Shown here piece after piece: positions 1-64,000 of a stretch of 64,000 nt of DNA; positions within the stretch are counted from its first letter, which is position 1; every line of letters begins with the position of its first letter. This DNA is from a virus. Below the pieces are notes generated by a model that had not been told where the DNA came from, searched no databases, and saw nothing but the letters and a program-made list of their open reading frames with translations. Made by a program: the position numbers and the translations under genes. Location: positions 1 to 64,000 of the IMG/VR virus record IMGVR_UViG_3300049811_000692; one strand, 5' to 3'.

Positions 1-359
1 TCCGCCGCCGGCTCGAGCTGACCTCGAACCCAGACCTGCTCGGCTTCGTGGTGCTGTTCAACGAGGCCGGCCAGCCGATCCGCTACGATGCGGTGCGCGG
101 CAAGGTGACCTCGGGGGGCAAGCGGCTCACCGAGCCCGACCGGCTGGTGACGGTGGGCAACGGGAGCGGCGGCACGAACATGGCCGTGCGGCAGGCGCCC
201 TCGGACGAGGGGACCTGGGGGAGCAGCGCGCCCTACATCTACTACTGGACCACGAACGGCGAGTACGTGCAGTGGTCGGGCGCCTACCTCTACTCCGACC
301 GGCCGATCCGCCTGCGCGTGGAGCCCATCGTCATCACCACGGTGACGGAGGGGCGGTGA
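1..359 (+). CDS. hypothetical protein, 5' end outside window
   Basis: The reading frame is open from the first complete codon (position 3) to the TGA at 357-359, so the gene begins left of the window. A GTG at 48 could start translation, but the residues before it (RRLELTSNPDLLGF) read naturally into the rest, so I treat it as internal. The visible part is rich in Gly, Thr and aromatic residues with alternating polar and apolar positions, suggesting a beta-rich fold. No family is recognised. The stop overlaps the ATG of the next gene (ATGA type), so it belongs to the same translationally coupled block. Confidence 0.6.
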   Translation, partial: RRRLELTSNPDLLGFVVLFNEAGQPIRYDAVRGKVTSGGKRLTEPDRLVTVGNGSGGTNMAVRQAPSDEGTWGSSAPYIYYWTTNGEYVQWSGAYLYSDRPIRLRVEPIVITTVTEGR

Positions 360-649
360 TGGATCGCTACCTGCAGGAGGCCTTCGAGGCCTCCTGTCGT
401 GCCGCGTGCTGCCCGCGCGGCTGCGATGCCGACATGCTGCCCTGTGGGGCGGTCGAGAGATATGGGGAGACCGTGAAGCGGGCGATCAAGGCGTTCCTGA
501 TCACCCTGCCGCCGGTCGGGACCGTGAAGGAGGACATGAACCCGTTCCCTCCGGGGATGCGCGAGGTCCGCACCTCGCCCTACGCCATCTCCACCTACTG
601 GAGCCCGACCGTGGTGGCTCAGGCCCTCAACGGCGAGGACGTGTCGTGA
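359..649 (+). CDS. small cysteine-rich hypothetical protein
   Basis: A 96-aa protein starting at the ATG that overlaps the previous stop. The N-terminal third holds a cysteine cluster (CRAACCPRGCDADMLPC) that could bind a metal; the C-terminal part (TSPYAISTYWSPTVVAQAL) shows no known motif. The frame stays open upstream to 272, but the overlap architecture and the alternative coding frame there favour 359. It ends in a TGA overlapping the GTG start of the following gene. Function unknown. Confidence 0.55.
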   Translation: MDRYLQEAFEASCRAACCPRGCDADMLPCGAVERYGETVKRAIKAFLITLPPVGTVKEDMNPFPPGMREVRTSPYAISTYWSPTVVAQALNGEDVS

Positions 650-924
650 AGCCGCCCGCCATCACCCCGGCCCAACGGGCGGTTCTCCAGCGCGCGGCCG
701 ACAACGGCGGGATCATCGAGATTGGCGGGCTGGACGGCGACACGGCCCGCCGGGACGTCATCTGGCGCCTCTACGAAGCGAACATGCTCTCTTACGTCGC
801 GCCGCGTCAGGGTGGCGGGCAGCCCTGGCGGCTCACGGAGGCGGGCCGCGCAGCGCTGGCGATACAACGGCCCGTCAAGACGGCGGAGAAGCGAAGCGGT
901 GATGATTCTCATCCCGTTTCCTGA
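646..924 (+). CDS. small protein with winged-helix-like ending
   Basis: A 92-aa protein with a GTG start overlapping the upstream stop. The sequence RRDVIWRLYEANMLSYV followed by a basic turn and WRLTEAGRAAL resembles the recognition helix and wing of small winged-helix domains, in which the phrase 'LTxxGRxAL' is common. This is a fold-level impression from the pattern only. It overlaps the start of the next gene by 23 bases. Confidence 0.5.
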   Translation: MKPPAITPAQRAVLQRAADNGGIIEIGGLDGDTARRDVIWRLYEANMLSYVAPRQGGGQPWRLTEAGRAALAIQRPVKTAEKRSGDDSHPVS

Positions 925-1351
925 AGAGCCACGCGACCCGCTCTTGGCCGAGATCATCGCGGGGATGGAGCGGAAGACCATCACGGACATGACCGCCTAC
1001 AGCGCCCGCGTCCGCTTCCTCATGAGGAAGGCGGCGAAGGAGGCGATGCGGGTCGAGCCGAACGACGTGACGCTCATGACCGAGTGGGGCGTCGTCGGGC
1101 CTGGCTTCAGCACAAAGGGAGCGGGCTTGAACTGGTCCCTCGGCATCGGGCGCGACGCACCAGAGGACGAGGAACTGATGGGGTGGTGCGACCCCTATCG
1201 CCATGGTCTCGATCTGCTCCGCGCCCGGGCGACGAAGGACTACGGCCGCGCCGACGAGATCCGCGCGGCGATCATTGCCTACTACCACGCGGAGGTTCGG
1301 CTGGTTCCCGAGGGCCTCCTCATCACGACAGCAGAGAAGGGATTCTACTGA
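902..1351 (+). CDS. hypothetical protein
   Basis: A 149-aa protein. The ATG at 902 is preceded by an in-frame GTG at 899, so the exact start is uncertain by one codon. It is a mixed alpha/beta sequence with no recognised motif; the C-terminal part contains a conserved-looking aromatic stretch (AIIAYYHAEVRLVPEG). It sits inside the overlapping accessory block and its stop overlaps the next ATG (TGATG). Confidence 0.5.
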   Translation: MILIPFPEEPRDPLLAEIIAGMERKTITDMTAYSARVRFLMRKAAKEAMRVEPNDVTLMTEWGVVGPGFSTKGAGLNWSLGIGRDAPEDEELMGWCDPYRHGLDLLRARATKDYGRADEIRAAIIAYYHAEVRLVPEGLLITTAEKGFY

Positions 1352-1869
1352 TGAGTGAGTATCGCCCCGCCCCCGGCTCGCGCTGGCGGCACCACAGCGG
1401 AGCGTTCTACGAGGTCGTGCTGATCGCCAATCTGCCTAACAGCGAGCGCTACCCGGAGACGGTGGTCTATCGCGGGGAGAACGGCCAGACCTGGGCGCGA
1501 CCGCTCTCCGACTGGCACCGCTCGATGACGCGCATCGAGCCGCCCAAGCCGGCGCCGCGGCCCGCGCCCAAGCCGCGGAGCCGGCGCGACGATGATCCCG
1601 ACCCGGCCACGGTCGCGCGCGAGATGACGGATCGGGAGCGCGAGCTGATCCTGCAGCTGCCCGACGTGACCGGCATCGGCTTCGATGACCGCATGCTGAT
1701 GGGGTACGGCACGGGCGGCAGGAGGGTGTGGAGCCGGCTGGTGCAGTCCCCCTGGGGCTGGGCCGTCCACGACAAGCCCTGGGCGCTCACCGAGCTCGGC
1801 ATCCTCGTCCAGCACGAGGTCAGGCTGATGCGGGCGGCCGCGGCGGTGGAAGGGGCGCCCCATGGCTGA
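1351..1869 (+). CDS. DUF1653-like protein
   Basis: A 172-aa protein. Residues about 8-58 have the layout of the DUF1653 family: a basic 'RWRHHSGAFYEVV' strand pair, a 'VVYRGENGQTWARPLSDW' stretch, then a short helix. Family members are small proteins of unknown biochemical role. A Pro/Arg-rich linker (about residues 65-85) leads to a second part with a winged-helix-like ending (PWALTELGILVQ). The fusion of the two halves looks specific to this phage. The stop overlaps the start of the DUF5131 gene by 8 bases. Confidence 0.55.
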   Translation: MSEYRPAPGSRWRHHSGAFYEVVLIANLPNSERYPETVVYRGENGQTWARPLSDWHRSMTRIEPPKPAPRPAPKPRSRRDDDPDPATVAREMTDRERELILQLPDVTGIGFDDRMLMGYGTGGRRVWSRLVQSPWGWAVHDKPWALTELGILVQHEVRLMRAAAAVEGAPHG

Positions 1870-2686
1870 GACGACCATCGAGTGGACCGCGACGCGCGGC
1901 CCCGACGGGACGCTGCAGCCCGGCTACACGATGAATCCGTGGACCGGATGCCTGCGCGTGTCGCCGGGGTGTGACCACTGCTACGCTGCCACCCTCTCCA
2001 ACCGCGCCCCGGGCACCTTCGGGTCCTGGGAGCCGGGCGCGGCGCGCAAGCGCACCAGCGAGGCGTACTGGAAGAAGCCGCTGTCCTGGAACCGCAAGGC
2101 CGAGCAGCTCGGCGTGCGCCTGAAGGTCTTCTGCGCCTCCATGGCCGACGTGTTCGACAACCAGGCGCCCGAGGACTGGCGGGTGGAGCTGTGGCGGCTG
2201 ATCCGGGAGACGCCGCATCTCGACTGGCTGATGTTGACGAAGCGGCCCCAGAACATCCGCAAGATGCTCCCGCAGGAGGTGGACTTCGGGCGGGCGGCGT
2301 GGGGGAGGGGCGGGCCCTGGCCGAACGTCTGGCTCGGCACGACGGTTGAGAATCAGGAGGAGGCGGATCGGCGCATCCCGCACTTGCTGGCCGTGCCGGC
2401 GCGCGTGCGCTTCCTGAGCTGCGAGCCGCTGCTCGAGCGGGTGGTGATCCGCGAGCATTGGCTGGTACGGCACCACCCCCAGAGCGCCCGCGTGGACTAT
2501 GTGATTTGCGGCGGCGAGAGCGGCGCCGGCGCGCGGCCCATGCACCTCGACTGGGCGCGGAGCCTGCGCGACCAGTGCGCGGCCGCAGGCGTGCCGTTCT
2601 TCATGAAGCAGATGGGCGGGCCGGTGAAGGCGAGGATGCCGCCCATCCCCGAGGATCTGATGGTGCGCGAGATGCCCTGTGCGTGA
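1862..2686 (+). CDS. DUF5131 family protein (phage Gp37/Gp68)
   Basis: A 274-aa protein that matches the Gp37/Gp68 family from end to end. Visible marks are the N-terminal IEWT motif, MNPWTGC followed by a C-x6-C-x2-C cluster (residues about 28-38, VSPGCDHCYA), the phrase FCASMADVFD, the LTKRPQN motif, WLGTTVENQ, RFLSCEPLL and the C-terminal VICGGESG and FFMKQMGG. The cysteine cluster resembles radical-SAM proteins and the family is often compared with them, but the reaction is unknown. It is common in phages and defence-associated islands. Length is normal for the family. Confidence 0.88.
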   Translation: MAETTIEWTATRGPDGTLQPGYTMNPWTGCLRVSPGCDHCYAATLSNRAPGTFGSWEPGAARKRTSEAYWKKPLSWNRKAEQLGVRLKVFCASMADVFDNQAPEDWRVELWRLIRETPHLDWLMLTKRPQNIRKMLPQEVDFGRAAWGRGGPWPNVWLGTTVENQEEADRRIPHLLAVPARVRFLSCEPLLERVVIREHWLVRHHPQSARVDYVICGGESGAGARPMHLDWARSLRDQCAAAGVPFFMKQMGGPVKARMPPIPEDLMVREMPCA

Positions 2687-2921
2687 CCCGAGCTACCTGA
2701 CCGGCCTGCGCCTCGTTGCCGACCCCACCATGCTTGATCGGGTGCAGCACTCCCGCTCGCCGAGTCGGGCGAAGCGGCGCGCGAAGCTCGGGCACCCGCA
2801 GCACACCCGCCTCGTCCCGTCTGGCCAGGTGCGGATCGGCGCGGGGATGCTGGTGGCGCACTCGAAGACGCTCGCCGAGCTGCGAGCCGAGGTGGAGAGG
2901 AGGGTGAAGCCCCATGCCTGA
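2679..2921 (+). CDS. small basic hypothetical protein
   Basis: An 80-aa protein starting at a GTG inside the end of the DUF5131 gene (8-base overlap). It is rich in Arg, Lys and His (for example SRAKRRAKLGHPQHTR), so nucleic-acid binding is possible. No known motif is seen. It ends overlapping the next ATG. Confidence 0.45.
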   Translation: MRDPSYLTGLRLVADPTMLDRVQHSRSPSRAKRRAKLGHPQHTRLVPSGQVRIGAGMLVAHSKTLAELRAEVERRVKPHA

Positions 2922-3147
2922 CCTCCTGCGCCTGCTCGGTCTGCCGCGACGGAAGATCGTTCGCATCGTGATCACCTACCGCTTCCCCGGCGCGCAGGAG
3001 GGAGAGAGGGATGAGGCGCGCACGGCCATGGTGCGCGTCTCACGCTGGCCCTGGCTGCGGGCGCACTGGGAGGCTGTGCTGGACCGCCCGAAGTGGATGC
3101 CGACCGCGGATCGCATCACGCTGACGATCGAGGAGGTGAAGCCGTGA
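2914..3147 (+). CDS. small hypothetical protein
   Basis: A 77-aa protein with an ATG start overlapping the upstream gene by 8 bases and a TGA overlapping the next GTG. It has a beta-strand-like core (KIVRIVITYRFPG) and two Trp-rich turns. No family recognised; kept as a gene because it fits the unbroken coupled chain. Confidence 0.45.
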   Translation: MPDLLRLLGLPRRKIVRIVITYRFPGAQEGERDEARTAMVRVSRWPWLRAHWEAVLDRPKWMPTADRITLTIEEVKP

Positions 3148-3440
3148 AGCACCCCCCGCTCGAGCTCGACACCGACGACTGGCGCAGCCGGTGGCTGGTG
3201 ACCGAGGGATGGGAGCGGCTGCATCGGGTGTCGAGCATCACCTGGGACCCGGATTTCCAGGGCCAGAAGATCGTCGGCCGCGGGGTGACGGTCTGCGGGA
3301 AGCGGGGCCGTCTGCAGGTGCCGGGCATTATTTCGCGCATGGGCCTGACGCGGTGCGTGCGGTGCTGCCGCATCCTCGGCATCCCGGAGGGCGAGGGCGC
3401 CCCCTTCAACGCCTTCGAGGGCGACCACAAGAACGCCTGA
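3144..3440 (+). CDS. small zinc-ribbon-like protein
   Basis: A 98-aa protein starting at GTG 3144. A cysteine at VTVCGKRG and a CVRCC knuckle about 30 residues later (followed by RILGIPEGEG) suggest a small zinc-binding domain. It is the last gene before an intergenic gap that carries a promoter-like element and an operator palindrome, so it probably ends a transcription segment. Confidence 0.5.
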   Translation: MKHPPLELDTDDWRSRWLVTEGWERLHRVSSITWDPDFQGQKIVGRGVTVCGKRGRLQVPGIISRMGLTRCVRCCRILGIPEGEGAPFNAFEGDHKNA

Positions 3441-3451
3441 TCCCGACGGGC

Positions 3452-3480
3452 CTTGCGTCCCCATCGCGCCCCGAGTATCA
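3452..3480 (+). promoter_or_regulatory. possible promoter (CTTGCG-N17-GTATCA)
   Basis: CTTGCG at 3452-3457 is followed after exactly 17 bases by GTATCA at 3475-3480. CTTGAC with a 17-base spacer is the known alphaproteobacterial housekeeping -35 arrangement. The proposed -10 overlaps the palindromic operator that starts at 3478, so a repressor bound there would block it. Drives the 3508 gene and those downstream. Inferred from pattern only. Confidence 0.4.
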
Positions 3481-3493
3481 CATCAGAATGTGA
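3478..3493. promoter_or_regulatory. palindromic operator, copy 1
   Basis: TCACATCAGAATGTGA is a perfect 6-4-6 inverted repeat. The extended 19-base string TATCACATCAGAATGTGAG recurs with one mismatch at 62619-62637, nearly 60 kb away, and related palindromes occur at 8513, 25707, 55984 and 56225. It lies just ahead of the Shine-Dalgarno of the 3508 gene. Most likely the binding site of a phage-encoded dimeric repressor. Confidence 0.7.
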
Positions 3494-3507
3494 GAAAGGG
3501 GCTGATG

Positions 3508-4116
3508 ATGAGCGAGCAGAACGAGAGCAAGGCGCCGTGGGACGGCTTCCCGCCCGGTCGGGAGCAGGGGGGCTGGCATTTCCTGCGGCGCCGCGGACAG
3601 AGGGAGTTCACGGTGGGACACTGGAGGCCCGGCAATAATTTCCCGTGGCTGGTCGGAAGCTCCGCGTTTCGCCCAGACGAGGCGGCCGCCGTCTTCGACT
3701 ACGAGGCGCCCTGCGCCACCCCCACGCAGGTCTGGGAGCGCGAGAACGCGGCGCGCGAGGCCGGCCGCGCCGCGGTGCGGGAGGAGATCACGGCGGTCGT
3801 CGTCGCCTACGAGCAGCTCGTCCTGGGTCAGCTGCGGGACGCCCTCGCCATCGACATCACCGAGAAGTCGGGCGCGGACGCCTTCCGCGCCGGGGTGTCC
3901 TACCGGGCGATCTGGATGCTGCTCCAGAAGCTTCGCGGTGAGGGCGGGACGCCGCCCGCTTCGCAGGAGACGCCCGAGACCGAGGCCGAGCTGCGCGAGA
4001 TGATGCGCGACCCGCGGTACTGGCGCCACCGCGAGCCCGACATGGTGAAGCGGGTCTCGGAGGGCTTTCGGCGGCTGGTGGGGCGCGATGCGTCGGAGGG
4101 GGGCGCCCATGGGTGA
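3508..4116 (+). CDS. hypothetical protein
   Basis: A 202-aa protein. Three in-frame ATGs exist (3490, 3505, 3508); 3508 has the best spacing from the Shine-Dalgarno AAAGGGG at 3495-3501, and 3490 lies inside the operator. An N-terminal WHFLRRRGQREFTVGHW segment is followed by mostly helical sequence and an acidic C-terminal region. Function unknown. It is the first gene after the operator and so may be among the most directly regulated genes of this block. Confidence 0.6.
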   Translation: MSEQNESKAPWDGFPPGREQGGWHFLRRRGQREFTVGHWRPGNNFPWLVGSSAFRPDEAAAVFDYEAPCATPTQVWERENAAREAGRAAVREEITAVVVAYEQLVLGQLRDALAIDITEKSGADAFRAGVSYRAIWMLLQKLRGEGGTPPASQETPETEAELREMMRDPRYWRHREPDMVKRVSEGFRRLVGRDASEGGAHG

Positions 4117-4450
4117 TGCCATCCCCGACTGCCGGACGTGCCGGCATGCGCGCCGCGTCAGTATCATGACCCTGCTGTACGACATCAGCTGCGAGCGGCC
4201 AGAGGTGGTGGAGGGGCGCCGCCCGATGCCGCACGAACTCGGCGAGGCGGCCGCGCGCGGGAAGCGGCCGGAGCGCGTCGCCGTGTTCTGCTCGACCGCC
4301 CGGCGCGACGACATGGACCCGCCGAAGCTGGTGGTCGCCAACGCCAGGATGGTCCCGGGCCCGGCCGTCCTGCGCCCCGACCGCTGCGGCACCAAGGGCC
4401 GCTATTGGGAGCCGCGCGAGAGCTTCTGGGCCAAGTGGAGGTTCTGGTGA
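4109..4450 (+). CDS. small cysteine-containing hypothetical protein
   Basis: A 113-aa protein starting at ATG 4109 inside the end of the previous gene. It opens with CRTCRHA and has further cysteines at ISCERP, VFCSTAR and DRCGTKG, the spacing expected of a small metal-binding domain. The C-terminus is aromatic and basic (YWEPRESFWAKWRFW). No family assigned. Confidence 0.55.
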   Translation: MGDAIPDCRTCRHARRVSIMTLLYDISCERPEVVEGRRPMPHELGEAAARGKRPERVAVFCSTARRDDMDPPKLVVANARMVPGPAVLRPDRCGTKGRYWEPRESFWAKWRFW

Positions 4451-5052
4451 GCGAGAAGGGCCAGACCCAGAAGCCCGAAGACGCGGCCAGGACCGACGCC
4501 GAGATGCGCGCGGCCTGCGAGCAGCTGGTCCATGTCCTGGCGACCGAGCCGCCCTGCACGCGCCCCTGCTCCCCGAAGCACCGCACGGTGGCCGACTCCT
4601 GCGAGTGCGCGGAGCAGGCGGCCGCGCTGCGCGCGCTGCTCGCCCGCGTGGACGCCGCCGAGGCCCGGGCGAAGGAGCTCGATCAGATCTTCGATGCGTC
4701 TTGGGCCGCGGACATGAAGGGCGTCGAGATGTGGCGCCTCGCCAACCCGGGGCGCGACCTCGTCCTGCCCAGCCGCTTCAAGCTGGTCACCTGGCTGCTC
4801 GACCAGCTGAAGGCCGAGAAGCTCCTGGCCGAGCGGCTCAAGATCGAGGTCGATGGCGCCATCGCGCGGGCGGACCGCGCCGAGGCGCGCATGGAGCAGC
4901 GGGACGAGAAGGGGCGGGAGCTGTCCGCCTTCCTGGCGGGCGCGCGCTCCATGCGCGCCTGCATCGAGGTCGCGGCCCGGGAGGCCGCGCGCAAAGAGGA
5001 GGAGCGGATTCTCGCCCTCTCCACCGCCCCCAACCAGGGATCGAAGCCGTGA
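4447..5052 (+). CDS. hypothetical protein with coiled-coil
   Basis: A 201-aa protein with a GTG start overlapping the upstream stop (GTGA). A cysteine-bearing N-terminal part (PPCTRPCSPKH and SCECAEQ) leads into a long, charged helical region (about residues 60-190) with heptad-like Leu/Ala spacing, probably a coiled coil. No known domain. Confidence 0.5.
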   Translation: MSEKGQTQKPEDAARTDAEMRAACEQLVHVLATEPPCTRPCSPKHRTVADSCECAEQAAALRALLARVDAAEARAKELDQIFDASWAADMKGVEMWRLANPGRDLVLPSRFKLVTWLLDQLKAEKLLAERLKIEVDGAIARADRAEARMEQRDEKGRELSAFLAGARSMRACIEVAAREAARKEEERILALSTAPNQGSKP

Positions 5053-5318
5053 ACACGAATGTCCCCCCCATCATCGACAAGATCGCCACCGGCGTCGCCT
5101 GGCTGGTCACCGCGCTGGTCACGCTGACCATGATCGCGGTCGGGCTGGCCATCATCGCGGCCGTCTCCTGGCCCTTCATGTCGTGGAGCTGCGACGCGCG
5201 TTATGGCAGCGTCATCGCCGGCGCCACCACCAGCTACGGCCCCATCCAAGGCTGCCAGATCGTCCTGCCCGACGGGCGGCGCATCCCGGCCGAGGCGTTC
5301 CGCGAGCCCGTGCGGTGA
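5049..5318 (+). CDS. small membrane protein
   Basis: An 89-aa protein starting at GTG 5049. Residues about 15-45 form a strongly hydrophobic segment (VAWLVTALVTLTMIAVGLAI and onward) ending in WPFMSW, followed by a soluble C-terminal tail with two cysteines (SCDARYG, GCQIVLP) that may form a disulfide outside the cytoplasm. The role is unknown; candidates are superinfection exclusion or another membrane accessory function. Confidence 0.5.
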   Translation: MNTNVPPIIDKIATGVAWLVTALVTLTMIAVGLAIIAAVSWPFMSWSCDARYGSVIAGATTSYGPIQGCQIVLPDGRRIPAEAFREPVR

Positions 5319-5839
5319 GCTACCTCGGCTTCCACCGGGCGGCCAAGCTCTCGCCCTGCGGCGTCTATCGCTACAGCCTCGAGCGGGGCTGGAGCGCGCG
5401 GCCCTGGCTGACGGTCATCATGCTCAACCCGTCCACCGCCGACGCCATGGTGGACGACCCCACCATCCGCCGCTGCGTGGGCTTCGCCCAGCGGGACGAC
5501 TTCGGTGGGATCCATGTGGTGAACCGTTACGCGCTCCGCGCCACGAATCCGGCCGCGCTGCAGATCGCGCCCGACCCGGTGGGGCCGGACAACGAGAAGG
5601 CGATCCGGCACGCGGTTGGCGCAGCGCGCGCGGGCGGCGGCCTGATCCTGTGCGCCTGGGGCACGAAAGGGTCCAGCGACGTGACGGGCCTCCTGCGGCT
5701 GTTCCGCGAGGAGCGGGCGGTCGAGCTGCTCCGCTGCCTCGGCGTCACGAAGGAGGGGCACCCGCGGCACCCGCTCTACGTGCGGGGCGACCAGCCGTTC
5801 GAGCCGTGGCCGCCGCAGGCCGAGAGGGAGGCGGCGTGA
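5315..5839 (+). CDS. DUF1643 domain protein
   Basis: A 174-aa protein starting at GTG 5315 (overlap with the previous stop). The family signature is clear: the strand LTVIMLNPSTADAM, then DDPTIRRCVGFA, the phrase VVNRYALRATNP, DNEKAIRHAV and the strand LILCAWG. DUF1643 proteins are phage and bacterial proteins of unknown function. The whole domain is present and of normal length. Confidence 0.85.
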   Translation: MSYLGFHRAAKLSPCGVYRYSLERGWSARPWLTVIMLNPSTADAMVDDPTIRRCVGFAQRDDFGGIHVVNRYALRATNPAALQIAPDPVGPDNEKAIRHAVGAARAGGGLILCAWGTKGSSDVTGLLRLFREERAVELLRCLGVTKEGHPRHPLYVRGDQPFEPWPPQAEREAA

Positions 5840-6099
5840 TGGTGCTCGTGTTCAAGGACGACGCCGTTGAGGCGGGGTGGCAGACCTCTCGGGGTAGGGG
5901 ATATCGCCCCATGGTCTTCCCCGCCGGCCTGCATGGGGGCGGCGAATATCCGGTGCCGGGCGAGTGCGACTACGGCAGCCCGCGACAGGCCGTGAACGTC
6001 GCGGTCTCCTATCTCATCGCGCAGAAGCGCCGGCGCCGCGCCGCCGTGCTGCGCCTCTACGCAGCCGCCCTCAAGAAGGCCGCCAGCCATGCCGGCTGA
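5839..6099 (+). CDS. small basic hypothetical protein
   Basis: An 86-aa protein starting at ATG 5839 overlapping the DUF1643 stop. It has a beta-like N-terminal half and a very basic helix (AQKRRRRAAVLRLYAAALKK) at the end. No family recognised. It overlaps the next gene by 11 bases. Confidence 0.5.
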   Translation: MVLVFKDDAVEAGWQTSRGRGYRPMVFPAGLHGGGEYPVPGECDYGSPRQAVNVAVSYLIAQKRRRRAAVLRLYAAALKKAASHAG

Positions 6100-6142
6100 G
6101 AGCATCAGCGTCGCCACCTCCATGACCGAGGAGGAGCTCGAG
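6086..6142 (+). repeat. 57-bp perfect direct repeat, copy 1
   Basis: This stretch is identical to 6495-6551. It covers the last bases before the ATG and the first 18 codons of the gene at 6089, ending in GAGGAGCTCGAG. Identity breaks off sharply at both ends, which argues for a recent copying event rather than functional conservation. Confidence 0.95.
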
Positions 6143-6508
6143 AAGCTCCTGCTCGAGCTTGTGAGGCGAGCGGCAACGCTCGATGCCGACTGGCGGGCGA
6201 CGCTCGCCGAGGCCGAGCGGCGCTACCCCGAGGCCGGGCGAGCGATCGCCTTCATCTACGGCGCGCGCAGCGGCCATGAGGTCGTCCCCGTGCCGACTCC
6301 GGGCGCCATCTGGACCGACAAGCAGGTCGAGATGCTGAAGGCCAGGCAGGCCGACGAGAGCCGCCACCCCTACACCTGCCCAGGCGAGCACCCGGAGTGC
6401 GCGATGATGCGCAACCTCATCCCCACGACGCACGGGTGGATCTGCGCGTGCGGCCGCTACACCCAGGACTGGTCGCACGAGACGGGCGGGCCGCGCCATG
6501 CCGGCTGA
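6089..6508 (+). CDS. hypothetical protein, start shared with next gene
   Basis: A 139-aa protein. Its first 18 residues (MPAESISVATSMTEEELE) are identical to those of the gene at 6498 because of the 57-bp repeat; the rest is unrelated. The C-terminal third has Cys/His residues arranged as YTCPGEHPECAMM and WICACGRYTQDW, a possible zinc ribbon. Function unknown. Confidence 0.55.
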   Translation: MPAESISVATSMTEEELEKLLLELVRRAATLDADWRATLAEAERRYPEAGRAIAFIYGARSGHEVVPVPTPGAIWTDKQVEMLKARQADESRHPYTCPGEHPECAMMRNLIPTTHGWICACGRYTQDWSHETGGPRHAG

Positions 6509-6551
6509 GAGCATCAGCGTCGCCACCTCCATGACCGAGGAGGAGCTCGAG
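6495..6551 (+). repeat. 57-bp perfect direct repeat, copy 2
   Basis: Second copy of the 6086-6142 sequence, again spanning a start codon and the first 18 codons. The two copies are 409 bp apart, so recombination between them would delete or duplicate exactly one gene. Confidence 0.95.
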
Positions 6552-7010
6552 CGCTTCACCCGCAGCCTCAGCGTGGACCATCGGCGCGCGCTCCGCGCCT
6601 TCGTGGGCGGCATCGAGCCGATCGAGAACCCGCTCTGGGTGTCGAAGTCGGTGTGGAGGGGGTGGATGGCCCGACTGAAGGTCAAGGGCCTCCTGCATCC
6701 TGCGCCGCGAGGGCAGCGGCACCGTTGCACCCCGCTCGGCCTGCGCGTTGTGGACGTGCTGCAGCGCCCCCCGCCGCCCAAGATCCCCGACTGGTTCACC
6801 GAGGCGCATCGCGAGGCGCTGCGCCAGCCCCAGGGGCTCTACCATCACTGGGAGGTGATTAGCTCGCTCGTGGCCGAGGGGCTGCTGATCCGCACCGACG
6901 GTCGCTGTGGGGGCAGCGTTCTGAACCTCCCCTGGAACGTCCGGCACATCCGCTCGGAGAGCGGTATTGCCCTGCTGAAGCTGCTGGAAAAGGAGGCGCC
7001 CCATGCGTGA
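6498..7010 (+). CDS. hypothetical protein with winged-helix-like repeats
   Basis: A 170-aa protein with the same 18-residue N-terminus as its upstream neighbour. The remainder contains two segments of similar plan: a helix, then a 'KVKGLLHPAPRGQRHRCTPLGLRVVDVL' type wing, and later SLVAEGLLIRTDGRCGG. This resembles tandem winged-helix domains, so DNA binding is plausible but not shown. It overlaps the next gene by 8 bases. Confidence 0.5.
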   Translation: MPAESISVATSMTEEELERFTRSLSVDHRRALRAFVGGIEPIENPLWVSKSVWRGWMARLKVKGLLHPAPRGQRHRCTPLGLRVVDVLQRPPPPKIPDWFTEAHREALRQPQGLYHHWEVISSLVAEGLLIRTDGRCGGSVLNLPWNVRHIRSESGIALLKLLEKEAPHA

Positions 7011-7662
7011 CATCCCCATCCTGTTCAGCGACCGCATGGTGCGGGCGCTCCTGCGCGAGGCCGAGGCGCCCGGGACAGGGAAGACCGAGACGCGGAGGCT
7101 GGCGTGGCGCGCGCCGAAGCTCCGCGGCGGCGTCGAGTGCGAGCACGGCTACGACACCTGCCCCGACTGCGACGGCCTCAAGCCGTCCTCCTGGCGAAAG
7201 GTGAAGCCGGGGGATCGGCTCTGGGTGCGCGAGACCTTCAGCGGTCCGCACGAGTACAGCGACCTGCCGCCCCGCGCGTGGTTCACCACCACCCCCATCT
7301 GGTACTGGGCGGACGGCAATCCGGCCGGCGGCGACTGGACCAAGCCGCGCCCCGGTATCCACATGCCCCACTGGGCGAGCCGCCTCACCCTCCTGGTGAA
7401 CAGCGTGCGCGTGGAGCGCCTGCAGGAGATCACGGAGGAGGGCGCGCGGGCGGAGGGCGCGATCCTGCTGCGCTCGGGCCGGATCACCGACGTGGCCGGA
7501 GGCCAGTATGGCGGGGCCGTGTGGCAGACTGCGCGGGGATGGTTCCGCGAACGCTGGAACGACCTCCACGGCCCCGGCGCATGGGACCTCAGCCCCGAGG
7601 TCTGCGTCCTGTCATTCTCGGTCGCCAAGCGGAATTTCAACCAAAGGGACGACCATGTCTGA
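7003..7662 (+). CDS. ASCH-domain-like phage protein
   Basis: A 219-aa protein that resembles phage ASCH-family proteins. Visible marks are the opening ILFSDRMVRALL, a TETRR motif, the strand VKPGDRLWVRETF, the phrase GIHMPHWASRLTLLV, then VRVERLQEITEEGARAEG and a late RGWFRERWNDLHG. ASCH domains belong to the PUA-like fold and are thought to bind RNA. Two cysteines in DTCPDCDG may add a metal site. Start at ATG 7003 overlaps the previous gene. Confidence 0.7.
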   Translation: MRDIPILFSDRMVRALLREAEAPGTGKTETRRLAWRAPKLRGGVECEHGYDTCPDCDGLKPSSWRKVKPGDRLWVRETFSGPHEYSDLPPRAWFTTTPIWYWADGNPAGGDWTKPRPGIHMPHWASRLTLLVNSVRVERLQEITEEGARAEGAILLRSGRITDVAGGQYGGAVWQTARGWFRERWNDLHGPGAWDLSPEVCVLSFSVAKRNFNQRDDHV

Positions 7663-7903
7663 CACCCACGAGAGAAGGGCGGCCTACGCCGCCTACAAGG
7701 AGCTCGAGCCCATCCTCGACAAGGTCACCGAGATGATGGTGACCTGCCCCATCGACGACCGCGGCAAGCGAGGCCTCGCCATCTTGGTCTCGGCGCACTT
7801 CTTCGGCTGCCTGCTCGCCGCGTTCCAGCTAGAACCCACCCGCGAGAACGCGCAGGAGATCGCGGGGCTGATCGTGGCTAGCATGAAGAGCGGGGCGCAC
7901 TGA
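7655..7903 (+). CDS. small hypothetical protein
   Basis: An 82-aa, mainly helical protein (ATG 7655) preceded by an AAAGGGAC Shine-Dalgarno region. No motif recognised. It ends in TGATG overlap with the next start. Confidence 0.5.
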   Translation: MSDTHERRAAYAAYKELEPILDKVTEMMVTCPIDDRGKRGLAILVSAHFFGCLLAAFQLEPTRENAQEIAGLIVASMKSGAH

Positions 7904-8130
7904 TGGGCAAGCGACTGACCGTGCGCGACTGCCTTGATCGCGCTGAGGCGGCCAAGACGGCCGCTGCGCGCGAGCACTGGTGGGATATGGCGAGGGTGGT
8001 CTGCCGCGAGGAAATCGCCGCTCAGGCGCGAGAGAGCAACCGGCGCTACCAGGCCGAGGCGTGGCCCTGGATCGTGGCCGCCGCCGTCGGCTTCTGCCTC
8101 ATCGCGGCCCTGGCGGGATTTGCGCCCTGA
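7903..8130 (+). CDS. small C-terminally anchored membrane protein
   Basis: A 75-aa protein. A soluble, charged helix (about 50 residues) is followed by one C-terminal hydrophobic segment (WPWIVAAAVGFCLIAALAGF). The topology is of a tail-anchored protein with its body in the cytoplasm. Role unknown. Confidence 0.5.
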   Translation: MGKRLTVRDCLDRAEAAKTAAAREHWWDMARVVCREEIAAQARESNRRYQAEAWPWIVAAAVGFCLIAALAGFAP

Positions 8131-8321
8131 TGGCGGGCTGGTGGCGGCGACGCGAAGGCCGCATCTGGCCGATGTTCCTGCCGTGGATCGGCGTCGAGAC
8201 GCTCCACCCGGAAGACGTGCTGGGGTTGGGCCTGCCGGCCCGCGGCACCTGGCGCGTGCTGTCGGTCGAGTGGTTCCGGCGCGGCCTCACCCTCGCCGCC
8301 TGGAGAGCGCCTGATGCCTGA
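8130..8321 (+). CDS. small hypothetical protein
   Basis: A 63-aa protein with a TGATG start at 8130, rich in Trp, Arg and Gly. No family. Kept because it fits the coupled chain between two plausible genes. Confidence 0.4.
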   Translation: MAGWWRRREGRIWPMFLPWIGVETLHPEDVLGLGLPARGTWRVLSVEWFRRGLTLAAWRAPDA

Positions 8322-8520
8322 TCGCTACGTCTCCTGGGTCAGCGCCACCTGGCATCCGCAGGCGCTCCCTACCAGCGTCGTCCACGAGCAGGACAAGGCG
8401 CCCGTCAACACGGGCCTGCTCGACGCCCTCGGCCGGCCGCTCTACCGGGTGCCCGAGACCGTCCCCATGGGCTTCCACGCGCCACCGCCCCCTTCACAGG
8501 CACGCCCGAAGATCACATAA
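8314..8520 (+). CDS. small hypothetical protein
   Basis: A 68-aa protein (ATG 8314) with a Pro-rich C-terminus. Its stop codon lies inside the second operator copy. No motif recognised. Confidence 0.4.
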   Translation: MPDRYVSWVSATWHPQALPTSVVHEQDKAPVNTGLLDALGRPLYRVPETVPMGFHAPPPPSQARPKIT

Positions 8521-8528
8521 CCATGTGG
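8513..8528. promoter_or_regulatory. palindromic operator, copy 2
   Basis: TCACATAACCATGTGG is an inverted repeat with the same 6-4-6 layout as the 3478 site and one mismatch in the right arm. It covers the stop codon of the 8314 gene and the start codon of the 8523 gene, so a bound protein could affect either transcription or ribosome access. Confidence 0.5.
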
Positions 8529-8666
8529 CACATCGAGGCCCGCCCCATGAAGATCACGCACCTCCTCTTGATCCTGGGCGCGATCGTCGCCCTCTCGGCC
8601 ATCGGCCTCTACATCTGGATCAGCGTCATGCTCGGCTCCCCGATCAGGCCGGGCGACCTGTTCTGA
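8523..8666 (+). CDS. 47-aa single-span membrane peptide
   Basis: A short gene, ATG 8523 to TGA 8664-8666. A basic N-terminus (MWHIEARPMKITH) is followed by one hydrophobic helix of about 24 residues (LLLILGAIVALSAIGLYIWI) and a short polar tail. The stop overlaps the possible start region of the next gene. Typical of tiny phage membrane effectors; function unknown. The initiator lies inside an operator palindrome. Confidence 0.5.
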   Translation: MWHIEARPMKITHLLLILGAIVALSAIGLYIWISVMLGSPIRPGDLF

Positions 8667-8701
8667 CCGAGCCCGCGCCCTGGCCCCAGCTCGCCGCCAG
8701 G

Positions 8702-8860
8702 GTGCGCCGCGCCCTCGACCAGAGCGGCGTCGAAGTCACCCTGCCCGACCACCTGGGATGGGTCACCGTCACCCAGCCAGACGGCCAGACCCTCCACGTC
8801 TCCCCCCGAATCATGGCCGAGGCGCTCGCGCTGGCCGCGCCCGCTCCATCCACCCCTTGA
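8702..8860 (+). CDS. small hypothetical protein, start uncertain
   Basis: The frame is open from 8525, but no ATG, GTG or TTG is found between there and GTG 8702; a CTG at 8663 overlapping the upstream stop is the other candidate. From 8702 the protein has 52 residues and reads as a small beta-hairpin unit (GWVTVTQPDGQTLHVSP). The gene ends immediately before the portal promoter-like element. Confidence 0.4.
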   Translation: MRRALDQSGVEVTLPDHLGWVTVTQPDGQTLHVSPRIMAEALALAAPAPSTP

Positions 8861-8888
8861 CCCTCGGACCCCTCGCGCCGCCACGGTG
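8856..8888 (+). promoter_or_regulatory. late promoter-like element, copy 1 (portal)
   Basis: CTTGAC (8856-8861), 17 bases, then CGCCACGGTG (8879-8888). The same two blocks with 16-17 bases between them occur ahead of six other late segments (15796, 24273, 25759, 37608, 46678, 51000). The left block fits the alphaproteobacterial -35 box; the right block is not a normal -10, so a modified polymerase or an activator is implied. It lies 44 bases ahead of the portal start. Confidence 0.5.
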
Positions 8889-8931
8889 ATGGGGCTGGCC
8901 CGCCAGCCCCCGAGCGGTGCCGAGGAGACCA

Positions 8932-10809
8932 ATGAGCGACCAGGAGCTTTCGAGGCCGGGACCGCCAGGCGAGCCGCCGGGGACCCGCGCCGCTTCCATC
9001 CCCCGCTACCTCATCGATCGGGCCGCCCAAGGCCTGCGCGCGCTCATGCGCGGCCCCGAGCAGTTCTCGACCATCCGGGACAACGCCACCCCACCGCCGC
9101 CCACCAACCGGCCCGTCCAGCCCCCCGAAGTGCCCGCCAGCGCCACCGCCGCCTCGCCGGTCGAGGGCAGCGGCTACATGGGGCCCGGCGTCCCGCAGCG
9201 CCCCGCGATCGTCGAGTGGTCCGAGGTCGCCGGCCGCGCCTTCGACTACCAGCCCGGCATCAACCTCGACCTCAGGCCCCGCGGCACCGAAGGCATCACC
9301 TTCGAGATGCTGCGGAACCTGAGCCGCAACTACGACTTGCTCCGCCTCGCCATCGAGACCCGCAAGAACCAGCTCGCCAAGCTCGGCTGGTCCATCCTGC
9401 CCCGCCTCGACCCGGGCGAGCAGTTCCGCCGCCCAGCCGATGAGAGCTGCCGCGCCGTCGAGACGTGCCTGCGCCGCCCCGACGGGGTGAACGCCTGGCC
9501 CGAGTGGATCCGCATGATCGCCGAGGACAGCTTCGTCTGCGACGGCGTGGCCATCTTCCGGCGCCGCAACGCCGACGGGAAGCCCTACGCGCTCGAGGTC
9601 GTGGACCCGGGCACCATCAAGCTCCTCATCGACGTCACCGGCCGCCGCCCGCTGCCGCCGACGCCCGCCTACTCGCACGTCATCAAGGGCATGCCGCTCG
9701 CCCAGTACACCACGCGCGAGATGAGCTACTGGATCCGCAACCCCTCCTCGGATCGCGTGTACGGCTACGGCGAGGTCGAGCAGATCATCCGCACCGTGAT
9801 GATCGGCCTCGCCCGCATGGCCAAGCAGCTCGGGCACTACAACGGCTCGAACATCCCCGATGCCATGCTGCCCATGCCGCCTAACTGGAACCCGGCCCAG
9901 ATCGCCGAGTTCGAGCGGCACTTCCTGCAGATGATGCAGAACCCGGGGATGAAGCGGCGCGTCCACTTCATCCCGGGCGGCGTCGGCCAGCCGATCCTCA
10001 ACTCGACCGAGCAGACGCTCTTCGGGGGCTTCGACGAGTGGCTGGCGCGCATCGTCTGCTACGCCTTCTCGCTGCCGCCCTTCCCCTTCGTCCAGCAGAC
10101 GAACCGCGCCACCGCGCAAACCCAGTACGACGCCGCGCTCGAGGAGGGCCTCGCGCCCTTCCTCGCCAGCATCAAGGCGTTCATCGACCACGAGATCGCC
10201 GAGTTCTTCGGCTTCCCCGACCTCGAGCTGGTCTGGGACGACGTGCGCAAGCTCGACCCCGCCGAGCAGGCGAACCAGGACCAGGTGGACATGAAGTCCG
10301 GCCTGGCCTCGGTGGACGACGTGCGCGCCAAGCGCGGCCTCGACCCGGCCGGGCTCAGCGAGCCCCTGGTCTTCGGGGTGGGGCCGATGGGCTTCCTCTC
10401 CGTGAAGCAGATCCAGGCGATCCTCGAAGACGGCTCGAACATGCCGCCGTCCCCGGAGATGCTGGCGATGCAGCAGGCGGGGATGGGCGGGATGCCGGGC
10501 GATGACCCGCTGGCCGACGCGGACCCGGCCCTCCTCGAACAGCTTGGAATCGACCCGCAGGCCGCCGTGCAGGGCGCCGGGGTCGGGGGCGGCGCAGTGG
10601 GTCGGGGGACCGGCGCCGCCCCTTCTCTGGCCCAGATCGCGCGCACGGTGCAGACGCCGCCCGCGGTCAAGGCGCTCCTCGCCGGCATCGCCAGCCGAAC
10701 GCCCGCGGGGCCGGCCGAGGAGCCGCCCGAGAAGGCGGCGCCCATGACGGCCAAGAAGCCGCCCCCCAAGGTCGCGGCGAAGGAGGAGGAGGACGATGGC
10801 GGGGCGTGA
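8932..10809 (+). CDS. portal protein
   Basis: A 625-aa protein forming the dodecameric DNA channel at the capsid vertex. It has the portal pattern: a helical wing region near SRNYDLLRLAIETRKNQLAK, the phrase VDPGTIKLLID, the IRNPSSDRVYGYGEVEQII clip/stem region, then a Pro/Gly-rich C-terminal tail that ends in basic residues and an acidic tip (KEEEDDGGA). The start at ATG 8932 has a GAGGAG Shine-Dalgarno seven bases ahead; an upstream GTG at 8917 is unlikely. It heads the head-gene operon and overlaps the next gene by 14 bases. Confidence 0.88.
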   Translation: MSDQELSRPGPPGEPPGTRAASIPRYLIDRAAQGLRALMRGPEQFSTIRDNATPPPPTNRPVQPPEVPASATAASPVEGSGYMGPGVPQRPAIVEWSEVAGRAFDYQPGINLDLRPRGTEGITFEMLRNLSRNYDLLRLAIETRKNQLAKLGWSILPRLDPGEQFRRPADESCRAVETCLRRPDGVNAWPEWIRMIAEDSFVCDGVAIFRRRNADGKPYALEVVDPGTIKLLIDVTGRRPLPPTPAYSHVIKGMPLAQYTTREMSYWIRNPSSDRVYGYGEVEQIIRTVMIGLARMAKQLGHYNGSNIPDAMLPMPPNWNPAQIAEFERHFLQMMQNPGMKRRVHFIPGGVGQPILNSTEQTLFGGFDEWLARIVCYAFSLPPFPFVQQTNRATAQTQYDAALEEGLAPFLASIKAFIDHEIAEFFGFPDLELVWDDVRKLDPAEQANQDQVDMKSGLASVDDVRAKRGLDPAGLSEPLVFGVGPMGFLSVKQIQAILEDGSNMPPSPEMLAMQQAGMGGMPGDDPLADADPALLEQLGIDPQAAVQGAGVGGGAVGRGTGAAPSLAQIARTVQTPPAVKALLAGIASRTPAGPAEEPPEKAAPMTAKKPPPKVAAKEEEDDGGA

Positions 10810-12703
10810 AGACCGGCAGCCGGCCATCCCGGCCGCGCTGGGCGCGGGGGCAGGCGTCTATGCGGGCTGGAAGGGCGCGAAGGCCCTGAACGGCGTCCGC
10901 CGTGACGTGGTGGCGGGCAACATCAAGGCGGCCCGGCGCGGGACCGAGCAGCGGGCGGCGCGCATGGCGGCGAGCGGCCAGGGCGGGCAGGTGGCCGGCC
11001 TGCGAGCCAAGGTGCGCCAGGAGGCGTTCAAGATCACGGCGCAGGCGCAGCGCAGCGCCCCGAATGGTGGGCGGGTGCTTGGGACCGTCTCGCCGGCCGC
11101 GCTGCCGAAGCTCTCGGAGGCACCCGGGCGCGCGCTGGCGGCGCGCGTGCCGCGCCTGAGCCCCTGGGCCAAGGGGGCGACGAAGGTGGGCCTGGCGGGC
11201 GCGGCCGCAGGCTGGGCCGCGTCGAAGATGGGGTGGTTCGACAAGGCGGCGGGGGCCGCGGAGCTGCGCAAGGCCTGGTCGCTCGCCAGCTGGCTGGGCG
11301 GCTCGCGGCGCATGAAGCCGCCGCCAGCCCGGCGCTCGCTCTACGCGCCCGAAGACCCGGGCTACGCCGACACGCGCCTGGCGCCCAAGGCCGTGCAGCC
11401 AGCCGGCGCGCCGGCGCAGCGGTGGAAGAAGTTCAACCGCGTGGGGGGCGGCTCCTACTGGCGCGACAGCTGGCGGGGCGACCTGCAGGAGGGGCTGCGG
11501 CAGAGGGGGCTGATGAAGGAGGCGCCGCCAGCCTCCGAAGAGGAGCGGTGGGCTCGTATCGGCGCGGGGTCAGTGGGGGGCGCGGCAGCTGGCCTGGTGG
11601 GCGGAAGCCTCGGCGCGCTGGTCGGCGAGGGCGCGGGGCAGATCAGCGAGGCTAAGCTTCGCAGTCCGACGCTCACCAAGCGCTCCCCCGGCACGCCGCT
11701 CTCCGAGGAGGAGCGCCAGCAGCGCGTGGAGGCCGCCCGGGCGCGCTGGGCGAACCACATCCCCGACGCTGACCCCGAGCCGGCACCGGCCGCGGCCGCG
11801 GCACGGGCGAAGTGGCGCCCGCCCAGCCAGCGCATCAACCAGGTCAGCCGGAAGGAGTACGCGGCCCGCAACGCCGCGGCGAAGGAACGCTGGCGCGCCA
11901 TCCAGGAGGCGAAGTTCAACGACCGCGAGGCGCGCCGCGCGAAGCTCGCCGCCGGCGAGGAGGCGCCCCCCGACAAGGGGAAGGTGTACTTTGACCCCAC
12001 CACCCGCCCCGAGCAGCCGGCCGAGCCGCGCCCGCAGGGCCGGGGCTGGACCGGGGCACGCCTCGGTGTCGGCCGCGGCGTGAAGACCGCCACCTGGCCG
12101 GGCAGCCGGGCCTGGGACGTGCAGGACGGGAAGCTGGTCGCCTACGAGACGCCCGAGAAGGGCCCGGGCCGCACCTACCGCACCTGGAAGGTGACGCCCC
12201 TCAAGCCGAAGGACATGCCCGACGCCGAGTACATCGCGATCGGCCGCAAGGCGGTCGCGCAGATGGAGGGCTGGAAGGGGCCGATCTTCGAGGACATCGT
12301 CCGGACGGACAGCTTCCGGGACAAGCCCGTGATGCCGGCCGACCCCGACCCGCGGGTGGTCCGCATCGCCTGGAACCACGCGCGCCAGATGGCGCTGAAC
12401 AACGTGATGCTCCAGCGCGTCGAGGGAGACTTCTCCTTCAACCCGCGGGTGCGCGAGCAGCTGCGGGGCTACGAGGGTCTGGTGCGGGACCTGACCTACC
12501 GGCTGACCGGCCGGCTGCGGCACGAGACGCCCGAGACTTGGGCACGCTTCCGGGCCGAGTTCGGCCAGGAGAAGGCCGATGGGGCGGTGTACCTCAAGGA
12601 CACGAAGGGCGGCTTCAAGGCGGGCGAGAAGCGCAAGGCCGGGCAGCGCCACGCGGTCCTGGTGAAGCGGGCAGGGGGTGCCGATGCCGCGGCTTCTCGA
12701 TGA
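10796..12703 (+). CDS. large head-region protein with recurrent tag
   Basis: A 635-aa protein of unknown family. The N-terminal part is basic with an Ala/Gly-rich stretch (GLAGAAAGWAASKMGWF), and about residues 265-285 are again Gly/Ala-rich (GSVGGAAAGLVGGSLGALVG), possibly membrane-active. Residues about 300-318 carry the tag PLSEEERQQRVEAARARW, which recurs in at least three other head genes, followed by further ARAKW and AKERW phrases. The C-terminal 250 residues look globular. Its position directly after the portal suggests a virion-internal or portal-associated protein. Confidence 0.6.
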   Translation: MAGREDRQPAIPAALGAGAGVYAGWKGAKALNGVRRDVVAGNIKAARRGTEQRAARMAASGQGGQVAGLRAKVRQEAFKITAQAQRSAPNGGRVLGTVSPAALPKLSEAPGRALAARVPRLSPWAKGATKVGLAGAAAGWAASKMGWFDKAAGAAELRKAWSLASWLGGSRRMKPPPARRSLYAPEDPGYADTRLAPKAVQPAGAPAQRWKKFNRVGGGSYWRDSWRGDLQEGLRQRGLMKEAPPASEEERWARIGAGSVGGAAAGLVGGSLGALVGEGAGQISEAKLRSPTLTKRSPGTPLSEEERQQRVEAARARWANHIPDADPEPAPAAAAARAKWRPPSQRINQVSRKEYAARNAAAKERWRAIQEAKFNDREARRAKLAAGEEAPPDKGKVYFDPTTRPEQPAEPRPQGRGWTGARLGVGRGVKTATWPGSRAWDVQDGKLVAYETPEKGPGRTYRTWKVTPLKPKDMPDAEYIAIGRKAVAQMEGWKGPIFEDIVRTDSFRDKPVMPADPDPRVVRIAWNHARQMALNNVMLQRVEGDFSFNPRVREQLRGYEGLVRDLTYRLTGRLRHETPETWARFRAEFGQEKADGAVYLKDTKGGFKAGEKRKAGQRHAVLVKRAGGADAAASR

Positions 12704-12875
12704 GCGCCGCGCGCGGGCCGAGGCCATGTGGGGCACCTACCTCGCGCGGGTGATCGTAGGCGCGGTGGCGGGGGCGCTGGTGGTGTTCGGCCTGGGGGTG
12801 ACGATCGCCTACTGGCGGGCGCACGGGCGCTTCGGGAGCCAGGCCGACATCCTGAACTGGCTCTTCGGGCTGTGA
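12684..12875 (+). CDS. small single-span membrane protein
   Basis: A 63-aa protein. ATG 12684 has a GGGGG stretch at good distance; a GTG at 12678 is possible. A basic N-terminus is followed by one hydrophobic segment (VIVGAVAGALVVFGLGVTIAY) and a polar tail. It overlaps the upstream gene by 20 bases and the next by 4, so it is translated with the head genes even though it looks like a membrane protein. Confidence 0.5.
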   Translation: MPRLLDERRARAEAMWGTYLARVIVGAVAGALVVFGLGVTIAYWRAHGRFGSQADILNWLFGL

Positions 12876-15715
12876 GCGGGACGCTGACGGAGGCCGAGCG
12901 CCAGCAGCGCGTCGAGGCGGCGAAGGCCAGGTGGAGGAAGTGGCGCGAGCGCGGCGCCGCGGCCGTGGGTGCCGGGCTGGGGGCGTGGGGTGGCGCGGAA
13001 CTCGCGGGCCGGGCGGTCGAGATCGGCGCCCAGGCTGGTTTGGAAGGGGGGCGATCCCAGGCCAGCGCGGCCCTTGCCGTGGCCGAGCGGCGGGTGCGCC
13101 GTCATGCCCGCAAGGCGGGCCGGCAGATCGAGAACGCCGCCTACGAGTGGCCCATGGGGGCCTACTACCGGTTCAGCGGACGGGCGCAGCGCCTGGCCCA
13201 GAAGGATGCGGCGCGGCTCTCAGGCATCCACCCGAGCGCCACGCGCGCGACGCGCCGGCAGCCGCGACGGGAGCATAGCGAGGCCGACCTGGCGCGCCGG
13301 GCCGACATCTTGACCGGCCGAAGCCCCGAGCTGCCCTCGGGCCGCGACTATGCGCGGACGAGGGCGCGCCTCAAGGAGGTGGCGGCGCTCGAGGAGCTGG
13401 TGGCGCGCTGGCCGCAGCAGGCGACGGCCGAGGAGCTGCGGCGATTCCAGAGCGCGAAGGGGCCGAGCGACGCCCTGCATCGCGCTCGGCTGCGCGCGGC
13501 CGCGGCGCTCCCGAAGACCAAGCTCACCTTGGAGCGGACGGGCACCGGCATTCGGCCGGGGCGCTCCCCGACGCCGGCGCTCGAGGCGCGTCTGGCCGAT
13601 GCGCGCGCGAAGGCCGACAGCGCCACCGAGGTTCGGCTTCGGGCGGGAGAGCTCTACCGCAACCCGCCCGATCCGAAGCGCTGGAAGATCGCGGGCGAAG
13701 ATCGGCGGCCCTACCCGCAGCGCTCCCTGGGGCCGGCCGAGCAGAGGCTCTGGCAGGACCGCCCCTTCGAAGTCGGCGGGCCGCCGCCCAAGCAGCGGCG
13801 CACGCGCGCCTGGCCGACGCGGGCCGACTTCGAGACGCTGCGCGAGGAGGTGCGGGCCAGCGTGCGGCAGCGGCACGCGGCCTTCGCGAGCGCGGAGCGC
13901 GCCCGCGGCGCCGGGAAGGCCGAGGCGGCTCGCGGGGCCGGGGCGGCCACGGCAGCGCGGTGGCGACGCGCGGCCGGGAAGGCCAGGTCCGGCGCGGCGG
14001 CAGCCGGGGCCCTTGGTGGCGGCCTCCTGGCCTACGGCCTGGCCCGCGCCATGCGGCGCAAGGAGCCGGTGGAGAAGCTTGCCAAGGGGCTGACCGAGGC
14101 GCAGCGCCAGCAGCGCGTCGAGGCGGCCAAGGCGCGGTGGGCGAAAGCGAGGACCGCCACCGCCGCGCAGCGGGTGCGCGAGGCCAGGGCGCGAGGGGAG
14201 CGCCTGGTCTATCGCGGAGCGCCGACCCCCGATTGGCAGCCGACCCCACGGAAGTACGCGGGGATCTTCGTGACTCCGAGCAAGGGCTTCGCCCGAGACT
14301 ACGCCTCCCCGACCGCGGGAAGGGCCGGGTGGATCACGTCCTACGCCATGCGCAACAACCTCGACCTGATCGACCTGGGCGAGGCGGGCCGCGAGGTGAC
14401 GGCGCGAGAGCCAGACGCGCGCGGGAAGCGCTTCATTCGCCGGTCTCAGGCGCTCCTCGCCGCCGAGATCGAGCACGGCGACGCGGCCGCAAAGCGCAGG
14501 GCCATGCGCCGCGGCCTTCGCGGTGATGATGAGGTTCCCGAAAGCGCGCGGTACCGGGAGGGTGCGGCTTGGAGCAGCCACACGCTGGCCTTCCCGCACG
14601 ACGCCCACAACCTTCGCGGCCTGCGTGCCGACGGGACGCGCCTCGTCAATCTCGAGGCCGACGCGCCGTCCATCATGATCGGGGACGGCAAGCTCCTGCG
14701 TCCGCTCTACGCGCGCAGCGCTGGCTCCGACCGCAAGGTCATGCTCGCCAAGGCTGCCCCCGACGAGCCGGGCAAGTCCGCGCCCGAGCGGGTGGCCGCG
14801 CGCACCGAGAAGACGCTCGCCCGGCGCCTCGCCTCGCTCTTCCAGGCGTGGGGGGCCAAGCCCAACGACACCGGCCGCGCCGAGCAGGTCGAGGAGGCCA
14901 TCCGCGAGGCCGTCCGCAACGCCTTCGAGGACATGGGGGGCGTCATCGAACGCGAGGGCGGCCTGCAGGCGCCGCCGACCGAGCAGAACCCGACCATCGC
15001 CTTCAACTTCGACATGCGGACCCAGCGCGTCGAGCAGGGCCTCCGGGAGTACGCCTTCGGCCTGGTCCGCGCGATCAGCAACGACAGCCGCGAGGCGATC
15101 CGCACGGCGATGCTGCTCGGCGCCACCACCGGCGCCACCATCCCCGACCAGGCGCGCCTCATCCGGCAGAGCGTGGGCCTCTCGCCCGGCCAGGTGCAGT
15201 GGGTCCACTCCTTCGAGCGCCAGCTGCGCCGCCTCGATCCCAGGGCGCTCGACCGCGCGCTGCGGGACCGGCGCTTCGACCCCACCATCCGCCGCGCCAT
15301 CGAGACGGGAACGCCGCTGTCGGACGAGCAGGTGGCGAAGTACGTGGACGCCTACCGCCGCCGCACCCTGGCCTACCGGGCGACGACCATCGCGCGCACC
15401 GAGGGCATCCGGGCGACCAACATGGCGAGCGTCGCCCAGGCCCAGGCGATGATCGAGGCCGACCCGACCCTCGACGTCGAGAAGACCTGGATCACCGCCG
15501 GCGACGAGCGGGTGCGCTCGAGCCACCAGCGCCTCTCGGGACAGGTGGTGGTGGGGATGAACACGCCCTTCACGACCACGGGGGAGGACGGGCAGCCCGT
15601 CCAGATCCGCTGGCCGCACGACCCGCTCGCGCCGGCGAGCGAGACGGTGCAGTGCCGCTGCGTCCTGGGCCTGCGGATCATCCGCAAGCCCGAGGCTGGC
15701 ACGCCCCTCGCCTGA
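12872..15715 (+). CDS. minor head protein, SPP1 gp7/Mu F type, with long N-terminal extension
   Basis: A 947-aa protein. The C-terminal 290 residues have the head-morphogenesis pattern: TTIARTEGIRATN, then TWITAGDERVRSSHQRLSG and the final PASETVQCRCVLGLR with its conserved cysteines. Ahead of it, about residues 440-560 (LVYRGAP, GIFVTPSKGFARDYA, NNLDLIDLGE) resemble ADP-ribosyltransferase-like domains that are often fused to this family; this is tentative. The shared tag occurs at residue 3 (LTEAERQQRVEAAKARW) and again near residue 408. Usual gp7-type proteins are 250-500 aa, so this one is greatly enlarged. The GTG start overlaps the previous stop. Confidence 0.8.
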   Translation: MSGTLTEAERQQRVEAAKARWRKWRERGAAAVGAGLGAWGGAELAGRAVEIGAQAGLEGGRSQASAALAVAERRVRRHARKAGRQIENAAYEWPMGAYYRFSGRAQRLAQKDAARLSGIHPSATRATRRQPRREHSEADLARRADILTGRSPELPSGRDYARTRARLKEVAALEELVARWPQQATAEELRRFQSAKGPSDALHRARLRAAAALPKTKLTLERTGTGIRPGRSPTPALEARLADARAKADSATEVRLRAGELYRNPPDPKRWKIAGEDRRPYPQRSLGPAEQRLWQDRPFEVGGPPPKQRRTRAWPTRADFETLREEVRASVRQRHAAFASAERARGAGKAEAARGAGAATAARWRRAAGKARSGAAAAGALGGGLLAYGLARAMRRKEPVEKLAKGLTEAQRQQRVEAAKARWAKARTATAAQRVREARARGERLVYRGAPTPDWQPTPRKYAGIFVTPSKGFARDYASPTAGRAGWITSYAMRNNLDLIDLGEAGREVTAREPDARGKRFIRRSQALLAAEIEHGDAAAKRRAMRRGLRGDDEVPESARYREGAAWSSHTLAFPHDAHNLRGLRADGTRLVNLEADAPSIMIGDGKLLRPLYARSAGSDRKVMLAKAAPDEPGKSAPERVAARTEKTLARRLASLFQAWGAKPNDTGRAEQVEEAIREAVRNAFEDMGGVIEREGGLQAPPTEQNPTIAFNFDMRTQRVEQGLREYAFGLVRAISNDSREAIRTAMLLGATTGATIPDQARLIRQSVGLSPGQVQWVHSFERQLRRLDPRALDRALRDRRFDPTIRRAIETGTPLSDEQVAKYVDAYRRRTLAYRATTIARTEGIRATNMASVAQAQAMIEADPTLDVEKTWITAGDERVRSSHQRLSGQVVVGMNTPFTTTGEDGQPVQIRWPHDPLAPASETVQCRCVLGLRIIRKPEAGTPLA

Positions 15716-15756
15716 GGTGACGGCAGGCGGTAGGTGGCCGGCGCGGCGAGGGGAAG

Positions 15757-15855
15757 ATGCCCCGCGGCCCCGTCCCAATCAAGCGTGACGAGGGGCTTGC
15801 GCCGCCCCGGCACCATGCCGCCACGGTGGAGGACCAGCCCGGAGCGCCTCCATGA
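15757..15855 (+). CDS. possible 32-aa leader peptide
   Basis: An ATG with a strong GAGGGGA Shine-Dalgarno opens a 32-codon frame whose TGA overlaps the ATG of the next gene (ATGA). The promoter-like element lies inside it, so on a transcript from that element it would be truncated. It may couple read-through transcription to translation of the 15852 gene, or it may be chance. Confidence 0.25.
   Translation: MPRGPVPIKRDEGLAPPRHHAATVEDQPGAPP
15796..15828 (+). promoter_or_regulatory. late promoter-like element, copy 2
   Basis: CTTGCG (15796-15801), 17 bases, CGCCACGGTG (15819-15828). It is the main feature of the 136-bp gap between the minor head protein and the 15852 gene, and lies 24 bases before that start codon. 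Confidence 0.5.
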
Positions 15856-17564
15856 ACTTCACCGACGACCACCTGGCCGCCATCCAGCAGGCGATCGCGT
15901 CGCTGCCGACGCCGCTGGATCAGAACCGCGCCCTGGTCGCGGCGACGCTCTACGCCCAGGAGGCCGACGCGGCCCTGGCGAAGGGCGAGCGGCCGCCCGA
16001 GGGTGACGCACTCCGCAAGGCGGTGAACGAGGCGGTCGAGGGGGCGCTGGCGAAGGCGGAGGACGGGGCGCCGAAGAAGCGGCGCTCGCTGGTCGGGCAG
16101 GTGGCGGTCGGCGCGGTGACCGGCGCGGCCGCGGGTGCGGCGGGCTCGACGGCCAAGAGGCTTGGGACGGCATACGGGCTTCCGGCGACGATGCGGGCCT
16201 CCACCCCGGGGCAGCGCCGCGGCGTCTCAGATCTCATCGTGACAACGCAGCTCACCTCTAGCCCGAAGCGCCATGAGCTGTGGCGGAAGGCCACGAAGAA
16301 GCTGGAAGCGGGCGGGGGAATGACGGGGCGGGAAGTGTTCACCATGCGCCACGGCGCGGCCAAGGTGATCGCGGCGCTCCCGTCTCGGCGCTCGGTGAAG
16401 TACGGCGCGGCCGCCGGCGCGGCGGCGGGCGCGGGCATCTACGTGGGCAAGCGGCTCTTCGGGGGCAGCAAGGCCGAGAAGGCGGCGGCGGGCGGGGCGC
16501 TGGCGAAGGGGGAGGACGGGGCGCCGAAGAAGCGGCGCTCGCTGGTCGGGCAAGTGGCGGTCGGCGCGGCGACCGGCGCGGCCGCGGGTGCGGCGGGCTC
16601 GACGGCCAAGCGGCTCGCGGTGTCGCAAGGCCTTCCGGCCATTTCGATGCGCGGTAGCTCCAGGGACGAGCGCCGCGCGCTGTCTTCGATACTCTCGGCA
16701 GGGCAAGTTCTGAGCAGCCCGCTTCGCCACAAGGTCTGGATGGCTAGCACCGAAGACCTTCTGGCACGCGGCCAGTACGAGGCGCGCGACAGGGTGGCAA
16801 ATGTCATCGCGGCCCTGCCGTCTCGGCGCTCGGTGAAGTACGGCGCGGCCGCCGGCGCGGCGGCGGGCGCGGGCATCTACGTGGGCAAGCGGATCTTCGG
16901 AGGGCGCAGCGCCGAAAAGGCGGCGGCGGGCGGGGCGCTGGCGAAGGCCCTCTCCTCCCTCCCGCTCGCCCAGCGCGAGCACGCCATCGACCTGATCGAG
17001 GCCGGGCGCGAGGAGACGCTGAAGAAGATGTTCCCGGGCGTCCTCGCCGCGGCGAAGGGCCTGTGGACGGCGGCGAACGTCGCCGGCACCGGCATGGCCG
17101 TCCGCGACCTCTGGCGCGCCGGAAGCGCGGCCGCGGGCCGCATGGCCGGCTCTGCCGCAGGCGCGGCGCGCGGCGCGGCCATGGGCGCCTCCCGCGCCGG
17201 GCGCGCGGGCTACGCCGGTATCCGGGCCGGCATGCGCGGCTCGCCCCGCGTGTACTCGGCCGCCAAGGGGAAGTGGGGCGCGCGCGGCTTCGACGCCGGC
17301 GCCAAGCTGCGTGGGGCGGGCAACTTCGCCATGGCCCACGGCGGGCGCGCGGCCTCCGAGGCGGCCGAGGGTGTGGTGAGCCGCTACGGCCCCCGCGCCA
17401 TGCGCGCCGGCCAGGCGGCTCTCTCGAACCGGGGCGTGCAGATCGGCGCGGCAGGCGTGGCCGCCGGCGGCGTGGGGTCGAGCATGGGCTACCAGTCGGG
17501 CCGCCAGGACGAGCGGAACTCCAACCCCTTCATCCGCAACCAGCAGCGCCGCAAGGCCGTCTGA
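15852..17564 (+). CDS. Ala/Gly-rich head-region protein with tandem duplication
   Basis: A 570-aa protein of unknown family. After about 65 residues come two tandem units of 151 and 146 residues, each made of a basic patch (APKKRRSLVGQ), a glycine-zipper segment (VAVGAATGAAAGAAGSTAKR), a variable helical part, and a second zipper (YGAAAGAAAGAGIYVGKR). The remaining 210 residues are again Ala/Gly/Arg-rich. The zipper segments are compatible with membrane insertion and oligomerisation, so an internal protein ejected with DNA is a reasonable guess. A Shine-Dalgarno GGAG precedes ATG 15852. Confidence 0.6.
   Translation: MNFTDDHLAAIQQAIASLPTPLDQNRALVAATLYAQEADAALAKGERPPEGDALRKAVNEAVEGALAKAEDGAPKKRRSLVGQVAVGAVTGAAAGAAGSTAKRLGTAYGLPATMRASTPGQRRGVSDLIVTTQLTSSPKRHELWRKATKKLEAGGGMTGREVFTMRHGAAKVIAALPSRRSVKYGAAAGAAAGAGIYVGKRLFGGSKAEKAAAGGALAKGEDGAPKKRRSLVGQVAVGAATGAAAGAAGSTAKRLAVSQGLPAISMRGSSRDERRALSSILSAGQVLSSPLRHKVWMASTEDLLARGQYEARDRVANVIAALPSRRSVKYGAAAGAAAGAGIYVGKRIFGGRSAEKAAAGGALAKALSSLPLAQREHAIDLIEAGREETLKKMFPGVLAAAKGLWTAANVAGTGMAVRDLWRAGSAAAGRMAGSAAGAARGAAMGASRAGRAGYAGIRAGMRGSPRVYSAAKGKWGARGFDAGAKLRGAGNFAMAHGGRAASEAAEGVVSRYGPRAMRAGQAALSNRGVQIGAAGVAAGGVGSSMGYQSGRQDERNSNPFIRNQQRRKAV
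16041..16931 (+). repeat. tandem duplication (453 bp + 438 bp)
   Basis: Unit 1 runs 16041-16493 and unit 2 16494-16931; both start GGGGCGCTGGCGAAG, and a third copy of that start follows at 16932. The first and last thirds of the units are almost identical in DNA, whereas the central 200 bp have diverged and are less GC-rich. Confidence 0.85.
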
Positions 17565-17576
17565 GGAGACGCGCAG

Positions 17577-18671
17577 ATGATCACCCTCCCCCTGGCGAAG
17601 GTCGATGTCGAGCGCCGCCTGATCATCGCCCGCGCCGCGGCCGAAGAGCCCGACCGCTCGGGCGAGGTCATGGACTGGGCGACGGCCAAGCCCGAGTTCG
17701 AGCGCTGGTCGCGCAGCTTCGAGCTGGCGACCTCCCACCTCGGCCCGGACGCCATGTCCAAGGGCAACATCCGCCTCCAGCACGACCCGAAGCGCGTGGT
17801 GGGCAAGGTGGTGGAGCTGAAGCTCGACGACGACGCTCGCGCGGCCGACGTGGTCTGCAAGGTGGTGGACGATCAGGCGTGGCGGCTCTGCCAGGAGGGC
17901 TGCATCACCGGCCTCTCGATCGGCGGGTCCTACGGCAACAAGTGGACCGACGCGGCGACGGGCCTGAAGAAGTACACGCCGAAGATCACCGAGATCTCGC
18001 TGGTGGACAACCCGTGCATCCCGAGTGCCCGGATCGTCGAGCTGGTGAAGGCCGACGGCGCAGTGGAGGAGCTCCACCTGACCGGGCGCCCGCGCTCCTT
18101 CGACGAGGTGCTGAGCGAGACCCCGCCCGACTTCGAGGCGGCGCTGGCGAAGGTCGCGGCCGAGACGCCGGCCGACTTCGAGATGGCGCTGGCGAAGCGG
18201 ACGAAGGGGGCGCCGCTCTCGGAAAAGGAGCGGGAGCAGCGGCGCAACGCCGCGCGGCGGAAATCGGTGGTCTCAGGCGCGGTCGCCGGCACCGTGTACG
18301 GCGCGCTGGGAGGCCTCTTCGGCGCCAAGGCCGCGGCGCGGGCGCTGGAAGAGAAGATCGAGCGACGCCTCGCAGTCCCCCGGCGCGCCTCCGAGAAGGC
18401 GACCGACGGCATCACGATCGCGCAGCGCAAGATTGAGCAATACGACGACGGCATTCGCAGCACGCCCCACGGGAAGACCGTGGAGAACCTCAAGATCGCC
18501 GCGCTCCGGGCTGCCCGCGCAGAGGCCGACGCTAAGGCCACGAAGATTAGGCGCGTCCTACGGCCTGTGCAGTTCGTGGGGCGGCACGGCACCAAGATCG
18601 GCGCGGCGGTCGGCGCGGCGGCCGGCGCGGGTTTGGGTTACGCGGCGCACCGCCGGAAGGCACAGAAGTGA
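17577..18671 (+). CDS. prohead protease (XkdF-like) with tagged C-terminal extension
   Basis: A 364-aa protein. Residues 1-160 match XkdF-like serine proteases that mature the capsid: EEPDRSGEVMDW at the start, a candidate catalytic His69 in RLQHDPKRVVGKV, a candidate Ser114 in ITGLSIGGSYG, and the closing ITEISLVDNPCIP. The C-terminal 180 residues are not part of that family: they hold ALAK repeats, the shared tag (PLSEKEREQRRNAARRK) and two glycine-zipper hydrophobic segments. The extension may be a separate cargo domain released by self-cleavage. Start ATG 17577. Confidence 0.75.
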   Translation: MITLPLAKVDVERRLIIARAAAEEPDRSGEVMDWATAKPEFERWSRSFELATSHLGPDAMSKGNIRLQHDPKRVVGKVVELKLDDDARAADVVCKVVDDQAWRLCQEGCITGLSIGGSYGNKWTDAATGLKKYTPKITEISLVDNPCIPSARIVELVKADGAVEELHLTGRPRSFDEVLSETPPDFEAALAKVAAETPADFEMALAKRTKGAPLSEKEREQRRNAARRKSVVSGAVAGTVYGALGGLFGAKAAARALEEKIERRLAVPRRASEKATDGITIAQRKIEQYDDGIRSTPHGKTVENLKIAALRAARAEADAKATKIRRVLRPVQFVGRHGTKIGAAVGAAAGAGLGYAAHRRKAQK

Positions 18672-19327
18672 TGCGCCTGGCCAAGCGCCAGTCCGGCGCC
18701 CCCCTCTCCGAGGCCGAGCGCCAGCAGCGCCGCGAGGCGGCCCGCGCGCGCTGGGCGGAAGCGGCCCGGGTGGGCGGCGGCGCCCTGGCGGCGGGTGCGC
18801 TGGGGTGGAGCGCGCCGAGCGCCCTGCTCGCGCCCCGCTCCCCCACCAAGGCCGAGGCCCGCAAGGTCTGGAAGACGGAGATGCGCGGCGTCGCCGGCGC
18901 CCTGAAGCGCGAAGGGGCCGACATCCATGAGCGCGCGGCCATCATGCGCGGCGTCGGCCGGTCCGTGATGCGGGACGTCATGGAAAGGCTGCGCCCGGTC
19001 GGGAACCGGCGCGCGCAGGCCGCGGCCGCGGTCGCCACAGGCCTGCTCGGCGGCGCCCTGGCGGCGCGTGGCGCGCGCCTCACCCAGTCGCGCCCCGCCC
19101 CCGACGCCCCAGGCGCCGTCGCCCATCAGCGCCGCGAGCGCGAGAACAAGGTCGCCCAGGCGTCCATGACCGGGAGCCTGACCGGCCTCGGCATCTACGG
19201 GGGCGTGCGGTCCGCGCTGGCCGGCATGGGCCGCCGCCCGCTCGCTCCCCATCCGGCCTTCGTCGCCGCCGCGGCCACCGGCGTCGGCGTCCTCAACGGC
19301 CTGCGCGTTGCCCGCAAGGAGTCCTGA
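18671..19327 (+). CDS. tagged Ala/Gly-rich protein
   Basis: A 218-aa protein that begins almost directly with the shared tag (residues about 9-26, PLSEAERQQRREAARARW). It contains three Ala/Gly-rich hydrophobic segments separated by basic helices, the last near LTGLGIYGGVRSALAG. Its stop overlaps the start of the 1619-aa gene. A GTG at 18668 is an alternative start. Role unknown; the family resemblance is to the C-terminal half of the protease gene product. Confidence 0.6.
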   Translation: MRLAKRQSGAPLSEAERQQRREAARARWAEAARVGGGALAAGALGWSAPSALLAPRSPTKAEARKVWKTEMRGVAGALKREGADIHERAAIMRGVGRSVMRDVMERLRPVGNRRAQAAAAVATGLLGGALAARGARLTQSRPAPDAPGAVAHQRRERENKVAQASMTGSLTGLGIYGGVRSALAGMGRRPLAPHPAFVAAAATGVGVLNGLRVARKES

Positions 19328-22300
19328 TGCCCAAGCCGCGCTTCACGCCGGACCTCATCACCGAGCTGCGCCACCTCGTCATCGCCCACAACGAGGCGGG
19401 GCATGAGCGCGTTCGGCTCGAGGAGCTGAAGAAGGCCTACGCCTCGAACCATCGCGGGCGGAACGGCCATGAGAGCGCCATGGGCGGCGTGCGCAAGCTC
19501 CTGCTCAGGAAGGCCGACGAGTACCCGCGCGACCAGAAGGGGCGCTTCACCTTCGGCCAGCGCAGGGCGTGGGGCGATGCTGCCTCGCCCGAGCAGCACC
19601 AGCAGCTCCGCGAGGACAACGCCGGCTACGCAGCCTTCCAGAACGCGGTGATCCCGGAGACGCGGGGCACGCAGCTGCTTCCCTCGCTCCTGGGCGCGGC
19701 GGGCATTGTCGAGGGCGCGGTGCGCGGTGCGACCACCGGGCCGACCTGGCGCCGCAACGCGCCGAGCAAGACGATCCGCTTCATGACGGCGCCGCTGTAC
19801 GGGCTGCCGTTCGAGAGCGTGCAGCGCGTCCGGCGCGGCATCAACAGCGGCTTCGATGCCGTCGCGACGGCGGGGGAGGCGGTCACGCTGGCGCCGTCGC
19901 GCTGGCTGGTCCGCCGCGGCGCGGCTGAGAGGGCGAAGATCAAGGCGCAGCCCGCGCCCACGACGCTGGCCGGGAAGATCGGCCGCCAGGAGAAGCTGCT
20001 GCGCACCGGCGCCCAGCACCGGGTCGCCGCCGGCGCCGCGGGGGCGCTGCTCTACGGCGTGCCGGCGGCGATGCTCTATGCGGCGGGCGGGCGGGTGGTC
20101 GGCCCCTACTACGACGCGATCAAGGGCGGGCGCACGATCGAGAAGATGCACGGCGGCGACCCGACGGCGCGGGCGCTGCTGCAGAAGGCCATGGGGCCGC
20201 AGATGCTCTTCGCGAAGGCGGGGCAGATCGCGCAGCGCTTCGCCAGCGCGGCGCAGGCGGGGGCGCGCGCGGCGCGGGCCTCGGGCATTCGCCGCGGCGC
20301 GGCCGCGCTCATGCCGCAGCGCCCCTTCATCCGGGCCGAGCGCCTGACGGCGCAGCTGCGCGGCCGGGTCGGCAAGCTCGGGGTGCGGCGCCCCGGCCTC
20401 TACGCGGCAGGCGGCGCGGCGCTCGGCGCAGCGGGCGCGGCCGGCGCGGCCTACGGCGGCACGAAGCTCGCCGAGCGCGTGTACTACCGCGACAAGGAGG
20501 GGCAGTTCACCTCCAAGGACAAGGCGGTCATCACGGGGGCGGCGGGCGCGGCCGGCGCGCTGATCGGCGCGGCGCTAGCCGGGCGCGCGGCCGGGCGCCT
20601 CAATGCCAAGGCCCGCGAGGCGGTGATGCGCCGCTTCAAGGGCGTCTCGACGGCCTCGGGAATGATCGACGGCGAGGGGCGCAAGATCACGGTCGCCACG
20701 AAGGCGCGGCTGGACAGCGCCACGGCCGCCCTGAAGGCGCGCGGCAAGCCGCTGGCGGCCGACGAAGCCGACGCGGCGGCGCTGGCGAACACCTACGCCG
20801 ACGCGATGGTGACGCGCCTCTCCGACCCGAAGACCCCGCGCAACGCCATCGCCGAGCGCGTGGAGCGCATGGCCGGAAGCGCCCACGTCCAGCGGAAGTT
20901 CACCTCGCCGTCCTACCAGGGGACGGTCAGCACCATCCGCGACGCGGCGAAGAAGCGCCTGGATGCCCGGATCGCCCAGCTCCAGGAGCCCTGGGAGAGC
21001 TGGTACCGCAGCCAGCTGGTCGAGGCAGGGCGCGCGCGGGCGCAGCAGCGCCTTCGCACCACGGCGGCCAAGGTGAAGGGGGGCGGCTTCTGGGATGGGG
21101 CGCCGAACGCGGGCGCGCTGCGCGCGGAGACGCTGAAGAAGTTCCCGGCGCGGGACGGCGCCTACACCCTCGACCAGGTGGCCGACTTCCTCGAGCAGAA
21201 GGGGGCCAAGGTCCAGGCCGCGGCGCTCAGGGCCGACGCCTCGGCCCTAGCAACGGCGACCAAGGACTTCGACGAGCAGCTGGGGCGCGCGATCGGCGCG
21301 CGGGACAAGGCGCGCGCGCAGGCCGACCGCCTGACGCGGGCCGCGGCCAAGGCCGAGGAGAAGTTCAAGGCCGCGCAGACCGCCTCGCTCGACGTGCCGC
21401 GCGGCGAGAAAGTGCCGGCGCCGAGGCTCGAGGCGAAGGCGCTGGGCGACGAGGTGTGGGGCGAGGTCACGCAGGTGATCGGCAACCCCGACGCATCGGC
21501 GCCGGCGAAGTCGGTGACGTTGAACCCCACGATCGTCGATGCGCTCAAGAACGCGGCACAGACCTCCAGCGCCAAGGCGGCCGCGGCCGAGGCTGCCCTG
21601 GCGCGGCCGGCCATCGGGGAGACGGCGGGCGATCACGCGAGGCGCATCCGCAGCGCGCTCGGGGACGACTTCAAGGAGGGCCTGCCGCGGCCGCGCAACC
21701 CATTCGGCTCGGGCGCGGACGGCTTCCTGCCGATGCGCCCGACCCCGGAGGACGTGACGAAGGAGATCGCGGCCGAGACGGCGCGCGACATCGCGAAGCT
21801 CCACGACGAGATCGTGGCCGAGGCGGTGAAGGTGGGCGAGAAGGCGGGACGCGCGGCGCGCGCGATGCCGGCGGCGATGCGGCTGCTCGAGGCGCGGCCG
21901 AGCGCGGCGCGGGCGGCGGTCGGCGCCGTGGCGGGGGCGGTGGGGAGCCGCACGACGGCGGCGCGGCGCGAGCTGCGCAACATCGTGGCCCAGATGCGTC
22001 GCGACGTGGACGTGGACCTGGCGGGGCGGCCGCAGAAGATCCTCGACGCGGCCGAGCGCGCGGGCGCGAAGGTGGCCGACGTGTTCGCGGGGAAGAAGGG
22101 CGCGGACGGGAAGCGCGCGGGCGGCGTGGGGCGCTGGCTGTGGCAGCGCAAGGGCCTCATCGCGCTCAGCCCGGTGGCGGGCGCGGTCGGCCTCGACCTG
22201 GGCTCGGACGGGAAGATCAATCTCGACTGGGCGCGGATGAAGGCCGCGGCGCAGGACCCGAAGCAGGCGGCGCTGACCGCGCTGACGGACACCCACAAGA

Positions 22301-24186
22301 AGGGCGGGGCCTACTTCCGCCTGATGAACGCGGCCACTGCCGACGAGGCGGTGATCACGGGCGTCACCATGAAGACGAAGGACGGGCGGCATCTCTTCGT
22401 GAGCGGCGTGGTCGAGCAGACGGGCAAGCCGAACGTCTCGATCACGCCGGGCTCGCCGGTCGAAGACGTGGAGAAGCGCTTCCGGAAGGAGGGCGGCGGG
22501 GGCCAGGGGAACCAGGACCAGAGCCGGCGCCTGGGCAACGCCGACGTCCTGAAGCGCGCCGAGGACGCGGCCAACAAGCTCGCCGGCAACCTCAAGCAGG
22601 AGGACGTTGGGGGCGAGAAGTTCCGACACCTCAACCTCTCGGGCCTCTCGGGGGGGCAGAAGGACGAGGCCGAGAAGGCAGCGAGCGCGCTGAAGGGCGA
22701 CCTCAACAACGCCTCGGCGAAGTTCGCGAGCGGCCAGCCCAACGCCGAGCAGACCTACGGGCTCCTTGGCTCGGTGCTGTCCGGCCCCGGGCGCCTGCTG
22801 TCCGCGCAGGAGAAGGTGGACTTCGCCCTCAAGGCCTTCGGGGCCAAGGGCAAGGAGGCGCGCGACGGGCTGGGCGGCAACGCCACGGCGCAGTCGGTGA
22901 ACGACGCCATCGTCAAGCTGGTGCGCGAGGCCCCGAACCCGGGGAACGACGGCGACGCGACGCGCCTGCGCCGGGCGGCGCGCCTGCTCGGGCAGCACCT
23001 CAAGACGCAGGTGCCGCTCTCCAACTACGAGGAGATCGACGCGGCGATCAGCGCGAAGCCCCGCTCGGGCGGGGGCGGCGGGCAGCCGCGCCAGGAGGGG
23101 CAGCGCCAGGGCGAGCCGCGCGCGGAGCGGGCCGCGGCCGCGCCAGAGCCCGCCCAGGCGCAGCGCTCGGGCGCCGCCCCCGAGCTGCGCGAGGAGCAGC
23201 GGCTCGATGTCGGGCCAGGCCGCAAGTACTCGGTCCTCTACCCGGCCAAGAACCCGGATCGCTGGTCGGACGACGACTGGATCAAGGTCACCGCCCGGGA
23301 GATCGAGGTCCAGGCGCGCGAGATCCTCAACGACGCTGCGACGCCGCGGGGCCAGAAGTGGGAGCAGCTGGCCAACACGGCGGACAACAACCTGCGCGCC
23401 TCGGTGGCCGGGCTGTGGTCGGCCTACCGGGACCTCATCAACCGCAACTACCCCGACGCCTCGGAGCGGGACCAGCGGCGTGCGTTGCAGCTCTACGTGA
23501 TGCAGCTCGTCGGGGAGCAGGCGGGCGGGGTGGAGTTCGAGCCGCTGCGATTCCGCCCCGTCGAAAAGGCGACCCGCGCCGGGACGCTCCGCAAGGACGC
23601 GGGGGGCGCGCTGCGCCGCCCCTGGGACGAGGCGAAGATCCGGCGCAACCCGGGCGGCAGCGACCAGGGCGGCGAGTTCGCCTCCAAGGGCGGCGCGGCG
23701 TCGCATGCGGGCGCGGGCGCGAAGCTGCCGGGCAAGGCAGAGAAGGAGGAGCGGGGCTTCTTCGAGCCGGTGCGGTTCGGCGCCACGGTCGGTGGCGTGC
23801 TGGGCGGGCAGGCGGCCTGGGAGCTGATCAGCCGCTACGCCCCCAAGGTGAAGGGCGGCCTGTCGGCGAAGTCGGGCCGATTCGTGGTGACGATGCTGGC
23901 CTCGATGGCGGGCGGCGCCGCGGCCAGCAAGGCGGGCGAGCGCCTGGGCGCGATGACCTACGAGCGCCGCGGCCAGCGTGCGCCGACGCCCTACGAGGAG
24001 CCCGAGCGCCCGGGCGGCGAGGAGGCGGCGCGGGCGGCCGGCGCGATGATCGGCTCCTTCGCGGGCGCGGCGGCGCGCTCGGTCCCGGGCGGCGTCCTGC
24101 TGGGCGGCGCCGGTCAGCTGGGCGGTGAGGAGCTGATGGCGGCAGCCTACCGGGTCGCGAAGAACCGCTTCGGGATGTTCGCGTGA
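19327..24186 (+). CDS. giant 1619-aa structural protein candidate
   Basis: One of the two longest proteins of the head module's size class and without a recognised family. It holds basic, helical, Ala-rich sequence with at least two glycine-zipper hydrophobic stretches (near residues 355-380 and 395-425) and three versions of the phage 'RDxxGxF' phrase: PRDQKGRFTF, YRDKEGQFTS and SDQGGEFASKGG. The middle contains long charged helices, and about residues 1290-1420 look globular. The C-terminal 150 residues contain more zipper segments. Size and place between protease and scaffold suggest an internal virion protein, perhaps a DNA-ejection protein. Confidence 0.6.
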   Translation: MPKPRFTPDLITELRHLVIAHNEAGHERVRLEELKKAYASNHRGRNGHESAMGGVRKLLLRKADEYPRDQKGRFTFGQRRAWGDAASPEQHQQLREDNAGYAAFQNAVIPETRGTQLLPSLLGAAGIVEGAVRGATTGPTWRRNAPSKTIRFMTAPLYGLPFESVQRVRRGINSGFDAVATAGEAVTLAPSRWLVRRGAAERAKIKAQPAPTTLAGKIGRQEKLLRTGAQHRVAAGAAGALLYGVPAAMLYAAGGRVVGPYYDAIKGGRTIEKMHGGDPTARALLQKAMGPQMLFAKAGQIAQRFASAAQAGARAARASGIRRGAAALMPQRPFIRAERLTAQLRGRVGKLGVRRPGLYAAGGAALGAAGAAGAAYGGTKLAERVYYRDKEGQFTSKDKAVITGAAGAAGALIGAALAGRAAGRLNAKAREAVMRRFKGVSTASGMIDGEGRKITVATKARLDSATAALKARGKPLAADEADAAALANTYADAMVTRLSDPKTPRNAIAERVERMAGSAHVQRKFTSPSYQGTVSTIRDAAKKRLDARIAQLQEPWESWYRSQLVEAGRARAQQRLRTTAAKVKGGGFWDGAPNAGALRAETLKKFPARDGAYTLDQVADFLEQKGAKVQAAALRADASALATATKDFDEQLGRAIGARDKARAQADRLTRAAAKAEEKFKAAQTASLDVPRGEKVPAPRLEAKALGDEVWGEVTQVIGNPDASAPAKSVTLNPTIVDALKNAAQTSSAKAAAAEAALARPAIGETAGDHARRIRSALGDDFKEGLPRPRNPFGSGADGFLPMRPTPEDVTKEIAAETARDIAKLHDEIVAEAVKVGEKAGRAARAMPAAMRLLEARPSAARAAVGAVAGAVGSRTTAARRELRNIVAQMRRDVDVDLAGRPQKILDAAERAGAKVADVFAGKKGADGKRAGGVGRWLWQRKGLIALSPVAGAVGLDLGSDGKINLDWARMKAAAQDPKQAALTALTDTHKKGGAYFRLMNAATADEAVITGVTMKTKDGRHLFVSGVVEQTGKPNVSITPGSPVEDVEKRFRKEGGGGQGNQDQSRRLGNADVLKRAEDAANKLAGNLKQEDVGGEKFRHLNLSGLSGGQKDEAEKAASALKGDLNNASAKFASGQPNAEQTYGLLGSVLSGPGRLLSAQEKVDFALKAFGAKGKEARDGLGGNATAQSVNDAIVKLVREAPNPGNDGDATRLRRAARLLGQHLKTQVPLSNYEEIDAAISAKPRSGGGGGQPRQEGQRQGEPRAERAAAAPEPAQAQRSGAAPELREEQRLDVGPGRKYSVLYPAKNPDRWSDDDWIKVTAREIEVQAREILNDAATPRGQKWEQLANTADNNLRASVAGLWSAYRDLINRNYPDASERDQRRALQLYVMQLVGEQAGGVEFEPLRFRPVEKATRAGTLRKDAGGALRRPWDEAKIRRNPGGSDQGGEFASKGGAASHAGAGAKLPGKAEKEERGFFEPVRFGATVGGVLGGQAAWELISRYAPKVKGGLSAKSGRFVVTMLASMAGGAAASKAGERLGAMTYERRGQRAPTPYEEPERPGGEEAARAAGAMIGSFAGAAARSVPGGVLLGGAGQLGGEELMAAAYRVAKNRFGMFA

Positions 24187-24272
24187 CCTTCGTCCAGTCC
24201 GGCGGGGCCTTCTCTGGGCTGACCGCCACCGACCTGGCGGTGCCGCGCGAGCGATGGCGGCGGCTGAGGGCA

Positions 24273-24305
24273 CTTGCGCGAAAGCCCCGTCGTGCCGCCA
24301 CGGTG
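24273..24305 (+). promoter_or_regulatory. late promoter-like element, copy 3 (scaffold)
   Basis: CTTGCG (24273-24278), 17 bases, CGCCACGGTG (24296-24305). It lies in 24187-24353, which is otherwise open in the downstream gene's frame but which I treat as untranslated leader because of this element. Confidence 0.5.
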
Positions 24306-24353
24306 AAGGAGCAACTCCTGAAGAGCGGGCCCGAGGCCCTGGAGAGGATCGAG

Positions 24354-25628
24354 ATGACCCAGTTCGAGCAGATGGTCGAGGCGCTCAAGACCAGCGTCAC
24401 CGAGATCGCCGCGGCCAACCGCGCGGATCGGGACAGCGCGCTGAACAAGAGCGTGGACCAGTTCGCGGAGCGCGTGGGCGGGCTCTTCGAGGAGGGCACC
24501 CAGCAGCTCCGCAAGAGCGCCCTGGTGCAGCCCAGCGAAGCCGAGGCGGTCGCCTATCTGGGGCGGCTGGTGTTCAACTTGGCCGACGGCATCAAGGCGG
24601 TGGAGGGCGGCCAGACGATCGCCATCGAGGGCGGGAGCCCGCCGTCGGAGGGGACGATGGAGCTGCTGAAGGCGGCGACGGACCTCGCCTATGCCGGTGT
24701 GCAGCTGCTCGCGGCCGAGCAGGCGGCGCCCATCGAGCGCGAGGAGGAGGCCGAGGGCCTCGGTCTGGCGAAGGTGGCGTTCGAGGGGGGCGAAGTGCTG
24801 GTGAAGCACGCGCTCTCCGAGGACGGCATGTCGTTCCTGGGCGATCCCGAGGTCGCAACCGTCGAGGGGATCGAGGCCGCGGCCCACGCGCTGATGACGC
24901 TCGGCGTGGACGTCTCCCCGCTCCTCAAGGCGGCCGGCGAGGACGAGGAGGAGTTCGAGGGCGAGGAGGGCGAGCAGCCCGAGGGCGAGGAGGGCGAGGA
25001 GCCGGAGGCGCCCGAGGGCGAGGAGGGCGAGGAGGGCGAGGAGGGCGAGGGCCCGGAGGGTGACGATCCGCTGACCAGCCTCGCGCAGCTCGGCATCGCG
25101 ACGCTCACCACCGCGGCCTCGCTGCGGGAGGCGGCCGAGGCCGAGGGCGCGACGGCCGAGGAGCTGGCCGAGGTCGATCGGATCGCGCAGCTGGGCGCGG
25201 CCATTGCGGTGACGGCCGACAAGATCCTCGGCAGCGCCGGCCAGGAGGAGGGCGCGGAGGGCGAGGAGCCGGCTGAGAGCGAGGAGGAGATGGCGCTCTC
25301 GGCGCGCATCCGCGACCTCGCCAAGCAGGCGCGCACCTACGTGCTCTCGACGACGCCGAAGGACGAGCTGGCGAAGGCGGCGGGCGGCGAGCTCGTGAAG
25401 GCGGCTGCGCCGGAGGCCGAGAAGCCCGAGCTGAAGAAGGAGGCGCCGGCGCCCGAGCCGAAGGCGCCGGTCCTGAAGACGGTGGCGGTCGAGAAGGCGG
25501 CGGACGGCAACCCGCTCGGCGGCGAGGAGACCGAGGCCCAGAAGGTCGAGCGGCTGGCGAAGATGGGGCCCGAGGCGGCGCGCCTCGAGCTCATCAAGGA
25601 GGCCATGCGCCACCAGGTTCCCGTGTAG
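24354..25628 (+). CDS. acidic scaffold protein candidate
   Basis: A 424-aa, very acidic, helical protein directly upstream of the major capsid gene, the classical place for the scaffold. It has a coiled-coil-like N-terminal part (MTQFEQMVEALKTSVTEI), a central Glu/Gly repeat tract (about residues 200-235) and a Lys/Ala/Pro-rich tail. Several LLKAA and ELAKAA phrases could be protease sites. I chose ATG 24354 because GGAGAG precedes it at ideal spacing and a promoter-like element lies upstream; the frame extends to a GTG at 24183. Confidence 0.65.
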   Translation: MTQFEQMVEALKTSVTEIAAANRADRDSALNKSVDQFAERVGGLFEEGTQQLRKSALVQPSEAEAVAYLGRLVFNLADGIKAVEGGQTIAIEGGSPPSEGTMELLKAATDLAYAGVQLLAAEQAAPIEREEEAEGLGLAKVAFEGGEVLVKHALSEDGMSFLGDPEVATVEGIEAAAHALMTLGVDVSPLLKAAGEDEEEFEGEEGEQPEGEEGEEPEAPEGEEGEEGEEGEGPEGDDPLTSLAQLGIATLTTAASLREAAEAEGATAEELAEVDRIAQLGAAIAVTADKILGSAGQEEGAEGEEPAESEEEMALSARIRDLAKQARTYVLSTTPKDELAKAAGGELVKAAAPEAEKPELKKEAPAPEPKAPVLKTVAVEKAADGNPLGGEETEAQKVERLAKMGPEAARLELIKEAMRHQVPV

Positions 25629-25660
25629 GCTGCGCAGTCCGATCCCCGGAGGAGCGGCCT

Positions 25661-25693
25661 AAGGCCCGGCGCGATGGTCGTGCCGGGCCTTTT
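25661..25693 (+). terminator. intrinsic terminator after scaffold gene
   Basis: AAGGCCCGGC (25661-25670) pairs perfectly with GCCGGGCCTT (25682-25691), a 10-bp stem with an 11-base loop followed by TT. It separates the scaffold transcript from that of the capsid gene. Confidence 0.75.
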
Positions 25694-25706
25694 CCATGTG
25701 CCGCAA

Positions 25707-25722
25707 TCACATAGGGATGGAC
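25707..25722. promoter_or_regulatory. palindromic operator, weak copy 3
   Basis: TCACATAGGGATGGAC keeps the left arm and spacing of the operator family but has a degraded right arm. It lies between the terminator and the capsid leader. Least certain member of the set. Confidence 0.3.
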
Positions 25723-25758
25723 AAACCACAGAATCGCTGAAAGCGACGAAGGTAGGGC

Positions 25759-25787
25759 CTTGAGAGGCCGCGGCCTGGAGCCGCCTT
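25759..25787 (+). promoter_or_regulatory. late promoter-like element, copy 4 (capsid)
   Basis: CTTGAG (25759-25764), 17 bases, CGCCTT (25782-25787). It fits the spacing of the other copies but both blocks are less exact. It sits in the 225-bp gap ahead of the capsid gene, leaving a leader of about 60-65 bases with a GC-rich hairpin possibility near 25826-25840. Confidence 0.4.
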
Positions 25788-25853
25788 CGACCCGTTCCGT
25801 TTCCTCGTGGGTCGCGAGGACGAGCCCCCCGAGAGGGGCGCGGAACGCGCGAG

Positions 25854-27383
25854 ATGGAAGACGTGAACCCGGCGGACTCGCTCCGCCTGATCAAGGAGGC
25901 GGTCGCGGCCGGCATGGCCGGGAACGACGACCTCCAGAAGACCTTCGTCCAGAGCAACAGCCAGCTCACCGGCCTGACCGCCTTCTCCCTGGAGGCGCCG
26001 GCCAAGACTTACGTCCCGATTGTCACCCCGTTCAGGAACAAACTCCCACGAGTGACGGGTGGTGTCGGAATCCGGGCCAATTGGCGGGCAGTCGTAGGAT
26101 ACAACTCCTCCGGCGCACGTGCGGTCGTTTCGGAAGGGAATCGTGGCCAGATCCAGTCCGTGGCGGTCAAGGAGTACTTCGCGGACTTCCGCACGATCGG
26201 CATCGACAGCTACGTGACGGAGGAGGCGCGCCTCGCCGCCCAGGGCTTCGACGACGTCCTCGCCCGCGCGGTCCAGGCCAACCTCGGCGCCCTGATGATC
26301 CAGGAGGAGCGCTTCCTGCTCGGCGGCCACGGCACCTACGCCCTGCCGCAGCCGGCCGCGCCGGTCCTGGTCGCCAAGACCACGGGCGGCACCCTGCCGA
26401 CCACCACGACCTACCATGTGCGCGTCTGCGCGCTGACGCTCGACGGCTACATGACCGGATCGGCGACGATGGAGACCCAGGGTCTCATCACGCGCCAGAC
26501 GGCAAACGGCGTGACCGACACCTTCGGCGGCGGCTTCTCCCGCGCGTCCAACGCGGCCTCGGCCGCCACCACCTCGGCGACCGCCAGCATCGAGATGAGC
26601 GTGACGCCCGTCCCGGGCGCCATCGGCTACGCCTGGTACGTCGGCTCCACCAACGCCGGCGACAACATGTACCTCCAGGCGATCACGCCGATCGCGTCCT
26701 GGGTGCTGACGGCGCCGCCGGTGACCTCGCCGGCCGCGCGCCAGCTCGGCCTCGACCTCGTCTCCAACGACCGTTCGGCGAACCAGCTGGTCTTCGACGG
26801 GTTCATCGCCCAGGTCGCGGCGTCGGGCTCGGGCGCCCTGTGGCGGAACATGGCCAACAACGCGTCCAACCCGGCGAAGGGCACGCCCCTGACCAGCGAC
26901 GGCGCGGGCGGCATCGTCGAGATCGACGAGGTGCTCGAGTGGTACTGGAACAACCACCGCCTCTCGCCGACCTGCATCTGGGCGAGCGGCAACGTGGTGA
27001 ACAGCTTCCGCAAGCTCGGCCTGCTCGGGACCAGCTCGTCCACGCAGCGATTCACCTTCAACACCGACCAGCGCAACATCCTGATGAGCGGCAAGGTGCG
27101 CGGCTACACCAACCCGTTCGGGATGTCGGGCGCGGGCGAGGAAGTGCCCATCCGGCAGCACCCGAACCTGCCGCCGGGGATGATCTTCTTCGAGACGGAC
27201 TCGCTCCCGTACTCGATGCCGGGGGTCACCGATGTCGCGCGAGTGCTGTGCCGACGCGACTACTACCAGTTGAATTACCCCCAGACGCGCCGCACTTTCG
27301 AGTACGGCGTGTACGCGGACGAACTGCTGCAGGTGTATTTCCCGCCCGCGAACGCGGTTCTCGCCAACATCGGCGTCGCCTGA
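25854..27383 (+). CDS. major capsid protein (HK97 fold) with Ig-like insertion
   Basis: A 509-aa protein forming the capsid shell. The ends fit an HK97-type capsid protein: an N-terminal helix, EAPAKTYVPIVTPFRNKLP, the extended-loop-like region around EGNRGQ, and a C-terminal half ending in RRTFEYGVYADELLQVYFPP. Residues about 167-287 (VLVAKTTGGTLPTTTTYHV to SWVLTAPP) look like a fibronectin/Ig-like domain inserted in the shell protein, probably exposed on the surface. It is flanked by its own leader and a terminator, which suits the highest expression in the cluster. No N-terminal scaffold domain remains, in keeping with a separate scaffold gene. Confidence 0.85.
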   Translation: MEDVNPADSLRLIKEAVAAGMAGNDDLQKTFVQSNSQLTGLTAFSLEAPAKTYVPIVTPFRNKLPRVTGGVGIRANWRAVVGYNSSGARAVVSEGNRGQIQSVAVKEYFADFRTIGIDSYVTEEARLAAQGFDDVLARAVQANLGALMIQEERFLLGGHGTYALPQPAAPVLVAKTTGGTLPTTTTYHVRVCALTLDGYMTGSATMETQGLITRQTANGVTDTFGGGFSRASNAASAATTSATASIEMSVTPVPGAIGYAWYVGSTNAGDNMYLQAITPIASWVLTAPPVTSPAARQLGLDLVSNDRSANQLVFDGFIAQVAASGSGALWRNMANNASNPAKGTPLTSDGAGGIVEIDEVLEWYWNNHRLSPTCIWASGNVVNSFRKLGLLGTSSSTQRFTFNTDQRNILMSGKVRGYTNPFGMSGAGEEVPIRQHPNLPPGMIFFETDSLPYSMPGVTDVARVLCRRDYYQLNYPQTRRTFEYGVYADELLQVYFPPANAVLANIGVA

Positions 27384-27390
27384 TGCTTGT

Positions 27391-27420
27391 GACGGGGGCG
27401 AAAGCCCCCGTCCTTCCCCC
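27391..27420 (+). terminator. intrinsic terminator after capsid gene
   Basis: GACGGGGGC (27391-27399), GAAA tetraloop, GCCCCCGTC (27404-27412), then CTTCC. A very stable hairpin of the type that ends or attenuates transcription after a major capsid gene; the T-tract is short, so read-through is likely. Confidence 0.7.
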
Positions 27421-27442
27421 AACCATTACTTGCGAGGATTGC

Positions 27443-27730
27443 ATGGCACGCTTCAAGTTGGCCCCGGACGTCTGCGGCGTCGGCCTCGAAGACGGCTTCT
27501 TCCCGGTGGACGAGTATGGGGTCGTCGAGATCCCCGATCACCTGGTCCCCACGCTCCAGGAGAGCGGCATCCAGGCCGATCCGGTGGTGGACCTGCCTTC
27601 GGTCGAGCCGGTCGCGCCGACCAAGGGCGGCAAGGGCGGCAAGGGCGGCAAGGGCGGCACGACCGACGCCACCGGCACCGAGACCGGCGGCACCGAGGCC
27701 GGCGGCACCGAGACCGGCGGCACCCAGTAA
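27443..27730 (+). CDS. small protein with Gly-rich tail
   Basis: A 95-aa protein. The first 55 residues (FKLAPDVCGVGLEDGFFPVD and onward to VVDLPSVEPV) look folded, with an acidic surface; the tail consists of GKG repeats and then GGTET repeats. Position right after the capsid gene fits a head decoration or head-fibre protein, but no family is recognised. The tail is encoded by 9- and 18-bp tandem repeats that could vary in number. Confidence 0.55.
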   Translation: MARFKLAPDVCGVGLEDGFFPVDEYGVVEIPDHLVPTLQESGIQADPVVDLPSVEPVAPTKGGKGGKGGKGGTTDATGTETGGTEAGGTETGGTQ

Positions 27731-27747
27731 CGGGCGCCGCGTGAGCC

Positions 27748-28278
27748 GTGCCGCTCTCCCCCTACATCACCCTGGGCGATCTGCGCGCCTACCTGGGCGA
27801 CCGCGACACCCTGACCGACCTGGAGGCGACCGGGGCAATCTCGAGTGCTTCCAGCATGATCGAGCGCTACACCGGCCGCGACTTCGGGCCGGGCACCCGC
27901 GTCGAAGCATGGGCCGCCACCGGCTCCACCGCGTACTTCCCGCGCGCCACCCCCATCGCGTCGCTCATCTACCTGTTCGTCGATGGGGCCGCCGTCGCCG
28001 GCCGTATCGCCGTGGGACGAACCGCGATCTGCCGGGAAGACAAGCTCCCCTTCACCGGCGAGGTCGAGGTCACCTACTCCACCCTCGTCGCCGTCCCCGA
28101 TGACGTGAAGCTGGCCACCTGCATCACCGCGCAGGCCATCCTCGACAGCCCGGCCATGGACAAGAACCTGACCGCCATGCCGGGCAGCATGGGCGGCGCC
28201 TACGACGGCCCCGGCCCCGGGGCGCTGCCGCGCTCCGCGCGCTCCATCCTCGACCCCCTCATCCGCTGGTCCCCCTGA
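27748..28278 (+). CDS. head-tail connector (gp6-like)
   Basis: A 176-aa protein starting at GTG 27748. The helical N-terminus (ITLGDLRAYLGDRDTLTDLE and ASSMIERYTGRDFG) and the following beta strands are typical of head-completion adaptors that bind the portal ring. The gene order capsid - connector - closure - gp10-like protein - terminator supports the call. Confidence 0.7.
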   Translation: MPLSPYITLGDLRAYLGDRDTLTDLEATGAISSASSMIERYTGRDFGPGTRVEAWAATGSTAYFPRATPIASLIYLFVDGAAVAGRIAVGRTAICREDKLPFTGEVEVTYSTLVAVPDDVKLATCITAQAILDSPAMDKNLTAMPGSMGGAYDGPGPGALPRSARSILDPLIRWSP

Positions 28279-28280
28279 CC

Positions 28281-28892
28281 ATGGAAGCGCGCGTCGCCTG
28301 GGACCGCACCCAGTACGCCAACATGGTCAAGCGCGACGGCGTGCGCCTCACGCTGCGCCACGTCACCCGCACCGGAGGCCCCACAGGACTCGCCAATCCG
28401 GCCACCGTGGTGGGCGCGGTCATCGACGGCCTCCACGAGGTCGGCGCCCCGGCGCTCGCGCTCCGCGGCACGACGCTGCGCGGGCGCTTCCTGGCCGGCG
28501 ACATGATCCAGATCGGCTCCGTGCTCGCCGCCGTCGCAGCGCCCGGCGCCTCCGACGACGGCCGGAACCGCATCACCCTGCCGCTGCAGACAGGCCTCAC
28601 GGCGCCCCTCGCCGACGGCATCGCCGTCAGCGCCTTCTTCTGGGGGGCGGATCGGCGCACCTGGGGAATCGTGCGCAGCTTCCCGACGCGCCTGATCGAC
28701 GGCCAGAACATCCTGGCCTCCGACCAGCAGGTGACGCTCGCCGCGCGGCACTGCCCGGTGCCGCCGACCGTCAACGACCAAGTCCTCATCGGCTGGAACG
28801 GCGGGCCGCCCGAAGCCTGGCGCATCATGGACGTCGAGCCGGTGCGCTCTGGCCTCACCGACGTGGCCTACTACGTCCAGGCGCGCCGCTGA
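28281..28892 (+). CDS. head closure/stopper protein candidate
   Basis: A 203-aa beta-rich protein in the position of the head-closure protein that seals the connector after packaging. The end (EAWRIMDVEPVRSGLTDVAYYVQARR) resembles stopper proteins. Within it are TLRHVTRTGGPTG and a GRFLAGDMIQIGSV strand pair. Assignment rests on order and general pattern. Confidence 0.5.
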   Translation: MEARVAWDRTQYANMVKRDGVRLTLRHVTRTGGPTGLANPATVVGAVIDGLHEVGAPALALRGTTLRGRFLAGDMIQIGSVLAAVAAPGASDDGRNRITLPLQTGLTAPLADGIAVSAFFWGADRRTWGIVRSFPTRLIDGQNILASDQQVTLAARHCPVPPTVNDQVLIGWNGGPPEAWRIMDVEPVRSGLTDVAYYVQARR

Positions 28893-29389
28893 TGGCCGAC
28901 GACTTCGACGTGCAGGTCGGCCAGTGGGTGCGGCGGGCCCGCGAGAACGCCCGCATCGCCTTCGTCGCGATCGGCTTCGAGGCACTCTCCCGCGTGAAGG
29001 AGCTCACCCCGGTCCGCACGGGCTGGCTGCGCTCCAACTGGCAGATCCAGCGCGAAGGCGAGGCCGTCCCCGTCCAGCGCAGCGCCATCCCGACCGATCC
29101 CGTCGAGGCCCAGCGTCTCCTCGACCAGCTGAAGGCCGAGGCCGAGGAGGGCCGCTCGCCGGCCGCGCTCGCCGAGGCCGCAGCCCAGGCGCAGCTGGGC
29201 GAGAAGCTGCGCATCGTGAACCCCGTTATCTACGCCCGCGCCGTCGAGTACGGCCGCGAGATCGAACGCAAGGACGGCGGCATCACCACGACCACCGCCG
29301 CCGGCATGGCGGCCCAGACCGCGCTCGAGATCCCCGAGATGGCGCGCGCCATCGTGGACGCCATCCGCCAGGGCCGGAGCCGCGTATGA
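28892..29389 (+). CDS. HK97 gp10-family neck/tail completion protein
   Basis: A 165-aa protein with the family marks: the helix ARENARIAFVAIGFEALSRV, the phrase LTPVRTGWLRSNW, and IVNPVIYARAVEYG. Members sit at the head-tail interface. A helical insertion (about residues 70-105) is longer than usual. TGATG coupling with the previous gene. Confidence 0.8.
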   Translation: MADDFDVQVGQWVRRARENARIAFVAIGFEALSRVKELTPVRTGWLRSNWQIQREGEAVPVQRSAIPTDPVEAQRLLDQLKAEAEEGRSPAALAEAAAQAQLGEKLRIVNPVIYARAVEYGREIERKDGGITTTTAAGMAAQTALEIPEMARAIVDAIRQGRSRV

Positions 29390-29805
29390 GCGACGCCCTC
29401 CTCACCATCCAGGAGCTCATCGAGACGCACCAGCAGGCGCTCGCCGCCGAGCCGGAGGTCCACTGGGAAGGACGGGCCTATGAGCCGCGCCCGGGCGTGC
29501 CGTGGGTCCAGGTGCAGATGATCGGGCGCGTCCGCGCGCCGATGGCGCTCGGCGTCGCCACGCCGCACCTGTGGCGCGGCCAGCTCATGATCGCCGTGAA
29601 GCACCCGGCCGACACCGGCGACCTGCGCGCCGCCTACGCGCGCGCCGGTGTGGTCGCAGCCCATTGGAAGCGCGGCACGACGCTCGGCACCCCGCCGCTC
29701 GTGGTCGTCGTCCAGGAGACCTCCCTGCCCCCCGCCTACACCTCGGGCGGCTTCATCACCCAGCCGGTCATCGCCGCCTGGTTCACGCAGGAGCACCCCC
29801 CGTGA
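29386..29805 (+). CDS. tail terminator candidate
   Basis: A 139-aa protein in the place of the tail terminator, which caps the tail tube and joins it to the head. The plan is typical: an N-terminal helix, then strands WVQVQMIGRVRAPM, HLWRGQLMIAVKHPADTG, a central helix and a C-terminal strand. ATG 29386 overlaps the previous stop. Confidence 0.65.
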   Translation: MSDALLTIQELIETHQQALAAEPEVHWEGRAYEPRPGVPWVQVQMIGRVRAPMALGVATPHLWRGQLMIAVKHPADTGDLRAAYARAGVVAAHWKRGTTLGTPPLVVVVQETSLPPAYTSGGFITQPVIAAWFTQEHPP

Positions 29806-30044
29806 TCGTCATGGTCCAGCACTTCTTCTCCCACACGAATCCCGGCCGCGAGACGTGGGACTTCTACGAGGGCGAGACCCTCGATCCGGCCACGCTCGAG
29901 CAGCGCGGCGCGACCGAGCTGGTCAAGGAGTGGATTGAGCGCGGCCGCCTCGCGGAGGTCGAGGCGCCGGCGGCCAGCGGCGGCCCGGCCGCCTTTGAGG
30001 CGGCGGAGGGCATCGCCGCGATGGACAGCCCCGAAAATCGCTGA
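29802..30044 (+). CDS. small hypothetical protein
   Basis: An 80-aa protein (GTG 29802; ATG 29811 also possible). It begins with a compact VQHFFSHTNPGRETWDFYEG unit and ends in an Ala-rich acidic tail. No family; located between the tail terminator and tail tube genes. Confidence 0.5.
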   Translation: MIVMVQHFFSHTNPGRETWDFYEGETLDPATLEQRGATELVKEWIERGRLAEVEAPAASGGPAAFEAAEGIAAMDSPENR

Positions 30045-30096
30045 AACGCCAGAGAGAGGCGGCTTGGCCGCGTCCTGAAGAGAGGGATACCCACGC

Positions 30097-31314
30097 ATGT
30101 CCGGCACCGTCGGCTCCGGCCTCAATCGCCGCCTCAGCATCGGGCGCCAGACCGCCCTCAAGACCCGCGCGCCGGCCGGCTCCGGCAAGCAGCTGCGCCG
30201 CATCCAGATGGCGCCGAACATGATCATCGACGCCTTCTCGAGCCAGGAGATCCTGCCCTCGCAGATGGAGCGCACGAGCCGCGCCGGCATGGGCCGCGGC
30301 CAGATCGCCTACCAGGGCGAGATGGCGCCCGGTTCCCAGACCGAGTTCTGGGAAGGGATGATGCGCCGCCAGTTCGCGGCGGTGACCGTCGCCCCGGTCA
30401 GCAACGTCACCGCGGCCGCGGGCCCGCCCGGCACCTTCACCCGCGCGGCGGGCAGCTGGATCACGGATGGCCTGCGCGTCGGCATGGTGATCCGCATGAC
30501 GGGCTGGACCAGCACCGGCGTGAACAACAACGGCCGCAACTACCGCATCCTCACCCTGACGGCCACGGTCATGACCGTCTCGGGCGTGGGCAACGAGGCG
30601 GTGGCGGCGCGCATCGAGACCGGCCCCGTCACCGTCTCCGTGGTCGGCAAGGTGAACTTCCTGCCCCCGACCGGCCAGGTGCTCCCCTACTTCACGGTCG
30701 AGGACTGGCAGCCCGACCTCGCGGTGCCGACCGGCGAGGTGTTCGAGGACTGCCGCGTCCAGCAGCTCGCCATCTCGCTGCCGCCCACGGGCATGGCGCA
30801 GTTCGCGGCCCAGATGGCGGCCCGCGAGTCCGCGCTCATCACGTCCGCGCACTTCACCTCCCCCGCGGCGCCGGCCAACACGGCCTCGCTCGCCGGCGTG
30901 CAGGGCTCGCTGCGCCTCAACGGCGCGGACGTGGCCACCATCACGCAGCTGCAGCTGCAGATGCAGGCCCCGATCCAGGCCGACCCGTCCGTCGGCGCGA
31001 ACCGCGCGGCGGACATCCTGGTGGGCCCGGTGCAGATCCGCGCCTCGGTCACGGCCTACCTGACCGACTTCGCGATGTTCACGGCCAACCGCGCGGAGAG
31101 CGAGTTCGAGGTCATCGTGTACCTGCCGACCACGCCGGCCATCAACGCGGACTTCATGTGCATCACCATGCCGCGCGTGAAGGTCATGACGCCGCAGCGC
31201 CAGGACAGCCCGCTCGCCATCACCCAGTCCTTCCAGCTCTTCGTGCTGGAGAACACGGTGACGACCGGTGGCCTCGAGGCCACCAACCTGATGATCCAGG
31301 ACAGCACGATCTAA
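30097..31314 (+). CDS. major tail tube protein
   Basis: A 405-aa protein building the tail tube. N-terminal RRLSIGRQTALKT and the body QIAYQGEMAPGSQTEFWEGM lead to an inserted domain at about residues 108-190 of the form AAGSWITDGLRVGMVIRMTG..NNGRNYRI, seen in many tail tube proteins. The second half is a beta-rich repeat of the tube fold ending in SFQLFVLENT. It is preceded by a GAGAGGG Shine-Dalgarno and followed directly by the tail chaperone genes, which supports the call. Confidence 0.8.
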   Translation: MSGTVGSGLNRRLSIGRQTALKTRAPAGSGKQLRRIQMAPNMIIDAFSSQEILPSQMERTSRAGMGRGQIAYQGEMAPGSQTEFWEGMMRRQFAAVTVAPVSNVTAAAGPPGTFTRAAGSWITDGLRVGMVIRMTGWTSTGVNNNGRNYRILTLTATVMTVSGVGNEAVAARIETGPVTVSVVGKVNFLPPTGQVLPYFTVEDWQPDLAVPTGEVFEDCRVQQLAISLPPTGMAQFAAQMAARESALITSAHFTSPAAPANTASLAGVQGSLRLNGADVATITQLQLQMQAPIQADPSVGANRAADILVGPVQIRASVTAYLTDFAMFTANRAESEFEVIVYLPTTPAINADFMCITMPRVKVMTPQRQDSPLAITQSFQLFVLENTVTTGGLEATNLMIQDSTI

Positions 31315-31337
31315 CCCCAGCAGGAGAGCAACCCCCG

Positions 31338-31793
31338 ATGCTCGAACTCAACACGCTCGACGTTCTGGCCGGTTCCGAGGAGGGGCGGTGGTGCTACCCC
31401 CGCCATCCGAGGACCGGCGTCGAGATCATGGACGCCCAGGGCCAGCGCTGGGGCTTCAAGCTGGTCGGCCGCCACGCGGCCGTCGCCCGCGACGCGGTGC
31501 GGCGCATGAACGACGAGCGCGCGGCCATTGAGGGCCAGGGCCGCCTCATCGGCGAGGCCGAAGCGCAGCGCATGAACGCCGAGTTCCTGGCGGCATGCAC
31601 CAAGGCCTGGACGCCGATGAAGCTCGATGGGGCCGACTTCGTCTTCACCCACGAGAACGCTGTGAAGTTCTTCGGCGACTCGCGCTTCCGGTGGGTGGAG
31701 GGCCAGCTCAGGGCCTTCATCATGGACGACGGGCATTTTTTTCCCGACTCGCCCTCCAAGTCCGCCACTGGGCCGAGCGGCGCTTCAAGCTAG
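31338..31793 (+). CDS. tail assembly chaperone G
   Basis: A 151-aa protein, the zero-frame product of the chaperone pair that coats the tape measure during tail assembly. A beta-rich start is followed by the helix IGEAEAQRMNAEFLAACTKAW and a WVEGQLRAFIMDDG segment close to the end. The slippery site lies 50 bases before the stop. Position between tail tube and tape measure is diagnostic. Confidence 0.8.
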   Translation: MLELNTLDVLAGSEEGRWCYPRHPRTGVEIMDAQGQRWGFKLVGRHAAVARDAVRRMNDERAAIEGQGRLIGEAEAQRMNAEFLAACTKAWTPMKLDGADFVFTHENAVKFFGDSRFRWVEGQLRAFIMDDGHFFPDSPSKSATGPSGASS

Positions 31794-32107
31794 ACGCGCC
31801 GGCCGAGGGCGGCGGGCGGCTGCGCGACCACCTGCAGGCCGCGCGCGCCGCGGGCGCCAAGGTGCCGGAGCTTGATGTGGGGCCGCCTCCGGCGGTCCTG
31901 CATTTCGTGCTCGGCGTCTTCTACGAGCTCTCGGCCAGCCGGCCCTACGTCCAACACATCCCCCGCCCGATTCCGCCATCCGAGCTTCAGGCGTGGGGCG
32001 CCATGAACGGCTACCGGCTGCGCCCCTGGGAGGTCGAGATGATCGGCATCCTCGATATGGCCTGGCTGGCCGCCATGTCGCCGACCCCAGGAGCGCGGAC
32101 CATCTGA
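31338..32107 (+). CDS. tail assembly chaperone GT (-1 frameshift product)
   Basis: Predicted 256-aa fusion: 135 codons of G up to the second Phe codon at 31740-31742, then a -1 shift into the frame that runs to TGA 32105-32107 (SRLALQVRHW and onward). The T part (about 120 residues) contains ELDVGPPPAVLHFVLGVFYE and LRPWEVEMIGILDMAWLAA and has no convincing start codon of its own close to the overlap. This matches the conserved G/GT arrangement of long-tailed phages. Confidence 0.8.
31736..31742 (+). promoter_or_regulatory. programmed -1 frameshift slippery heptamer
   Basis: Seven T residues read in the zero frame as caT TTT TTT, an ideal X-XXY-YYZ heptamer. Both tRNA(Phe) can re-pair after slipping back by one. 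In such GC-rich DNA a run of seven T is exceptional. CCC follows immediately. Confidence 0.85.
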
Positions 32108-32112
32108 TGGCT

Positions 32113-32140
32113 GGCGTGGCGGCACGGGATGTCGCCAGCC
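32113..32140 (+). other. hairpin between GT and tape measure
   Basis: CTGGCG and CGCCAG (with flanking G and C also pairing) form an 8-bp perfect stem with a 16-base loop in the 40-bp gap before the tape measure gene. No T-tract follows, so it is not a standard terminator; it might modulate tape measure translation or mRNA stability. Confidence 0.35.
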
Positions 32141-32147
32141 TGGACCC

Positions 32148-35100
32148 ATGATCCAGGAAGCCGCCGCCCTTTCCTTCACGATCGACAGCTCCCAGGCCGC
32201 CAAGGCCGGCGAGGCGCTGGACCAGCTCACCAAGCAGGCGGGGCTCAGCGCCACCAGCACGAAGGAGCTCGCGGCGCAGGCGCGGGACAGCCAGCTCGCC
32301 CTCCAGCAGTTCGCCCAGCAGGCGACGCTGGTCGAGGCGGGGCTGCGCCAGGCCGGCGGCGGGATCGATTACCTGGTGCAGCGCGTGCAGGTGCTCACCC
32401 GCGAGATGGGGCTGTTCCAGGCCACGTCGCGGGACATGCAGGTCGCGCTCAACCAGCTCGCCGCGGCGGGGCAGCTGTTCGGCACCACGGCGGGTGGCAT
32501 CGAGGCCTTCGCGCGGGTGAGCCGCACGGTCGGGCAGAACTCGATCGAGATGACGCAGTCGCTCCAGCGCATCACCCAGGCGCTCGACGGCGTGACGCTC
32601 TCGGGCCAGCGAGCACGCTCGGTGCTGGAGAACTACGGCGTGCAGGTGGAGGGGCGGCCGACTGAGGACGCGGCCGACATCCTCAAGGAGTACGTGGCGG
32701 CGCGGCGCCGCTTCCAGCCCGACTCGCGGCGCAACGAGGACGACTGGGCGGTCCTCGGCCCGGTGAGCATCGAGACGCTCGCGGCGATGAACCAGCCGGC
32801 CTTCCGCTCGATCGAGCAGGAGCGGCGGTCCATGGAGGACAGCGTCGCGACGCGGCGCGTCCTGGCGCAGCAGGAGGCCACGGCGTCCCGCGAGGCGCGG
32901 ACCGGCGTGCGCGCGCAGCAGTACGACGACCTCGCCCAGGAGTTCTACCGCGGCGGCATGGAGCGGTTCCTGCCGGGCTACCGCCCCACGCGCGAGGAGC
33001 TCGAGCGGCGCGCCGAGGCGCCGAACGCGCAGCCGCGCAGCCAGGCCTACACCTTCGAGCAGCGGGCGGACGGCACGGTGGGGACGCGGCGGGACAGCCG
33101 GGCGTCGCGCTACCTCGACGCGGAGGGGCGGCCGCTCACCGGGCCTGAGTACGAGGCGGCGGTGCGCGCGGGGCAGGAGGTTCAGCGCAACCCCGAGTTC
33201 GACATGATGAACCGGGTGATGCAGCCCTTCCGCGAGATGGGGGCGGCGTTCCGCTGGCTCGCCGACCCGCGCTTCGCGGAGAACCAGCGCGAGATCCGGT
33301 CGCGGTTCAATGAGGCGGCGCAGCGGGCCGGCGAAGGGACGGCCGAGGATGTGTGGGCCTTTGCGAGCGGCGAGATGTGGAGCCGCAGCTTCGGCGACAT
33401 GGGCCGCAACCTGCGGGGCAACTACGTGCCCGCGCCGGGCGCGCCGGCGCGCGAGACGTCCTACCGGACAGGTGACCTGCTTCAGCAGACCCGCATCATG
33501 GAGTCGCAGATCGGCCAGTCGCCGATGGAGCTGGCGAACCGGAGCTTCCTGCTTCAGGCGGCGCGGAGCTTCGGGAACATCAACCTGGAGGGCGCCGAAA
33601 CCCTCTCGGCAGAGCAGCTCCTCGCGCGCTTCCCAGACGAGGCCGGCCCGGGGGCGGTAGGCGGCCTCTCGCCGCGCGAGGTGGTCCGGCGCAACCGGGC
33701 GGCGCGCGACAACGCGGCCGTCGCCGACAACGACCGCGCGCGCGACGACCGCGACCTCATGCGCCGCGCGCAGATGGGGCAGATCACCCCGGCCGATCTC
33801 CCGCGCCGCACCGTCACCATTGGCGCCACCGACACCCAGGAGGAGATCAGCCTCGAATCGCTGGGCTTCACCGAGACGTCGAGCGCCCAGGCCCGCCAGC
33901 GCCTCCAGCAGCTCGCCCAGGCGGTGCTGCGCGTGCGCGCCACCATCGAGACCGAGGGCAAGCAGGTCGAGGAGCTGCTCAAGACCCTGGCCGAGGTGGA
34001 TCGCCAGCGCGAGGCCGAGATCGGCCTGCAGGTCGAGGGCACCACGCGCCGGATGGACTTCCGCGAGCGCATGCGTTCGACCCTGACGGACGCCTCGCCC
34101 GGCCGGCAGTTCGAGAACCTCTACCAGTCCACGCGGGCGACGGTGCTGGAGGAGACGGGCAGCCCGATCCTTGCCAACACCCGGGCGCTGGAGGCGCTGA
34201 CCGAGGCCGTCATCCAGATGGAGCGGCTCTACAACCGCATGATCGAGGAGACGCGCCAGGACACGCGCCAGTCGGCCGGCTGGACCAACTTCCTCCTGGG
34301 CGGCCCGCGCCCGGCCTTCGAGGGGACGGACGACCCGAACGACGTGCTGGCGCGCTACGGCGGCGGGGCGGGCGGCCGCGGCGGACCACCGCTCACCGAT
34401 GGCGGGACCGCGGCGGCACCCACCGGTGCGCGCCGGCAGGCGGGCCAGGAGATCGCCGCCGAGCTGCAGGGCTACGGCGTGCCTCGCACGATGGCGGTGG
34501 CCATGGTCGCCCAGGTCGATGTCGAGAGCAGCTTCAACCCGCGCGCGGTGGGCGACAACGGGGCCTCCTACGGCCTCCTCCAGTGGCAGGGCGAACGTCG
34601 CCGCCGCTTCGAGCAGGTGGTCGGCGGCCCCATCGAGCGCAGCACCCGCAGTCAGCAGGTGCAGTTCCTCGCCTATGAGGCGGGCTACCCCGACGCCATC
34701 CCCGGCGCGCCGCCCTCCACCGAGGCGCGCAACACCGAGTCCGCTCGGCGGGAAACGGTGCCGGATCGCGCGGCCGCCGCGCTCAGCCGCGACTTCGTGC
34801 GCCCGTTTAAGGTCTATGAGGAGCAGGTGACCCGCGGCCGCCGGGCGAACGCCTGGAACACGGTGATCCCCGACGAAGGGGCGGACCCTGCGCGCGTCGG
34901 CCCCGTCAACCTCGTCGTGCGCCTGCCCGGCGAGGTCGAGCCGCGCGAGCGGCTGGGCCGCGAGGCGGGGGTGGCGCTTCCCCTGCCGCCGCCGCCGCGG
35001 CCGCCCGCGGCGGGACCCGGCCAGCAGCTCCGGGAGCGATGGGAGGAATCGAACTTCGGCCCGATGGCCGACCGGCAGGAGGCGCAGGATCCGGCGACGG

Positions 35101-37604
35101 TGCCCCCGTCGCGCCGGCCCATGAGCTTCGGAGAGTTCCTGTCGCTCGGCATCCGGACCTCGCCGCGGCCGGCGGCCGCCGCGCCCCCGACGCCGCTCTC
35201 TTCGCTCCTGCCGGGCTTCATCGGCTCGGCGGCGGCGGCGACGCTCGACGGGGGAGAGCCCATCGTCATCGCGCGCGGCCCCGCGCCCCGCCCCGCGCCG
35301 CCGGTCCCGACCTTCCCGCGGCTCGAGCCGGCGCCGCGTCCGGCCGACACGCTGATCGCGCCACCTCCGCCCCCGGCGCCGCCGCGCCCCGCGCCGCCCG
35401 TGGCCGCGCAGCCGAGCGGCGGCGCGCTTCTGGACCGCCTCGGGCTCGACATGGGGGTGCCGGTGCTGGCGACGCCCGCAGGCCCGCCGCCGACGCTGCC
35501 GCTCACCCTCCCGGGGCTCCCGCCCCAGCCGCGCCGCTCGGTGGCGGCCGACCCCGGCGTGCGGCCGAACAGCCCGCTCCTCGCCGATCTCCGAGGCGTC
35601 GCCCCGGCGGCGCCGCCGCCCCCGCCCGCGCTGACCCCGAGCATGGACCCGCCGGCGCGCCGGGATACGGGCGTGCCGCCCGTCGCCTGGCCCTCGCTCA
35701 CGTCGCCGGCCGCGCTGCCCGTGCCGCCACCGCCCGCCCCGGCGCCCCGCGCCCCGGACCCGCTGTTCGATTCTCGGTCCTGGTCGCCTCCCGCCCCGGT
35801 GCCCGCGACGCCGATCGTCACCCCCGAAGCGGTGGCCCTGCCGCAACGCGGCGGCTGGACCTCCATGACGCGGCCGGCGCCGATCCCGAACAACACGCCC
35901 TTCGATCAAGGGTTGGACCGCCAGGCCGCGCAGCTGGGCGCCGCGCGCGCCCTGGATGCGGCACAGCAGGCCGAGGCGCAGGCGCAGGAGCGGACCCGCC
36001 GCTTCGAGCAGTCGATCCAGCTCGACCTGCCAGAGACGCCGCTGCGGATCGGACGCTTCGAGCCCCCAGGCCGCTACCGCGCGACGCGACCCAACGCGGT
36101 CGGCGTGCCCGAGATCGAGATCGTCCAGCCGCGCCAGGGCCGACCGCTGGGACCTCAGTCGGGCGACGTGACCGAGCTGCCCCCGGAGCGCGCCGTTGGG
36201 CGAGGCGGCGGCGGCGCGCCGGCACGCCCGAGCTACGACTTCGCCGCGGTCGAGGAGTTCGTGCGCTCGGGCCGCCCCGTCAGCCGCGACCGCCTGGCCG
36301 ACTACGAGCTGCAGCGCCGCGTCGGCGGCCAGGTTCAGGCGGTGGCCGGACTGACCGGCGAGCAGCGCGAGGGTCTGTTCGCCGAACGCCTTCAGCAGGA
36401 GGCGGCCCGCTCGCTGGAAGCCTTCGTGCAGCAGCTCGTCCGGGGCAACGCGGCTCAGGAGGACGCGATCAAGGTCATCGGCGCGCGCAGCGAGGCCGAG
36501 CGCGAGGCGATGACGGCGACCAACCAGGCGCGCCAGCAGGCCGAGACGCTGCGCGCCAACGCCCGCGCGCTGCCTGAAGGGAGCGCCGCGCGCGGGGCGC
36601 TGGAGGCCGCGGCCGGGGATCTCGAGCCGCGCGCACGCCGCCAGGTGTTCAACCGCCAGATCGCCCGCGCGGACGCGCGGATCGGCGAGCAGGAAGAAGA
36701 CCTGCAGGACGCCCGGGCGCTCGGGGATGCGTGGTTCATGACCAACACCGAGCGAGCGCGCCTCGCTGGGCGGCTGGGGGCGCGCCGGCAGGCCGAGCGG
36801 ACCATCATCGCCGGCGAGGACGACGGGGCGCGCGGGCAGCGCATCCTGCGCGCCGAGGAGGTGGCGGGCGCGCGCTCGGCCATGGACGAGCTCGAGCGGC
36901 AAAACCGGCTGGTCCGCGACTCCTTCCTCGACATCAACAGCGCCGCCGGCGCGGCGCTCAGCCAGATCATCGTGCGGGGCGGGAACGCCAAGCAGGTGAT
37001 GGCGGCGGTCCTGGCCGACTTCGCCTCCATGGGCATCCGCCGCGCCACCGCCTCGCTCGGCGAGGAGGCATTCTCGGCCATCGGCAAGCTGATCACCGGC
37101 CGCAGCGCAGATGGGCCGGCGCGAGGCGGCTTCGACGGCAGCGTCGCCTCCGCGGCGGCCGTCGCGGGCGGCGCGACCGAGAGCGCGGCCAGCGGCGCGA
37201 CCAGCCTGATCGGCACCGCGCTTTCCAGCATCGGCAGCCTCTTCGGCTTCGCGCAGGGTGGCGTGATCCGCCCCATGGCCCAGGGGGACATCCTCTTCGC
37301 GCCGACCTACAAGGCGATGGCCAACGGCGACACGGCGCTCATGGCCGAGGCCGGCCCCGAGGCGGTGCTGCCCCTGCGCCGAGACGCGAACGGCAACCTC
37401 GGCGTGGTCGCCGCCGGCGGCGGCGGCGGCGGGAACGTCATCAACATCACCGTCCAGGGCGGCAGCCGCGGCCCGGCGCAGGACCGCGAGCAGGCCGCCG
37501 CGATCGCCGACGCGGTGACCCGCGCGCTTGATGAGCGCCAGCGCCAGACCATGTTCGAGGAGATGCGGGTGGGGGGCATGTTCAACCCGCTCCATGGCGG
37601 GTGA
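32148..37604 (+). CDS. tape measure protein with embedded lysozyme-like domain
   Basis: An 1818-aa protein that sets tail length. Helical, Gln/Ala-rich N-terminal part; an internal domain at about residues 760-900 (QGYGVPRTMAVAMVAQVDVE, SSFNPRAVGDNGASYGLLQW, then RRRFEQV) resembles phage tail lysozymes, with a candidate catalytic Glu near residue 791. A long Pro/Ala-rich linker spans about residues 930-1240. The C-terminus has the typical GGVIRPMAQGDI and AEAGPEAVLPLRRD, and a final VQGGSRGPAQD segment. It probably cuts peptidoglycan during DNA entry. Confidence 0.85.
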   Translation: MIQEAAALSFTIDSSQAAKAGEALDQLTKQAGLSATSTKELAAQARDSQLALQQFAQQATLVEAGLRQAGGGIDYLVQRVQVLTREMGLFQATSRDMQVALNQLAAAGQLFGTTAGGIEAFARVSRTVGQNSIEMTQSLQRITQALDGVTLSGQRARSVLENYGVQVEGRPTEDAADILKEYVAARRRFQPDSRRNEDDWAVLGPVSIETLAAMNQPAFRSIEQERRSMEDSVATRRVLAQQEATASREARTGVRAQQYDDLAQEFYRGGMERFLPGYRPTREELERRAEAPNAQPRSQAYTFEQRADGTVGTRRDSRASRYLDAEGRPLTGPEYEAAVRAGQEVQRNPEFDMMNRVMQPFREMGAAFRWLADPRFAENQREIRSRFNEAAQRAGEGTAEDVWAFASGEMWSRSFGDMGRNLRGNYVPAPGAPARETSYRTGDLLQQTRIMESQIGQSPMELANRSFLLQAARSFGNINLEGAETLSAEQLLARFPDEAGPGAVGGLSPREVVRRNRAARDNAAVADNDRARDDRDLMRRAQMGQITPADLPRRTVTIGATDTQEEISLESLGFTETSSAQARQRLQQLAQAVLRVRATIETEGKQVEELLKTLAEVDRQREAEIGLQVEGTTRRMDFRERMRSTLTDASPGRQFENLYQSTRATVLEETGSPILANTRALEALTEAVIQMERLYNRMIEETRQDTRQSAGWTNFLLGGPRPAFEGTDDPNDVLARYGGGAGGRGGPPLTDGGTAAAPTGARRQAGQEIAAELQGYGVPRTMAVAMVAQVDVESSFNPRAVGDNGASYGLLQWQGERRRRFEQVVGGPIERSTRSQQVQFLAYEAGYPDAIPGAPPSTEARNTESARRETVPDRAAAALSRDFVRPFKVYEEQVTRGRRANAWNTVIPDEGADPARVGPVNLVVRLPGEVEPRERLGREAGVALPLPPPPRPPAAGPGQQLRERWEESNFGPMADRQEAQDPATVPPSRRPMSFGEFLSLGIRTSPRPAAAAPPTPLSSLLPGFIGSAAAATLDGGEPIVIARGPAPRPAPPVPTFPRLEPAPRPADTLIAPPPPPAPPRPAPPVAAQPSGGALLDRLGLDMGVPVLATPAGPPPTLPLTLPGLPPQPRRSVAADPGVRPNSPLLADLRGVAPAAPPPPPALTPSMDPPARRDTGVPPVAWPSLTSPAALPVPPPPAPAPRAPDPLFDSRSWSPPAPVPATPIVTPEAVALPQRGGWTSMTRPAPIPNNTPFDQGLDRQAAQLGAARALDAAQQAEAQAQERTRRFEQSIQLDLPETPLRIGRFEPPGRYRATRPNAVGVPEIEIVQPRQGRPLGPQSGDVTELPPERAVGRGGGGAPARPSYDFAAVEEFVRSGRPVSRDRLADYELQRRVGGQVQAVAGLTGEQREGLFAERLQQEAARSLEAFVQQLVRGNAAQEDAIKVIGARSEAEREAMTATNQARQQAETLRANARALPEGSAARGALEAAAGDLEPRARRQVFNRQIARADARIGEQEEDLQDARALGDAWFMTNTERARLAGRLGARRQAERTIIAGEDDGARGQRILRAEEVAGARSAMDELERQNRLVRDSFLDINSAAGAALSQIIVRGGNAKQVMAAVLADFASMGIRRATASLGEEAFSAIGKLITGRSADGPARGGFDGSVASAAAVAGGATESAASGATSLIGTALSSIGSLFGFAQGGVIRPMAQGDILFAPTYKAMANGDTALMAEAGPEAVLPLRRDANGNLGVVAAGGGGGGNVINITVQGGSRGPAQDREQAAAIADAVTRALDERQRQTMFEEMRVGGMFNPLHGG

Positions 37605-37607
37605 GCG

Positions 37608-37640
37608 CTTGACCAAGCGGCGCCTCGCGCCGCCATCGTG
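37608..37640 (+). promoter_or_regulatory. late promoter-like element, copy 5 (tail tip)
   Basis: CTTGAC (37608-37613), 17 bases, CGCCATCGTG (37631-37640), 31 bases before the minor tail protein M start. It sits in the only gap of the tail operon. Confidence 0.5.
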
Positions 37641-37670
37641 GGGTGACCCCATGGAAGCGGCCAAGCCCCG

Positions 37671-38108
37671 ATGACCGTCTCGACCAACGGCGGCCTCGTC
37701 ACCATCAGCGGCGACGGGGTCGCCACCTGGACCGGCAACACCCCCATCACCATCGGTGGCCAGCCGGTCTGGACGCCGCCGGTCGCGCCCGACCCGCCCG
37801 TGATGATGGACGAGACTCCGGCAGCGAACCGCTTCTCCTTCGGAGACGGCTACAGCCAGGACGCGCCCCGCGGCCTCAACTCGATCCCGTCCAAGGTCAC
37901 GATCTCGTTCTCGAACCTCTACACCTCGGACAAGGACGCCATCCTCCAGTTCCTTCGCGCACGGAAGGGCGTCGAGCCGTTCTGGTGGCAGCAGCCGAAC
38001 GAGCAGATGCGGCGCTGGGTCTCGCCCTCCTGGAACGTCGAGCAGCAGGGCTGGGATCGCTGGCGCGTCACCGCGCGCATCGAGCGCAGCGTGAAGCCGG
38101 GCACCTGA
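37671..38108 (+). CDS. minor tail protein M (lambda gpM-like)
   Basis: A 145-aa tail-tip protein. The phrase NRFSFGDGYSQDAPRGLNS, followed by strands and FLRARKGVEPFWW, and the end WDRWRVTARIERS are typical of gpM-type proteins. About 40 extra N-terminal residues (SGDGVATWTGNTPIT) precede the family region. It starts the M-L-K-I-J block. Confidence 0.8.
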   Translation: MTVSTNGGLVTISGDGVATWTGNTPITIGGQPVWTPPVAPDPPVMMDETPAANRFSFGDGYSQDAPRGLNSIPSKVTISFSNLYTSDKDAILQFLRARKGVEPFWWQQPNEQMRRWVSPSWNVEQQGWDRWRVTARIERSVKPGT

Positions 38109-38109
38109 C

Positions 38110-39381
38110 ATGGTCGTCTATCGCAACCGGCGGGCCCAGGAGCTCGCGGCCGAGGAGCTGATCGACCTCTACGAGCTCGACGCGAGCAAGTACGGGGGCG
38201 GGCTGCGCTACTGGACCGCCGGCCCGATGGGCGAGGGCGCGCTGAACCTGTGCTGGAACGCGCAGACGAATGTCTCGGCGGCGGGGTGGTCGGCGAACGG
38301 GACGCCCGCCTACTTCGGCCCGGCCCGCCTCGATTCGATCGGCTCCAGCTACGTCTTCCAGCCGGGCAACCTTGCGGCGCGGTGGTCCTCCATCCCCGCC
38401 GACGTGTTCTACCGCGCGAGCTGGCTCGAGGAGACCAACATCGCGCCCGGGATGTGGGCGCAGGCGAGTGCCTTCGTGGCCGTCCACCGGGCCCGCATTC
38501 GCGTGACCATCGAGTTCCTCCAGGGCGGCTCGGTCATCCAGACGGCGAGCTCCCCCATCCTGCGATGGCCGAACAACGGCATGGGCACCAATTTCACTGA
38601 GCTGCGGCTGTACACGCCGCTCTTCGTGGAGGCGGTCGCCCCGGCGGGCGCCGAGAAGGTGCGCTTCTGCGTCGAGGTGAGCGGCCCAAACGCCGGCTCG
38701 GTGGGCACCAACTCCTACGCCTGGTTCACGCAGCCGGTCTTCGCGATCACGCCCATGCAGGTGAAGCGCGCCCTGGCCTTCACGCCGGGCACGAAAGGCA
38801 GCCAGGTCCGCTTCAACGGCATCACCTATCAGCCCGTGCCGGTGCGGCTCGAGGGGCTCCAGAAGCGCGGCCGCGGCCCCGTCCCGCGCCTCACCGTCGT
38901 GGTGCCGGACGTGGACAAGCTGATGACCATGCTGCTCGCCACTTACGGCAACCTGCTCGGCTGCAAGATCACCCGCCGCCAGGTGTTCCGCTCGGCGCTC
39001 GACGACGGCGAGAACGCCGACCCGACCGACTTCTTCGGGCCCGAGATCTTCTACATCGACCGGATCGTGCGCCACTCGCCCGGCCAGGAGGTCGTCATCG
39101 AGTGCGCCTCGCCCCTCGACATTCAGGGGACGATGCTGCCGGGGCGGCAGATGGTCCGCGACGTGTGCAGCCACACCTACCGGCTCTGGAACGGCGCGAC
39201 CTTCGCCTATGGCTCCTGCCCCTACGCCGGCGGGGCCATGTTCCGCGCCGACAACTCCGTGACGGGGTCGGTCGCGGAGGACCGCTGCGCCAAGAGCCTC
39301 AACGCCTGCCGGCTGCGCTTCGGGACGTCGGCGCCGCTGCCGTTCCGCGGCTTCCCCGGCATGGGACGGAGCCGCCTCTGA
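38110..39381 (+). CDS. minor tail protein L with inserted binding-like domain
   Basis: A 423-aa protein. The ends match lambda gpL: the N-terminal RAQELAAEELIDLYELDA and the C-terminal half with four cysteines (DVCSHTYRLW, YGSCPYAG, EDRCAKS, NACRLRFG) expected to hold an Fe-S cluster. Between residues about 40 and 215 lies an extra beta-rich segment (LNLCWNAQTNVSAAGW to WFTQPVFAITPMQ) with the look of a carbohydrate-binding jelly roll. Lambda gpL is about 230 aa, so the insert explains the extra length. Confidence 0.8.
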   Translation: MVVYRNRRAQELAAEELIDLYELDASKYGGGLRYWTAGPMGEGALNLCWNAQTNVSAAGWSANGTPAYFGPARLDSIGSSYVFQPGNLAARWSSIPADVFYRASWLEETNIAPGMWAQASAFVAVHRARIRVTIEFLQGGSVIQTASSPILRWPNNGMGTNFTELRLYTPLFVEAVAPAGAEKVRFCVEVSGPNAGSVGTNSYAWFTQPVFAITPMQVKRALAFTPGTKGSQVRFNGITYQPVPVRLEGLQKRGRGPVPRLTVVVPDVDKLMTMLLATYGNLLGCKITRRQVFRSALDDGENADPTDFFGPEIFYIDRIVRHSPGQEVVIECASPLDIQGTMLPGRQMVRDVCSHTYRLWNGATFAYGSCPYAGGAMFRADNSVTGSVAEDRCAKSLNACRLRFGTSAPLPFRGFPGMGRSRL

Positions 39382-40115
39382 TGTTCGACCGCGCCATCAT
39401 CGACGCCATCAAGGAGCACGCCGCATCCAGCCTGGACCGGGAGGTCTGCGGGCTGGTGACGGCCGCGGGCTACGAGCCGCAGGAGAACCGCCACCCCGAG
39501 CCGGAGATGAACTTCGAGATGGGGCGGGAGGCGGCGGAGCGGATCGCCGCCGGCGAGGTGCTGGCCGTGGTCCACAGCCACACCGAGCGCGGCTACGACC
39601 ACCCTTCGATCATGGACCAGGAGCAGGCGCTCGCCATGGCCGTGCCGTGGGGCCTGTGCATCATCCGCGGCGGCACGCCATCGGAGCCGTTCTTCTGGGG
39701 CGAAGGCGTCCCGCCGCAGCCCTTCCTCCCGCGCGATTTCCGGTGGGGGCCAGAGGGCACCGATGGCCGCGGCGACTGCTTCGCCCTGGTGCGCGCCTGG
39801 TATGCCGCGCGGCGAGGCCTGGTGATCCCCGATGTGCCGCGCGACGAGACCTGGGAGAGCGAAATGCCGGATGCCTACGTGCTGGGCTGGCAGCGCGCGG
39901 GCTTCCAGCGAGTTCCGATCACCGACCTGCAGCCGGGCGACGGGGTGCTCATGGCCATCAACAGCCGGCGCGCCGCCCCGAACCACGCGGGCATCTACCT
40001 CGGGGACGAGATGATCCTCCACCACCTGCTCAACCGCCTGGCCGAGCGGACGCCAATCGGCTTCCTGCACCGCTCGATCGTCGCGTGCCTGCGTCCGCCG
40101 GAGGTCGCCCCATGA
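39381..40115 (+). CDS. tail tip protein K (JAMM + NlpC/P60 peptidase)
   Basis: A 244-aa two-domain protein. The N-terminal Mov34/JAMM domain has Glu21 (REVCGLV), His65 and His67 (VVHSHTERG) and Asp79 (PSIMD), a full zinc metalloprotease set. The C-terminal NlpC/P60 domain has Cys133 (GRGDCFALVRAWY), His202 (PNHAGIYLG) and a late LHHLL. It probably processes the tail tip or cleaves cell-wall peptides at entry. Confidence 0.9.
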   Translation: MFDRAIIDAIKEHAASSLDREVCGLVTAAGYEPQENRHPEPEMNFEMGREAAERIAAGEVLAVVHSHTERGYDHPSIMDQEQALAMAVPWGLCIIRGGTPSEPFFWGEGVPPQPFLPRDFRWGPEGTDGRGDCFALVRAWYAARRGLVIPDVPRDETWESEMPDAYVLGWQRAGFQRVPITDLQPGDGVLMAINSRRAAPNHAGIYLGDEMILHHLLNRLAERTPIGFLHRSIVACLRPPEVAP

Positions 40116-40867
40116 ACACGATCTGCCTCCATGGCGCGCTGCGGAAGCGCTACGGCGCCTCGTTCACGCTCGACGTGAAGACGCCGGCCGAGGCCGTGCG
40201 GGCGCTCGGGGTCCAGCTTCCGGGCTTCCTCGATGCCATCCGGGCGGGCGCGTGGCGCGTGGTGCGCGGCCCCCTGCGCGGCGGGCGCCGGCTGACGCCC
40301 GGCGAGCTCAACGTGAACCTCGGGGGCGAGATGCACATCCTGGCGGCGCCCAAGGGGGCGGGCGGGCGCGGGACGGGCAAGGTGGTGCTGGGGACCGTCC
40401 TGCTGGTCGCGGCGGTGGCGCTGGTCGCGCTGGCGCCGGTGGGCGCTGCGGCCGTCACCGGCGCGGCAGCCGCGGAGGTCGGCGCCATCAGCGGCGCGGG
40501 CCTTGGCACCAGCATCGGCTTCGGGATTGGCGCGGTCTCGGCGGGCAAGATCGCGCTCTTCGGGGCCGCGATGGTCTTCGCCGGCGTCTCCCAGATGCTC
40601 GCGCCGGCCCCCAAGCCGCCGCAGGCCATGGGCCCGTCGCAGCGCGACGAGGGCAGCTACCTCTTCAGCGGCGCGGGCAACACCGGCGTGCAGGGCGGGC
40701 CAGTGCCGCTCCTGTTCGGCAAGACGGTCTGCGGCGGCAAGCTCGTCTCCATGTCGGTGGACGTGGTGGACATCGGCCAGGCGCCGCCCGACGCGCCGGC
40801 CAGCCCGGTCACCGGCGTGGCGTACGGCAGCACCGTGTACGTCCCCTACGAGTACAACGGGGCGTAG
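40112..40867 (+). CDS. tail assembly protein I (lambda gpI-like)
   Basis: A 251-aa protein. A ubiquitin-like N-terminal domain (MNTICLHGALRKRYGASFTL, PAEAVRALGVQLPGF) is followed by a Gly/Ala-rich hydrophobic middle (VLGTVLLVAAVALVALAP and onward) and a C-terminal QGGPVPLLFGKTVCGGKLVS, exactly the layout of gpI. It is needed for tail tip assembly and lies between K and J. Confidence 0.85.
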   Translation: MNTICLHGALRKRYGASFTLDVKTPAEAVRALGVQLPGFLDAIRAGAWRVVRGPLRGGRRLTPGELNVNLGGEMHILAAPKGAGGRGTGKVVLGTVLLVAAVALVALAPVGAAAVTGAAAAEVGAISGAGLGTSIGFGIGAVSAGKIALFGAAMVFAGVSQMLAPAPKPPQAMGPSQRDEGSYLFSGAGNTGVQGGPVPLLFGKTVCGGKLVSMSVDVVDIGQAPPDAPASPVTGVAYGSTVYVPYEYNGA

Positions 40868-40870
40868 CCG

Positions 40871-43800
40871 GTGGACGGTCCTCCTCCCATCGTGCGCGGC
40901 GAGGGCGGCAAGAAGTCCGCCCCGGTCGTCACGCCGCCGCCCGTCGAGGCCCCGAACAGCCTGCGCGCGCGCTCGCGGATCCGGGCGCTCTTCGCGCTGA
41001 GCGAGGGGCCCATCGCCGGCTTTTCGAACGTGCTGCGCCAGATCTATCTCGACGGCGTCCCGCTGGTGGACGCGAACGGCAAGACGAACTTCGAGGGCGT
41101 GACGGTCGAGACCCGCAACGGGGACGCGACGCAGCCGCCCTTCAACGACTTCCCGGTGGCGGAAGACACCTTCGCGGTCAGCGTGAAGGTCGAGCAGGCC
41201 GCGACGCCGCCGGTCCGGACGCTCGACTGCACGGCCCGCGACCGCATCCGCGTCATCGTCCAGGTGAGCGCGCTCTACCTGATGGACGACAAGGGGAACA
41301 TCGGCACCAACCGCGTCGAGTGGGCGCTCGACTGGCGCATCGCCGGCGGCGGAGGCTGGGTCCAGCTTCACGCCGGCGCGATCGACGGCAAGTGCATGTC
41401 GCCCTACCAGCGCGCGGTCACGCTGCCGGTGCCCCACAACGGGATGATCGAGCTCCGGCTGAGGCGGGTGTCTCCGGACCCGGCCGACAGCAAGAACCAG
41501 AGCGAACTGTTCTGGGTCAGCTACGCCTCGATCCTCGACCAGAAGCTCACCTACCCCGGCACGGCGCTGGTCGCGATCGGCTTCGACGCGACGAACCAGG
41601 GCGGCACCATGCCGCAGGTCACCTTCGAGCCGGATGGCGGAATCCTGTGCGAGGTGCCGGTCAACTACAACCCAGCGACCAGGGTCTATACCGGCATGTG
41701 GGACGGGACCTTCAAGAAGGCCTGGACCGACAACCCCGCCTGGATCTTCTGGACGCTCGCGACCAACCCGGACTGGGGCGGTGGAGCGGCTCTCTCGGCG
41801 GGCCTGACGTCGCCGGCGGCGGCCTACTCCGCGGCCACCGGGCTGGTGGACAAGTGGGCCCTCTACACGATCGGCCAGTACTGCGACGAGTTGGTTCCGA
41901 ACGGCCTTGGCGGAACGGAACCGCGCTACCGGTTCAACGCCTGGATCGATCGCGCTGACGAGGCGTACCGGGTGCTGCAGGCCATCGCCGGCGTCTTCCG
42001 CGCGATGGTGTATTGGGGCCGCGGCCAGATCGTGCCCGTGGCGGACATGCCCCGGAACCCGGTCAAGCTGGTCAGCAAGGTCAACGTCATCAACGGCGCG
42101 TTCGAGTACTCCGTCGCCTCCCTGCGGGCGCGGCACTCGGTCGTGCGGGTCCGCTGGCGCGATCCCGCGCTCCAGTACCGCGAGAACGTCGCGGTGGTGG
42201 AGGACGCGGACATGATGGCCGAGATCGGCGTCCGGCCGATCGATTACGAGGCGCTCGGCTGCACCTCGCTCGCCCAGGCGATCCGCATGGGCAAGTGGGT
42301 GCTCTACACGGAGAAGTACGAGAGCGGGTTGCTGACCTACCGGGCCGCGCTCGACCACATCACGGTCGCGCCCGGCGAGGTGATTGCGGTCCAAGACGAG
42401 GACCGGGCCGGCGTCGCCTTCTCCGGGCGCTTGGCGCGCAGCCGCCTCTCTACGACCTACGTTCAGCTGGATCGCCCTGTGACCCTGGTTGGCGGCCAGA
42501 CCTACAGCCTGCGGATCGTGTACGAGGACGGGACGCTGAGCGCGCTCCTGCCCATCACCACGCCCGCCAGCACGACGGACACGCTGACCCTGGGGACGGC
42601 GCTGGCGCAGAATGTCCTGCCCGAGGCGGTGTGGATGATCTACGCCTCGAACATCGAGCCCGAGACCTATCAGGTCGTCCACATCGAGGAGCAGCAGGAC
42701 GGCTCCTTCGAGGTGTCGGCGCTGCGGCACCACGCCGGCAAGTTCAACTACATCGAGCTGGGCTGGGCGCTGCCGGGGCGCCCAGAGACGATGTACCCGA
42801 CGAACGTCGGGGCGATGAGCTCGCCGACCAACCTCGTCATCCGCGAGTACCTCACGGGCGTGGGCGGCACGCCGCTGGTGCGGGTGGTGTTCTCCTGGTC
42901 CTTCGTCACCGACCCGCGGGTGGTGGCCTTCGAGGCGCGCTGGATCAAGGGCGGGATCGTCTCGCCGGTGCAGACCGTCACCGAGACGAGCGTCGAGTTC
43001 GCGGACCTGGTGCCCGGCACCTACAGCTTCCAGGTGCGCGCGCTGGGCGGGGCCGGCAACGCCTCGGCGTGGGTGACGCTGGACAACCAGGCGGTGGACG
43101 GCCAGGCCGACCCACCGGCGCCGCCCAGCGCTCTGCAGCTCCTCTCCGGCATCCGTAACGTGCAGGTGAACTGGACCCGGCCGGCCGGGCTCTACACCCG
43201 CAACTTCGAGGTCTGGGCGGCGACGACCGGCTTCAACAACCTGGCGAACGACGCGACCACGAACATCGGCTCGGCGCCGGCGTTCGGGGCGTTCTCCAAG
43301 ATCGGGGACACGGACGGCACGAGCTTCGTCCACGCCGACCTGCTGCCGTCGCACGTCTGGTGGTACATGGTCCGGACGATCGACGTCTTCGGCCAGTGGA
43401 GCACCTTCGTCGGCCCGGCCGGCGTGCGGACCTCGCAGCTGGTGGCGGCGGACATCCGCGACGGCATCATCAACACCGCGAAGTTCGCCTCGAGCATCAG
43501 CCCCGTGGGGCTGGTGACGTCGGGCGGCGTTCCGGCGTCGAAGGCCGAGGACGTGATCTACCACACGCCCACGAACCGGCTGTACCGCTGGGACGTGGGC
43601 GCCGCGGCCTACGTGGCGGTGGTGCGGACGTCGGAGCTCGACGGCGCGCTGGCGGCGACGAACTTCCCGACCGGCCTGCGCCCCGTCGAGGTCGTATCCT
43701 CGCTCCCCTCGACGGGCAACTTCGAGGGCCGGGTGGTGATGCTGACCACCGACGACAAGCTCTACCGGCACAACGGGACGGCCTGGATCTCGACCGTGGC

Positions 43801-45868
43801 CGCAGCGGACGTGTCGGGGGCGCTGGCGGCCGGCAACTTCCCGAACAGCCTGCGCCCGGTCGAGGTGGTGGCGACGCTCCCGGCAAGCGGGAACTTCGCG
43901 GGGCGCATGGCGTTCCTGACGACGGACAACAAGCTGTACCGGCACAACGGGACGGCCTGGATCGCGTCGCTGGCGGCGACGGACCTGACCGGGTCCATCA
44001 CCTCCACCCAGATCACGGACGGGGCGATCTCGACGCCCAAGCTCGCCGCCGGCGCGGTGACGGCGAGCGAGCTCGCCGCGAACGCGGTGACGGCCAACAA
44101 GATCCTGGCGGGCGCCGTCTCGGCGGCCGCCATCGCGGCCGGCGCCATCTCGGCCAGCAAGCTGGTGGTCGGGGACACCTCGAACATCTTCCCCGACTTC
44201 GATGCGATCGATCCGGGCTTCTGGGCCGGGCCACACAGCTTCGTGGGGCAGACCAGCGCGGCCTTCGGACGCCAGGCGCTCGTCATCCCCTTCAACGCGA
44301 GCACGATCGCTAGCGACTCCGGCTACATCCAGGTCGAGCCCGGAGCCGAATACCGGGTGGAGATGGGGCTGGCCTGCGAGGTGGCCGGCGCCTTGGCGAC
44401 GGGCCAGGTGGTCTGGTTCTCCATGAATGGGTCTGGTGTGCTGACCTACCTCTCGGCGGACACCTTCGCGTCGAGCGACGTGACGGCCGCGGCCCGCTAC
44501 GGGGCCAACGTGGTGGCGCCGGCGACGGCCCGCCGGGCGGTGATCCGCCTGACCCGCTGGTCAGGGGGCACGGGCGGGGTGACCGGCGGCGGCGTGGTGA
44601 TGCGGCGTCGGGCGACGGGAAGCCTAATCGTGGACGGCGCGATCACGGCCGCGAAGATCGCGACCGACGCGGTCGAGGCGGCGAAGATCCAAGCCGATGC
44701 GGTGACGGCGACGAAGATCGCCGCGGGCGCGGTGACGGCCGACAAGATCGCAGCGAACTCCATCGTGGCGTCCAAGGTGATGATCGGGGACACCTCGAAC
44801 GTGTTCCCCGACTACGACTGCGAGGACAGCAGCTTTTGGACCGGCGACCACACCTTCGCGACCATGGGGATCGCCAGCTATGGGCGCCGCGAACTGCGCA
44901 TCCCGATGGGGGCGAGCGACACCCAGTCGTTGAGCGGCTACTTCATGGTGGAGCCCAGCACGTCCTACTGGATCGAGGGCGCGCTGCGCTGCGACACCGC
45001 GGGCGACACCGTCACCTTGGTGATCGAGTGGTACACGCTGACGGGCGGCGGCGTGCCCTCCTACAGCTCCGAGACCGTGATCGGGACGAGCACCTCGACC
45101 AGTTGGAGTAGGCCGGGCCTGGCGGTGACGTCAGGCTCCAGCATCCGGCGCGCACGCATCCGGTTCCGCCGCACGGCGGGCGGCACGTCCCAGGTGCGCT
45201 GCGGCGGCGTGATGATCCGCCGCCGGGCCATCGGCAACCTGATCGTGGACGGGTCGATCACGGCCGAGAAAATCGCGGCCAACGCCATCACGGCCAACGA
45301 GATTGCGGCCAACGCCATCACGGCGAGCGAGCTGGCGGCCGACTCGGTGGTCTTTGGGAAGGTGGCGGCGGGGGCGATCAAGAGCGCCCAGATCGCTACG
45401 GGCGAGATCCGAGCCACGCATATGGCGTCGGAGACGATCCTGACCCAGACGGGGCAGATCGCGGACCTGATCGTCGCGGAGGCGAAGATCCAGGGAGAGG
45501 CGGTCTCACACGTTTTTCAGGCAACGCAAATATTTGACCCGCCCTGGTATAACATCAGCTGGGCGCACATCCTTTCCGCCCGCTTTTACAGCAATAGTGC
45601 CAGAACAGGTCTCTTGGCTTGTTTTTACCGAGTTGGGAAAAACGGGTCGGCGAGCATCGGGCATTCCATCAATTGCTGGGTAACGCCCGATTCGGGCGGC
45701 GGCGGCATGGTCGCCGAGGCCGGGGGGGACATTTGGTTTGAAACGGCGGTGACGACGGGCTTTGTCTATGTGCCGCCGGGGTGGTTCACCTTGAACATCT
45801 ACGTTTCAAGTGGCGCGAACGCAGCATTTCACCGCGTCCACCCTGTCCTGTTTTTGAGGTCCCGATGA
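40871..45868 (+). CDS. tip attachment protein J (host-recognition tail hub)
   Basis: A 1665-aa central tail-tip protein. The N-terminal 600 residues match lambda gpJ (LRARSRIRALFALSEGPIAG, LYLDGVPLVDANG-type strand, WGRGQIVPVADMP). Two fibronectin-like units follow (about residues 650-860), then three short LYRxNGTAW-type units (about 895-1035), and two related jelly-roll-like modules starting GDTSNIFPD (residue 1098) and GDTSNVFPD (1303), separated by AAGAVTADKIAANS repeats. The last 120 residues are encoded by clearly AT-richer DNA. Start GTG 40871. Confidence 0.88.
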   Translation: MDGPPPIVRGEGGKKSAPVVTPPPVEAPNSLRARSRIRALFALSEGPIAGFSNVLRQIYLDGVPLVDANGKTNFEGVTVETRNGDATQPPFNDFPVAEDTFAVSVKVEQAATPPVRTLDCTARDRIRVIVQVSALYLMDDKGNIGTNRVEWALDWRIAGGGGWVQLHAGAIDGKCMSPYQRAVTLPVPHNGMIELRLRRVSPDPADSKNQSELFWVSYASILDQKLTYPGTALVAIGFDATNQGGTMPQVTFEPDGGILCEVPVNYNPATRVYTGMWDGTFKKAWTDNPAWIFWTLATNPDWGGGAALSAGLTSPAAAYSAATGLVDKWALYTIGQYCDELVPNGLGGTEPRYRFNAWIDRADEAYRVLQAIAGVFRAMVYWGRGQIVPVADMPRNPVKLVSKVNVINGAFEYSVASLRARHSVVRVRWRDPALQYRENVAVVEDADMMAEIGVRPIDYEALGCTSLAQAIRMGKWVLYTEKYESGLLTYRAALDHITVAPGEVIAVQDEDRAGVAFSGRLARSRLSTTYVQLDRPVTLVGGQTYSLRIVYEDGTLSALLPITTPASTTDTLTLGTALAQNVLPEAVWMIYASNIEPETYQVVHIEEQQDGSFEVSALRHHAGKFNYIELGWALPGRPETMYPTNVGAMSSPTNLVIREYLTGVGGTPLVRVVFSWSFVTDPRVVAFEARWIKGGIVSPVQTVTETSVEFADLVPGTYSFQVRALGGAGNASAWVTLDNQAVDGQADPPAPPSALQLLSGIRNVQVNWTRPAGLYTRNFEVWAATTGFNNLANDATTNIGSAPAFGAFSKIGDTDGTSFVHADLLPSHVWWYMVRTIDVFGQWSTFVGPAGVRTSQLVAADIRDGIINTAKFASSISPVGLVTSGGVPASKAEDVIYHTPTNRLYRWDVGAAAYVAVVRTSELDGALAATNFPTGLRPVEVVSSLPSTGNFEGRVVMLTTDDKLYRHNGTAWISTVAAADVSGALAAGNFPNSLRPVEVVATLPASGNFAGRMAFLTTDNKLYRHNGTAWIASLAATDLTGSITSTQITDGAISTPKLAAGAVTASELAANAVTANKILAGAVSAAAIAAGAISASKLVVGDTSNIFPDFDAIDPGFWAGPHSFVGQTSAAFGRQALVIPFNASTIASDSGYIQVEPGAEYRVEMGLACEVAGALATGQVVWFSMNGSGVLTYLSADTFASSDVTAAARYGANVVAPATARRAVIRLTRWSGGTGGVTGGGVVMRRRATGSLIVDGAITAAKIATDAVEAAKIQADAVTATKIAAGAVTADKIAANSIVASKVMIGDTSNVFPDYDCEDSSFWTGDHTFATMGIASYGRRELRIPMGASDTQSLSGYFMVEPSTSYWIEGALRCDTAGDTVTLVIEWYTLTGGGVPSYSSETVIGTSTSTSWSRPGLAVTSGSSIRRARIRFRRTAGGTSQVRCGGVMIRRRAIGNLIVDGSITAEKIAANAITANEIAANAITASELAADSVVFGKVAAGAIKSAQIATGEIRATHMASETILTQTGQIADLIVAEAKIQGEAVSHVFQATQIFDPPWYNISWAHILSARFYSNSARTGLLACFYRVGKNGSASIGHSINCWVTPDSGGGGMVAEAGGDIWFETAVTTGFVYVPPGWFTLNIYVSSGANAAFHRVHPVLFLRSR

Positions 45869-46275
45869 AGGTATGGACGGCGTTTCCGGTGGGCGGGGGA
45901 TTGGCAAGGTGGAAAGCCTTTTCTCCCGTGGCGGACTGCCCCGACCCGGCACCGGAAGCTGGTGTGGAGCTGGTCGAGGGCGACTACCCGAGCGAGACGC
46001 ACTACCGCACAGCCGGCGGCGACATCCTCCCGCGCGGCGCCATCCTCGGCGCCCTTCCCCCAACGGTGGCGGCCGACGGGATCGAGGAGGTCGTCATGGC
46101 GGGCCTGCCGATGCCCTGCGAGCTCACCGTGGAGGACCCGAACAAGCAGATGACCCAGGCCACAGTCACCGGCGGCACGGTGACTCTCACCTTCGCGCTG
46201 GCCGGCACATGGACGATCTGGGTGGAGGCGCCGCCCGAGTACCAGACCTGGAAGGGGACGATCCTTGCGACTTGA
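45865..46275 (+). CDS. small tail-associated hypothetical protein
   Basis: A 136-aa protein starting at ATG 45865, overlapping the J stop. It has a central GDILPRGAILGALPPTVAADG and an Ig-like end (VTLTFALAGTWTIWVEAP). Similar small genes follow J in related phages and are linked to fibre attachment; no family is assigned. Confidence 0.5.
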   Translation: MKVWTAFPVGGGLARWKAFSPVADCPDPAPEAGVELVEGDYPSETHYRTAGGDILPRGAILGALPPTVAADGIEEVVMAGLPMPCELTVEDPNKQMTQATVTGGTVTLTFALAGTWTIWVEAPPEYQTWKGTILAT

Positions 46276-46675
46276 TCTTGGCCCGGCCCTGGCGGCCGTG
46301 AAGGCTGAGGCGCTGGCGCGGGTGGACGCCGAGGCCGAAGAGGCCCGCCGGGCCTGGATCACGCTCGGGGCCGGGCAGGCCATGGAGTACATGGCCACCG
46401 AGGCCGACGCGCGGGCCTACCAAGCGGCGCGCGCGGCCAGCGCCCCGGCAGATCCCATCGGGTCATGGCCCTGGCTCGAAGCGGAGCAGGCGGCGCGGGG
46501 CGGCGCGATGCCGCTTGGCGATATCGCCGACGAGGTGGTCGCGAACGCGAATGGGTGGACGGCGGCGGGCGCCGCCATCAAGGCGCTCCGGCGCGGCCGC
46601 AAGCTGCAGATCGAGTCCGCCGCGACCATCACGGCCGTGCGCGCGGCATTCCCGATCCCCTGGCCGGCGCCTTGA
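46265..46675 (+). CDS. small helical tail-fibre-associated protein
   Basis: A 136-aa protein with a TTG start at 46265 supported by a GAAGGGG Shine-Dalgarno. The opening pattern (helix, then ITLGAGQAMEYMATEADARAY) is common in small proteins encoded next to tail fibres of alphaproteobacterial phages. Role unknown; it may be an assembly helper. Confidence 0.5.
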   Translation: MRLDLGPALAAVKAEALARVDAEAEEARRAWITLGAGQAMEYMATEADARAYQAARAASAPADPIGSWPWLEAEQAARGGAMPLGDIADEVVANANGWTAAGAAIKALRRGRKLQIESAATITAVRAAFPIPWPAP

Positions 46676-46677
46676 GC

Positions 46678-46709
46678 CTTGCGTGGCGCTCAAAGGGGTC
46701 GCCACACAT
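46678..46709 (+). promoter_or_regulatory. late promoter-like element, copy 6
   Basis: CTTGCG (46678-46683), 16 bases, CGCCACACAT (46700-46709), 25 bases before the ATG at 46734. It heads the spike segment. Confidence 0.45.
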
Positions 46710-46733
46710 GAGGTGCAGCAGGAGAGTGGCCGC

Positions 46734-47081
46734 ATGGGAAAAATGCATCCGCAGGACCGAGAGCGGGCGCGCTACGTGCTGTCGCAGTCGTTCTCGACGC
46801 CGAGCACCAAGAGCAACGCCCAGGTGATGGAGGGGACGCTCTGGTTCTTCGTTGCGGGAACCTTCGCTGGGGAGATCAGCGTCGAGGGGTCGCTGGACGG
46901 AGGCGTGACCTGGGCTCCGGTCCTTGCTGACAGCGCGGGGTCGCGTCTGGCGCTTTCCGAAACCGGAATGCTGTCCATTCCTTCCCCGGAAGCGGCAACC
47001 CTCATGCGCCTTGGAACAAGCGCCTCCTTCTCAGGAACCGCGCTCGCGCGCCTGTCCGGGGGGTGGGCGCCGGCGCCATGA
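46734..47081 (+). CDS. small beta-rich tail protein
   Basis: A 115-aa protein with GTLWFFVAGTFAGEISVEGS and DGGVTWAPVL strands, suggesting a small beta-sandwich. It overlaps the spike gene (ATGA) and is probably a spike base or adaptor. GCAGGAG serves as Shine-Dalgarno. Confidence 0.5.
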   Translation: MGKMHPQDRERARYVLSQSFSTPSTKSNAQVMEGTLWFFVAGTFAGEISVEGSLDGGVTWAPVLADSAGSRLALSETGMLSIPSPEAATLMRLGTSASFSGTALARLSGGWAPAP

Positions 47082-49051
47082 GCGCAACGATGGGCCGGGC
47101 CTTTACGGGTGTCACTCCTGGTGTCCTGCAGTGGCAGAACCGCGCCCTGCCCTTGCCGCCCCAGGCGTTCGATCGCCGGGCGGGCGATCCTGAATACCAA
47201 GGACAACAGGCGGCGCTCTCCAAGTGGATCGCCGCGCTCGATGGCGACTACCGCCACGGCCATCTGCCGCGCGGCCTGTACCGCCTGAGCGGCGCCGAGC
47301 AGATCACGAAGGTCGTTGGAAACGCCATCAGCATCCAGGGCGACGGCCGCGGCCGGTCGATCATCTGGGCCGACGACACCTTCACGGGCGTCATGCTGCA
47401 TTTCGAGGACATCTGGTGGGCCAGCGACCAATCGCGCGCCCCGTCCGGCGTGGTCCCCAGCCCTGGCCAGTACGCGGCCAACAACTGGTCCTACCAGCTC
47501 AATCAGGCGTGGCAGGGGCGCCTCGCGCTCCGGGATTTCTCCCTGGTCGGGAGCATCGTGAACCGCGCAACGGGCGCCATTGCCGCGCCGCGCCAGCACG
47601 GGATCCAGTTCACGGATCGAATCGACCACGCGCAACTCATCGGCCTTGACCTCCTCAACATGGCCGGCAGCGGCATCCGGCAGGTGACAGGCCCCGGCTT
47701 GGGCGCGGCCGGCCTTCGTGAGTGCCAGGTCGAGCGGTTGATGTTCCGGCACTGCGGGTGGGGGCAGGAGTTCCCGGCCTTCGACCTCAATTTCACCGGC
47801 ACCGGCGGCAGCCAGGGTAATTACTACCGCATCAGGGGTAGCGAATGGGCCAACTGCCACGGGACGCACATCCGCATCAGAAACGAAGGCAACGGGAGCG
47901 CTGGCGCGACGCGCATCATTGATTTTCTGGACCTCACGTCGCATGGCGAAAGTAGCTGGAACCCCGCGGGGGCCGGATACGACGCCTCGATCCCGTTGCC
48001 GGGCGGCTCCCGCTGGCACCTGATCGACATACTGGGCCACGTCGATACTGTCCATTTTCGCGGCGTGAGAACAACACACTCCCTTGACGGGCACTTCATC
48101 TATCATATCGGCGCCGTCAACGGAAAAACGCCATTTGAAATCTTCATCACCGAGTCCTTCAATGAAGGAGCCGGAACAAATCTACTATGGGTCGAGCACG
48201 GCTACGAAATCGTCGCGGATTTCTACGAAACAGCGGGCGGCCTAATTCGCGTCGGGAGCGGCGTAACGGGGGCCGTTACTCTTCGCGGCCCAGCCCACGA
48301 TAAGTTGAACGTCGATATCGCGGAGCCGGTTAGGCACCTAGTCTCCATGGCGGGGTCGAGCCCGCGCACGAACCTCCCGCTCCGCGTCGCGCATGTGGAT
48401 AGTCGCCACGCGAGGAGCGAGGGGTCCGCCTTGACCATCGGCCGCGCCAGCGTCCTGCAATACGCCAGAACCCTCGGCACGGGTGCGACAACCAACTTCG
48501 CGTTCACGGACGATTCACTCGTAGGCCAGAACGTGATCGCCGGCACACAAGCGGGCGAAGCCATCCGGCTTGAGGCCGGCACGATGGCGCTCATCGCCTA
48601 CCATGTGCTCGCCATCGGGGTGACGACCATCCGGGCAGAGTGGCGAGGCGTGGTGCTCGCGCACCGCCTCACCAACGCGGCCAGCCTGACGATCATCGGC
48701 GGCGCCGGCGCGTCGATCCCACCCGACACATCGGATACGGCTCCCGGGGCCTCTGCCCGCCTCGCCATCGCGGCGGACACGGTTCAGGGTGGGGTGCAGT
48801 TCACCGCGACGCAGGCGTCCACCATCAACTGGCACCTTCGGGCCGAGGTAATCACGATCGGTCAGGTGGTGGCGGGCAACCTGGGCGTTGCCCAGGCGCT
48901 CCTTGAGCAGGCCGCCGCCGGCCCGATTGCCGAGCTGGCCACGTCCCGCGTGCGCGGCTTCTTCGCGGATGACGCGGCTGCGGGCGCGGCGGGCGTGACC
49001 AGCGGCCAGCGCTTCATCCTCGCTACAGGCAAGCTCGCGGTGAAGACATGA
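47078..49051 (+). CDS. tail spike, beta-helix type
   Basis: A 657-aa protein. After an N-terminal attachment region (to about residue 60) it shows the rhythm of a right-handed beta-helix: ISIQGDGRGRSIIWADD, GIQFTDRIDHAQLIGLDLLN, a Cys-containing RECQVERLMFRHCGWG rung and FTGTGGSQGNYYRIRGSEWA. Such spikes bind and often cut capsular or O-antigen polysaccharide; no catalytic residues can be assigned here. The DNA between about 48050 and 48330 is visibly AT-richer than the rest. Confidence 0.7.
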   Translation: MSATMGRAFTGVTPGVLQWQNRALPLPPQAFDRRAGDPEYQGQQAALSKWIAALDGDYRHGHLPRGLYRLSGAEQITKVVGNAISIQGDGRGRSIIWADDTFTGVMLHFEDIWWASDQSRAPSGVVPSPGQYAANNWSYQLNQAWQGRLALRDFSLVGSIVNRATGAIAAPRQHGIQFTDRIDHAQLIGLDLLNMAGSGIRQVTGPGLGAAGLRECQVERLMFRHCGWGQEFPAFDLNFTGTGGSQGNYYRIRGSEWANCHGTHIRIRNEGNGSAGATRIIDFLDLTSHGESSWNPAGAGYDASIPLPGGSRWHLIDILGHVDTVHFRGVRTTHSLDGHFIYHIGAVNGKTPFEIFITESFNEGAGTNLLWVEHGYEIVADFYETAGGLIRVGSGVTGAVTLRGPAHDKLNVDIAEPVRHLVSMAGSSPRTNLPLRVAHVDSRHARSEGSALTIGRASVLQYARTLGTGATTNFAFTDDSLVGQNVIAGTQAGEAIRLEAGTMALIAYHVLAIGVTTIRAEWRGVVLAHRLTNAASLTIIGGAGASIPPDTSDTAPGASARLAIAADTVQGGVQFTATQASTINWHLRAEVITIGQVVAGNLGVAQALLEQAAAGPIAELATSRVRGFFADDAAAGAAGVTSGQRFILATGKLAVKT

Positions 49052-50391
49052 TGGCGCTCACCCCCGTTACGCCGGCCGGCGTTCGCCGCACCCCGAACCT
49101 CGGCAGCTTCTACTCGCTTCCCAGCGGGGCGGGCCCCCGTATTCTGTCGCCGACCGATTGGATTGACCTCATCATCTGCTGGGGACAGTCCAACATGGGG
49201 AACGGCGGGTGGCCGGGGAACCCAAACAGCGACCTGGCCTTTGAGCCCTACCCGGGACGGCTGCTCTGCCTCGATAGAAGCGAGCTTCACGCCGTCCAGG
49301 GAGACGAAGGGTCGAACTTCCTGGACCCCGCCGAAATCCTGGCGTTCCGCTCTCTCCTTGATCGTGCCGGCGAGCCGATCTTCCAGAGCATGGCGATCGC
49401 CGTGGCCTACGCCGACATCTGCGAGGCGCGTCGCCAGCCGTGGCCGGCGACCGTGATCCTCACCGTGACGCAGCCCGGGACCGCCCTCAATCACCACCTC
49501 CCAGCCTCGATCCCGGGGAGCAACGCGGACGGGGTGCGGAACTCCACAAACCTCCTCAACGGGGTCCGCGCGGTGGTGAACCTCGCCGCGAAGCATGGCA
49601 TGCGCGTTCGCGCGCGCTCGATCGGCTCGCGGGGCGAGGGGCGCGTGCAGGCGCCCATCCTCTTGGCCGACTACGGCGCCACTCTTTCCGCCTACGGCGC
49701 GTGGCAGGATGCCGAGGTGCGGGCGATCACGCGACAGCCGAACCCGCTGCGGATCGGCATACTGCAGACCGGCCAGCCGCGGAGCAGCGCGGCCGTCGCG
49801 GATGTCGCATCCGTGATGCAGCAGCAGGCCGCCCTTGTGCGGGCAGAACCCGCTAGGTGGTTCATGATGGCGCCGCTCTATGCCTCGACCCTGCGCGGCT
49901 CCGCGGCCAACTCCCACCCGGCGCCGGCGGGCCGGAAAATGGGCGCGGCGGCCGCCGGCGTGGCGCTTGCCGTAGAGGCCGCCGGCGGCACCTGGAATGA
50001 CCTCTCGATCGACGCCATCCGGCCGGTCAGCTCCACCGTCCTGCGCGCCTTCGTCCGCTTCCCGCCGGGCGTCACGCCCACCCTCGCGCTCGACACCACC
50101 TGGCAGGCGGCGAGGCGGGGCTGCCGACCCTCATCCGGCACTACCTCCGGGCCGAGGGAATCGACCTCGCGCAGCGCACGACGCCGATCGAGCAGCAGAT
50201 GGCTCCGGCGCTCGACGCCGAAATCCTTGCCGACCCCGAGCTATCCTTCTGGGTCCGCGCGGACGCGGCGAATGTGGTGGAGACGGTGGGGCCGGTCGTG
50301 CACCAGTGGCGCGACCGCCGGCCGGGCAATGCGGTCGTGTTCACCCAGGCGGCCGCCGGGCGCCGAGGCGCGCCCGTCATCTCCTTGGTAG
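49048..50391 (+). CDS. SGNH-type esterase of the tail fibre, 5' part of a frame-disrupted gene
   Basis: A 447-residue frame whose real part ends near residue 354. IDLIICWGQSNMGNG is a clear GDSL/SGNH block I with its catalytic Ser; TVILTVTQPGTALNHH and the late NSHPAPAG (His) fit later blocks. Sugar O-deacetylation is the expected activity. After 50110 this frame turns into Ser/Arg-rich junk, while the -1 frame takes up a sensible sequence (LPTLIRHYLRAEGIDLAQ) that continues into the next feature. One extra G in the GGGG run at 50117-50120 would fuse both. Confidence 0.7.
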   Translation: MMALTPVTPAGVRRTPNLGSFYSLPSGAGPRILSPTDWIDLIICWGQSNMGNGGWPGNPNSDLAFEPYPGRLLCLDRSELHAVQGDEGSNFLDPAEILAFRSLLDRAGEPIFQSMAIAVAYADICEARRQPWPATVILTVTQPGTALNHHLPASIPGSNADGVRNSTNLLNGVRAVVNLAAKHGMRVRARSIGSRGEGRVQAPILLADYGATLSAYGAWQDAEVRAITRQPNPLRIGILQTGQPRSSAAVADVASVMQQQAALVRAEPARWFMMAPLYASTLRGSAANSHPAPAGRKMGAAAAGVALAVEAAGGTWNDLSIDAIRPVSSTVLRAFVRFPPGVTPTLALDTTWQAARRGCRPSSGTTSGPRESTSRSARRRSSSRWLRRSTPKSLPTPSYPSGSARTRRMWWRRWGRSCTSGATAGRAMRSCSPRRPPGAEARPSSPW

Positions 50392-50975
50392 GCACCGAGC
50401 GCGCCGTGCGCTGCGTCTCAGCCACCAGCCACAGGTGGGATGAGGTCACCCCGACCGACACGCGGCAGCCCTTCACGTTCGCGCTCCTCGCCCGCGTCGC
50501 GTCCAACGTGCTCACGACCACGTTCTTGCTGGGCAAGGCGACCGTGGGTGGGAGCTCGCAAGACACCACCGGCATCGTCATCCACGACTCGAGCGGCGTC
50601 CCGACGCTGCGGCTTCGGCATGGTAGCGGCTCGGCCGGCACCGTCGCCGATTTCGCACCCTTCACGCGGAACGAATGGAGCCTCATCGTCTTCTCGGGTG
50701 ATGGCTCGGGCGGCATGCGGATGCGCTACAACGGCCGCCCGTGCTGCGCGCTGCGCCCGACCGCGTGGGATTTGACCGCGACCATCCCGGCCAGCACGCC
50801 CTTCTCGCTCGGATCGCAGAGCGTCTCGGCCAACGCCTTCTCGGCAGACGCCGACATCGCGGCCGTCATGGGCTGGCGCGGGACGGACCTTCTTCGCCCC
50901 GCTGGACTCGCGAAGGTGCGGCGCCTGGAGGCGTATTTCGCCCGGGTCTATGGGGTGCCGATCAAGAGCTTGTAG
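50199..50975 (+). CDS. LamG-like C-terminal part of the frame-disrupted esterase gene
   Basis: The first ATG in this frame is 50199, but coding character begins near 50121. The 258 residues form a concanavalin/LamG-like domain (FWVRADAANVVETVGPVVHQ, FTFALLARVASN, FLLGKATVGG) ending in RRLEAYFARVYGVPIKSL, a usual end for phage lectin domains. As an intact gene, 49048-50975 would encode a protein of about 642 aa: esterase plus sugar-binding domain. Confidence 0.65.
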   Translation: MAPALDAEILADPELSFWVRADAANVVETVGPVVHQWRDRRPGNAVVFTQAAAGRRGAPVISLVGTERAVRCVSATSHRWDEVTPTDTRQPFTFALLARVASNVLTTTFLLGKATVGGSSQDTTGIVIHDSSGVPTLRLRHGSGSAGTVADFAPFTRNEWSLIVFSGDGSGGMRMRYNGRPCCALRPTAWDLTATIPASTPFSLGSQSVSANAFSADADIAAVMGWRGTDLLRPAGLAKVRRLEAYFARVYGVPIKSL

Positions 50976-50999
50976 GCGAGCCGCACCTTCGCCATGAGC

Positions 51000-51030
51000 C
51001 TTGCGCACCGAAAGATGTGGCCGCCACACC
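51000..51030 (+). promoter_or_regulatory. late promoter-like element, copy 7
   Basis: CTTGCG (51000-51005), 16 bases, CGCCACACC (51022-51030). The preceding CATGAGCCTTGCG is also shared with the 46678 site (TTGAGCCTTGCG). It lies in the 100-bp gap before the 51077 gene. Confidence 0.45.
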
Positions 51031-51076
51031 GATAGGGGCGGGCATCACGCCTGCATGACATGCATGGAGGCGCCCC

Positions 51077-51514
51077 GTGGCCAACCTGACCGACTGGACC
51101 GAGAACAACTTCCTCGACTTCCTTCTTCGCGGGCAGGCCTGGACCTTGCCGGCGGATCTGCACATCGGGCTCTTCACCGTGGCGCCGACGGACGCGGGCG
51201 GCGGCACCGAAGTCACCGGCGGGTCCTACGCGCGCGTGGCCATCACGCGGTCGCTGGCGAACTGGGCGGGCACGCAGTCGGCCGGCAGCACCACCGCCTC
51301 GACCGGCACCGGCGGCCAGACCTCGAACAACGGCACCGTGACCTTCGCGGCCCCCACGGCGAACTGGGGCACCGTCGTCGCGATCGGCGTCTTCACGGCT
51401 TCGTCCGGCGGCAACCTCGTCTTCTGGGCGCCGCTCGGCACGTCGAAGACCATCAACAGCGGCGACCAGGCCCCGGTCATCTCGGCGGGTCAGCTCACGC
51501 TCACCATCGCGTAA
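51077..51514 (+). CDS. phage tail fibre-type protein
   Basis: A 145-aa protein (GTG 51077, GGAGG Shine-Dalgarno) matching a common small tail protein family: TENNFLDFLLRGQAWTLPAD, LHIGLFTVAPTDAGGGTEV, GGSYARVAIT and the closing SGGNLVFWAPLGTSKTINSG. These are beta-sandwich proteins of tail tips and fibres. Length is normal. Confidence 0.8.
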   Translation: MANLTDWTENNFLDFLLRGQAWTLPADLHIGLFTVAPTDAGGGTEVTGGSYARVAITRSLANWAGTQSAGSTTASTGTGGQTSNNGTVTFAAPTANWGTVVAIGVFTASSGGNLVFWAPLGTSKTINSGDQAPVISAGQLTLTIA

Positions 51515-51524
51515 GGCGCGCGCC

Positions 51525-52007
51525 ATGGAATGGGCTGCTCTTCCAGAGCCGAAGCGCCAGGCGCTTCTGGCCCGCCTCGCGGAGCCCGACGTGGCGGGAC
51601 TTCCCGAGTGGGCCGCGGCGGCGGCGTTGAACGCGCCCGACGCAGGGTTGCCGACGGCGCGCGTGCATGTCGCCACCAGCGACGTCTATGGGCACTTGCT
51701 GACGACCGGCGAGTGGCCACCGATCATCATGGCGGCCGAGGCGGGGGGCGGCGCACAGGAAGCGGTTCGGGGGCTCTGCATCCTGGTTCGCGACACCCTG
51801 CAGATGACCTCCCAGCTCGAGACGGGGAAGCCAGAGCGGTACGCGGCGGTGGTGCAGGTGCTTGCCGGCCTCAAGGCAGCGAGCCTCATTTCGGCCAGCA
51901 CAGAGACGGCGCTGCTGGCGCTGGCGGAGGCGCCCCAGTCCTGGGCGCAGGCGAACGGCATCGTCGTGACCGACCAGCTGGTGGGCGCGGCTCGGGGAGG
52001 CATCTGA
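51525..52007 (+). CDS. hypothetical protein
   Basis: A 160-aa, mainly helical protein. The N-terminal half (VAGLPEWAAAAALNAPDAGL) and the middle (SQLETGKPERYAAVVQVLAG) recall small proteins encoded among tail fibres of related phages. Function unknown. Confidence 0.5.
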   Translation: MEWAALPEPKRQALLARLAEPDVAGLPEWAAAAALNAPDAGLPTARVHVATSDVYGHLLTTGEWPPIIMAAEAGGGAQEAVRGLCILVRDTLQMTSQLETGKPERYAAVVQVLAGLKAASLISASTETALLALAEAPQSWAQANGIVVTDQLVGAARGGI

Positions 52008-52008
52008 C

Positions 52009-52440
52009 ATGGCCCAATCCCAGTGGGGCGCGCCCGCCGCCGAGACGAACATCGCCGGCACGGCGCTGAACGGCTTGATCGCGGGCACGACCAGCCTCCC
52101 CATGGAGTTCGAGAACGGCACGGGCCGCATCATCAACGCGCGCCTTCGCCTGGTGCTCGGCTCCATCACCCCGGCCGTGGGCGGCACCGTGGTGCTCCGC
52201 CTGGTGAATTGGGATGCGGCCAACAGCGTGTGGGAGGACTACAGCGCCCTGAGCGGCCATCACGAGTCCTACGCGATCGCGCTCATCCCCTCGGTCGGCG
52301 CGATCAAGCGCGCCATCCTCCCCATGGTGCGTATCTACCCGTGGAGGGTGGGCTTCGTGCTGACGAACAGCAGCGGCGTGAACCTCGCGGCGAGCGGGAA
52401 CGGCCTCTTCCTGAGCACCTTCCCCGAAGAGATGACCTAG
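52009..52440 (+). CDS. beta-rich fibre-associated protein
   Basis: A 143-aa protein with regular beta-strand alternation (RIINARLRLVLGSITPAVGG, TVVLRLVNWDAAN). The pattern suggests a small jelly-roll virion protein. No family recognised. Confidence 0.5.
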   Translation: MAQSQWGAPAAETNIAGTALNGLIAGTTSLPMEFENGTGRIINARLRLVLGSITPAVGGTVVLRLVNWDAANSVWEDYSALSGHHESYAIALIPSVGAIKRAILPMVRIYPWRVGFVLTNSSGVNLAASGNGLFLSTFPEEMT

Positions 52441-52446
52441 CCCCCC

Positions 52447-53256
52447 ATGCCGCGCGGCTTGAACCCACAGGACGACGCCCGCATCCAGGGGCGTCTGTGG
52501 ACCCCTGGCGCGGCCTTTCCTGACGTGGCCGCGTGGCACAGCGCGCTCAATATCGACCGCGCCACCATCACAAACTCCAAGTGGGCGGGGCTTGATAATC
52601 TGGCGGGGCATGCTCGCCTAGTACACACGGCCGATATTTCCCGGCCTCCCCTGGCCACCAATGCGCGGGGCCAGCCCATCATCAATCTTCCGGCTCACGG
52701 CACCTGGCTCTACCACGAGTCCCAGGTTCCGCTGCAAAGTTCCTTTTCTGTTTCGCTCTTGTTCCGCGCCGGCGCTGGTTCCGGCTCAAATGCGCGAGTT
52801 CTGGGCTTCGTGGGCAATTCGGCCGACATGGACTATAACCAAGCGAGCGCGATGGGACTGATCTATCGCAACTCGGCAACCACGTATGGTCTTTACTACA
52901 ACAATGGCGCGGTGGACCTGACATACACCCATGCGGATGGGTGGGGGATCATTACCGTGGAGGCGAGCGTGGCCGCCAATACGATCCGCGTCTTCTCGCG
53001 CGGCGCGGAGGTCGGGTCACGCTCCTGGAACGGGGGCAGCATCGGAGCCGGGCACTTCATTCTGGGGGCCTACCGCATCTCTTCGGCGACGGCGGAGGTG
53101 ATCGGCGAATACGGGGAGATGGTCGCGGTGCGGGGCGAGGCCGGGCGCCGACACCGTGAGCGCGTCGAGGGATACATGGCGTGGAGGTGGGGTGTCGCAG
53201 ACACGATGGCGGCCACACACCCGTACCGGACCCGCCCGCCCCTCCTCGGGGTGTGA
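52447..53256 (+). CDS. LamG-like tail protein
   Basis: A 269-aa protein with the concanavalin-like lectin plan: QSSFSVSLLFRAGAGSG, ATTYGLYYNN, a GWGIITVEASVAANTIRVF strand pair, and the diagnostic end (RRHRERVEGYMAWRWG, then HPYRTRPP) seen in many phage LamG proteins. It probably binds surface sugar. The DNA between about 52550 and 52960 is AT-richer than its surroundings. Confidence 0.7.
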   Translation: MPRGLNPQDDARIQGRLWTPGAAFPDVAAWHSALNIDRATITNSKWAGLDNLAGHARLVHTADISRPPLATNARGQPIINLPAHGTWLYHESQVPLQSSFSVSLLFRAGAGSGSNARVLGFVGNSADMDYNQASAMGLIYRNSATTYGLYYNNGAVDLTYTHADGWGIITVEASVAANTIRVFSRGAEVGSRSWNGGSIGAGHFILGAYRISSATAEVIGEYGEMVAVRGEAGRRHRERVEGYMAWRWGVADTMAATHPYRTRPPLLGV

Positions 53257-53259
53257 CGC

Positions 53260-54399
53260 ATGACGCTCCGCCTTCGCTTCCCCACCCTCTTCTTCCCCTC
53301 ATCTGGCGCCGTCATCGAGCTGGCTGGCGCCGCGACCGCCTCGGGCGTCGCCGCCGGCGTCGTCCGCCCTGGTGCGCGGCTTGCTGGCGCCGCGACCGCC
53401 TCGGGCGTCGCCGCCGGTAATCTCCGGCCCGGCTCGCAGCTCGCGGGCGCCGCAACCGCGTCGGGCGTCGCCACCGGCGCCGTCCGGCCTGGTGCGCGGC
53501 TGGCTGGCGCCGGGACGGCCTCGGGTATCGCCGCAGGTGCCGTCCGGCCCGGCGCGCAGCTCGCGGGCGCCGCCGTCGCCGCGGCCAGCGCCACCGGCGA
53601 CCTGGCCGCGGGCCAGGCCGACCTCGCTGGCGCCGCGACCGCCTCGGGCGTCGCCACCGGCGTCGTCAGGCCTGGCGCGCGCCTTGCGGGCGCGGCCATC
53701 GCCGCTGCCAGCGCGACCGGCGATCTCGTCTCGACTCAGGCGGCCCTCGCCGGCGCCGCAACCGCCTCGGGCGTCGCCACCGGCGCGCTTCGCCCCGGCG
53801 CGCGGCTCGCGGGCGCCGCGACCAGCGCCGGCACGGCGGCGGGGCAGCTCCTCACGACGCCGGCCGGCTTGGCCGGCACCGCCACAGGATCCGGCGTCGC
53901 CGCAGGTGAGCTGCGCCCGGGCGTGCGCCTGGCCGGCGCGGCCGCCGCCACCGCGGTCGCGGACAGCGAAGTCCAGGTTGGGGCGCGCCTTGCCGCCACC
54001 GCCGCGGCCAGTGGCGTGGCCGCCGGCTCGCTCGCGGGTGTGGGCGCGCAGATGGCGGCCGCGGCGACCGCGACCGGCGTCGCCGCCGGCACGCTGCGCC
54101 GAGGCGTCGCGCTCGAGGGGGCTGCCACCGGCAGCGGGATCGCGGCCGGGTCCGTGCGAGTCGGTGTGCGGCTCGATGCCGAGGCCCTGGCGGCGCTGCA
54201 GGCGCTCGGGAACCTCCGCTCCGGCGCGCGCCTGGCCGGCGCCGCCACCGGCACGGCGACGGGCTTCTGCTCCTGGGGCCTCATCCCCCCGCCGCCTGAG
54301 ATCTGGCTCAACCCGCACGTCACGCTGGCGCCGGCCGCCACCGTGCGGACAGAACAGAAGAGGGCCGCGCTCGTCAGCGTTCGCCTCGAGGCTAGGTAG
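53260..54399 (+). CDS. Ala/Gly 20-residue repeat protein
   Basis: A 379-aa protein composed mainly of about 16 consecutive repeats of 20-21 residues with consensus LAGAATASGVAAGxVRPGAR. The last 45 residues (SWGLIPPPPEIWLNPHVTLA and onward) differ and may be the attachment part. Such repeats suggest an extended fibre or solenoid. Neighbouring lectin-like genes place it in the adsorption apparatus. Confidence 0.6.
   Translation: MTLRLRFPTLFFPSSGAVIELAGAATASGVAAGVVRPGARLAGAATASGVAAGNLRPGSQLAGAATASGVATGAVRPGARLAGAGTASGIAAGAVRPGAQLAGAAVAAASATGDLAAGQADLAGAATASGVATGVVRPGARLAGAAIAAASATGDLVSTQAALAGAATASGVATGALRPGARLAGAATSAGTAAGQLLTTPAGLAGTATGSGVAAGELRPGVRLAGAAAATAVADSEVQVGARLAATAAASGVAAGSLAGVGAQMAAAATATGVAAGTLRRGVALEGAATGSGIAAGSVRVGVRLDAEALAALQALGNLRSGARLAGAATGTATGFCSWGLIPPPPEIWLNPHVTLAPAATVRTEQKRAALVSVRLEAR
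53318..54262 (+). repeat. about 16 degenerate 60-63-bp tandem repeats
   Basis: Repeat units begin CTGGCTGGCGCCGCGACCGC or close variants. The first four units are nearly identical and later ones alternate between two variants (…RPGAR and …ATGDL), implying expansion of a two-unit block. Confidence 0.8.
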
Positions 54400-54407
54400 G
54401 AGCGAAG

Positions 54408-54683
54408 ATGATCGTCGGAGACACCATGCGAGTGCGGGTCGCCTTCCTCGACCAGGAAGGCCGCGCCATGGCGGCCTCGGGAATCGAGGTCCGGGTGAAG
54501 CCGCCGGCGGGCGGCGCGCAGATCTATCCGGCCGAGAGCCTGTCGCAGCCCGAGCCCGGAGTCGTTGTGTTCGACGTCGTGGCCCTGACGGCAGGGACCT
54601 ACGTGGCGCGCGCGAGCTGCACAGGCCCCGTGGCGGCGGCCGTCGAGACTTCGTGGGAGGTCGCCGCGTCGGCAGTCCTATGA
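54408..54683 (+). CDS. small Ig-like tail protein
   Basis: A 91-aa protein with an Ig-type beta pattern (TMRVRVAFLDQEGRAMAASG, GVVVFDVVALTAGTYVARAS). Similar small proteins are found near fibre genes and are thought to decorate tail structures. Preceded by GGAGCGAAG as Shine-Dalgarno. Confidence 0.5.
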   Translation: MIVGDTMRVRVAFLDQEGRAMAASGIEVRVKPPAGGAQIYPAESLSQPEPGVVVFDVVALTAGTYVARASCTGPVAAAVETSWEVAASAVL

Positions 54684-55012
54684 CCGCCCTGGACAACCAG
54701 GGCGGGCATACCGCCAAGCTCCTGAGAGAGCAGGAGCCATCCATGGGGGAGTACGATCGCGAGTTGGGCAAGATCACGGGGCGGCTCGATGCCATCGACG
54801 CCCACCTCCGTGACGTGCTCGACGAGCTGCGCCGGGAGCGCGAAGCGCGGGTGGCGACGGCCCAGCGGCTCGCGGCCCTGGAGGCGAGCGGGAAGCTCAG
54901 CGGCGGCGGCGGCGCGCCGGGCGCGGGGCACACGGTCGTCGGCGCGGTGCTGATCCTGCTCGGCGCCGGCGTGGCGTGGATCACGAAGTTCTTGGTGGCG
55001 GGAGCTGGATGA
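54680..55012 (+). CDS. coiled-coil membrane protein (lysis-module candidate)
   Basis: A 110-aa protein: a charged amphipathic helix (about residues 25-72) followed by a Gly hinge and one C-terminal membrane segment (TVVGAVLILLGAGVAWITKF). This layout resembles XhlA-like haemolysin or holin-associated proteins. It overlaps both neighbours (4 bases each) and precedes the holin candidate. Confidence 0.55.
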   Translation: MTALDNQGGHTAKLLREQEPSMGEYDRELGKITGRLDAIDAHLRDVLDELRREREARVATAQRLAALEASGKLSGGGGAPGAGHTVVGAVLILLGAGVAWITKFLVAGAG

Positions 55013-55260
55013 TGCTGGACATTCTGATGCGCGAGCTGGGGCGGATGACCCGGGAGCAGAGCACCTGGACGGGTGTGGCGCTGCTCGCGATCATCATGCT
55101 GCTGCTCAAGGTGGTCTGGGGCGTGTCGGGCGACGAGGTGGCCCGCGAGGTGGCGGGCTTCGCCGCGGCGCTGGGAGGCCTCGCCGGCCTCGCCAAGATC
55201 ATCCTGCCCGACCGGGCCGCCCCGCCGCCCCAGAACGAAAAACCCCCCACCGCCGGTTAG
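55009..55260 (+). CDS. holin candidate
   Basis: An 83-aa protein with two membrane segments (TGVALLAIIMLLLKVVWGV and EVAGFAAALGGLAGLAKIIL) and a Pro-rich polar C-terminus, a common holin layout. It is the last gene of the rightward late operon. No endolysin gene follows, so the partner enzyme must be elsewhere. ATG 55009 or 55012. Confidence 0.55.
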   Translation: MMLDILMRELGRMTREQSTWTGVALLAIIMLLLKVVWGVSGDEVAREVAGFAAALGGLAGLAKIILPDRAAPPPQNEKPPTAG

Positions 55261-55272
55261 GGCGATGGGGGG
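55238..55272 (-). terminator. terminator at the convergence of late and leftward operons
   Basis: Inverted repeat CCCCCCACCGCC / GGCGATGGGGGG (55243-55254 and 55261-55272, one mismatch) with AAAAA at 55238-55242. Read leftward it is a hairpin followed by five U, an intrinsic terminator for the 55280 gene. It may also slow rightward transcripts. Confidence 0.75.
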
Positions 55273-55279
55273 GGTGGGC

Positions 55280-55930
55280 TCAGGAGGCCTTTCGGCGTCC
55301 TGCTAGAACGTCGAGCCGCGCGATGGCGGAATCGACCTTCTTGATGAGGGCGTCCCTCTTGCCGAGGAACTCCTTGGAGAGCGCCTCGAGCTCGGTCTTG
55401 AGGGCGGTCACTTCGGCGCGCATGCCGGCGACCTCGGGATCCACGCGGATCGGCCCGTAGGCCGCCTCGCGGATCGTCGCGACCCAGGACCAGGGGAGGT
55501 TGAGTTCCCCGCCGATCTTCTGGTCGCTGTAGCCATCCAAGTAGCAGCCGGCGTCGTCGTCGAAGACGGCGTCGAGCTTCTGCCGGATTTGGAGGCGCTG
55601 CGCGCCGGATGGATTCCGCTCGGCGGGCGGGTTGGTGTTGGCGGCCACGGGGGCCTCCTCAGTTAGGGGTTGTGTGGAAGGTGCTGCGTCACCGTGCGCG
55701 CGGAGAGCGCGGGCGGCTTGGCAGGCTGGGCAGCGGGCGTCGGAGGCGCGATTGGGGTGGGCAAGCCACCCTTGCTTCACGGCCTTCTTCGCCATGGTCT
55801 CGGGGTTCATGGGCCCGTAAGGGATCCGAACATCGAGGGTTGTCCCGCAATCGTTGCAGGTGAAACGAGCGATGGGCACGAACCGCCCACCGTCCGCCTG
55901 GACGCTGCCCTTCTCAAAGCCAAGGGCCAT
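55280..55930 (-). CDS. zinc-ribbon/HTH regulatory protein candidate
   Basis: A 216-aa leftward protein. An N-terminal zinc ribbon (FTCNDCGTTL and DARCPACQAA) is followed by a linker, then a helix-turn-helix-like region (SDQKIGGELNLPWSWVATIR) and a C-terminal coiled coil (MRAEVTALKTELEALSKEF). I chose ATG 55930 because GGAG lies nine bases ahead; ATG 55945 and GTG 55987 are alternatives. An operator copy and a TATAAT box lie just upstream, so it may regulate itself and could be the protein that reads the operator. Confidence 0.6.
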   Translation of the reverse strand: MALGFEKGSVQADGGRFVPIARFTCNDCGTTLDVRIPYGPMNPETMAKKAVKQGWLAHPNRASDARCPACQAARALRAHGDAAPSTQPLTEEAPVAANTNPPAERNPSGAQRLQIRQKLDAVFDDDAGCYLDGYSDQKIGGELNLPWSWVATIREAAYGPIRVDPEVAGMRAEVTALKTELEALSKEFLGKRDALIKKVDSAIARLDVLAGRRKAS

Positions 55931-55968
55931 GTGAGAGGGCTCCATGTTGCCGGGCCAATTCCCGGACA

Positions 55969-56010
55969 ACGGCCCATTATACCACACTTAAATGTGATTG
56001 ACACACATCA
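55969..56010 (-). promoter_or_regulatory. leftward promoter with operator copy 4
   Basis: On the minus strand a perfect TATAAT (plus positions 55976-55981) follows TCACATTTAAGTGTGG (plus 55983-55998), a member of the operator family placed in the -35/-10 spacer. On the plus strand TTGACA at 55999-56004 offers a divergent -35 box. A bound repressor would block the leftward promoter. Confidence 0.6.
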
Positions 56011-56011
56011 A

Positions 56012-56212
56012 TCAGCGCGCCCGCCGGGGCGGCGGGGTCGTCGCCACGCAGGCCGCCGGGAACCAGAGGCGGTCGCGGGCGAGGGTCAGCTCGACCGCCT
56101 GATGGGCCGCGAGGCAGCTCTCGGCCGCGGTCTCCCGGACCTGGCACTCGAGGCGCACCCCGCTGGCAGGGGGCTGGCAGACGTAGAAGAGGAGGACGAA
56201 GACGGCTGTCAT
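56012..56212 (-). CDS. small exported protein candidate
   Basis: A 66-aa leftward protein with an N-terminal hydrophobic stretch (MTAVFVLLFYVCQPPASG) that reads as a signal peptide or anchor and four cysteines in all (YVC, LEC, ESC, AAC), suggesting two disulfides in the periplasm. The frame extends upstream to 56230, but ATG 56212 fits the signal peptide. An operator copy lies directly upstream, as for known lysogeny-conversion genes. Confidence 0.5.
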   Translation of the reverse strand: MTAVFVLLFYVCQPPASGVRLECQVRETAAESCLAAHQAVELTLARDRLWFPAACVATTPPPRRAR

Positions 56213-56222
56213 TGGGCGACCC

Positions 56223-56240
56223 CACCACACATCTCGATGT
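56223..56240. promoter_or_regulatory. palindromic operator, copy 5
   Basis: CACATCTCGATGTG (core 56227-56240) keeps the CACAT-N4-ATGTG core and, as at 55983, is followed on the minus strand by TGTGG. It lies 11 bases or more ahead of the 56012-56212 gene. Confidence 0.55.
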
Positions 56241-56301
56241 GCGTAAAGTCAGGGAAGGGAATCGGCGGGGCGCCGGATCGAGGCGACGGAACGCCACCAA
56301 T

Positions 56302-56324
56302 AAAATCCGCGACTTGCGGCTTTT
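56302..56324. terminator. small bidirectional terminator candidate beside attP
   Basis: AAAATCCGC and GCGGCTTTT pair (one mismatch) around a five-base loop, giving U-tracts on both strands. It lies between the small exported gene and the attP core in a 177-bp gene-free stretch. Confidence 0.4.
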
Positions 56325-56330
56325 CCGGCG

Positions 56331-56378
<48 letters not shown>

Positions 56379-56389
56379 AAATCAAGGCC

Positions 56390-57475
56390 TTACGGGTCGT
56401 CATTTCCGGAGTTCCGTCGCCGGTTCCGTCGCCCTTCCGCCGCCACCCGCGCCTCGGCCGCCCGCTCGAACTGCTCGGGCGTGAAGCGGACGTACCGCCG
56501 GCGCATCTGGGGCGTCTTGTGGCCCCCGTGGCTGCTCAGCCCGATCTCATCCGCCCCCGAATCCGCCAGCTCCGTCAGCCCGGTCGCCCGCAGGTCCCGG
56601 AACTGCAGGTCGTCCGGCACGCCAGCCGCCTTGGCGACCTCCCGGAAGACGTGTCGGAAGTGGTCCTGGCGCCAGGGGCGCTTCGTCGCCTCGCAGATCA
56701 CGACCTGCACGCCCGTCCGGGGCGTCGCAGCGAGCGCGGCGGCGAGGTCGGGGTAGGCGCCGGCCACCAAGGGGATGACCTCGCCCGTCTTGCGGGTCCC
56801 CACCTGGCGCTGGTCGAGCGCGGTCCACGTCAGGCCGATCACGTCGCCCTGGCGCAGGGTCGCCCGCCAGGAGAGCAGCACCGCCAGCGCCATGCTCGGC
56901 CAGCCCATCTCCCGCGCCGCGGCGATCACCGCCTCGATCTGCTCGGCGCTCCAGCGCTGCTTGCGGGAGGCGATGCCCTGAAGCTCCATCCGGGCCCAGG
57001 GGTTGTCCCGCCGGTCCACATGGTCCCGCCGGCCGCCCCAGTTCCACACCCGCCGCGCGTACCGGCAGGCGTAGTGCGCGGTTGCCTTCCCGTGGTCGAG
57101 GCACAGGGCCTCGTACAGCCGATCCGCGTGGCGCGGCTTGAGGGCGCCCGCCGGGAAGCCGCCCAGCGCCACGCCCCCGACCGGCAGGCCGCATAGCAGC
57201 CGGCCCAGCCACAGGTAGTCCTTCTTCGTGGAGGGGGCGAGGCGCCCGAATCGCTCATCCTGCTCGAACAGCGTGAACAGCCAGCGCACCGAGCCCGGTG
57301 CCGGCCCTTGGCCCTTCTGCAGCTCTGCGTTGATCTGCCGCGCCAGCGCCCAGGCGACCGTCTGATCGGCGCCGAGCGCCCGAGGCTTCATCTGGCCCCG
57401 GAGCTGCCGGGGCGGCTCCCAGAACCAGCGGCCCTTCCTCTGGATGGTGTGGGGTGGGCGGTCGGTCTCGCTCAT
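56390..57475 (-). CDS. int: tyrosine recombinase (integrase)
   Basis: A 361-aa leftward protein that inserts and removes the phage at the tRNA-Lys gene. N-terminal arm-binding and core-binding parts are followed by the catalytic domain: Arg208 (WRATLRQGDV), Lys229 (TRKTGEV), the box II segment QFRDLRATG with Arg296, His319 (SHGGHKT) and the nucleophile Tyr328 (RRRYVRF). The usual first His of the HxxR motif is Arg293 here. It lies next to attP and below the excisionase candidate in one leftward operon. Full length. Confidence 0.93.
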   Translation of the reverse strand: MSETDRPPHTIQRKGRWFWEPPRQLRGQMKPRALGADQTVAWALARQINAELQKGQGPAPGSVRWLFTLFEQDERFGRLAPSTKKDYLWLGRLLCGLPVGGVALGGFPAGALKPRHADRLYEALCLDHGKATAHYACRYARRVWNWGGRRDHVDRRDNPWARMELQGIASRKQRWSAEQIEAVIAAAREMGWPSMALAVLLSWRATLRQGDVIGLTWTALDQRQVGTRKTGEVIPLVAGAYPDLAAALAATPRTGVQVVICEATKRPWRQDHFRHVFREVAKAAGVPDDLQFRDLRATGLTELADSGADEIGLSSHGGHKTPQMRRRYVRFTPEQFERAAEARVAAEGRRNRRRNSGNDDP

Positions 57476-57484
57476 CGGTCCCCC

Positions 57485-57730
57485 TCAGCGGAGGCCGAGC
57501 GCCCGATCCAGGAGGCGCTCGGCGCCCTCCACGGTAGCCCCGGGACCATGGGGGGTGTCCAGGGCACGCTCCACTGCCGCCCGGCTCCAGCGCGCCCGGA
57601 GGTCGTCAGGAGACACCCCCCAGAGCGGCATTGGGAGCTGCCCCTCCTGCATGCGCGCATGCAGCTCCTTCGCCGTCACCTGGAGGTGCCGGAGCAGCTG
57701 CGCGCGCGTGAAGGTGCCGGGTGTCTCCAT
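57485..57730 (-). CDS. excisionase-like small HTH protein
   Basis: An 81-aa leftward protein ending 9 bases before the integrase start. The segment FTRAQLLRHLQVTAKELHAR plus the following GQLPMP turn resembles winged-helix proteins of the AlpA/Xis type. Position just upstream of int suggests a recombination directionality factor. ATG 57730 overlaps the stop of the GcrA-like gene. Confidence 0.6.
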   Translation of the reverse strand: METPGTFTRAQLLRHLQVTAKELHARMQEGQLPMPLWGVSPDDLRARWSRAAVERALDTPHGPGATVEGAERLLDRALGLR

Positions 57731-58323
57731 CAGGCCGAGAGCTGGAACACCAGATCGAGCGGCAGGGGCTCGTCGCCGCTGTACCTCATGCCCATGCGCC
57801 GAGGTCGGGGCACGACCCGTTCCGCCTCCCGCGCCAGATCGGCGGCGGCCCGCCAGGACGAGATGGTGTTCGTCTTGGCGTGCTCCGCGCAAAACAGCCG
57901 CCGCGGCGACCCCGTGGGGGCGTCGCAGTACCGCTGGTAGAGCGGGTCGCGCCGCCCCGCCTCGCCCCACAGAGGATGCCGGCAGCAGCCCTCGCCGCGC
58001 GTGGCGATGGCCGTCGGCGCGCGCGGCGGCGGCGAAGCGAGCGGCGGGGGCGCGGTAGGCCCCCGGGCCGCCGGCGCCGTCCGCGCGGGCGCCCTTGTGG
58101 CGGCGTTGGCGCCTTGCTCGCGCCCCTTCCGGCGCAGCGTTCCCCGGATGTGGCCCTTGAACTGCCCGCGGCACGGGAGGCCAAGCCGCCGCGCGCGGCC
58201 GGCCACCGTTCCGGGGGAGATGCCCATCGCCAGACCGATGGTCGTGATCGTGTGCGAGGGATCGTTCCACAGCCTGGCGAAGCGATCGATCATCTCCGCC
58301 GGCCAGGGCTTCGGCGCGCCCAT
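57730..58323 (-). CDS. GcrA-like cell-cycle regulator
   Basis: A 197-aa leftward protein. The N-terminus has the GcrA pattern: WPAEMIDRFARLWND, an HTH (TTIGLAMGISPGTVAGRARR) and LGLP. The C-terminal part keeps the paired-cysteine plan (GCCRHPLWGE, QRYCDAPTG, RRLFCAEHAKT), joined by a Pro/Ala-rich linker. GcrA binds sigma-70-loaded polymerase at methylated GANTC promoters in alphaproteobacteria. The phage copy may redirect host transcription or help transcribe phage promoters with an unusual -10 region. Confidence 0.78.
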   Translation of the reverse strand: MGAPKPWPAEMIDRFARLWNDPSHTITTIGLAMGISPGTVAGRARRLGLPCRGQFKGHIRGTLRRKGREQGANAATRAPARTAPAARGPTAPPPLASPPPRAPTAIATRGEGCCRHPLWGEAGRRDPLYQRYCDAPTGSPRRLFCAEHAKTNTISSWRAAADLAREAERVVPRPRRMGMRYSGDEPLPLDLVFQLSA

Positions 58324-59294
58324 CAGCGCAGCGGCGAGGGGGCCGTGCCGTGGAAGATCGGCGTCGTCTCGCCGACCGTCTCCCGGACCACTCGCACCAC
58401 GTCCGCGAAGGCCGCCTTGAGGGTGAGGTCCGGCCGGTGCAGGAGCGGCGCGAAGAACAGCCCGCCTCCCTGGGCCCGGAAGCGCAGCCGCACCGCGATG
58501 GTGAAGGGCGGCGCCCCCTCAAACACGGGGATGGCCAGGAGGAAGGCCCGCGGGATGCGAACCAGATCCTTGCCGCCGAGCTTGTTGGTGTAGGTCGCCT
58601 CCTCCTCGCCGGTCGAGAGGTTGGTCTTGCCGCCGTAGGTCTGGTCGGACGTCACCTCGAGATCGGCCGCCAGCTGGCGCAGCTGGGCGTGGTCCGCGAA
58701 GGCGACGGCGCCCACCGCCTGCAGGGTGACCTTCAGGCGCTCGGCCTCGTCGGCGCTCGGGGCGAAGATGTCGGCGTAGCGGTCCTCGATCAGCGCAGCG
58801 AAGGTGGCCTGCCCCACGTACTGGCCCGAGGCCTTCGTCCAGAACTGCCAGCTCTCGGAGAGGGTGAGGGGCAGGAACGCGCGGTACTCCTGCCAGCGCG
58901 GGCCGATCGAGTCGAGCTCGGCGAGGTCGGCGCCGGACGGCGCGTGGTCGATGATCGCCGTGAGGCCGGGCTTGCCCTCGTCCGTGTAGATCACGCTGTC
59001 CTCGTCGCGCTGCCGCACCACCCAGGCCGCGAAGCAGGCCGGGTTGTGCAGCACCGTCGTGCCGCGCATGGCGTCGGGGGCCAGGCCGGCCTTCTCGATC
59101 TCGGCGGTGACGTTCTTCACCTGCTGGTCGGCGCGCGCGACCAGGAAGCTTGCGTTGTCCACCTGCATGAAGCGCGGCGCCATGTGGCGCTCCGCGAAAG
59201 CGAGGGTCGCCTTCACGGCCAGGGGCGCCTGATCGGCCAGGGCGCCGCTGGTGTCGTCCTCGTTGAGGGGCTCGGTGACGTCGGTGGTGTTCAT
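58323..59294 (-). CDS. DUF2303 family protein
   Basis: A 323-aa leftward protein that fits the DUF2303 (YfdQ-like) family: LHNPACFAAWVVRQRDEDSV, GLTAIIDHAPSG, WQEYRAFLPLTLSESWQFW, FAALIEDRYADI and the C-terminal IPVFEG. The family is common in the early region of temperate phages near recombination genes; its biochemical role is unknown. Length is normal. Confidence 0.85.
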   Translation of the reverse strand: MNTTDVTEPLNEDDTSGALADQAPLAVKATLAFAERHMAPRFMQVDNASFLVARADQQVKNVTAEIEKAGLAPDAMRGTTVLHNPACFAAWVVRQRDEDSVIYTDEGKPGLTAIIDHAPSGADLAELDSIGPRWQEYRAFLPLTLSESWQFWTKASGQYVGQATFAALIEDRYADIFAPSADEAERLKVTLQAVGAVAFADHAQLRQLAADLEVTSDQTYGGKTNLSTGEEEATYTNKLGGKDLVRIPRAFLLAIPVFEGAPPFTIAVRLRFRAQGGGLFFAPLLHRPDLTLKAAFADVVRVVRETVGETTPIFHGTAPSPLR

Positions 59295-59331
59295 GCTGCT
59301 CTCTCTGGGTTGAGGGGGTGAGGGACGGCGC

Positions 59332-59676
59332 TCAGCCGCCGTCCACGATGCGGGCGCGCTGCGTCGCCTCGACCACGCGCAGCTCCATCTCGGTCTGGCG
59401 CGGGTCCTTGCGGGTGAGGTTGTTGTCCGGCGTCGCGTACATGATCGTCGCCGCCGGCGTGATCTTCGGGGTCTTCACGTCGATGTCCGTGCCGACCTCG
59501 ATCGCACCCGAGCGCTTCGCGAGCGTGAGGGTGAGCTTGATCTTGGCGACCGGCGCCTTGGCGGTTCGGCCGTCCGCGTTCTCGACGGAGGCGACCGCCT
59601 CGGTCAGCGAGTCGTTGAGGCGCCCGAGCACCTCGCCGTAGCCGAGCTCGCGCAGGAAAGTGACGAAGTCAGGCAT
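59332..59676 (-). CDS. hypothetical protein of the DUF2303 neighbourhood
   Basis: A 114-aa leftward protein. A helical start (FLRELGYGEVLGRLNDSLTE) is followed by strands KIKLTLTLAKRSGAIEV and a DNNLTRKDPRQTEMELR segment. Small proteins with this layout lie beside DUF2303 genes in other phages; role unknown. Confidence 0.6.
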   Translation of the reverse strand: MPDFVTFLRELGYGEVLGRLNDSLTEAVASVENADGRTAKAPVAKIKLTLTLAKRSGAIEVGTDIDVKTPKITPAATIMYATPDNNLTRKDPRQTEMELRVVEATQRARIVDGG

Positions 59677-59986
59677 CGCTCCACTCCAAAATGGCCCTCA
59701 TGGCCGGGTTGATGGACACGCACACACGCGCGTGGCGGCGACGGGAGGCGCAAATCCAGGCGCCCTCCGCGAGGCAGAACGGCGTCTCGCCCAGGATGAG
59801 CGTCCGCTCGGGCGCCCCCCGCGTGCGGATCCGGAAGACCATGAGCTTCGGGTCCAGCTCATCGAGCCGCTCGAACTGCATGTCGTGCTGCTGGCCGCCC
59901 GCGCGGTAGGACATGCGGTGCCCGGGCTTGATCGCCTGGCACTTCCAGCCGTGCTGCGGGGGCGAGGGAGGGCGCCGGTCAGTCAC
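59669..59986 (-). CDS. small hypothetical protein
   Basis: A 105-aa leftward protein overlapping both neighbours by 8 bases. It has beta-type strands (PKLMVFRIRTRGAPERTLIL) and a positively charged segment (ASRRRHARVC). No family recognised. Confidence 0.5.
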   Translation of the reverse strand: MTDRRPPSPPQHGWKCQAIKPGHRMSYRAGGQQHDMQFERLDELDPKLMVFRIRTRGAPERTLILGETPFCLAEGAWICASRRRHARVCVSINPAMRAILEWSDA

Positions 59987-60179
59987 GGCTCATCGCGATC
60001 GTCTTGGCGCGGAAGGCCTCGCGGGCCTCCTTCAGCATGCGGTCGAGGATCTCGCCCGGCACGCCCGCCACGGCGGCGCGCTCGGCCGCGGCCACCATGG
60101 AGCGCCGGCACGACAGGATCGCGCGCGACAGGCGCCCCTGCTCGCTCTCGCGGATCGAGAGCTCCTGCATCGGCCCCAT
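59979..60179 (-). CDS. small helical protein
   Basis: A 66-aa leftward protein; ATG 60179 overlaps the upstream stop (TGATG), although the frame is open to 60224. It is almost entirely helical (LSRAILSCRRSMVAAAERAA). Function unknown. Confidence 0.45.
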   Translation of the reverse strand: MGPMQELSIRESEQGRLSRAILSCRRSMVAAAERAAVAGVPGEILDRMLKEAREAFRAKTIAMSRD

Positions 60180-60541
60180 CAGACGCGGCTCCCTTGGCGC
60201 TGGTTGGCCTGGAAGGTCCGCCACACCTCGATCCGGAGCTCGTGGTAGCGGCGCATGTGCTGCAGCGTGACCTTGCGCGTGATGGCCTCCTCCCGGGCTT
60301 TCAGCGCGCGCTCGTAGGCGGCGCTGGTGAGGCCCTCGGCCTCGCGCCGGTCCTGCGAGCGCTCCTCGGAGGTCAGGACCACCGAGGCGCGGACGCGCCG
60401 CAGGTTGTCCTCGGCCGTCTCGACCAGGGCGACGGCGCGCGCCGCCTCCTCGGCGGTGGAGAGCAGGTACTCGAGGCTCTCCTCCACGTCCTGCTCGTCC
60501 ACGGCGTCGCGGATGACGCGGCCCGGCTGGTCACGCGGCAT
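60179..60541 (-). CDS. small helical early protein
   Basis: A 120-aa leftward protein made of long charged helices (ESLEYLLSTAEEAARAVALV, TSEERSQDRREAEGLTSAAY, then AITRKVTLQHMRRYHELRIE). It lies directly downstream of, and overlaps, the ERF gene and may act with it in recombination. No known family. Confidence 0.55.
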   Translation of the reverse strand: MPRDQPGRVIRDAVDEQDVEESLEYLLSTAEEAARAVALVETAEDNLRRVRASVVLTSEERSQDRREAEGLTSAAYERALKAREEAITRKVTLQHMRRYHELRIEVWRTFQANQRQGSRV

Positions 60542-61319
60542 CGGGCACCTCCGGCCACGTCACGCCCTCGATCGCCGGCGGGGCATCGCCCACCAGCGCG
60601 ACGTAGGAATCGAAGACGCTCCCGATGTGGACGTCCGACATGACCTGCAGCCACGCAGCGCGCTTTCGGAGCGCCTCCTCGGCCTTCTCCGCCTCACGCA
60701 TCTCCAGGCGGAGCTTCTGGACCATCTCGTGCGGCCGCGGCTCTGCCTTCTCGGCCTCGGGCGCCGCGTCGGCGGCCCCGGCCGGCTCGGGTGCGACGGC
60801 CCGGGCGCGCGGCTTGACGACCTTGGGCTTGCTGGCCTGGGCCGCGCGCGCGATGCCCCCATCGTCCTCCTCGTCCTGTGGCGCGAGGCCCAGGAAGAGC
60901 GCCAGGCCGTAGCGGCGCATGTAGGTCAGGCGCGAGCCGGCCACCTGGGGGTCGGGATCGACCGGCAGCGCGAAGGGCAGCGCCCCGCAGCGCCACTGGC
61001 CGCTCTCGACGTGGGTGAGGCGGGTGACCATCAGGCCGGTGCGCTGGCCGACGATCAGCACGTCCTGCTCGAGCAGCAGGCCCTCCGCGACGAGTGCCGG
61101 CTCGACGGCGGTCAGGTGTGCGGTCAGGTCGGCGTAGCGGTAGGTCCCCTGGGGCGCGCCCGTCTGGTCGTCGATCGAGACGCCGACGGCGCCACGCCGG
61201 ATCGGCTGGAACGCCGCCTTCGCCCGCATGAGGGCGGGGAGCAGCTTCTCCTGCTCGCGGCTCTGGCGCTGCCCGAAGTCAGACAGCGGCAGGGTCATCG
61301 GGAGGAAGGCCTCAGACAT
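60531..61319 (-). CDS. erf: ERF-family single-strand annealing protein
   Basis: A 262-aa leftward protein. The ERF core is clear: LLPALMRAKAAFQPIRRG, YRYADLTAHLTAVEPALVAE, GLLLEQDV, then GSRLTYMRRYGLALFLGL and an acidic DEEDDGG. A Lys/Pro-rich linker leads to a C-terminal helical part. ERF proteins anneal complementary single strands during phage recombination and pair with an exonuclease, here the 61677-62579 product. Confidence 0.88.
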   Translation of the reverse strand: MSEAFLPMTLPLSDFGQRQSREQEKLLPALMRAKAAFQPIRRGAVGVSIDDQTGAPQGTYRYADLTAHLTAVEPALVAEGLLLEQDVLIVGQRTGLMVTRLTHVESGQWRCGALPFALPVDPDPQVAGSRLTYMRRYGLALFLGLAPQDEEDDGGIARAAQASKPKVVKPRARAVAPEPAGAADAAPEAEKAEPRPHEMVQKLRLEMREAEKAEEALRKRAAWLQVMSDVHIGSVFDSYVALVGDAPPAIEGVTWPEVPDAA

Positions 61320-61677
61320 GGCCGTTGCCCCCGAACAGCGGGGCGGTGGCCGTGCCGCGCGGGAGCGGGCGGCTCCGGTCGTTCGGCCGCGCCTTCAGCC
61401 CGAGGGTGGAGGTCGCCCGGTAGTAGATCGAGGCGTGGGAGCGCCCGAGGATGCGGGCGATCTCCTCGATCGGCTTCTCCTCGCCCCACAGCTTGGCGAG
61501 CAGCTCGTCATCCGCAGGCAGGAAGTGCCGGCGGGTGGCGGGCGGGGGCCTGGGGGCGGCGGCCTCGGTCTCGGCGGCGAGGATCTGCAGCGCCATGCGC
61601 AGCCCCTTCGCGACATCGGCGTGGCCGAGCTCCTCGGACGTCTCGGCGGCGAGGCGGATCTTCTCGCTGGCCTGCAT
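61312..61677 (-). CDS. HTH-containing early protein
   Basis: A 121-aa leftward protein between the exonuclease and ERF genes. The segment DDELLAKLWGEEKPIEEIAR, ILGRSHASIYYRATSTLGL has the form of a GcrA/sigma-4-like helix-turn-helix. The N-terminus is an acidic helix. It may regulate the early operon. Confidence 0.55.
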   Translation of the reverse strand: MQASEKIRLAAETSEELGHADVAKGLRMALQILAAETEAAAPRPPPATRRHFLPADDELLAKLWGEEKPIEEIARILGRSHASIYYRATSTLGLKARPNDRSRPLPRGTATAPLFGGNGHV

Positions 61678-62579
61678 CAGGCGGCCTCCTCTGTCGCGGC
61701 CTTCAAGGGCCGCACGGTGATCGCGTTGCTCTTGGAGGCCGTGACTTCGACGCCGTGGCCGTAGGCGCGCTTGATGCCCTCGGGGAGCAGGCCCTTCAGC
61801 TCGCCGTGCGCCTGATCGTAGGCCTCCTTCATGGGGAGCGCCTCGAGGAAGCGCCCGGCTGCATCGGCCCAGGCGTTGCTCAGCGCCATGTCCTGCTCGC
61901 CCTGGCGCACCGGCACGACCTTGATGGTGCGCTTGGCGAGCGCCACAGGCTCGGTGCGCTCGCCCGACTGGACCGAGGCCCAGAACGCCTCCTCGGCGCG
62001 GATCAGGTCGGCGAGCAGGTCGAGATCCTGGCCGACCTCGAACACCTCGAAGCGCAGCGTCCCGAAGAGGACGCACAGGTAGGCGACCTCGGCCTTGGCG
62101 CAGTGCATCTCGTGCTGGAGCTGCGCGGCGCCGTACTTGTCCACGACCTCCTGGTCCTTGGTCCAGGCGTTGACGTGCTTCGCCTGCAGCACTGCGCGGC
62201 GGCCCTTGCCGTCGTCGTCGAGCCAGCCGTCGAGGGTGGCCGCCATCCAGGGGCGCCGGGTGTCGCGCACCCGCTCGCCGCGGCGGGTGACGGTCCAGCC
62301 GTTCTGCTTGGCGCCCCAGGCGAGGATGAAGGCCTCGGTCCAGAGGCCGAGCTGGACGTAGATCAGGTTCGACAGGTCGTCGGGCTCGCGCTCGCCGCGC
62401 TTCACGGCGCGGAGCTTGCCGACCTCCTTGGGGTCGCCCTTGTAGATCACCGTGGCGTCGGAGCCGCCGATGAAGTTCCGCCGAGCGAGGATGTCTTCGG
62501 GCGTCAGGCCGAAGAGGGGGAGCCGCGCGAGCTTGCCGTCATCCGTGAAGCCGAGAGCGCGACAGGTTGCTGGGTCCAT
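61677..62579 (-). CDS. YqaJ-type viral recombinase (exonuclease)
   Basis: A 300-aa leftward protein of the lambda-exonuclease/YqaJ family. Visible motifs: IGGSDATVIYKG, the helix GLWTEAFILAWGAKQNGW, WMAATLDGWLDDDG with the metal-binding Asp, VLQAKHVNAW with the catalytic Gln-x-Lys, and KYGAAQLQHEMHCAKAEVAY. It digests one strand of duplex DNA to supply the ERF protein. ATG 62579 has GAGGTG at correct distance; it is the first gene of the early operon. Confidence 0.85.
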   Translation of the reverse strand: MDPATCRALGFTDDGKLARLPLFGLTPEDILARRNFIGGSDATVIYKGDPKEVGKLRAVKRGEREPDDLSNLIYVQLGLWTEAFILAWGAKQNGWTVTRRGERVRDTRRPWMAATLDGWLDDDGKGRRAVLQAKHVNAWTKDQEVVDKYGAAQLQHEMHCAKAEVAYLCVLFGTLRFEVFEVGQDLDLLADLIRAEEAFWASVQSGERTEPVALAKRTIKVVPVRQGEQDMALSNAWADAAGRFLEALPMKEAYDQAHGELKGLLPEGIKRAYGHGVEVTASKSNAITVRPLKAATEEAA

Positions 62580-62611
62580 CGTGGACACCTCTGTGAGGGG
62601 GTGGCGATGAC

Positions 62612-62643
62612 CGGTGTTTATCACAGCAGAATGTGAGCGCAAC
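62612..62643 (-). promoter_or_regulatory. early leftward promoter with operator copy 6
   Basis: On the minus strand TTGCGC is followed by TCACATTCTGCTGTGA (plus 62621-62636) and then TAAACA, i.e. an operator occupying a 16-base -35/-10 spacer. The 19-base extended site (plus 62619-62637) differs from that at 3476-3494 at one position. It should control the exonuclease-ERF-GcrA-xis-int operon. Confidence 0.65.
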
Positions 62644-62706
62644 CCCATTTCCGAGGGCGGGCGCGAGTTTCCCGCGCGCGCGTTGTGAAGGGTGTTGTGA
62701 TGGAGA

Positions 62707-62739
62707 TTCCTTCCTCTTCTCTCCTCTCCTCTCCTCTCC
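62707..62739 (+). repeat. polypyrimidine tract
   Basis: More than 30 consecutive pyrimidines, mostly CTCCT repeats, starting TTCCTTCC and ending CTCTCC. Uninterrupted in sequence otherwise GC-balanced, it lies immediately beside the phased repeat array; such tracts can form unusual structures or be easily melted. Confidence 0.85.
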
Positions 62740-62740
62740 G

Positions 62741-62824
62741 TCGGTGATCGATCACCGACATGTCGGTGATCCAACACCGACCGCTCGGTGTTCGCTCGGT
62801 GTTCTGTCGGTGCTCAAACACCGA
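62741..62824. repeat. helically phased TCGGTG/CACCGA repeat array
   Basis: TCGGTG begins at 62741, 62763, 62785, 62796 and 62807; CACCGA at 62753, 62775 and 62819. All steps are exactly 11 or 22 bp (one case 44). Three pairs form 18-bp palindromes: TCGGTGATCGATCACCGA at 62741, TCGGTGATCCAACACCGA at 62763 and TCGGTGCTCAAACACCGA at 62807. The gene-free stretch 62580-62896 thus holds promoter, operator, pyrimidine tract, this array and a terminator. It is a multi-site protein-binding region: replication origin, partition site or cooperative operator. Confidence 0.85.
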
Positions 62825-62863
62825 TTTTTTCGCATGATTTGGAGAACAAGCCATTGAAACGAC

Positions 62864-62891
62864 AAAAACCCCGCCGGTTTCCCGGCGGGGG
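62864..62891 (-). terminator. intrinsic terminator of the 62897-63764 operon
   Basis: CCCCGCCGG (62869-62877) and CCGGCGGGG (62882-62890) form a 9-bp stem with a four-base loop; AAAAA at 62864-62868 becomes a U-tract on the minus strand. It shields the repeat array from leftward transcription. Confidence 0.85.
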
Positions 62892-62896
62892 CCTTG

Positions 62897-63070
62897 TCAA
62901 AGCACCAGCGCTCCAATGGCGCCGCTGAGGGTCATCCCCAAAAAAACGGCGCCGGCAGCGAGGGCCAGGAGGGCCATCCACTGCCGAGCCGCCTCGGGCA
63001 CCGCGCCAAGCAACGCGCGGGCCGCGGAGCGCGGCGCCTGAGGAAATCGGGACGCCCGCCACAAGATCAT
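62897..63070 (-). CDS. 57-aa single-span membrane protein
   Basis: A short leftward gene, ATG at 63070 to TGA at 62897. The first 30 residues are basic and amphipathic (MILWRASRFPQAPRSAARAL), followed by one membrane segment (WMALLALAAGAVFLGMTLSG and a short tail). AAAGG lies 10 bases ahead of the start. A terminator follows at once. Unknown role. Confidence 0.55.
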   Translation of the reverse strand: MILWRASRFPQAPRSAARALLGAVPEAARQWMALLALAAGAVFLGMTLSGAIGALVL

Positions 63071-63155
63071 GGGGAGTTGCCTTTCTGTCTTTCGCCCCGG
63101 CCTGGGGCGCAGCGGGCCGGCGCACCTGCGCCGGCAAGCCGACCGACCCAGCGGG

Positions 63156-63764
63156 TCAGTCGGGGAGCTCGATGTCGCCCCACGCTTCGGGGCCTTCTTC
63201 GTGAACCTCGATGCTGTCGCGATCGATGTCGAAGGAGGCCTCGTCGATCTGGCGGCAGACGTTGTGGAGCATCATCTCGAGCAGCTGCTCGGTGAAGGCC
63301 GGATTTGTGCGGATGGCGTCAAGGACGCGACGCTCGGCCTCCTTCTCGGAGAAGGCGCGCACCAGCACGAAGGCTTCCGGCTGGAAGCCATCGTCGGCCA
63401 TCACGCGCACCGTGTAGGGGATGCGAAGGTCGTCCTCGTCATCTTCAGCGCCGGCACCCTCGAACGGGTCCGTGCCGTCGCCCCCGATCCCGTCCTTGCG
63501 GGCGATCGCGGAGATGTCGTGCAGGTGGACCGAGGGGCCGATGAAGCTCTGCATCGAATGCCCCTCGAGCCGAGGGTCGTGCGAGGCGACGTAGTGCAGG
63601 ACCGCCTCGTCCGCGCGCTGGTAGCGCACGACGAGCGGCTGCGGAGACAGCACGCACGCCAGGGCGGCGAGCGTGCCGGCCGGGCAGGCGTTACGGAGGT
63701 AGGACTGGTATGAGCAGCTTCTCCCCGTCGCCGTGACCCGGTCGTAGTAGGTGACCATCAGCAT
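63156..63764 (-). CDS. hypothetical protein
   Basis: A 202-aa leftward protein. A Cys-containing N-terminal part (SCSYQSYLRNACPAG) leads to a central beta-rich region and an acidic C-terminal half (AGAEDDEDDLRIPYTVRVMA, then FVLVRAFSEKEAERRVLDAI). ATG 63764 or 63758. No family recognised. Two GC-rich hairpins without T-tracts (63093-63109 and 63116-63135) lie between its end and the next small gene. Confidence 0.55.
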   Translation of the reverse strand: MLMVTYYDRVTATGRSCSYQSYLRNACPAGTLAALACVLSPQPLVVRYQRADEAVLHYVASHDPRLEGHSMQSFIGPSVHLHDISAIARKDGIGGDGTDPFEGAGAEDDEDDLRIPYTVRVMADDGFQPEAFVLVRAFSEKEAERRVLDAIRTNPAFTEQLLEMMLHNVCRQIDEASFDIDRDSIEVHEEGPEAWGDIELPD

Positions 63765-63837
63765 GGCGGATGGGTCTCTTCGGCCCCGGGCAGGGGGCCG
63801 CGACTGGCCGCCCCAGGGTGGGGCGGCGGAACCCGGC

Positions 63838-63999
63838 TCACGCCGGGCTGGAGGGCTTCTTCAGCGCCTCCCGCAGCTTCTCGCCGCGCAGGATGGTGGT
63901 GGAGCCCGGCAGGATCCCCTCGAAGGGCACGGGATGGGGCGGGAACTCGCCCGGGCGGTCCTTGTAGGCCGACCGAATCAGGTCGCCGAGCTCGTTCAT
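63838..63999 (-). CDS. small hypothetical protein at the window edge
   Basis: A leftward 53-aa frame ending at TGA 63838-63840. It starts with ATG at 63999, one base from the window end, so it may be complete or the end of a longer gene. The sequence (MNELGDLIRSAYKDRPGEFP and onward to LRGEKLREALKKPSSPA) has no known motif. A perfect 8-bp hairpin with a 3-base loop follows at 63808-63826. Confidence 0.45.
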   Translation of the reverse strand: MNELGDLIRSAYKDRPGEFPPHPVPFEGILPGSTTILRGEKLREALKKPSSPA

Positions 64000-64000
64000 G

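Follow-up and report, generated by a model that had tools for sequence, protein, structure and literature searches.

The replication origin of bacteriophage lambda consists of four 18-bp iterons and an adjoining 38-bp AT-rich segment, 127 bp in total (PMC3349717), at which the O protein carries out both binding and unwinding (PMC7466680). Phage replisome organisers with the N-terminal motif MARxRxxKPxFF (PHROG 16167/1408/2149) are associated with another type of module, in which half-sites spaced by 10-11 and 22 bp, in both orientations, are accompanied by a purine tract of constant polarity, the whole lying within the initiator gene. Here we describe an array in a phage record of 105,428 bases that resembles both. 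The window, i.e., the whole 64-kb stretch on which a preliminary description had been based, corresponds to bases 1-64000 of this record.

As in ori-lambda, four 18-bp units with dyad symmetry (here three palindromes and one altered unit) are joined to an AT-rich segment, which measures 45 bp in this phage, array and AT-rich flank together spanning 128 bp. However, ori-lambda is located within gene O whereas the present array is intergenic, the iteron sequence and the initiator family are unlike those of lambda, and the long GGAGAGG-type tract found here is not a named part of ori-lambda. Likeness to the MARxRxxKPxFF modules extends to an encoded initiator of that family, an array with 10-11/22-bp spacing and a same-strand tract of at least 20 nt separated from the array by 1 nt, but here the module lies outside the initiator gene, 9.8 kb away from it, is longer (eight half-sites) and has an AT-rich flank. 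Because the initiator gene itself (72626-73675) contains neither array nor tract, we regard the module as a variant rather than a plain member of this group. Judged by its sequence, the array appears to be an origin of replication whose kind is recognisable and whose location is new.

An intergenic array of phased half-sites

Eight TCGGTG/CACCGA half-sites in an 11/22-bp phase are present within the 84 bp at 62741-62824, as had been described previously. The plus-strand copies of TCGGTG start at 62741, 62763, 62785, 62796, and 62807 (all 8 modulo 11) and the minus-strand copies at 62753, 62775, and 62819 (all 9 modulo 11). One possible reading of the array is a series of four 18-bp units with a pitch of 22 bp, three of them palindromic and the third altered: iteron 1 (62741-62758) is the perfect palindrome TCGGTGATCGATCACCGA, iterons 2 (62763-62780) and 4 (62807-62824) are the palindromes TCGGTGATCCAACACCGA and TCGGTGCTCAAACACCGA, and iteron 3 (62785-62801, plus strand) is composed of two direct half-sites, at 62785 and 62796, that are 11 bp apart and not palindromic. 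The three palindromes and two direct repeats reported earlier were thus all recovered. The conserved half-site is wider than six bases, namely TCGGTG(T/A)TC. The preliminary description had also proposed an exact helical phasing that would place all bound proteins on the same face of the DNA. Copies on the same strand are indeed congruent modulo 11, but neighbouring half-sites on opposite strands are 12 or 10 bp apart, not 11, and with a helical repeat of 10.5 bp their phase shifts by approximately 100 degrees across 66 bp, so that binding to exactly the same face holds only approximately.

The clustering is far beyond chance. Eight copies of any hexamer per 84 bp were never found in 60 control genomes generated by an order-3 Markov model and matched in composition to the phage genome (maximum 7, usually 5), and among all 84-bp segments of the real genome this density is unique to the array, the next highest value (seven) coming from coding repeats. 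When the 105-kb genome was scanned independently of any motif, the combined lag-11 and lag-22 self-match peaked at the array (49/88), by a narrow margin over GC-rich stretches that reach 48. The array occupies a gap bordered by the start of the recombination operon (62579) and by the early-region terminator (62890-62869). The reading frame of the exonuclease gene remains open into part of the array, giving a 66-codon extension; this extension scores -0.42 per codon, which is clearly non-coding, versus +0.60 for the gene itself, which speaks against the array as a coding repeat and agrees with the earlier view that it is free of genes.

Searches with the exact array pattern gave no match in viral contigs and 15 matches in bacterial genomes, a number near that estimated for chance, some of them resembling TetR-type operators. 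BLAST searches of phages and plasmids with the array detected no convincing match; the satellite phage Javan379 carries 11-bp TCGGYG repeats (E 0.07) with no recognised initiator adjoining. No close relatives of the phage were found by its exonuclease, initiator, or terminase, and a search of 385 genomes from one class and 39 from one family, selected via the tRNA sequence of attP, yielded only two distant exonucleases.

Sequences flanking the array

One nucleotide to the left of the array, a purine tract of 33 nt (GGAGAGGAGAGGAGAGG...) occupies 62707-62739 of the minus strand. Its minus-strand sequence is GGAGAGGAGAGGAGAGGAGAGAAGAGGAAGGAA (GGAGAGG type), and the plus strand accordingly contains the pyrimidine run of more than 30 bases that had been noted beside the array. 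It is the longest purine/pyrimidine run of the genome (the next longest has 17 nt), and appears to correspond to the GGAAGG/GGAGAAGG tract found after the in-gene arrays of relatives. On the other side, the segment at 62824-62868 (45 bp, 67% AT) is a candidate unwinding element, being the fifth least stable separate 45-bp stretch in a genome of approximately 71% GC. It is followed on the minus strand by an intrinsic terminator of the leftward early genes (62890-62869), already described as a border of the array, which shields the array from read-through.

A putative promoter of the exonuclease/Erf operon (TTGCGC-16-TAAACA) is located on the minus strand at 62642-62615 and overlaps a CACAT-n4-ATGTG-type palindrome; a sigma-70 promoter scan of 62500-63200 detected no promoter-like site and did not list it. 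Seventeen such palindromes with at most one mismatch are present in the genome (at 3479, 56228, 62622, 70819, 74457, 88446, 95357, 99614, 99862, and 104262, among others), many of them intergenic and some overlapping promoter-like hexamers, and the main regulator of the phage probably uses this palindrome as its operator.

The phage genome and its replication genes

Gene calling and family scans identify the record as a temperate tailed phage, whose first bases recur near the end of the record (127-nt match). Structural genes are found at the left of the genome, and a leftward early region lies beyond the recombination operon. This leftward operon encodes a RecE/YqaJ-like recombination exonuclease (61677-62579, minus strand; its first gene), an HTH protein (61312-61677), an Erf annealing protein, and a DUF2303 protein. 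The integrase gene (56390-57475) adjoins the attP site at about 56334-56378, a tRNA-Lys(CTT)-type 3' end. Exact copies of this tRNA end occur in two genomes of one family (G628 and G555), a hint at the host. A weak match to the alphaproteobacterial cell-cycle regulator GcrA, just under the Pfam cut-off, was observed at 57730-58323 (minus strand). Integrase arm sites and a packaging site were considered as identities of the array and rejected, attP being 6.4 kb away and the large terminase gene being at 96907.

Within the window, as stated in the preliminary description, no replication initiator is encoded near the array. The initiator was invisible to that description because it lies outside the 64 kb: the same record encodes a DnaB helicase (71079-72626) and, overlapping its end, a replisome organiser/initiator of 349 aa (72626-73675). 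This protein matches two PHROG families of replication initiation proteins (phrog_16167, E 1.3e-28; phrog_1408, E 1.8e-24), and its residues 1-110 are common to proteins annotated as 'replisome organizer' or 'replication initiation' in many phages, in several of which the gene adjoins DnaB or DnaC-like genes. Modelled on the relative L111 (pLDDT 91), the N-domain looks like a winged helix. Structural matches of the L111 domain are mostly DNA-binding proteins, with the replication initiator 4pt7 at rank 2, and none in the PDB reaches E 0.001. A scan of the initiator gene detected neither a phased array nor a purine tract, and the intergenic array is the sole half-site-plus-tract module of the genome. 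The GC-skew analysis proposed as a check of origin function displays no switch at the array; it is uninformative here, as the skew mostly follows gene direction.

Several other features of the early region (63-105 kb) were observed. Among its proteins, one has a match (E 3e-14) to the Acb2/Tad1 hairpin domain, of the anti-CBASS/anti-Thoeris sponge type, and others match DUF6117, DUF5983, and DUF3846. A Ro60/TROVE-domain protein is encoded at 93748-95226 (minus strand, record coordinates), and the 632-bp gap upstream of it (95227-95858), which has partly repeated sequence and no match in Rfam, is a possible Y-RNA locus. Moreover, some 25-30 intergenic leaders of approximately 90-100 bp, each directly upstream of a leftward early gene (63765-88400, record coordinates), have a common core with GC-rich inverted repeats (...GGGGACGCGACTGGCCGCC...). 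The core pattern has no match in IMG/VR or Rfam. These leaders are reminiscent of the start-associated sequences described in cluster K mycobacteriophages (PMC3203893), to which they have no known relation.

Modules in the initiator genes of relatives

Two sets of 80 IMG/VR viral loci encoding relatives of the N-domain (160 in total) and 18 isolates were compared. In many of these relatives, half-sites with 10-11/22-bp phasing lie within the initiator gene directly past the N-domain (approximately +310 to +430), their sequences being of several types (ACGCGT, CACTGA, TCGACGA, and CRCCGA). For example, ACGCGT occurs at 317, 328, 338, 349, 359, 370, and 380 of the initiator gene of L095, and CACTGA at 337, 359, 370, 392, 403, and 425 of that of L111. 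A phased run of three hexamers was found at +310..470 in 24/80 and 36/80 loci of sets 1 and 2, versus 0 and 1 loci in the control region +20..180 and 1 and 15 loci in +150..310, the measure being less clean for the second set. In that second set, CRCCGA/TCGGYG half-sites reach 9.1 per kb in +320..+440 versus 2.8 elsewhere, the predominant spacings being 11 and 10 bp, and TCRNCGA-type sites reach 22.2 versus 2.4. The self-match of these genes at lags 11 and 22 is 0.444 and 0.406 in +320..+400, compared with 0.278 and 0.260 in the N-domain part, where no peak at either lag is found.

Purine tracts are a further component of these modules. Tracts of at least 20 nt were detected at +330..480 in 66 of the 160 loci, these 66 amounting to 63 distinct sequences, and over half of the relatives are without one. 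On the coding strand all 68 tracts read as R and none as Y, and just nine runs of this length occur elsewhere in 1.3 Mb. They are 20-65 nt long and directly follow the array, and no equally long run arose when the codons of genes with long tracts were shuffled.

The nearest parallel to the present array is found in Stenotrophomonas phage SOVA965, whose initiator is 34% identical to that of this phage over 106 residues of the N-domain. Its initiator gene has the order GATCACCGA-AC-GATCACCGA-ACAT-TCGGTG-AC-GGAGAAGGAGAAGGAGAAGG, that is, GATCACCGA twice at 11 bp and an inverted TCGGTG at 10 bp, followed by GGAGAAGG repeats, the half-sites running into GGAGAAGGAGAAGG; the minus strand of the window reads GATCACCGACATGTCGGTGATCGATCACCGAC-GGAGAGGAGAGGAGAGG. 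The half-site (GATCACCGA/TCGGTG), its phase, the order of array and tract, and the polarity of the tract are all shared. TCGGTG half-sites (in most cases TCGGTGATC) at an exact 11-bp pitch also occur in the O/DnaD-like initiator gene of metagenomic phage L082, but the six sites there are within the gene, in a single orientation and in two clusters of three, and no purine tract of at least 14 nt is present near the clusters. The half-site sequence differs widely over the initiator family (CTGATTCC, ACGCGT, CACTGA, and TCGACGA), and in-gene arrays of the TCGGTG type are a minority; three exact copies of a TCGGTG-type site were found within the gene in 0/80 loci of the second set.

A limited survey of 3-6 kb on either side of the relatives' initiator genes, where available, revealed no other displaced module, and the stand-alone layout may be rare among them. 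Two metagenomic phage contigs carry TCGGTGNTC at an 11-bp pitch outside recognised genes (L083, 5892-5972; L060, 5351-5388), which are possibly other stand-alone origins. In initiator genes of gamma-proteobacterial phages (L037, 29535-29583; L038, 9239-9282; L053; and others), CTGATTCC iterons with 7/14/21-bp spacing were observed. In Louie and HK639 they come after an upstream 11-bp-periodic stretch and purine tract, and two repeat types may coexist in genes of this kind. An initiator binding such CTGATTCC iterons was rejected for the present phage, as it has no such cluster and CTGATTCC is one of several half-site types.

A probable displaced replication origin and its alternatives

The preliminary description had left open whether the array is an origin, a partition site, or a cooperative operator. 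Comparison with proteins related to the initiator of this phage makes it highly likely, in our view, that the array provides the iterons of the replication origin, which would thus lie in an intergenic gap, displaced by 9.8 kb from the initiator gene. A different protein from the product of 72626-73675, such as a factor of the host or a phage protein that lacks annotation, might bind the same origin, given that the anatomy would fit whatever protein binds and that the half-site is unlike the CTGATTCC iterons that several gamma-proteobacterial phages carry in their initiator genes. However, the agreement in half-site, phase, tract, and polarity with the in-gene module of SOVA965, whose initiator is a relative, argues against such a binder, as does the finding of no other initiator, and we regard it as very improbable.

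A simple operator is disfavoured. The exonuclease/Erf operon is the only thing downstream of the array, and the second gene of this operon, with its weak HTH match and a match to a D5-like regulator, could encode a regulator that binds the array cooperatively. Yet the putative operon promoter is approximately 100 bp from the nearest half-site, so that the sites overlap no promoter, and it has a palindrome of its own belonging to the motif that recurs at intergenic sites throughout the genome. Neither the purine tract, nor the meltable flank, nor the in-gene arrays of relatives would be explained by regulation of this operon, which we therefore judge unlikely as the role of the array. Partition of an extrachromosomal prophage through a parS/parC-like site is likewise disfavoured and seems to us the least probable role. 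RHH-type centromere sites are another known setting of arrays phased at 11 bp, and some genes of this genome carry domains that are presumably associated with plasmids. On the other hand, no ParB domain was detected in the 105-kb genome (PF02195, E 0.1), family scans of most genes found no Par protein, and RHH_1 gave a single, sub-threshold match (74695-74763), which falls in a protein that also matches HTH_26. In addition, the integrase and the tRNA-Lys-type attP point to integration, and a partition site would again account for neither the purine tract nor the arrays within the initiator genes of relatives.

If the array is the phage's origin, the replisome organiser, through its predicted winged-helix N-domain, would bind the phased TCGGTGWTC half-sites as dimers. 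Because no close relative was found and the half-site varies over the family, this recognition is proposed on the basis of the architecture and the SOVA965 match. Such dimers, placed at 11-bp intervals on half-sites in inverted or direct orientation, could build a phased nucleoprotein complex similar to the O-some of lambda, which would open a weak neighbour, either the AT-rich 45-bp stretch on the right, the 33-nt purine tract on the left, or both, after which the phage DnaB helicase would be loaded. With the origin outside its own gene, the initiator would act on a separate site. As most relatives have the module within the gene, we infer that the move was out of the gene.

Implications for phage replication

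We lean towards the view that this phage has a split replicon, with a stand-alone intergenic iteron/tract origin in front of the recombination operon, and that, more widely, 11-bp-phased half-sites plus a tract constitute an origin signature, conserved and apparently not described before, of a large family of phage initiators, in which the half-site sequence changes while phase and tract persist. A narrow literature search in an incomplete library found no account of such a signature. The array and the initiator would offer a concrete, testable origin/initiator pair for a phage without close relatives, and phased half-sites followed by a purine tract, past the initiator N-domain, may serve as a signature for locating the origins of many uncultured phages. 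A displaced origin could also find use in a GC-rich host, as a small origin for plasmids. For the phage itself, displacement would free the evolution of the binding sites from the coding constraint of the initiator linker.
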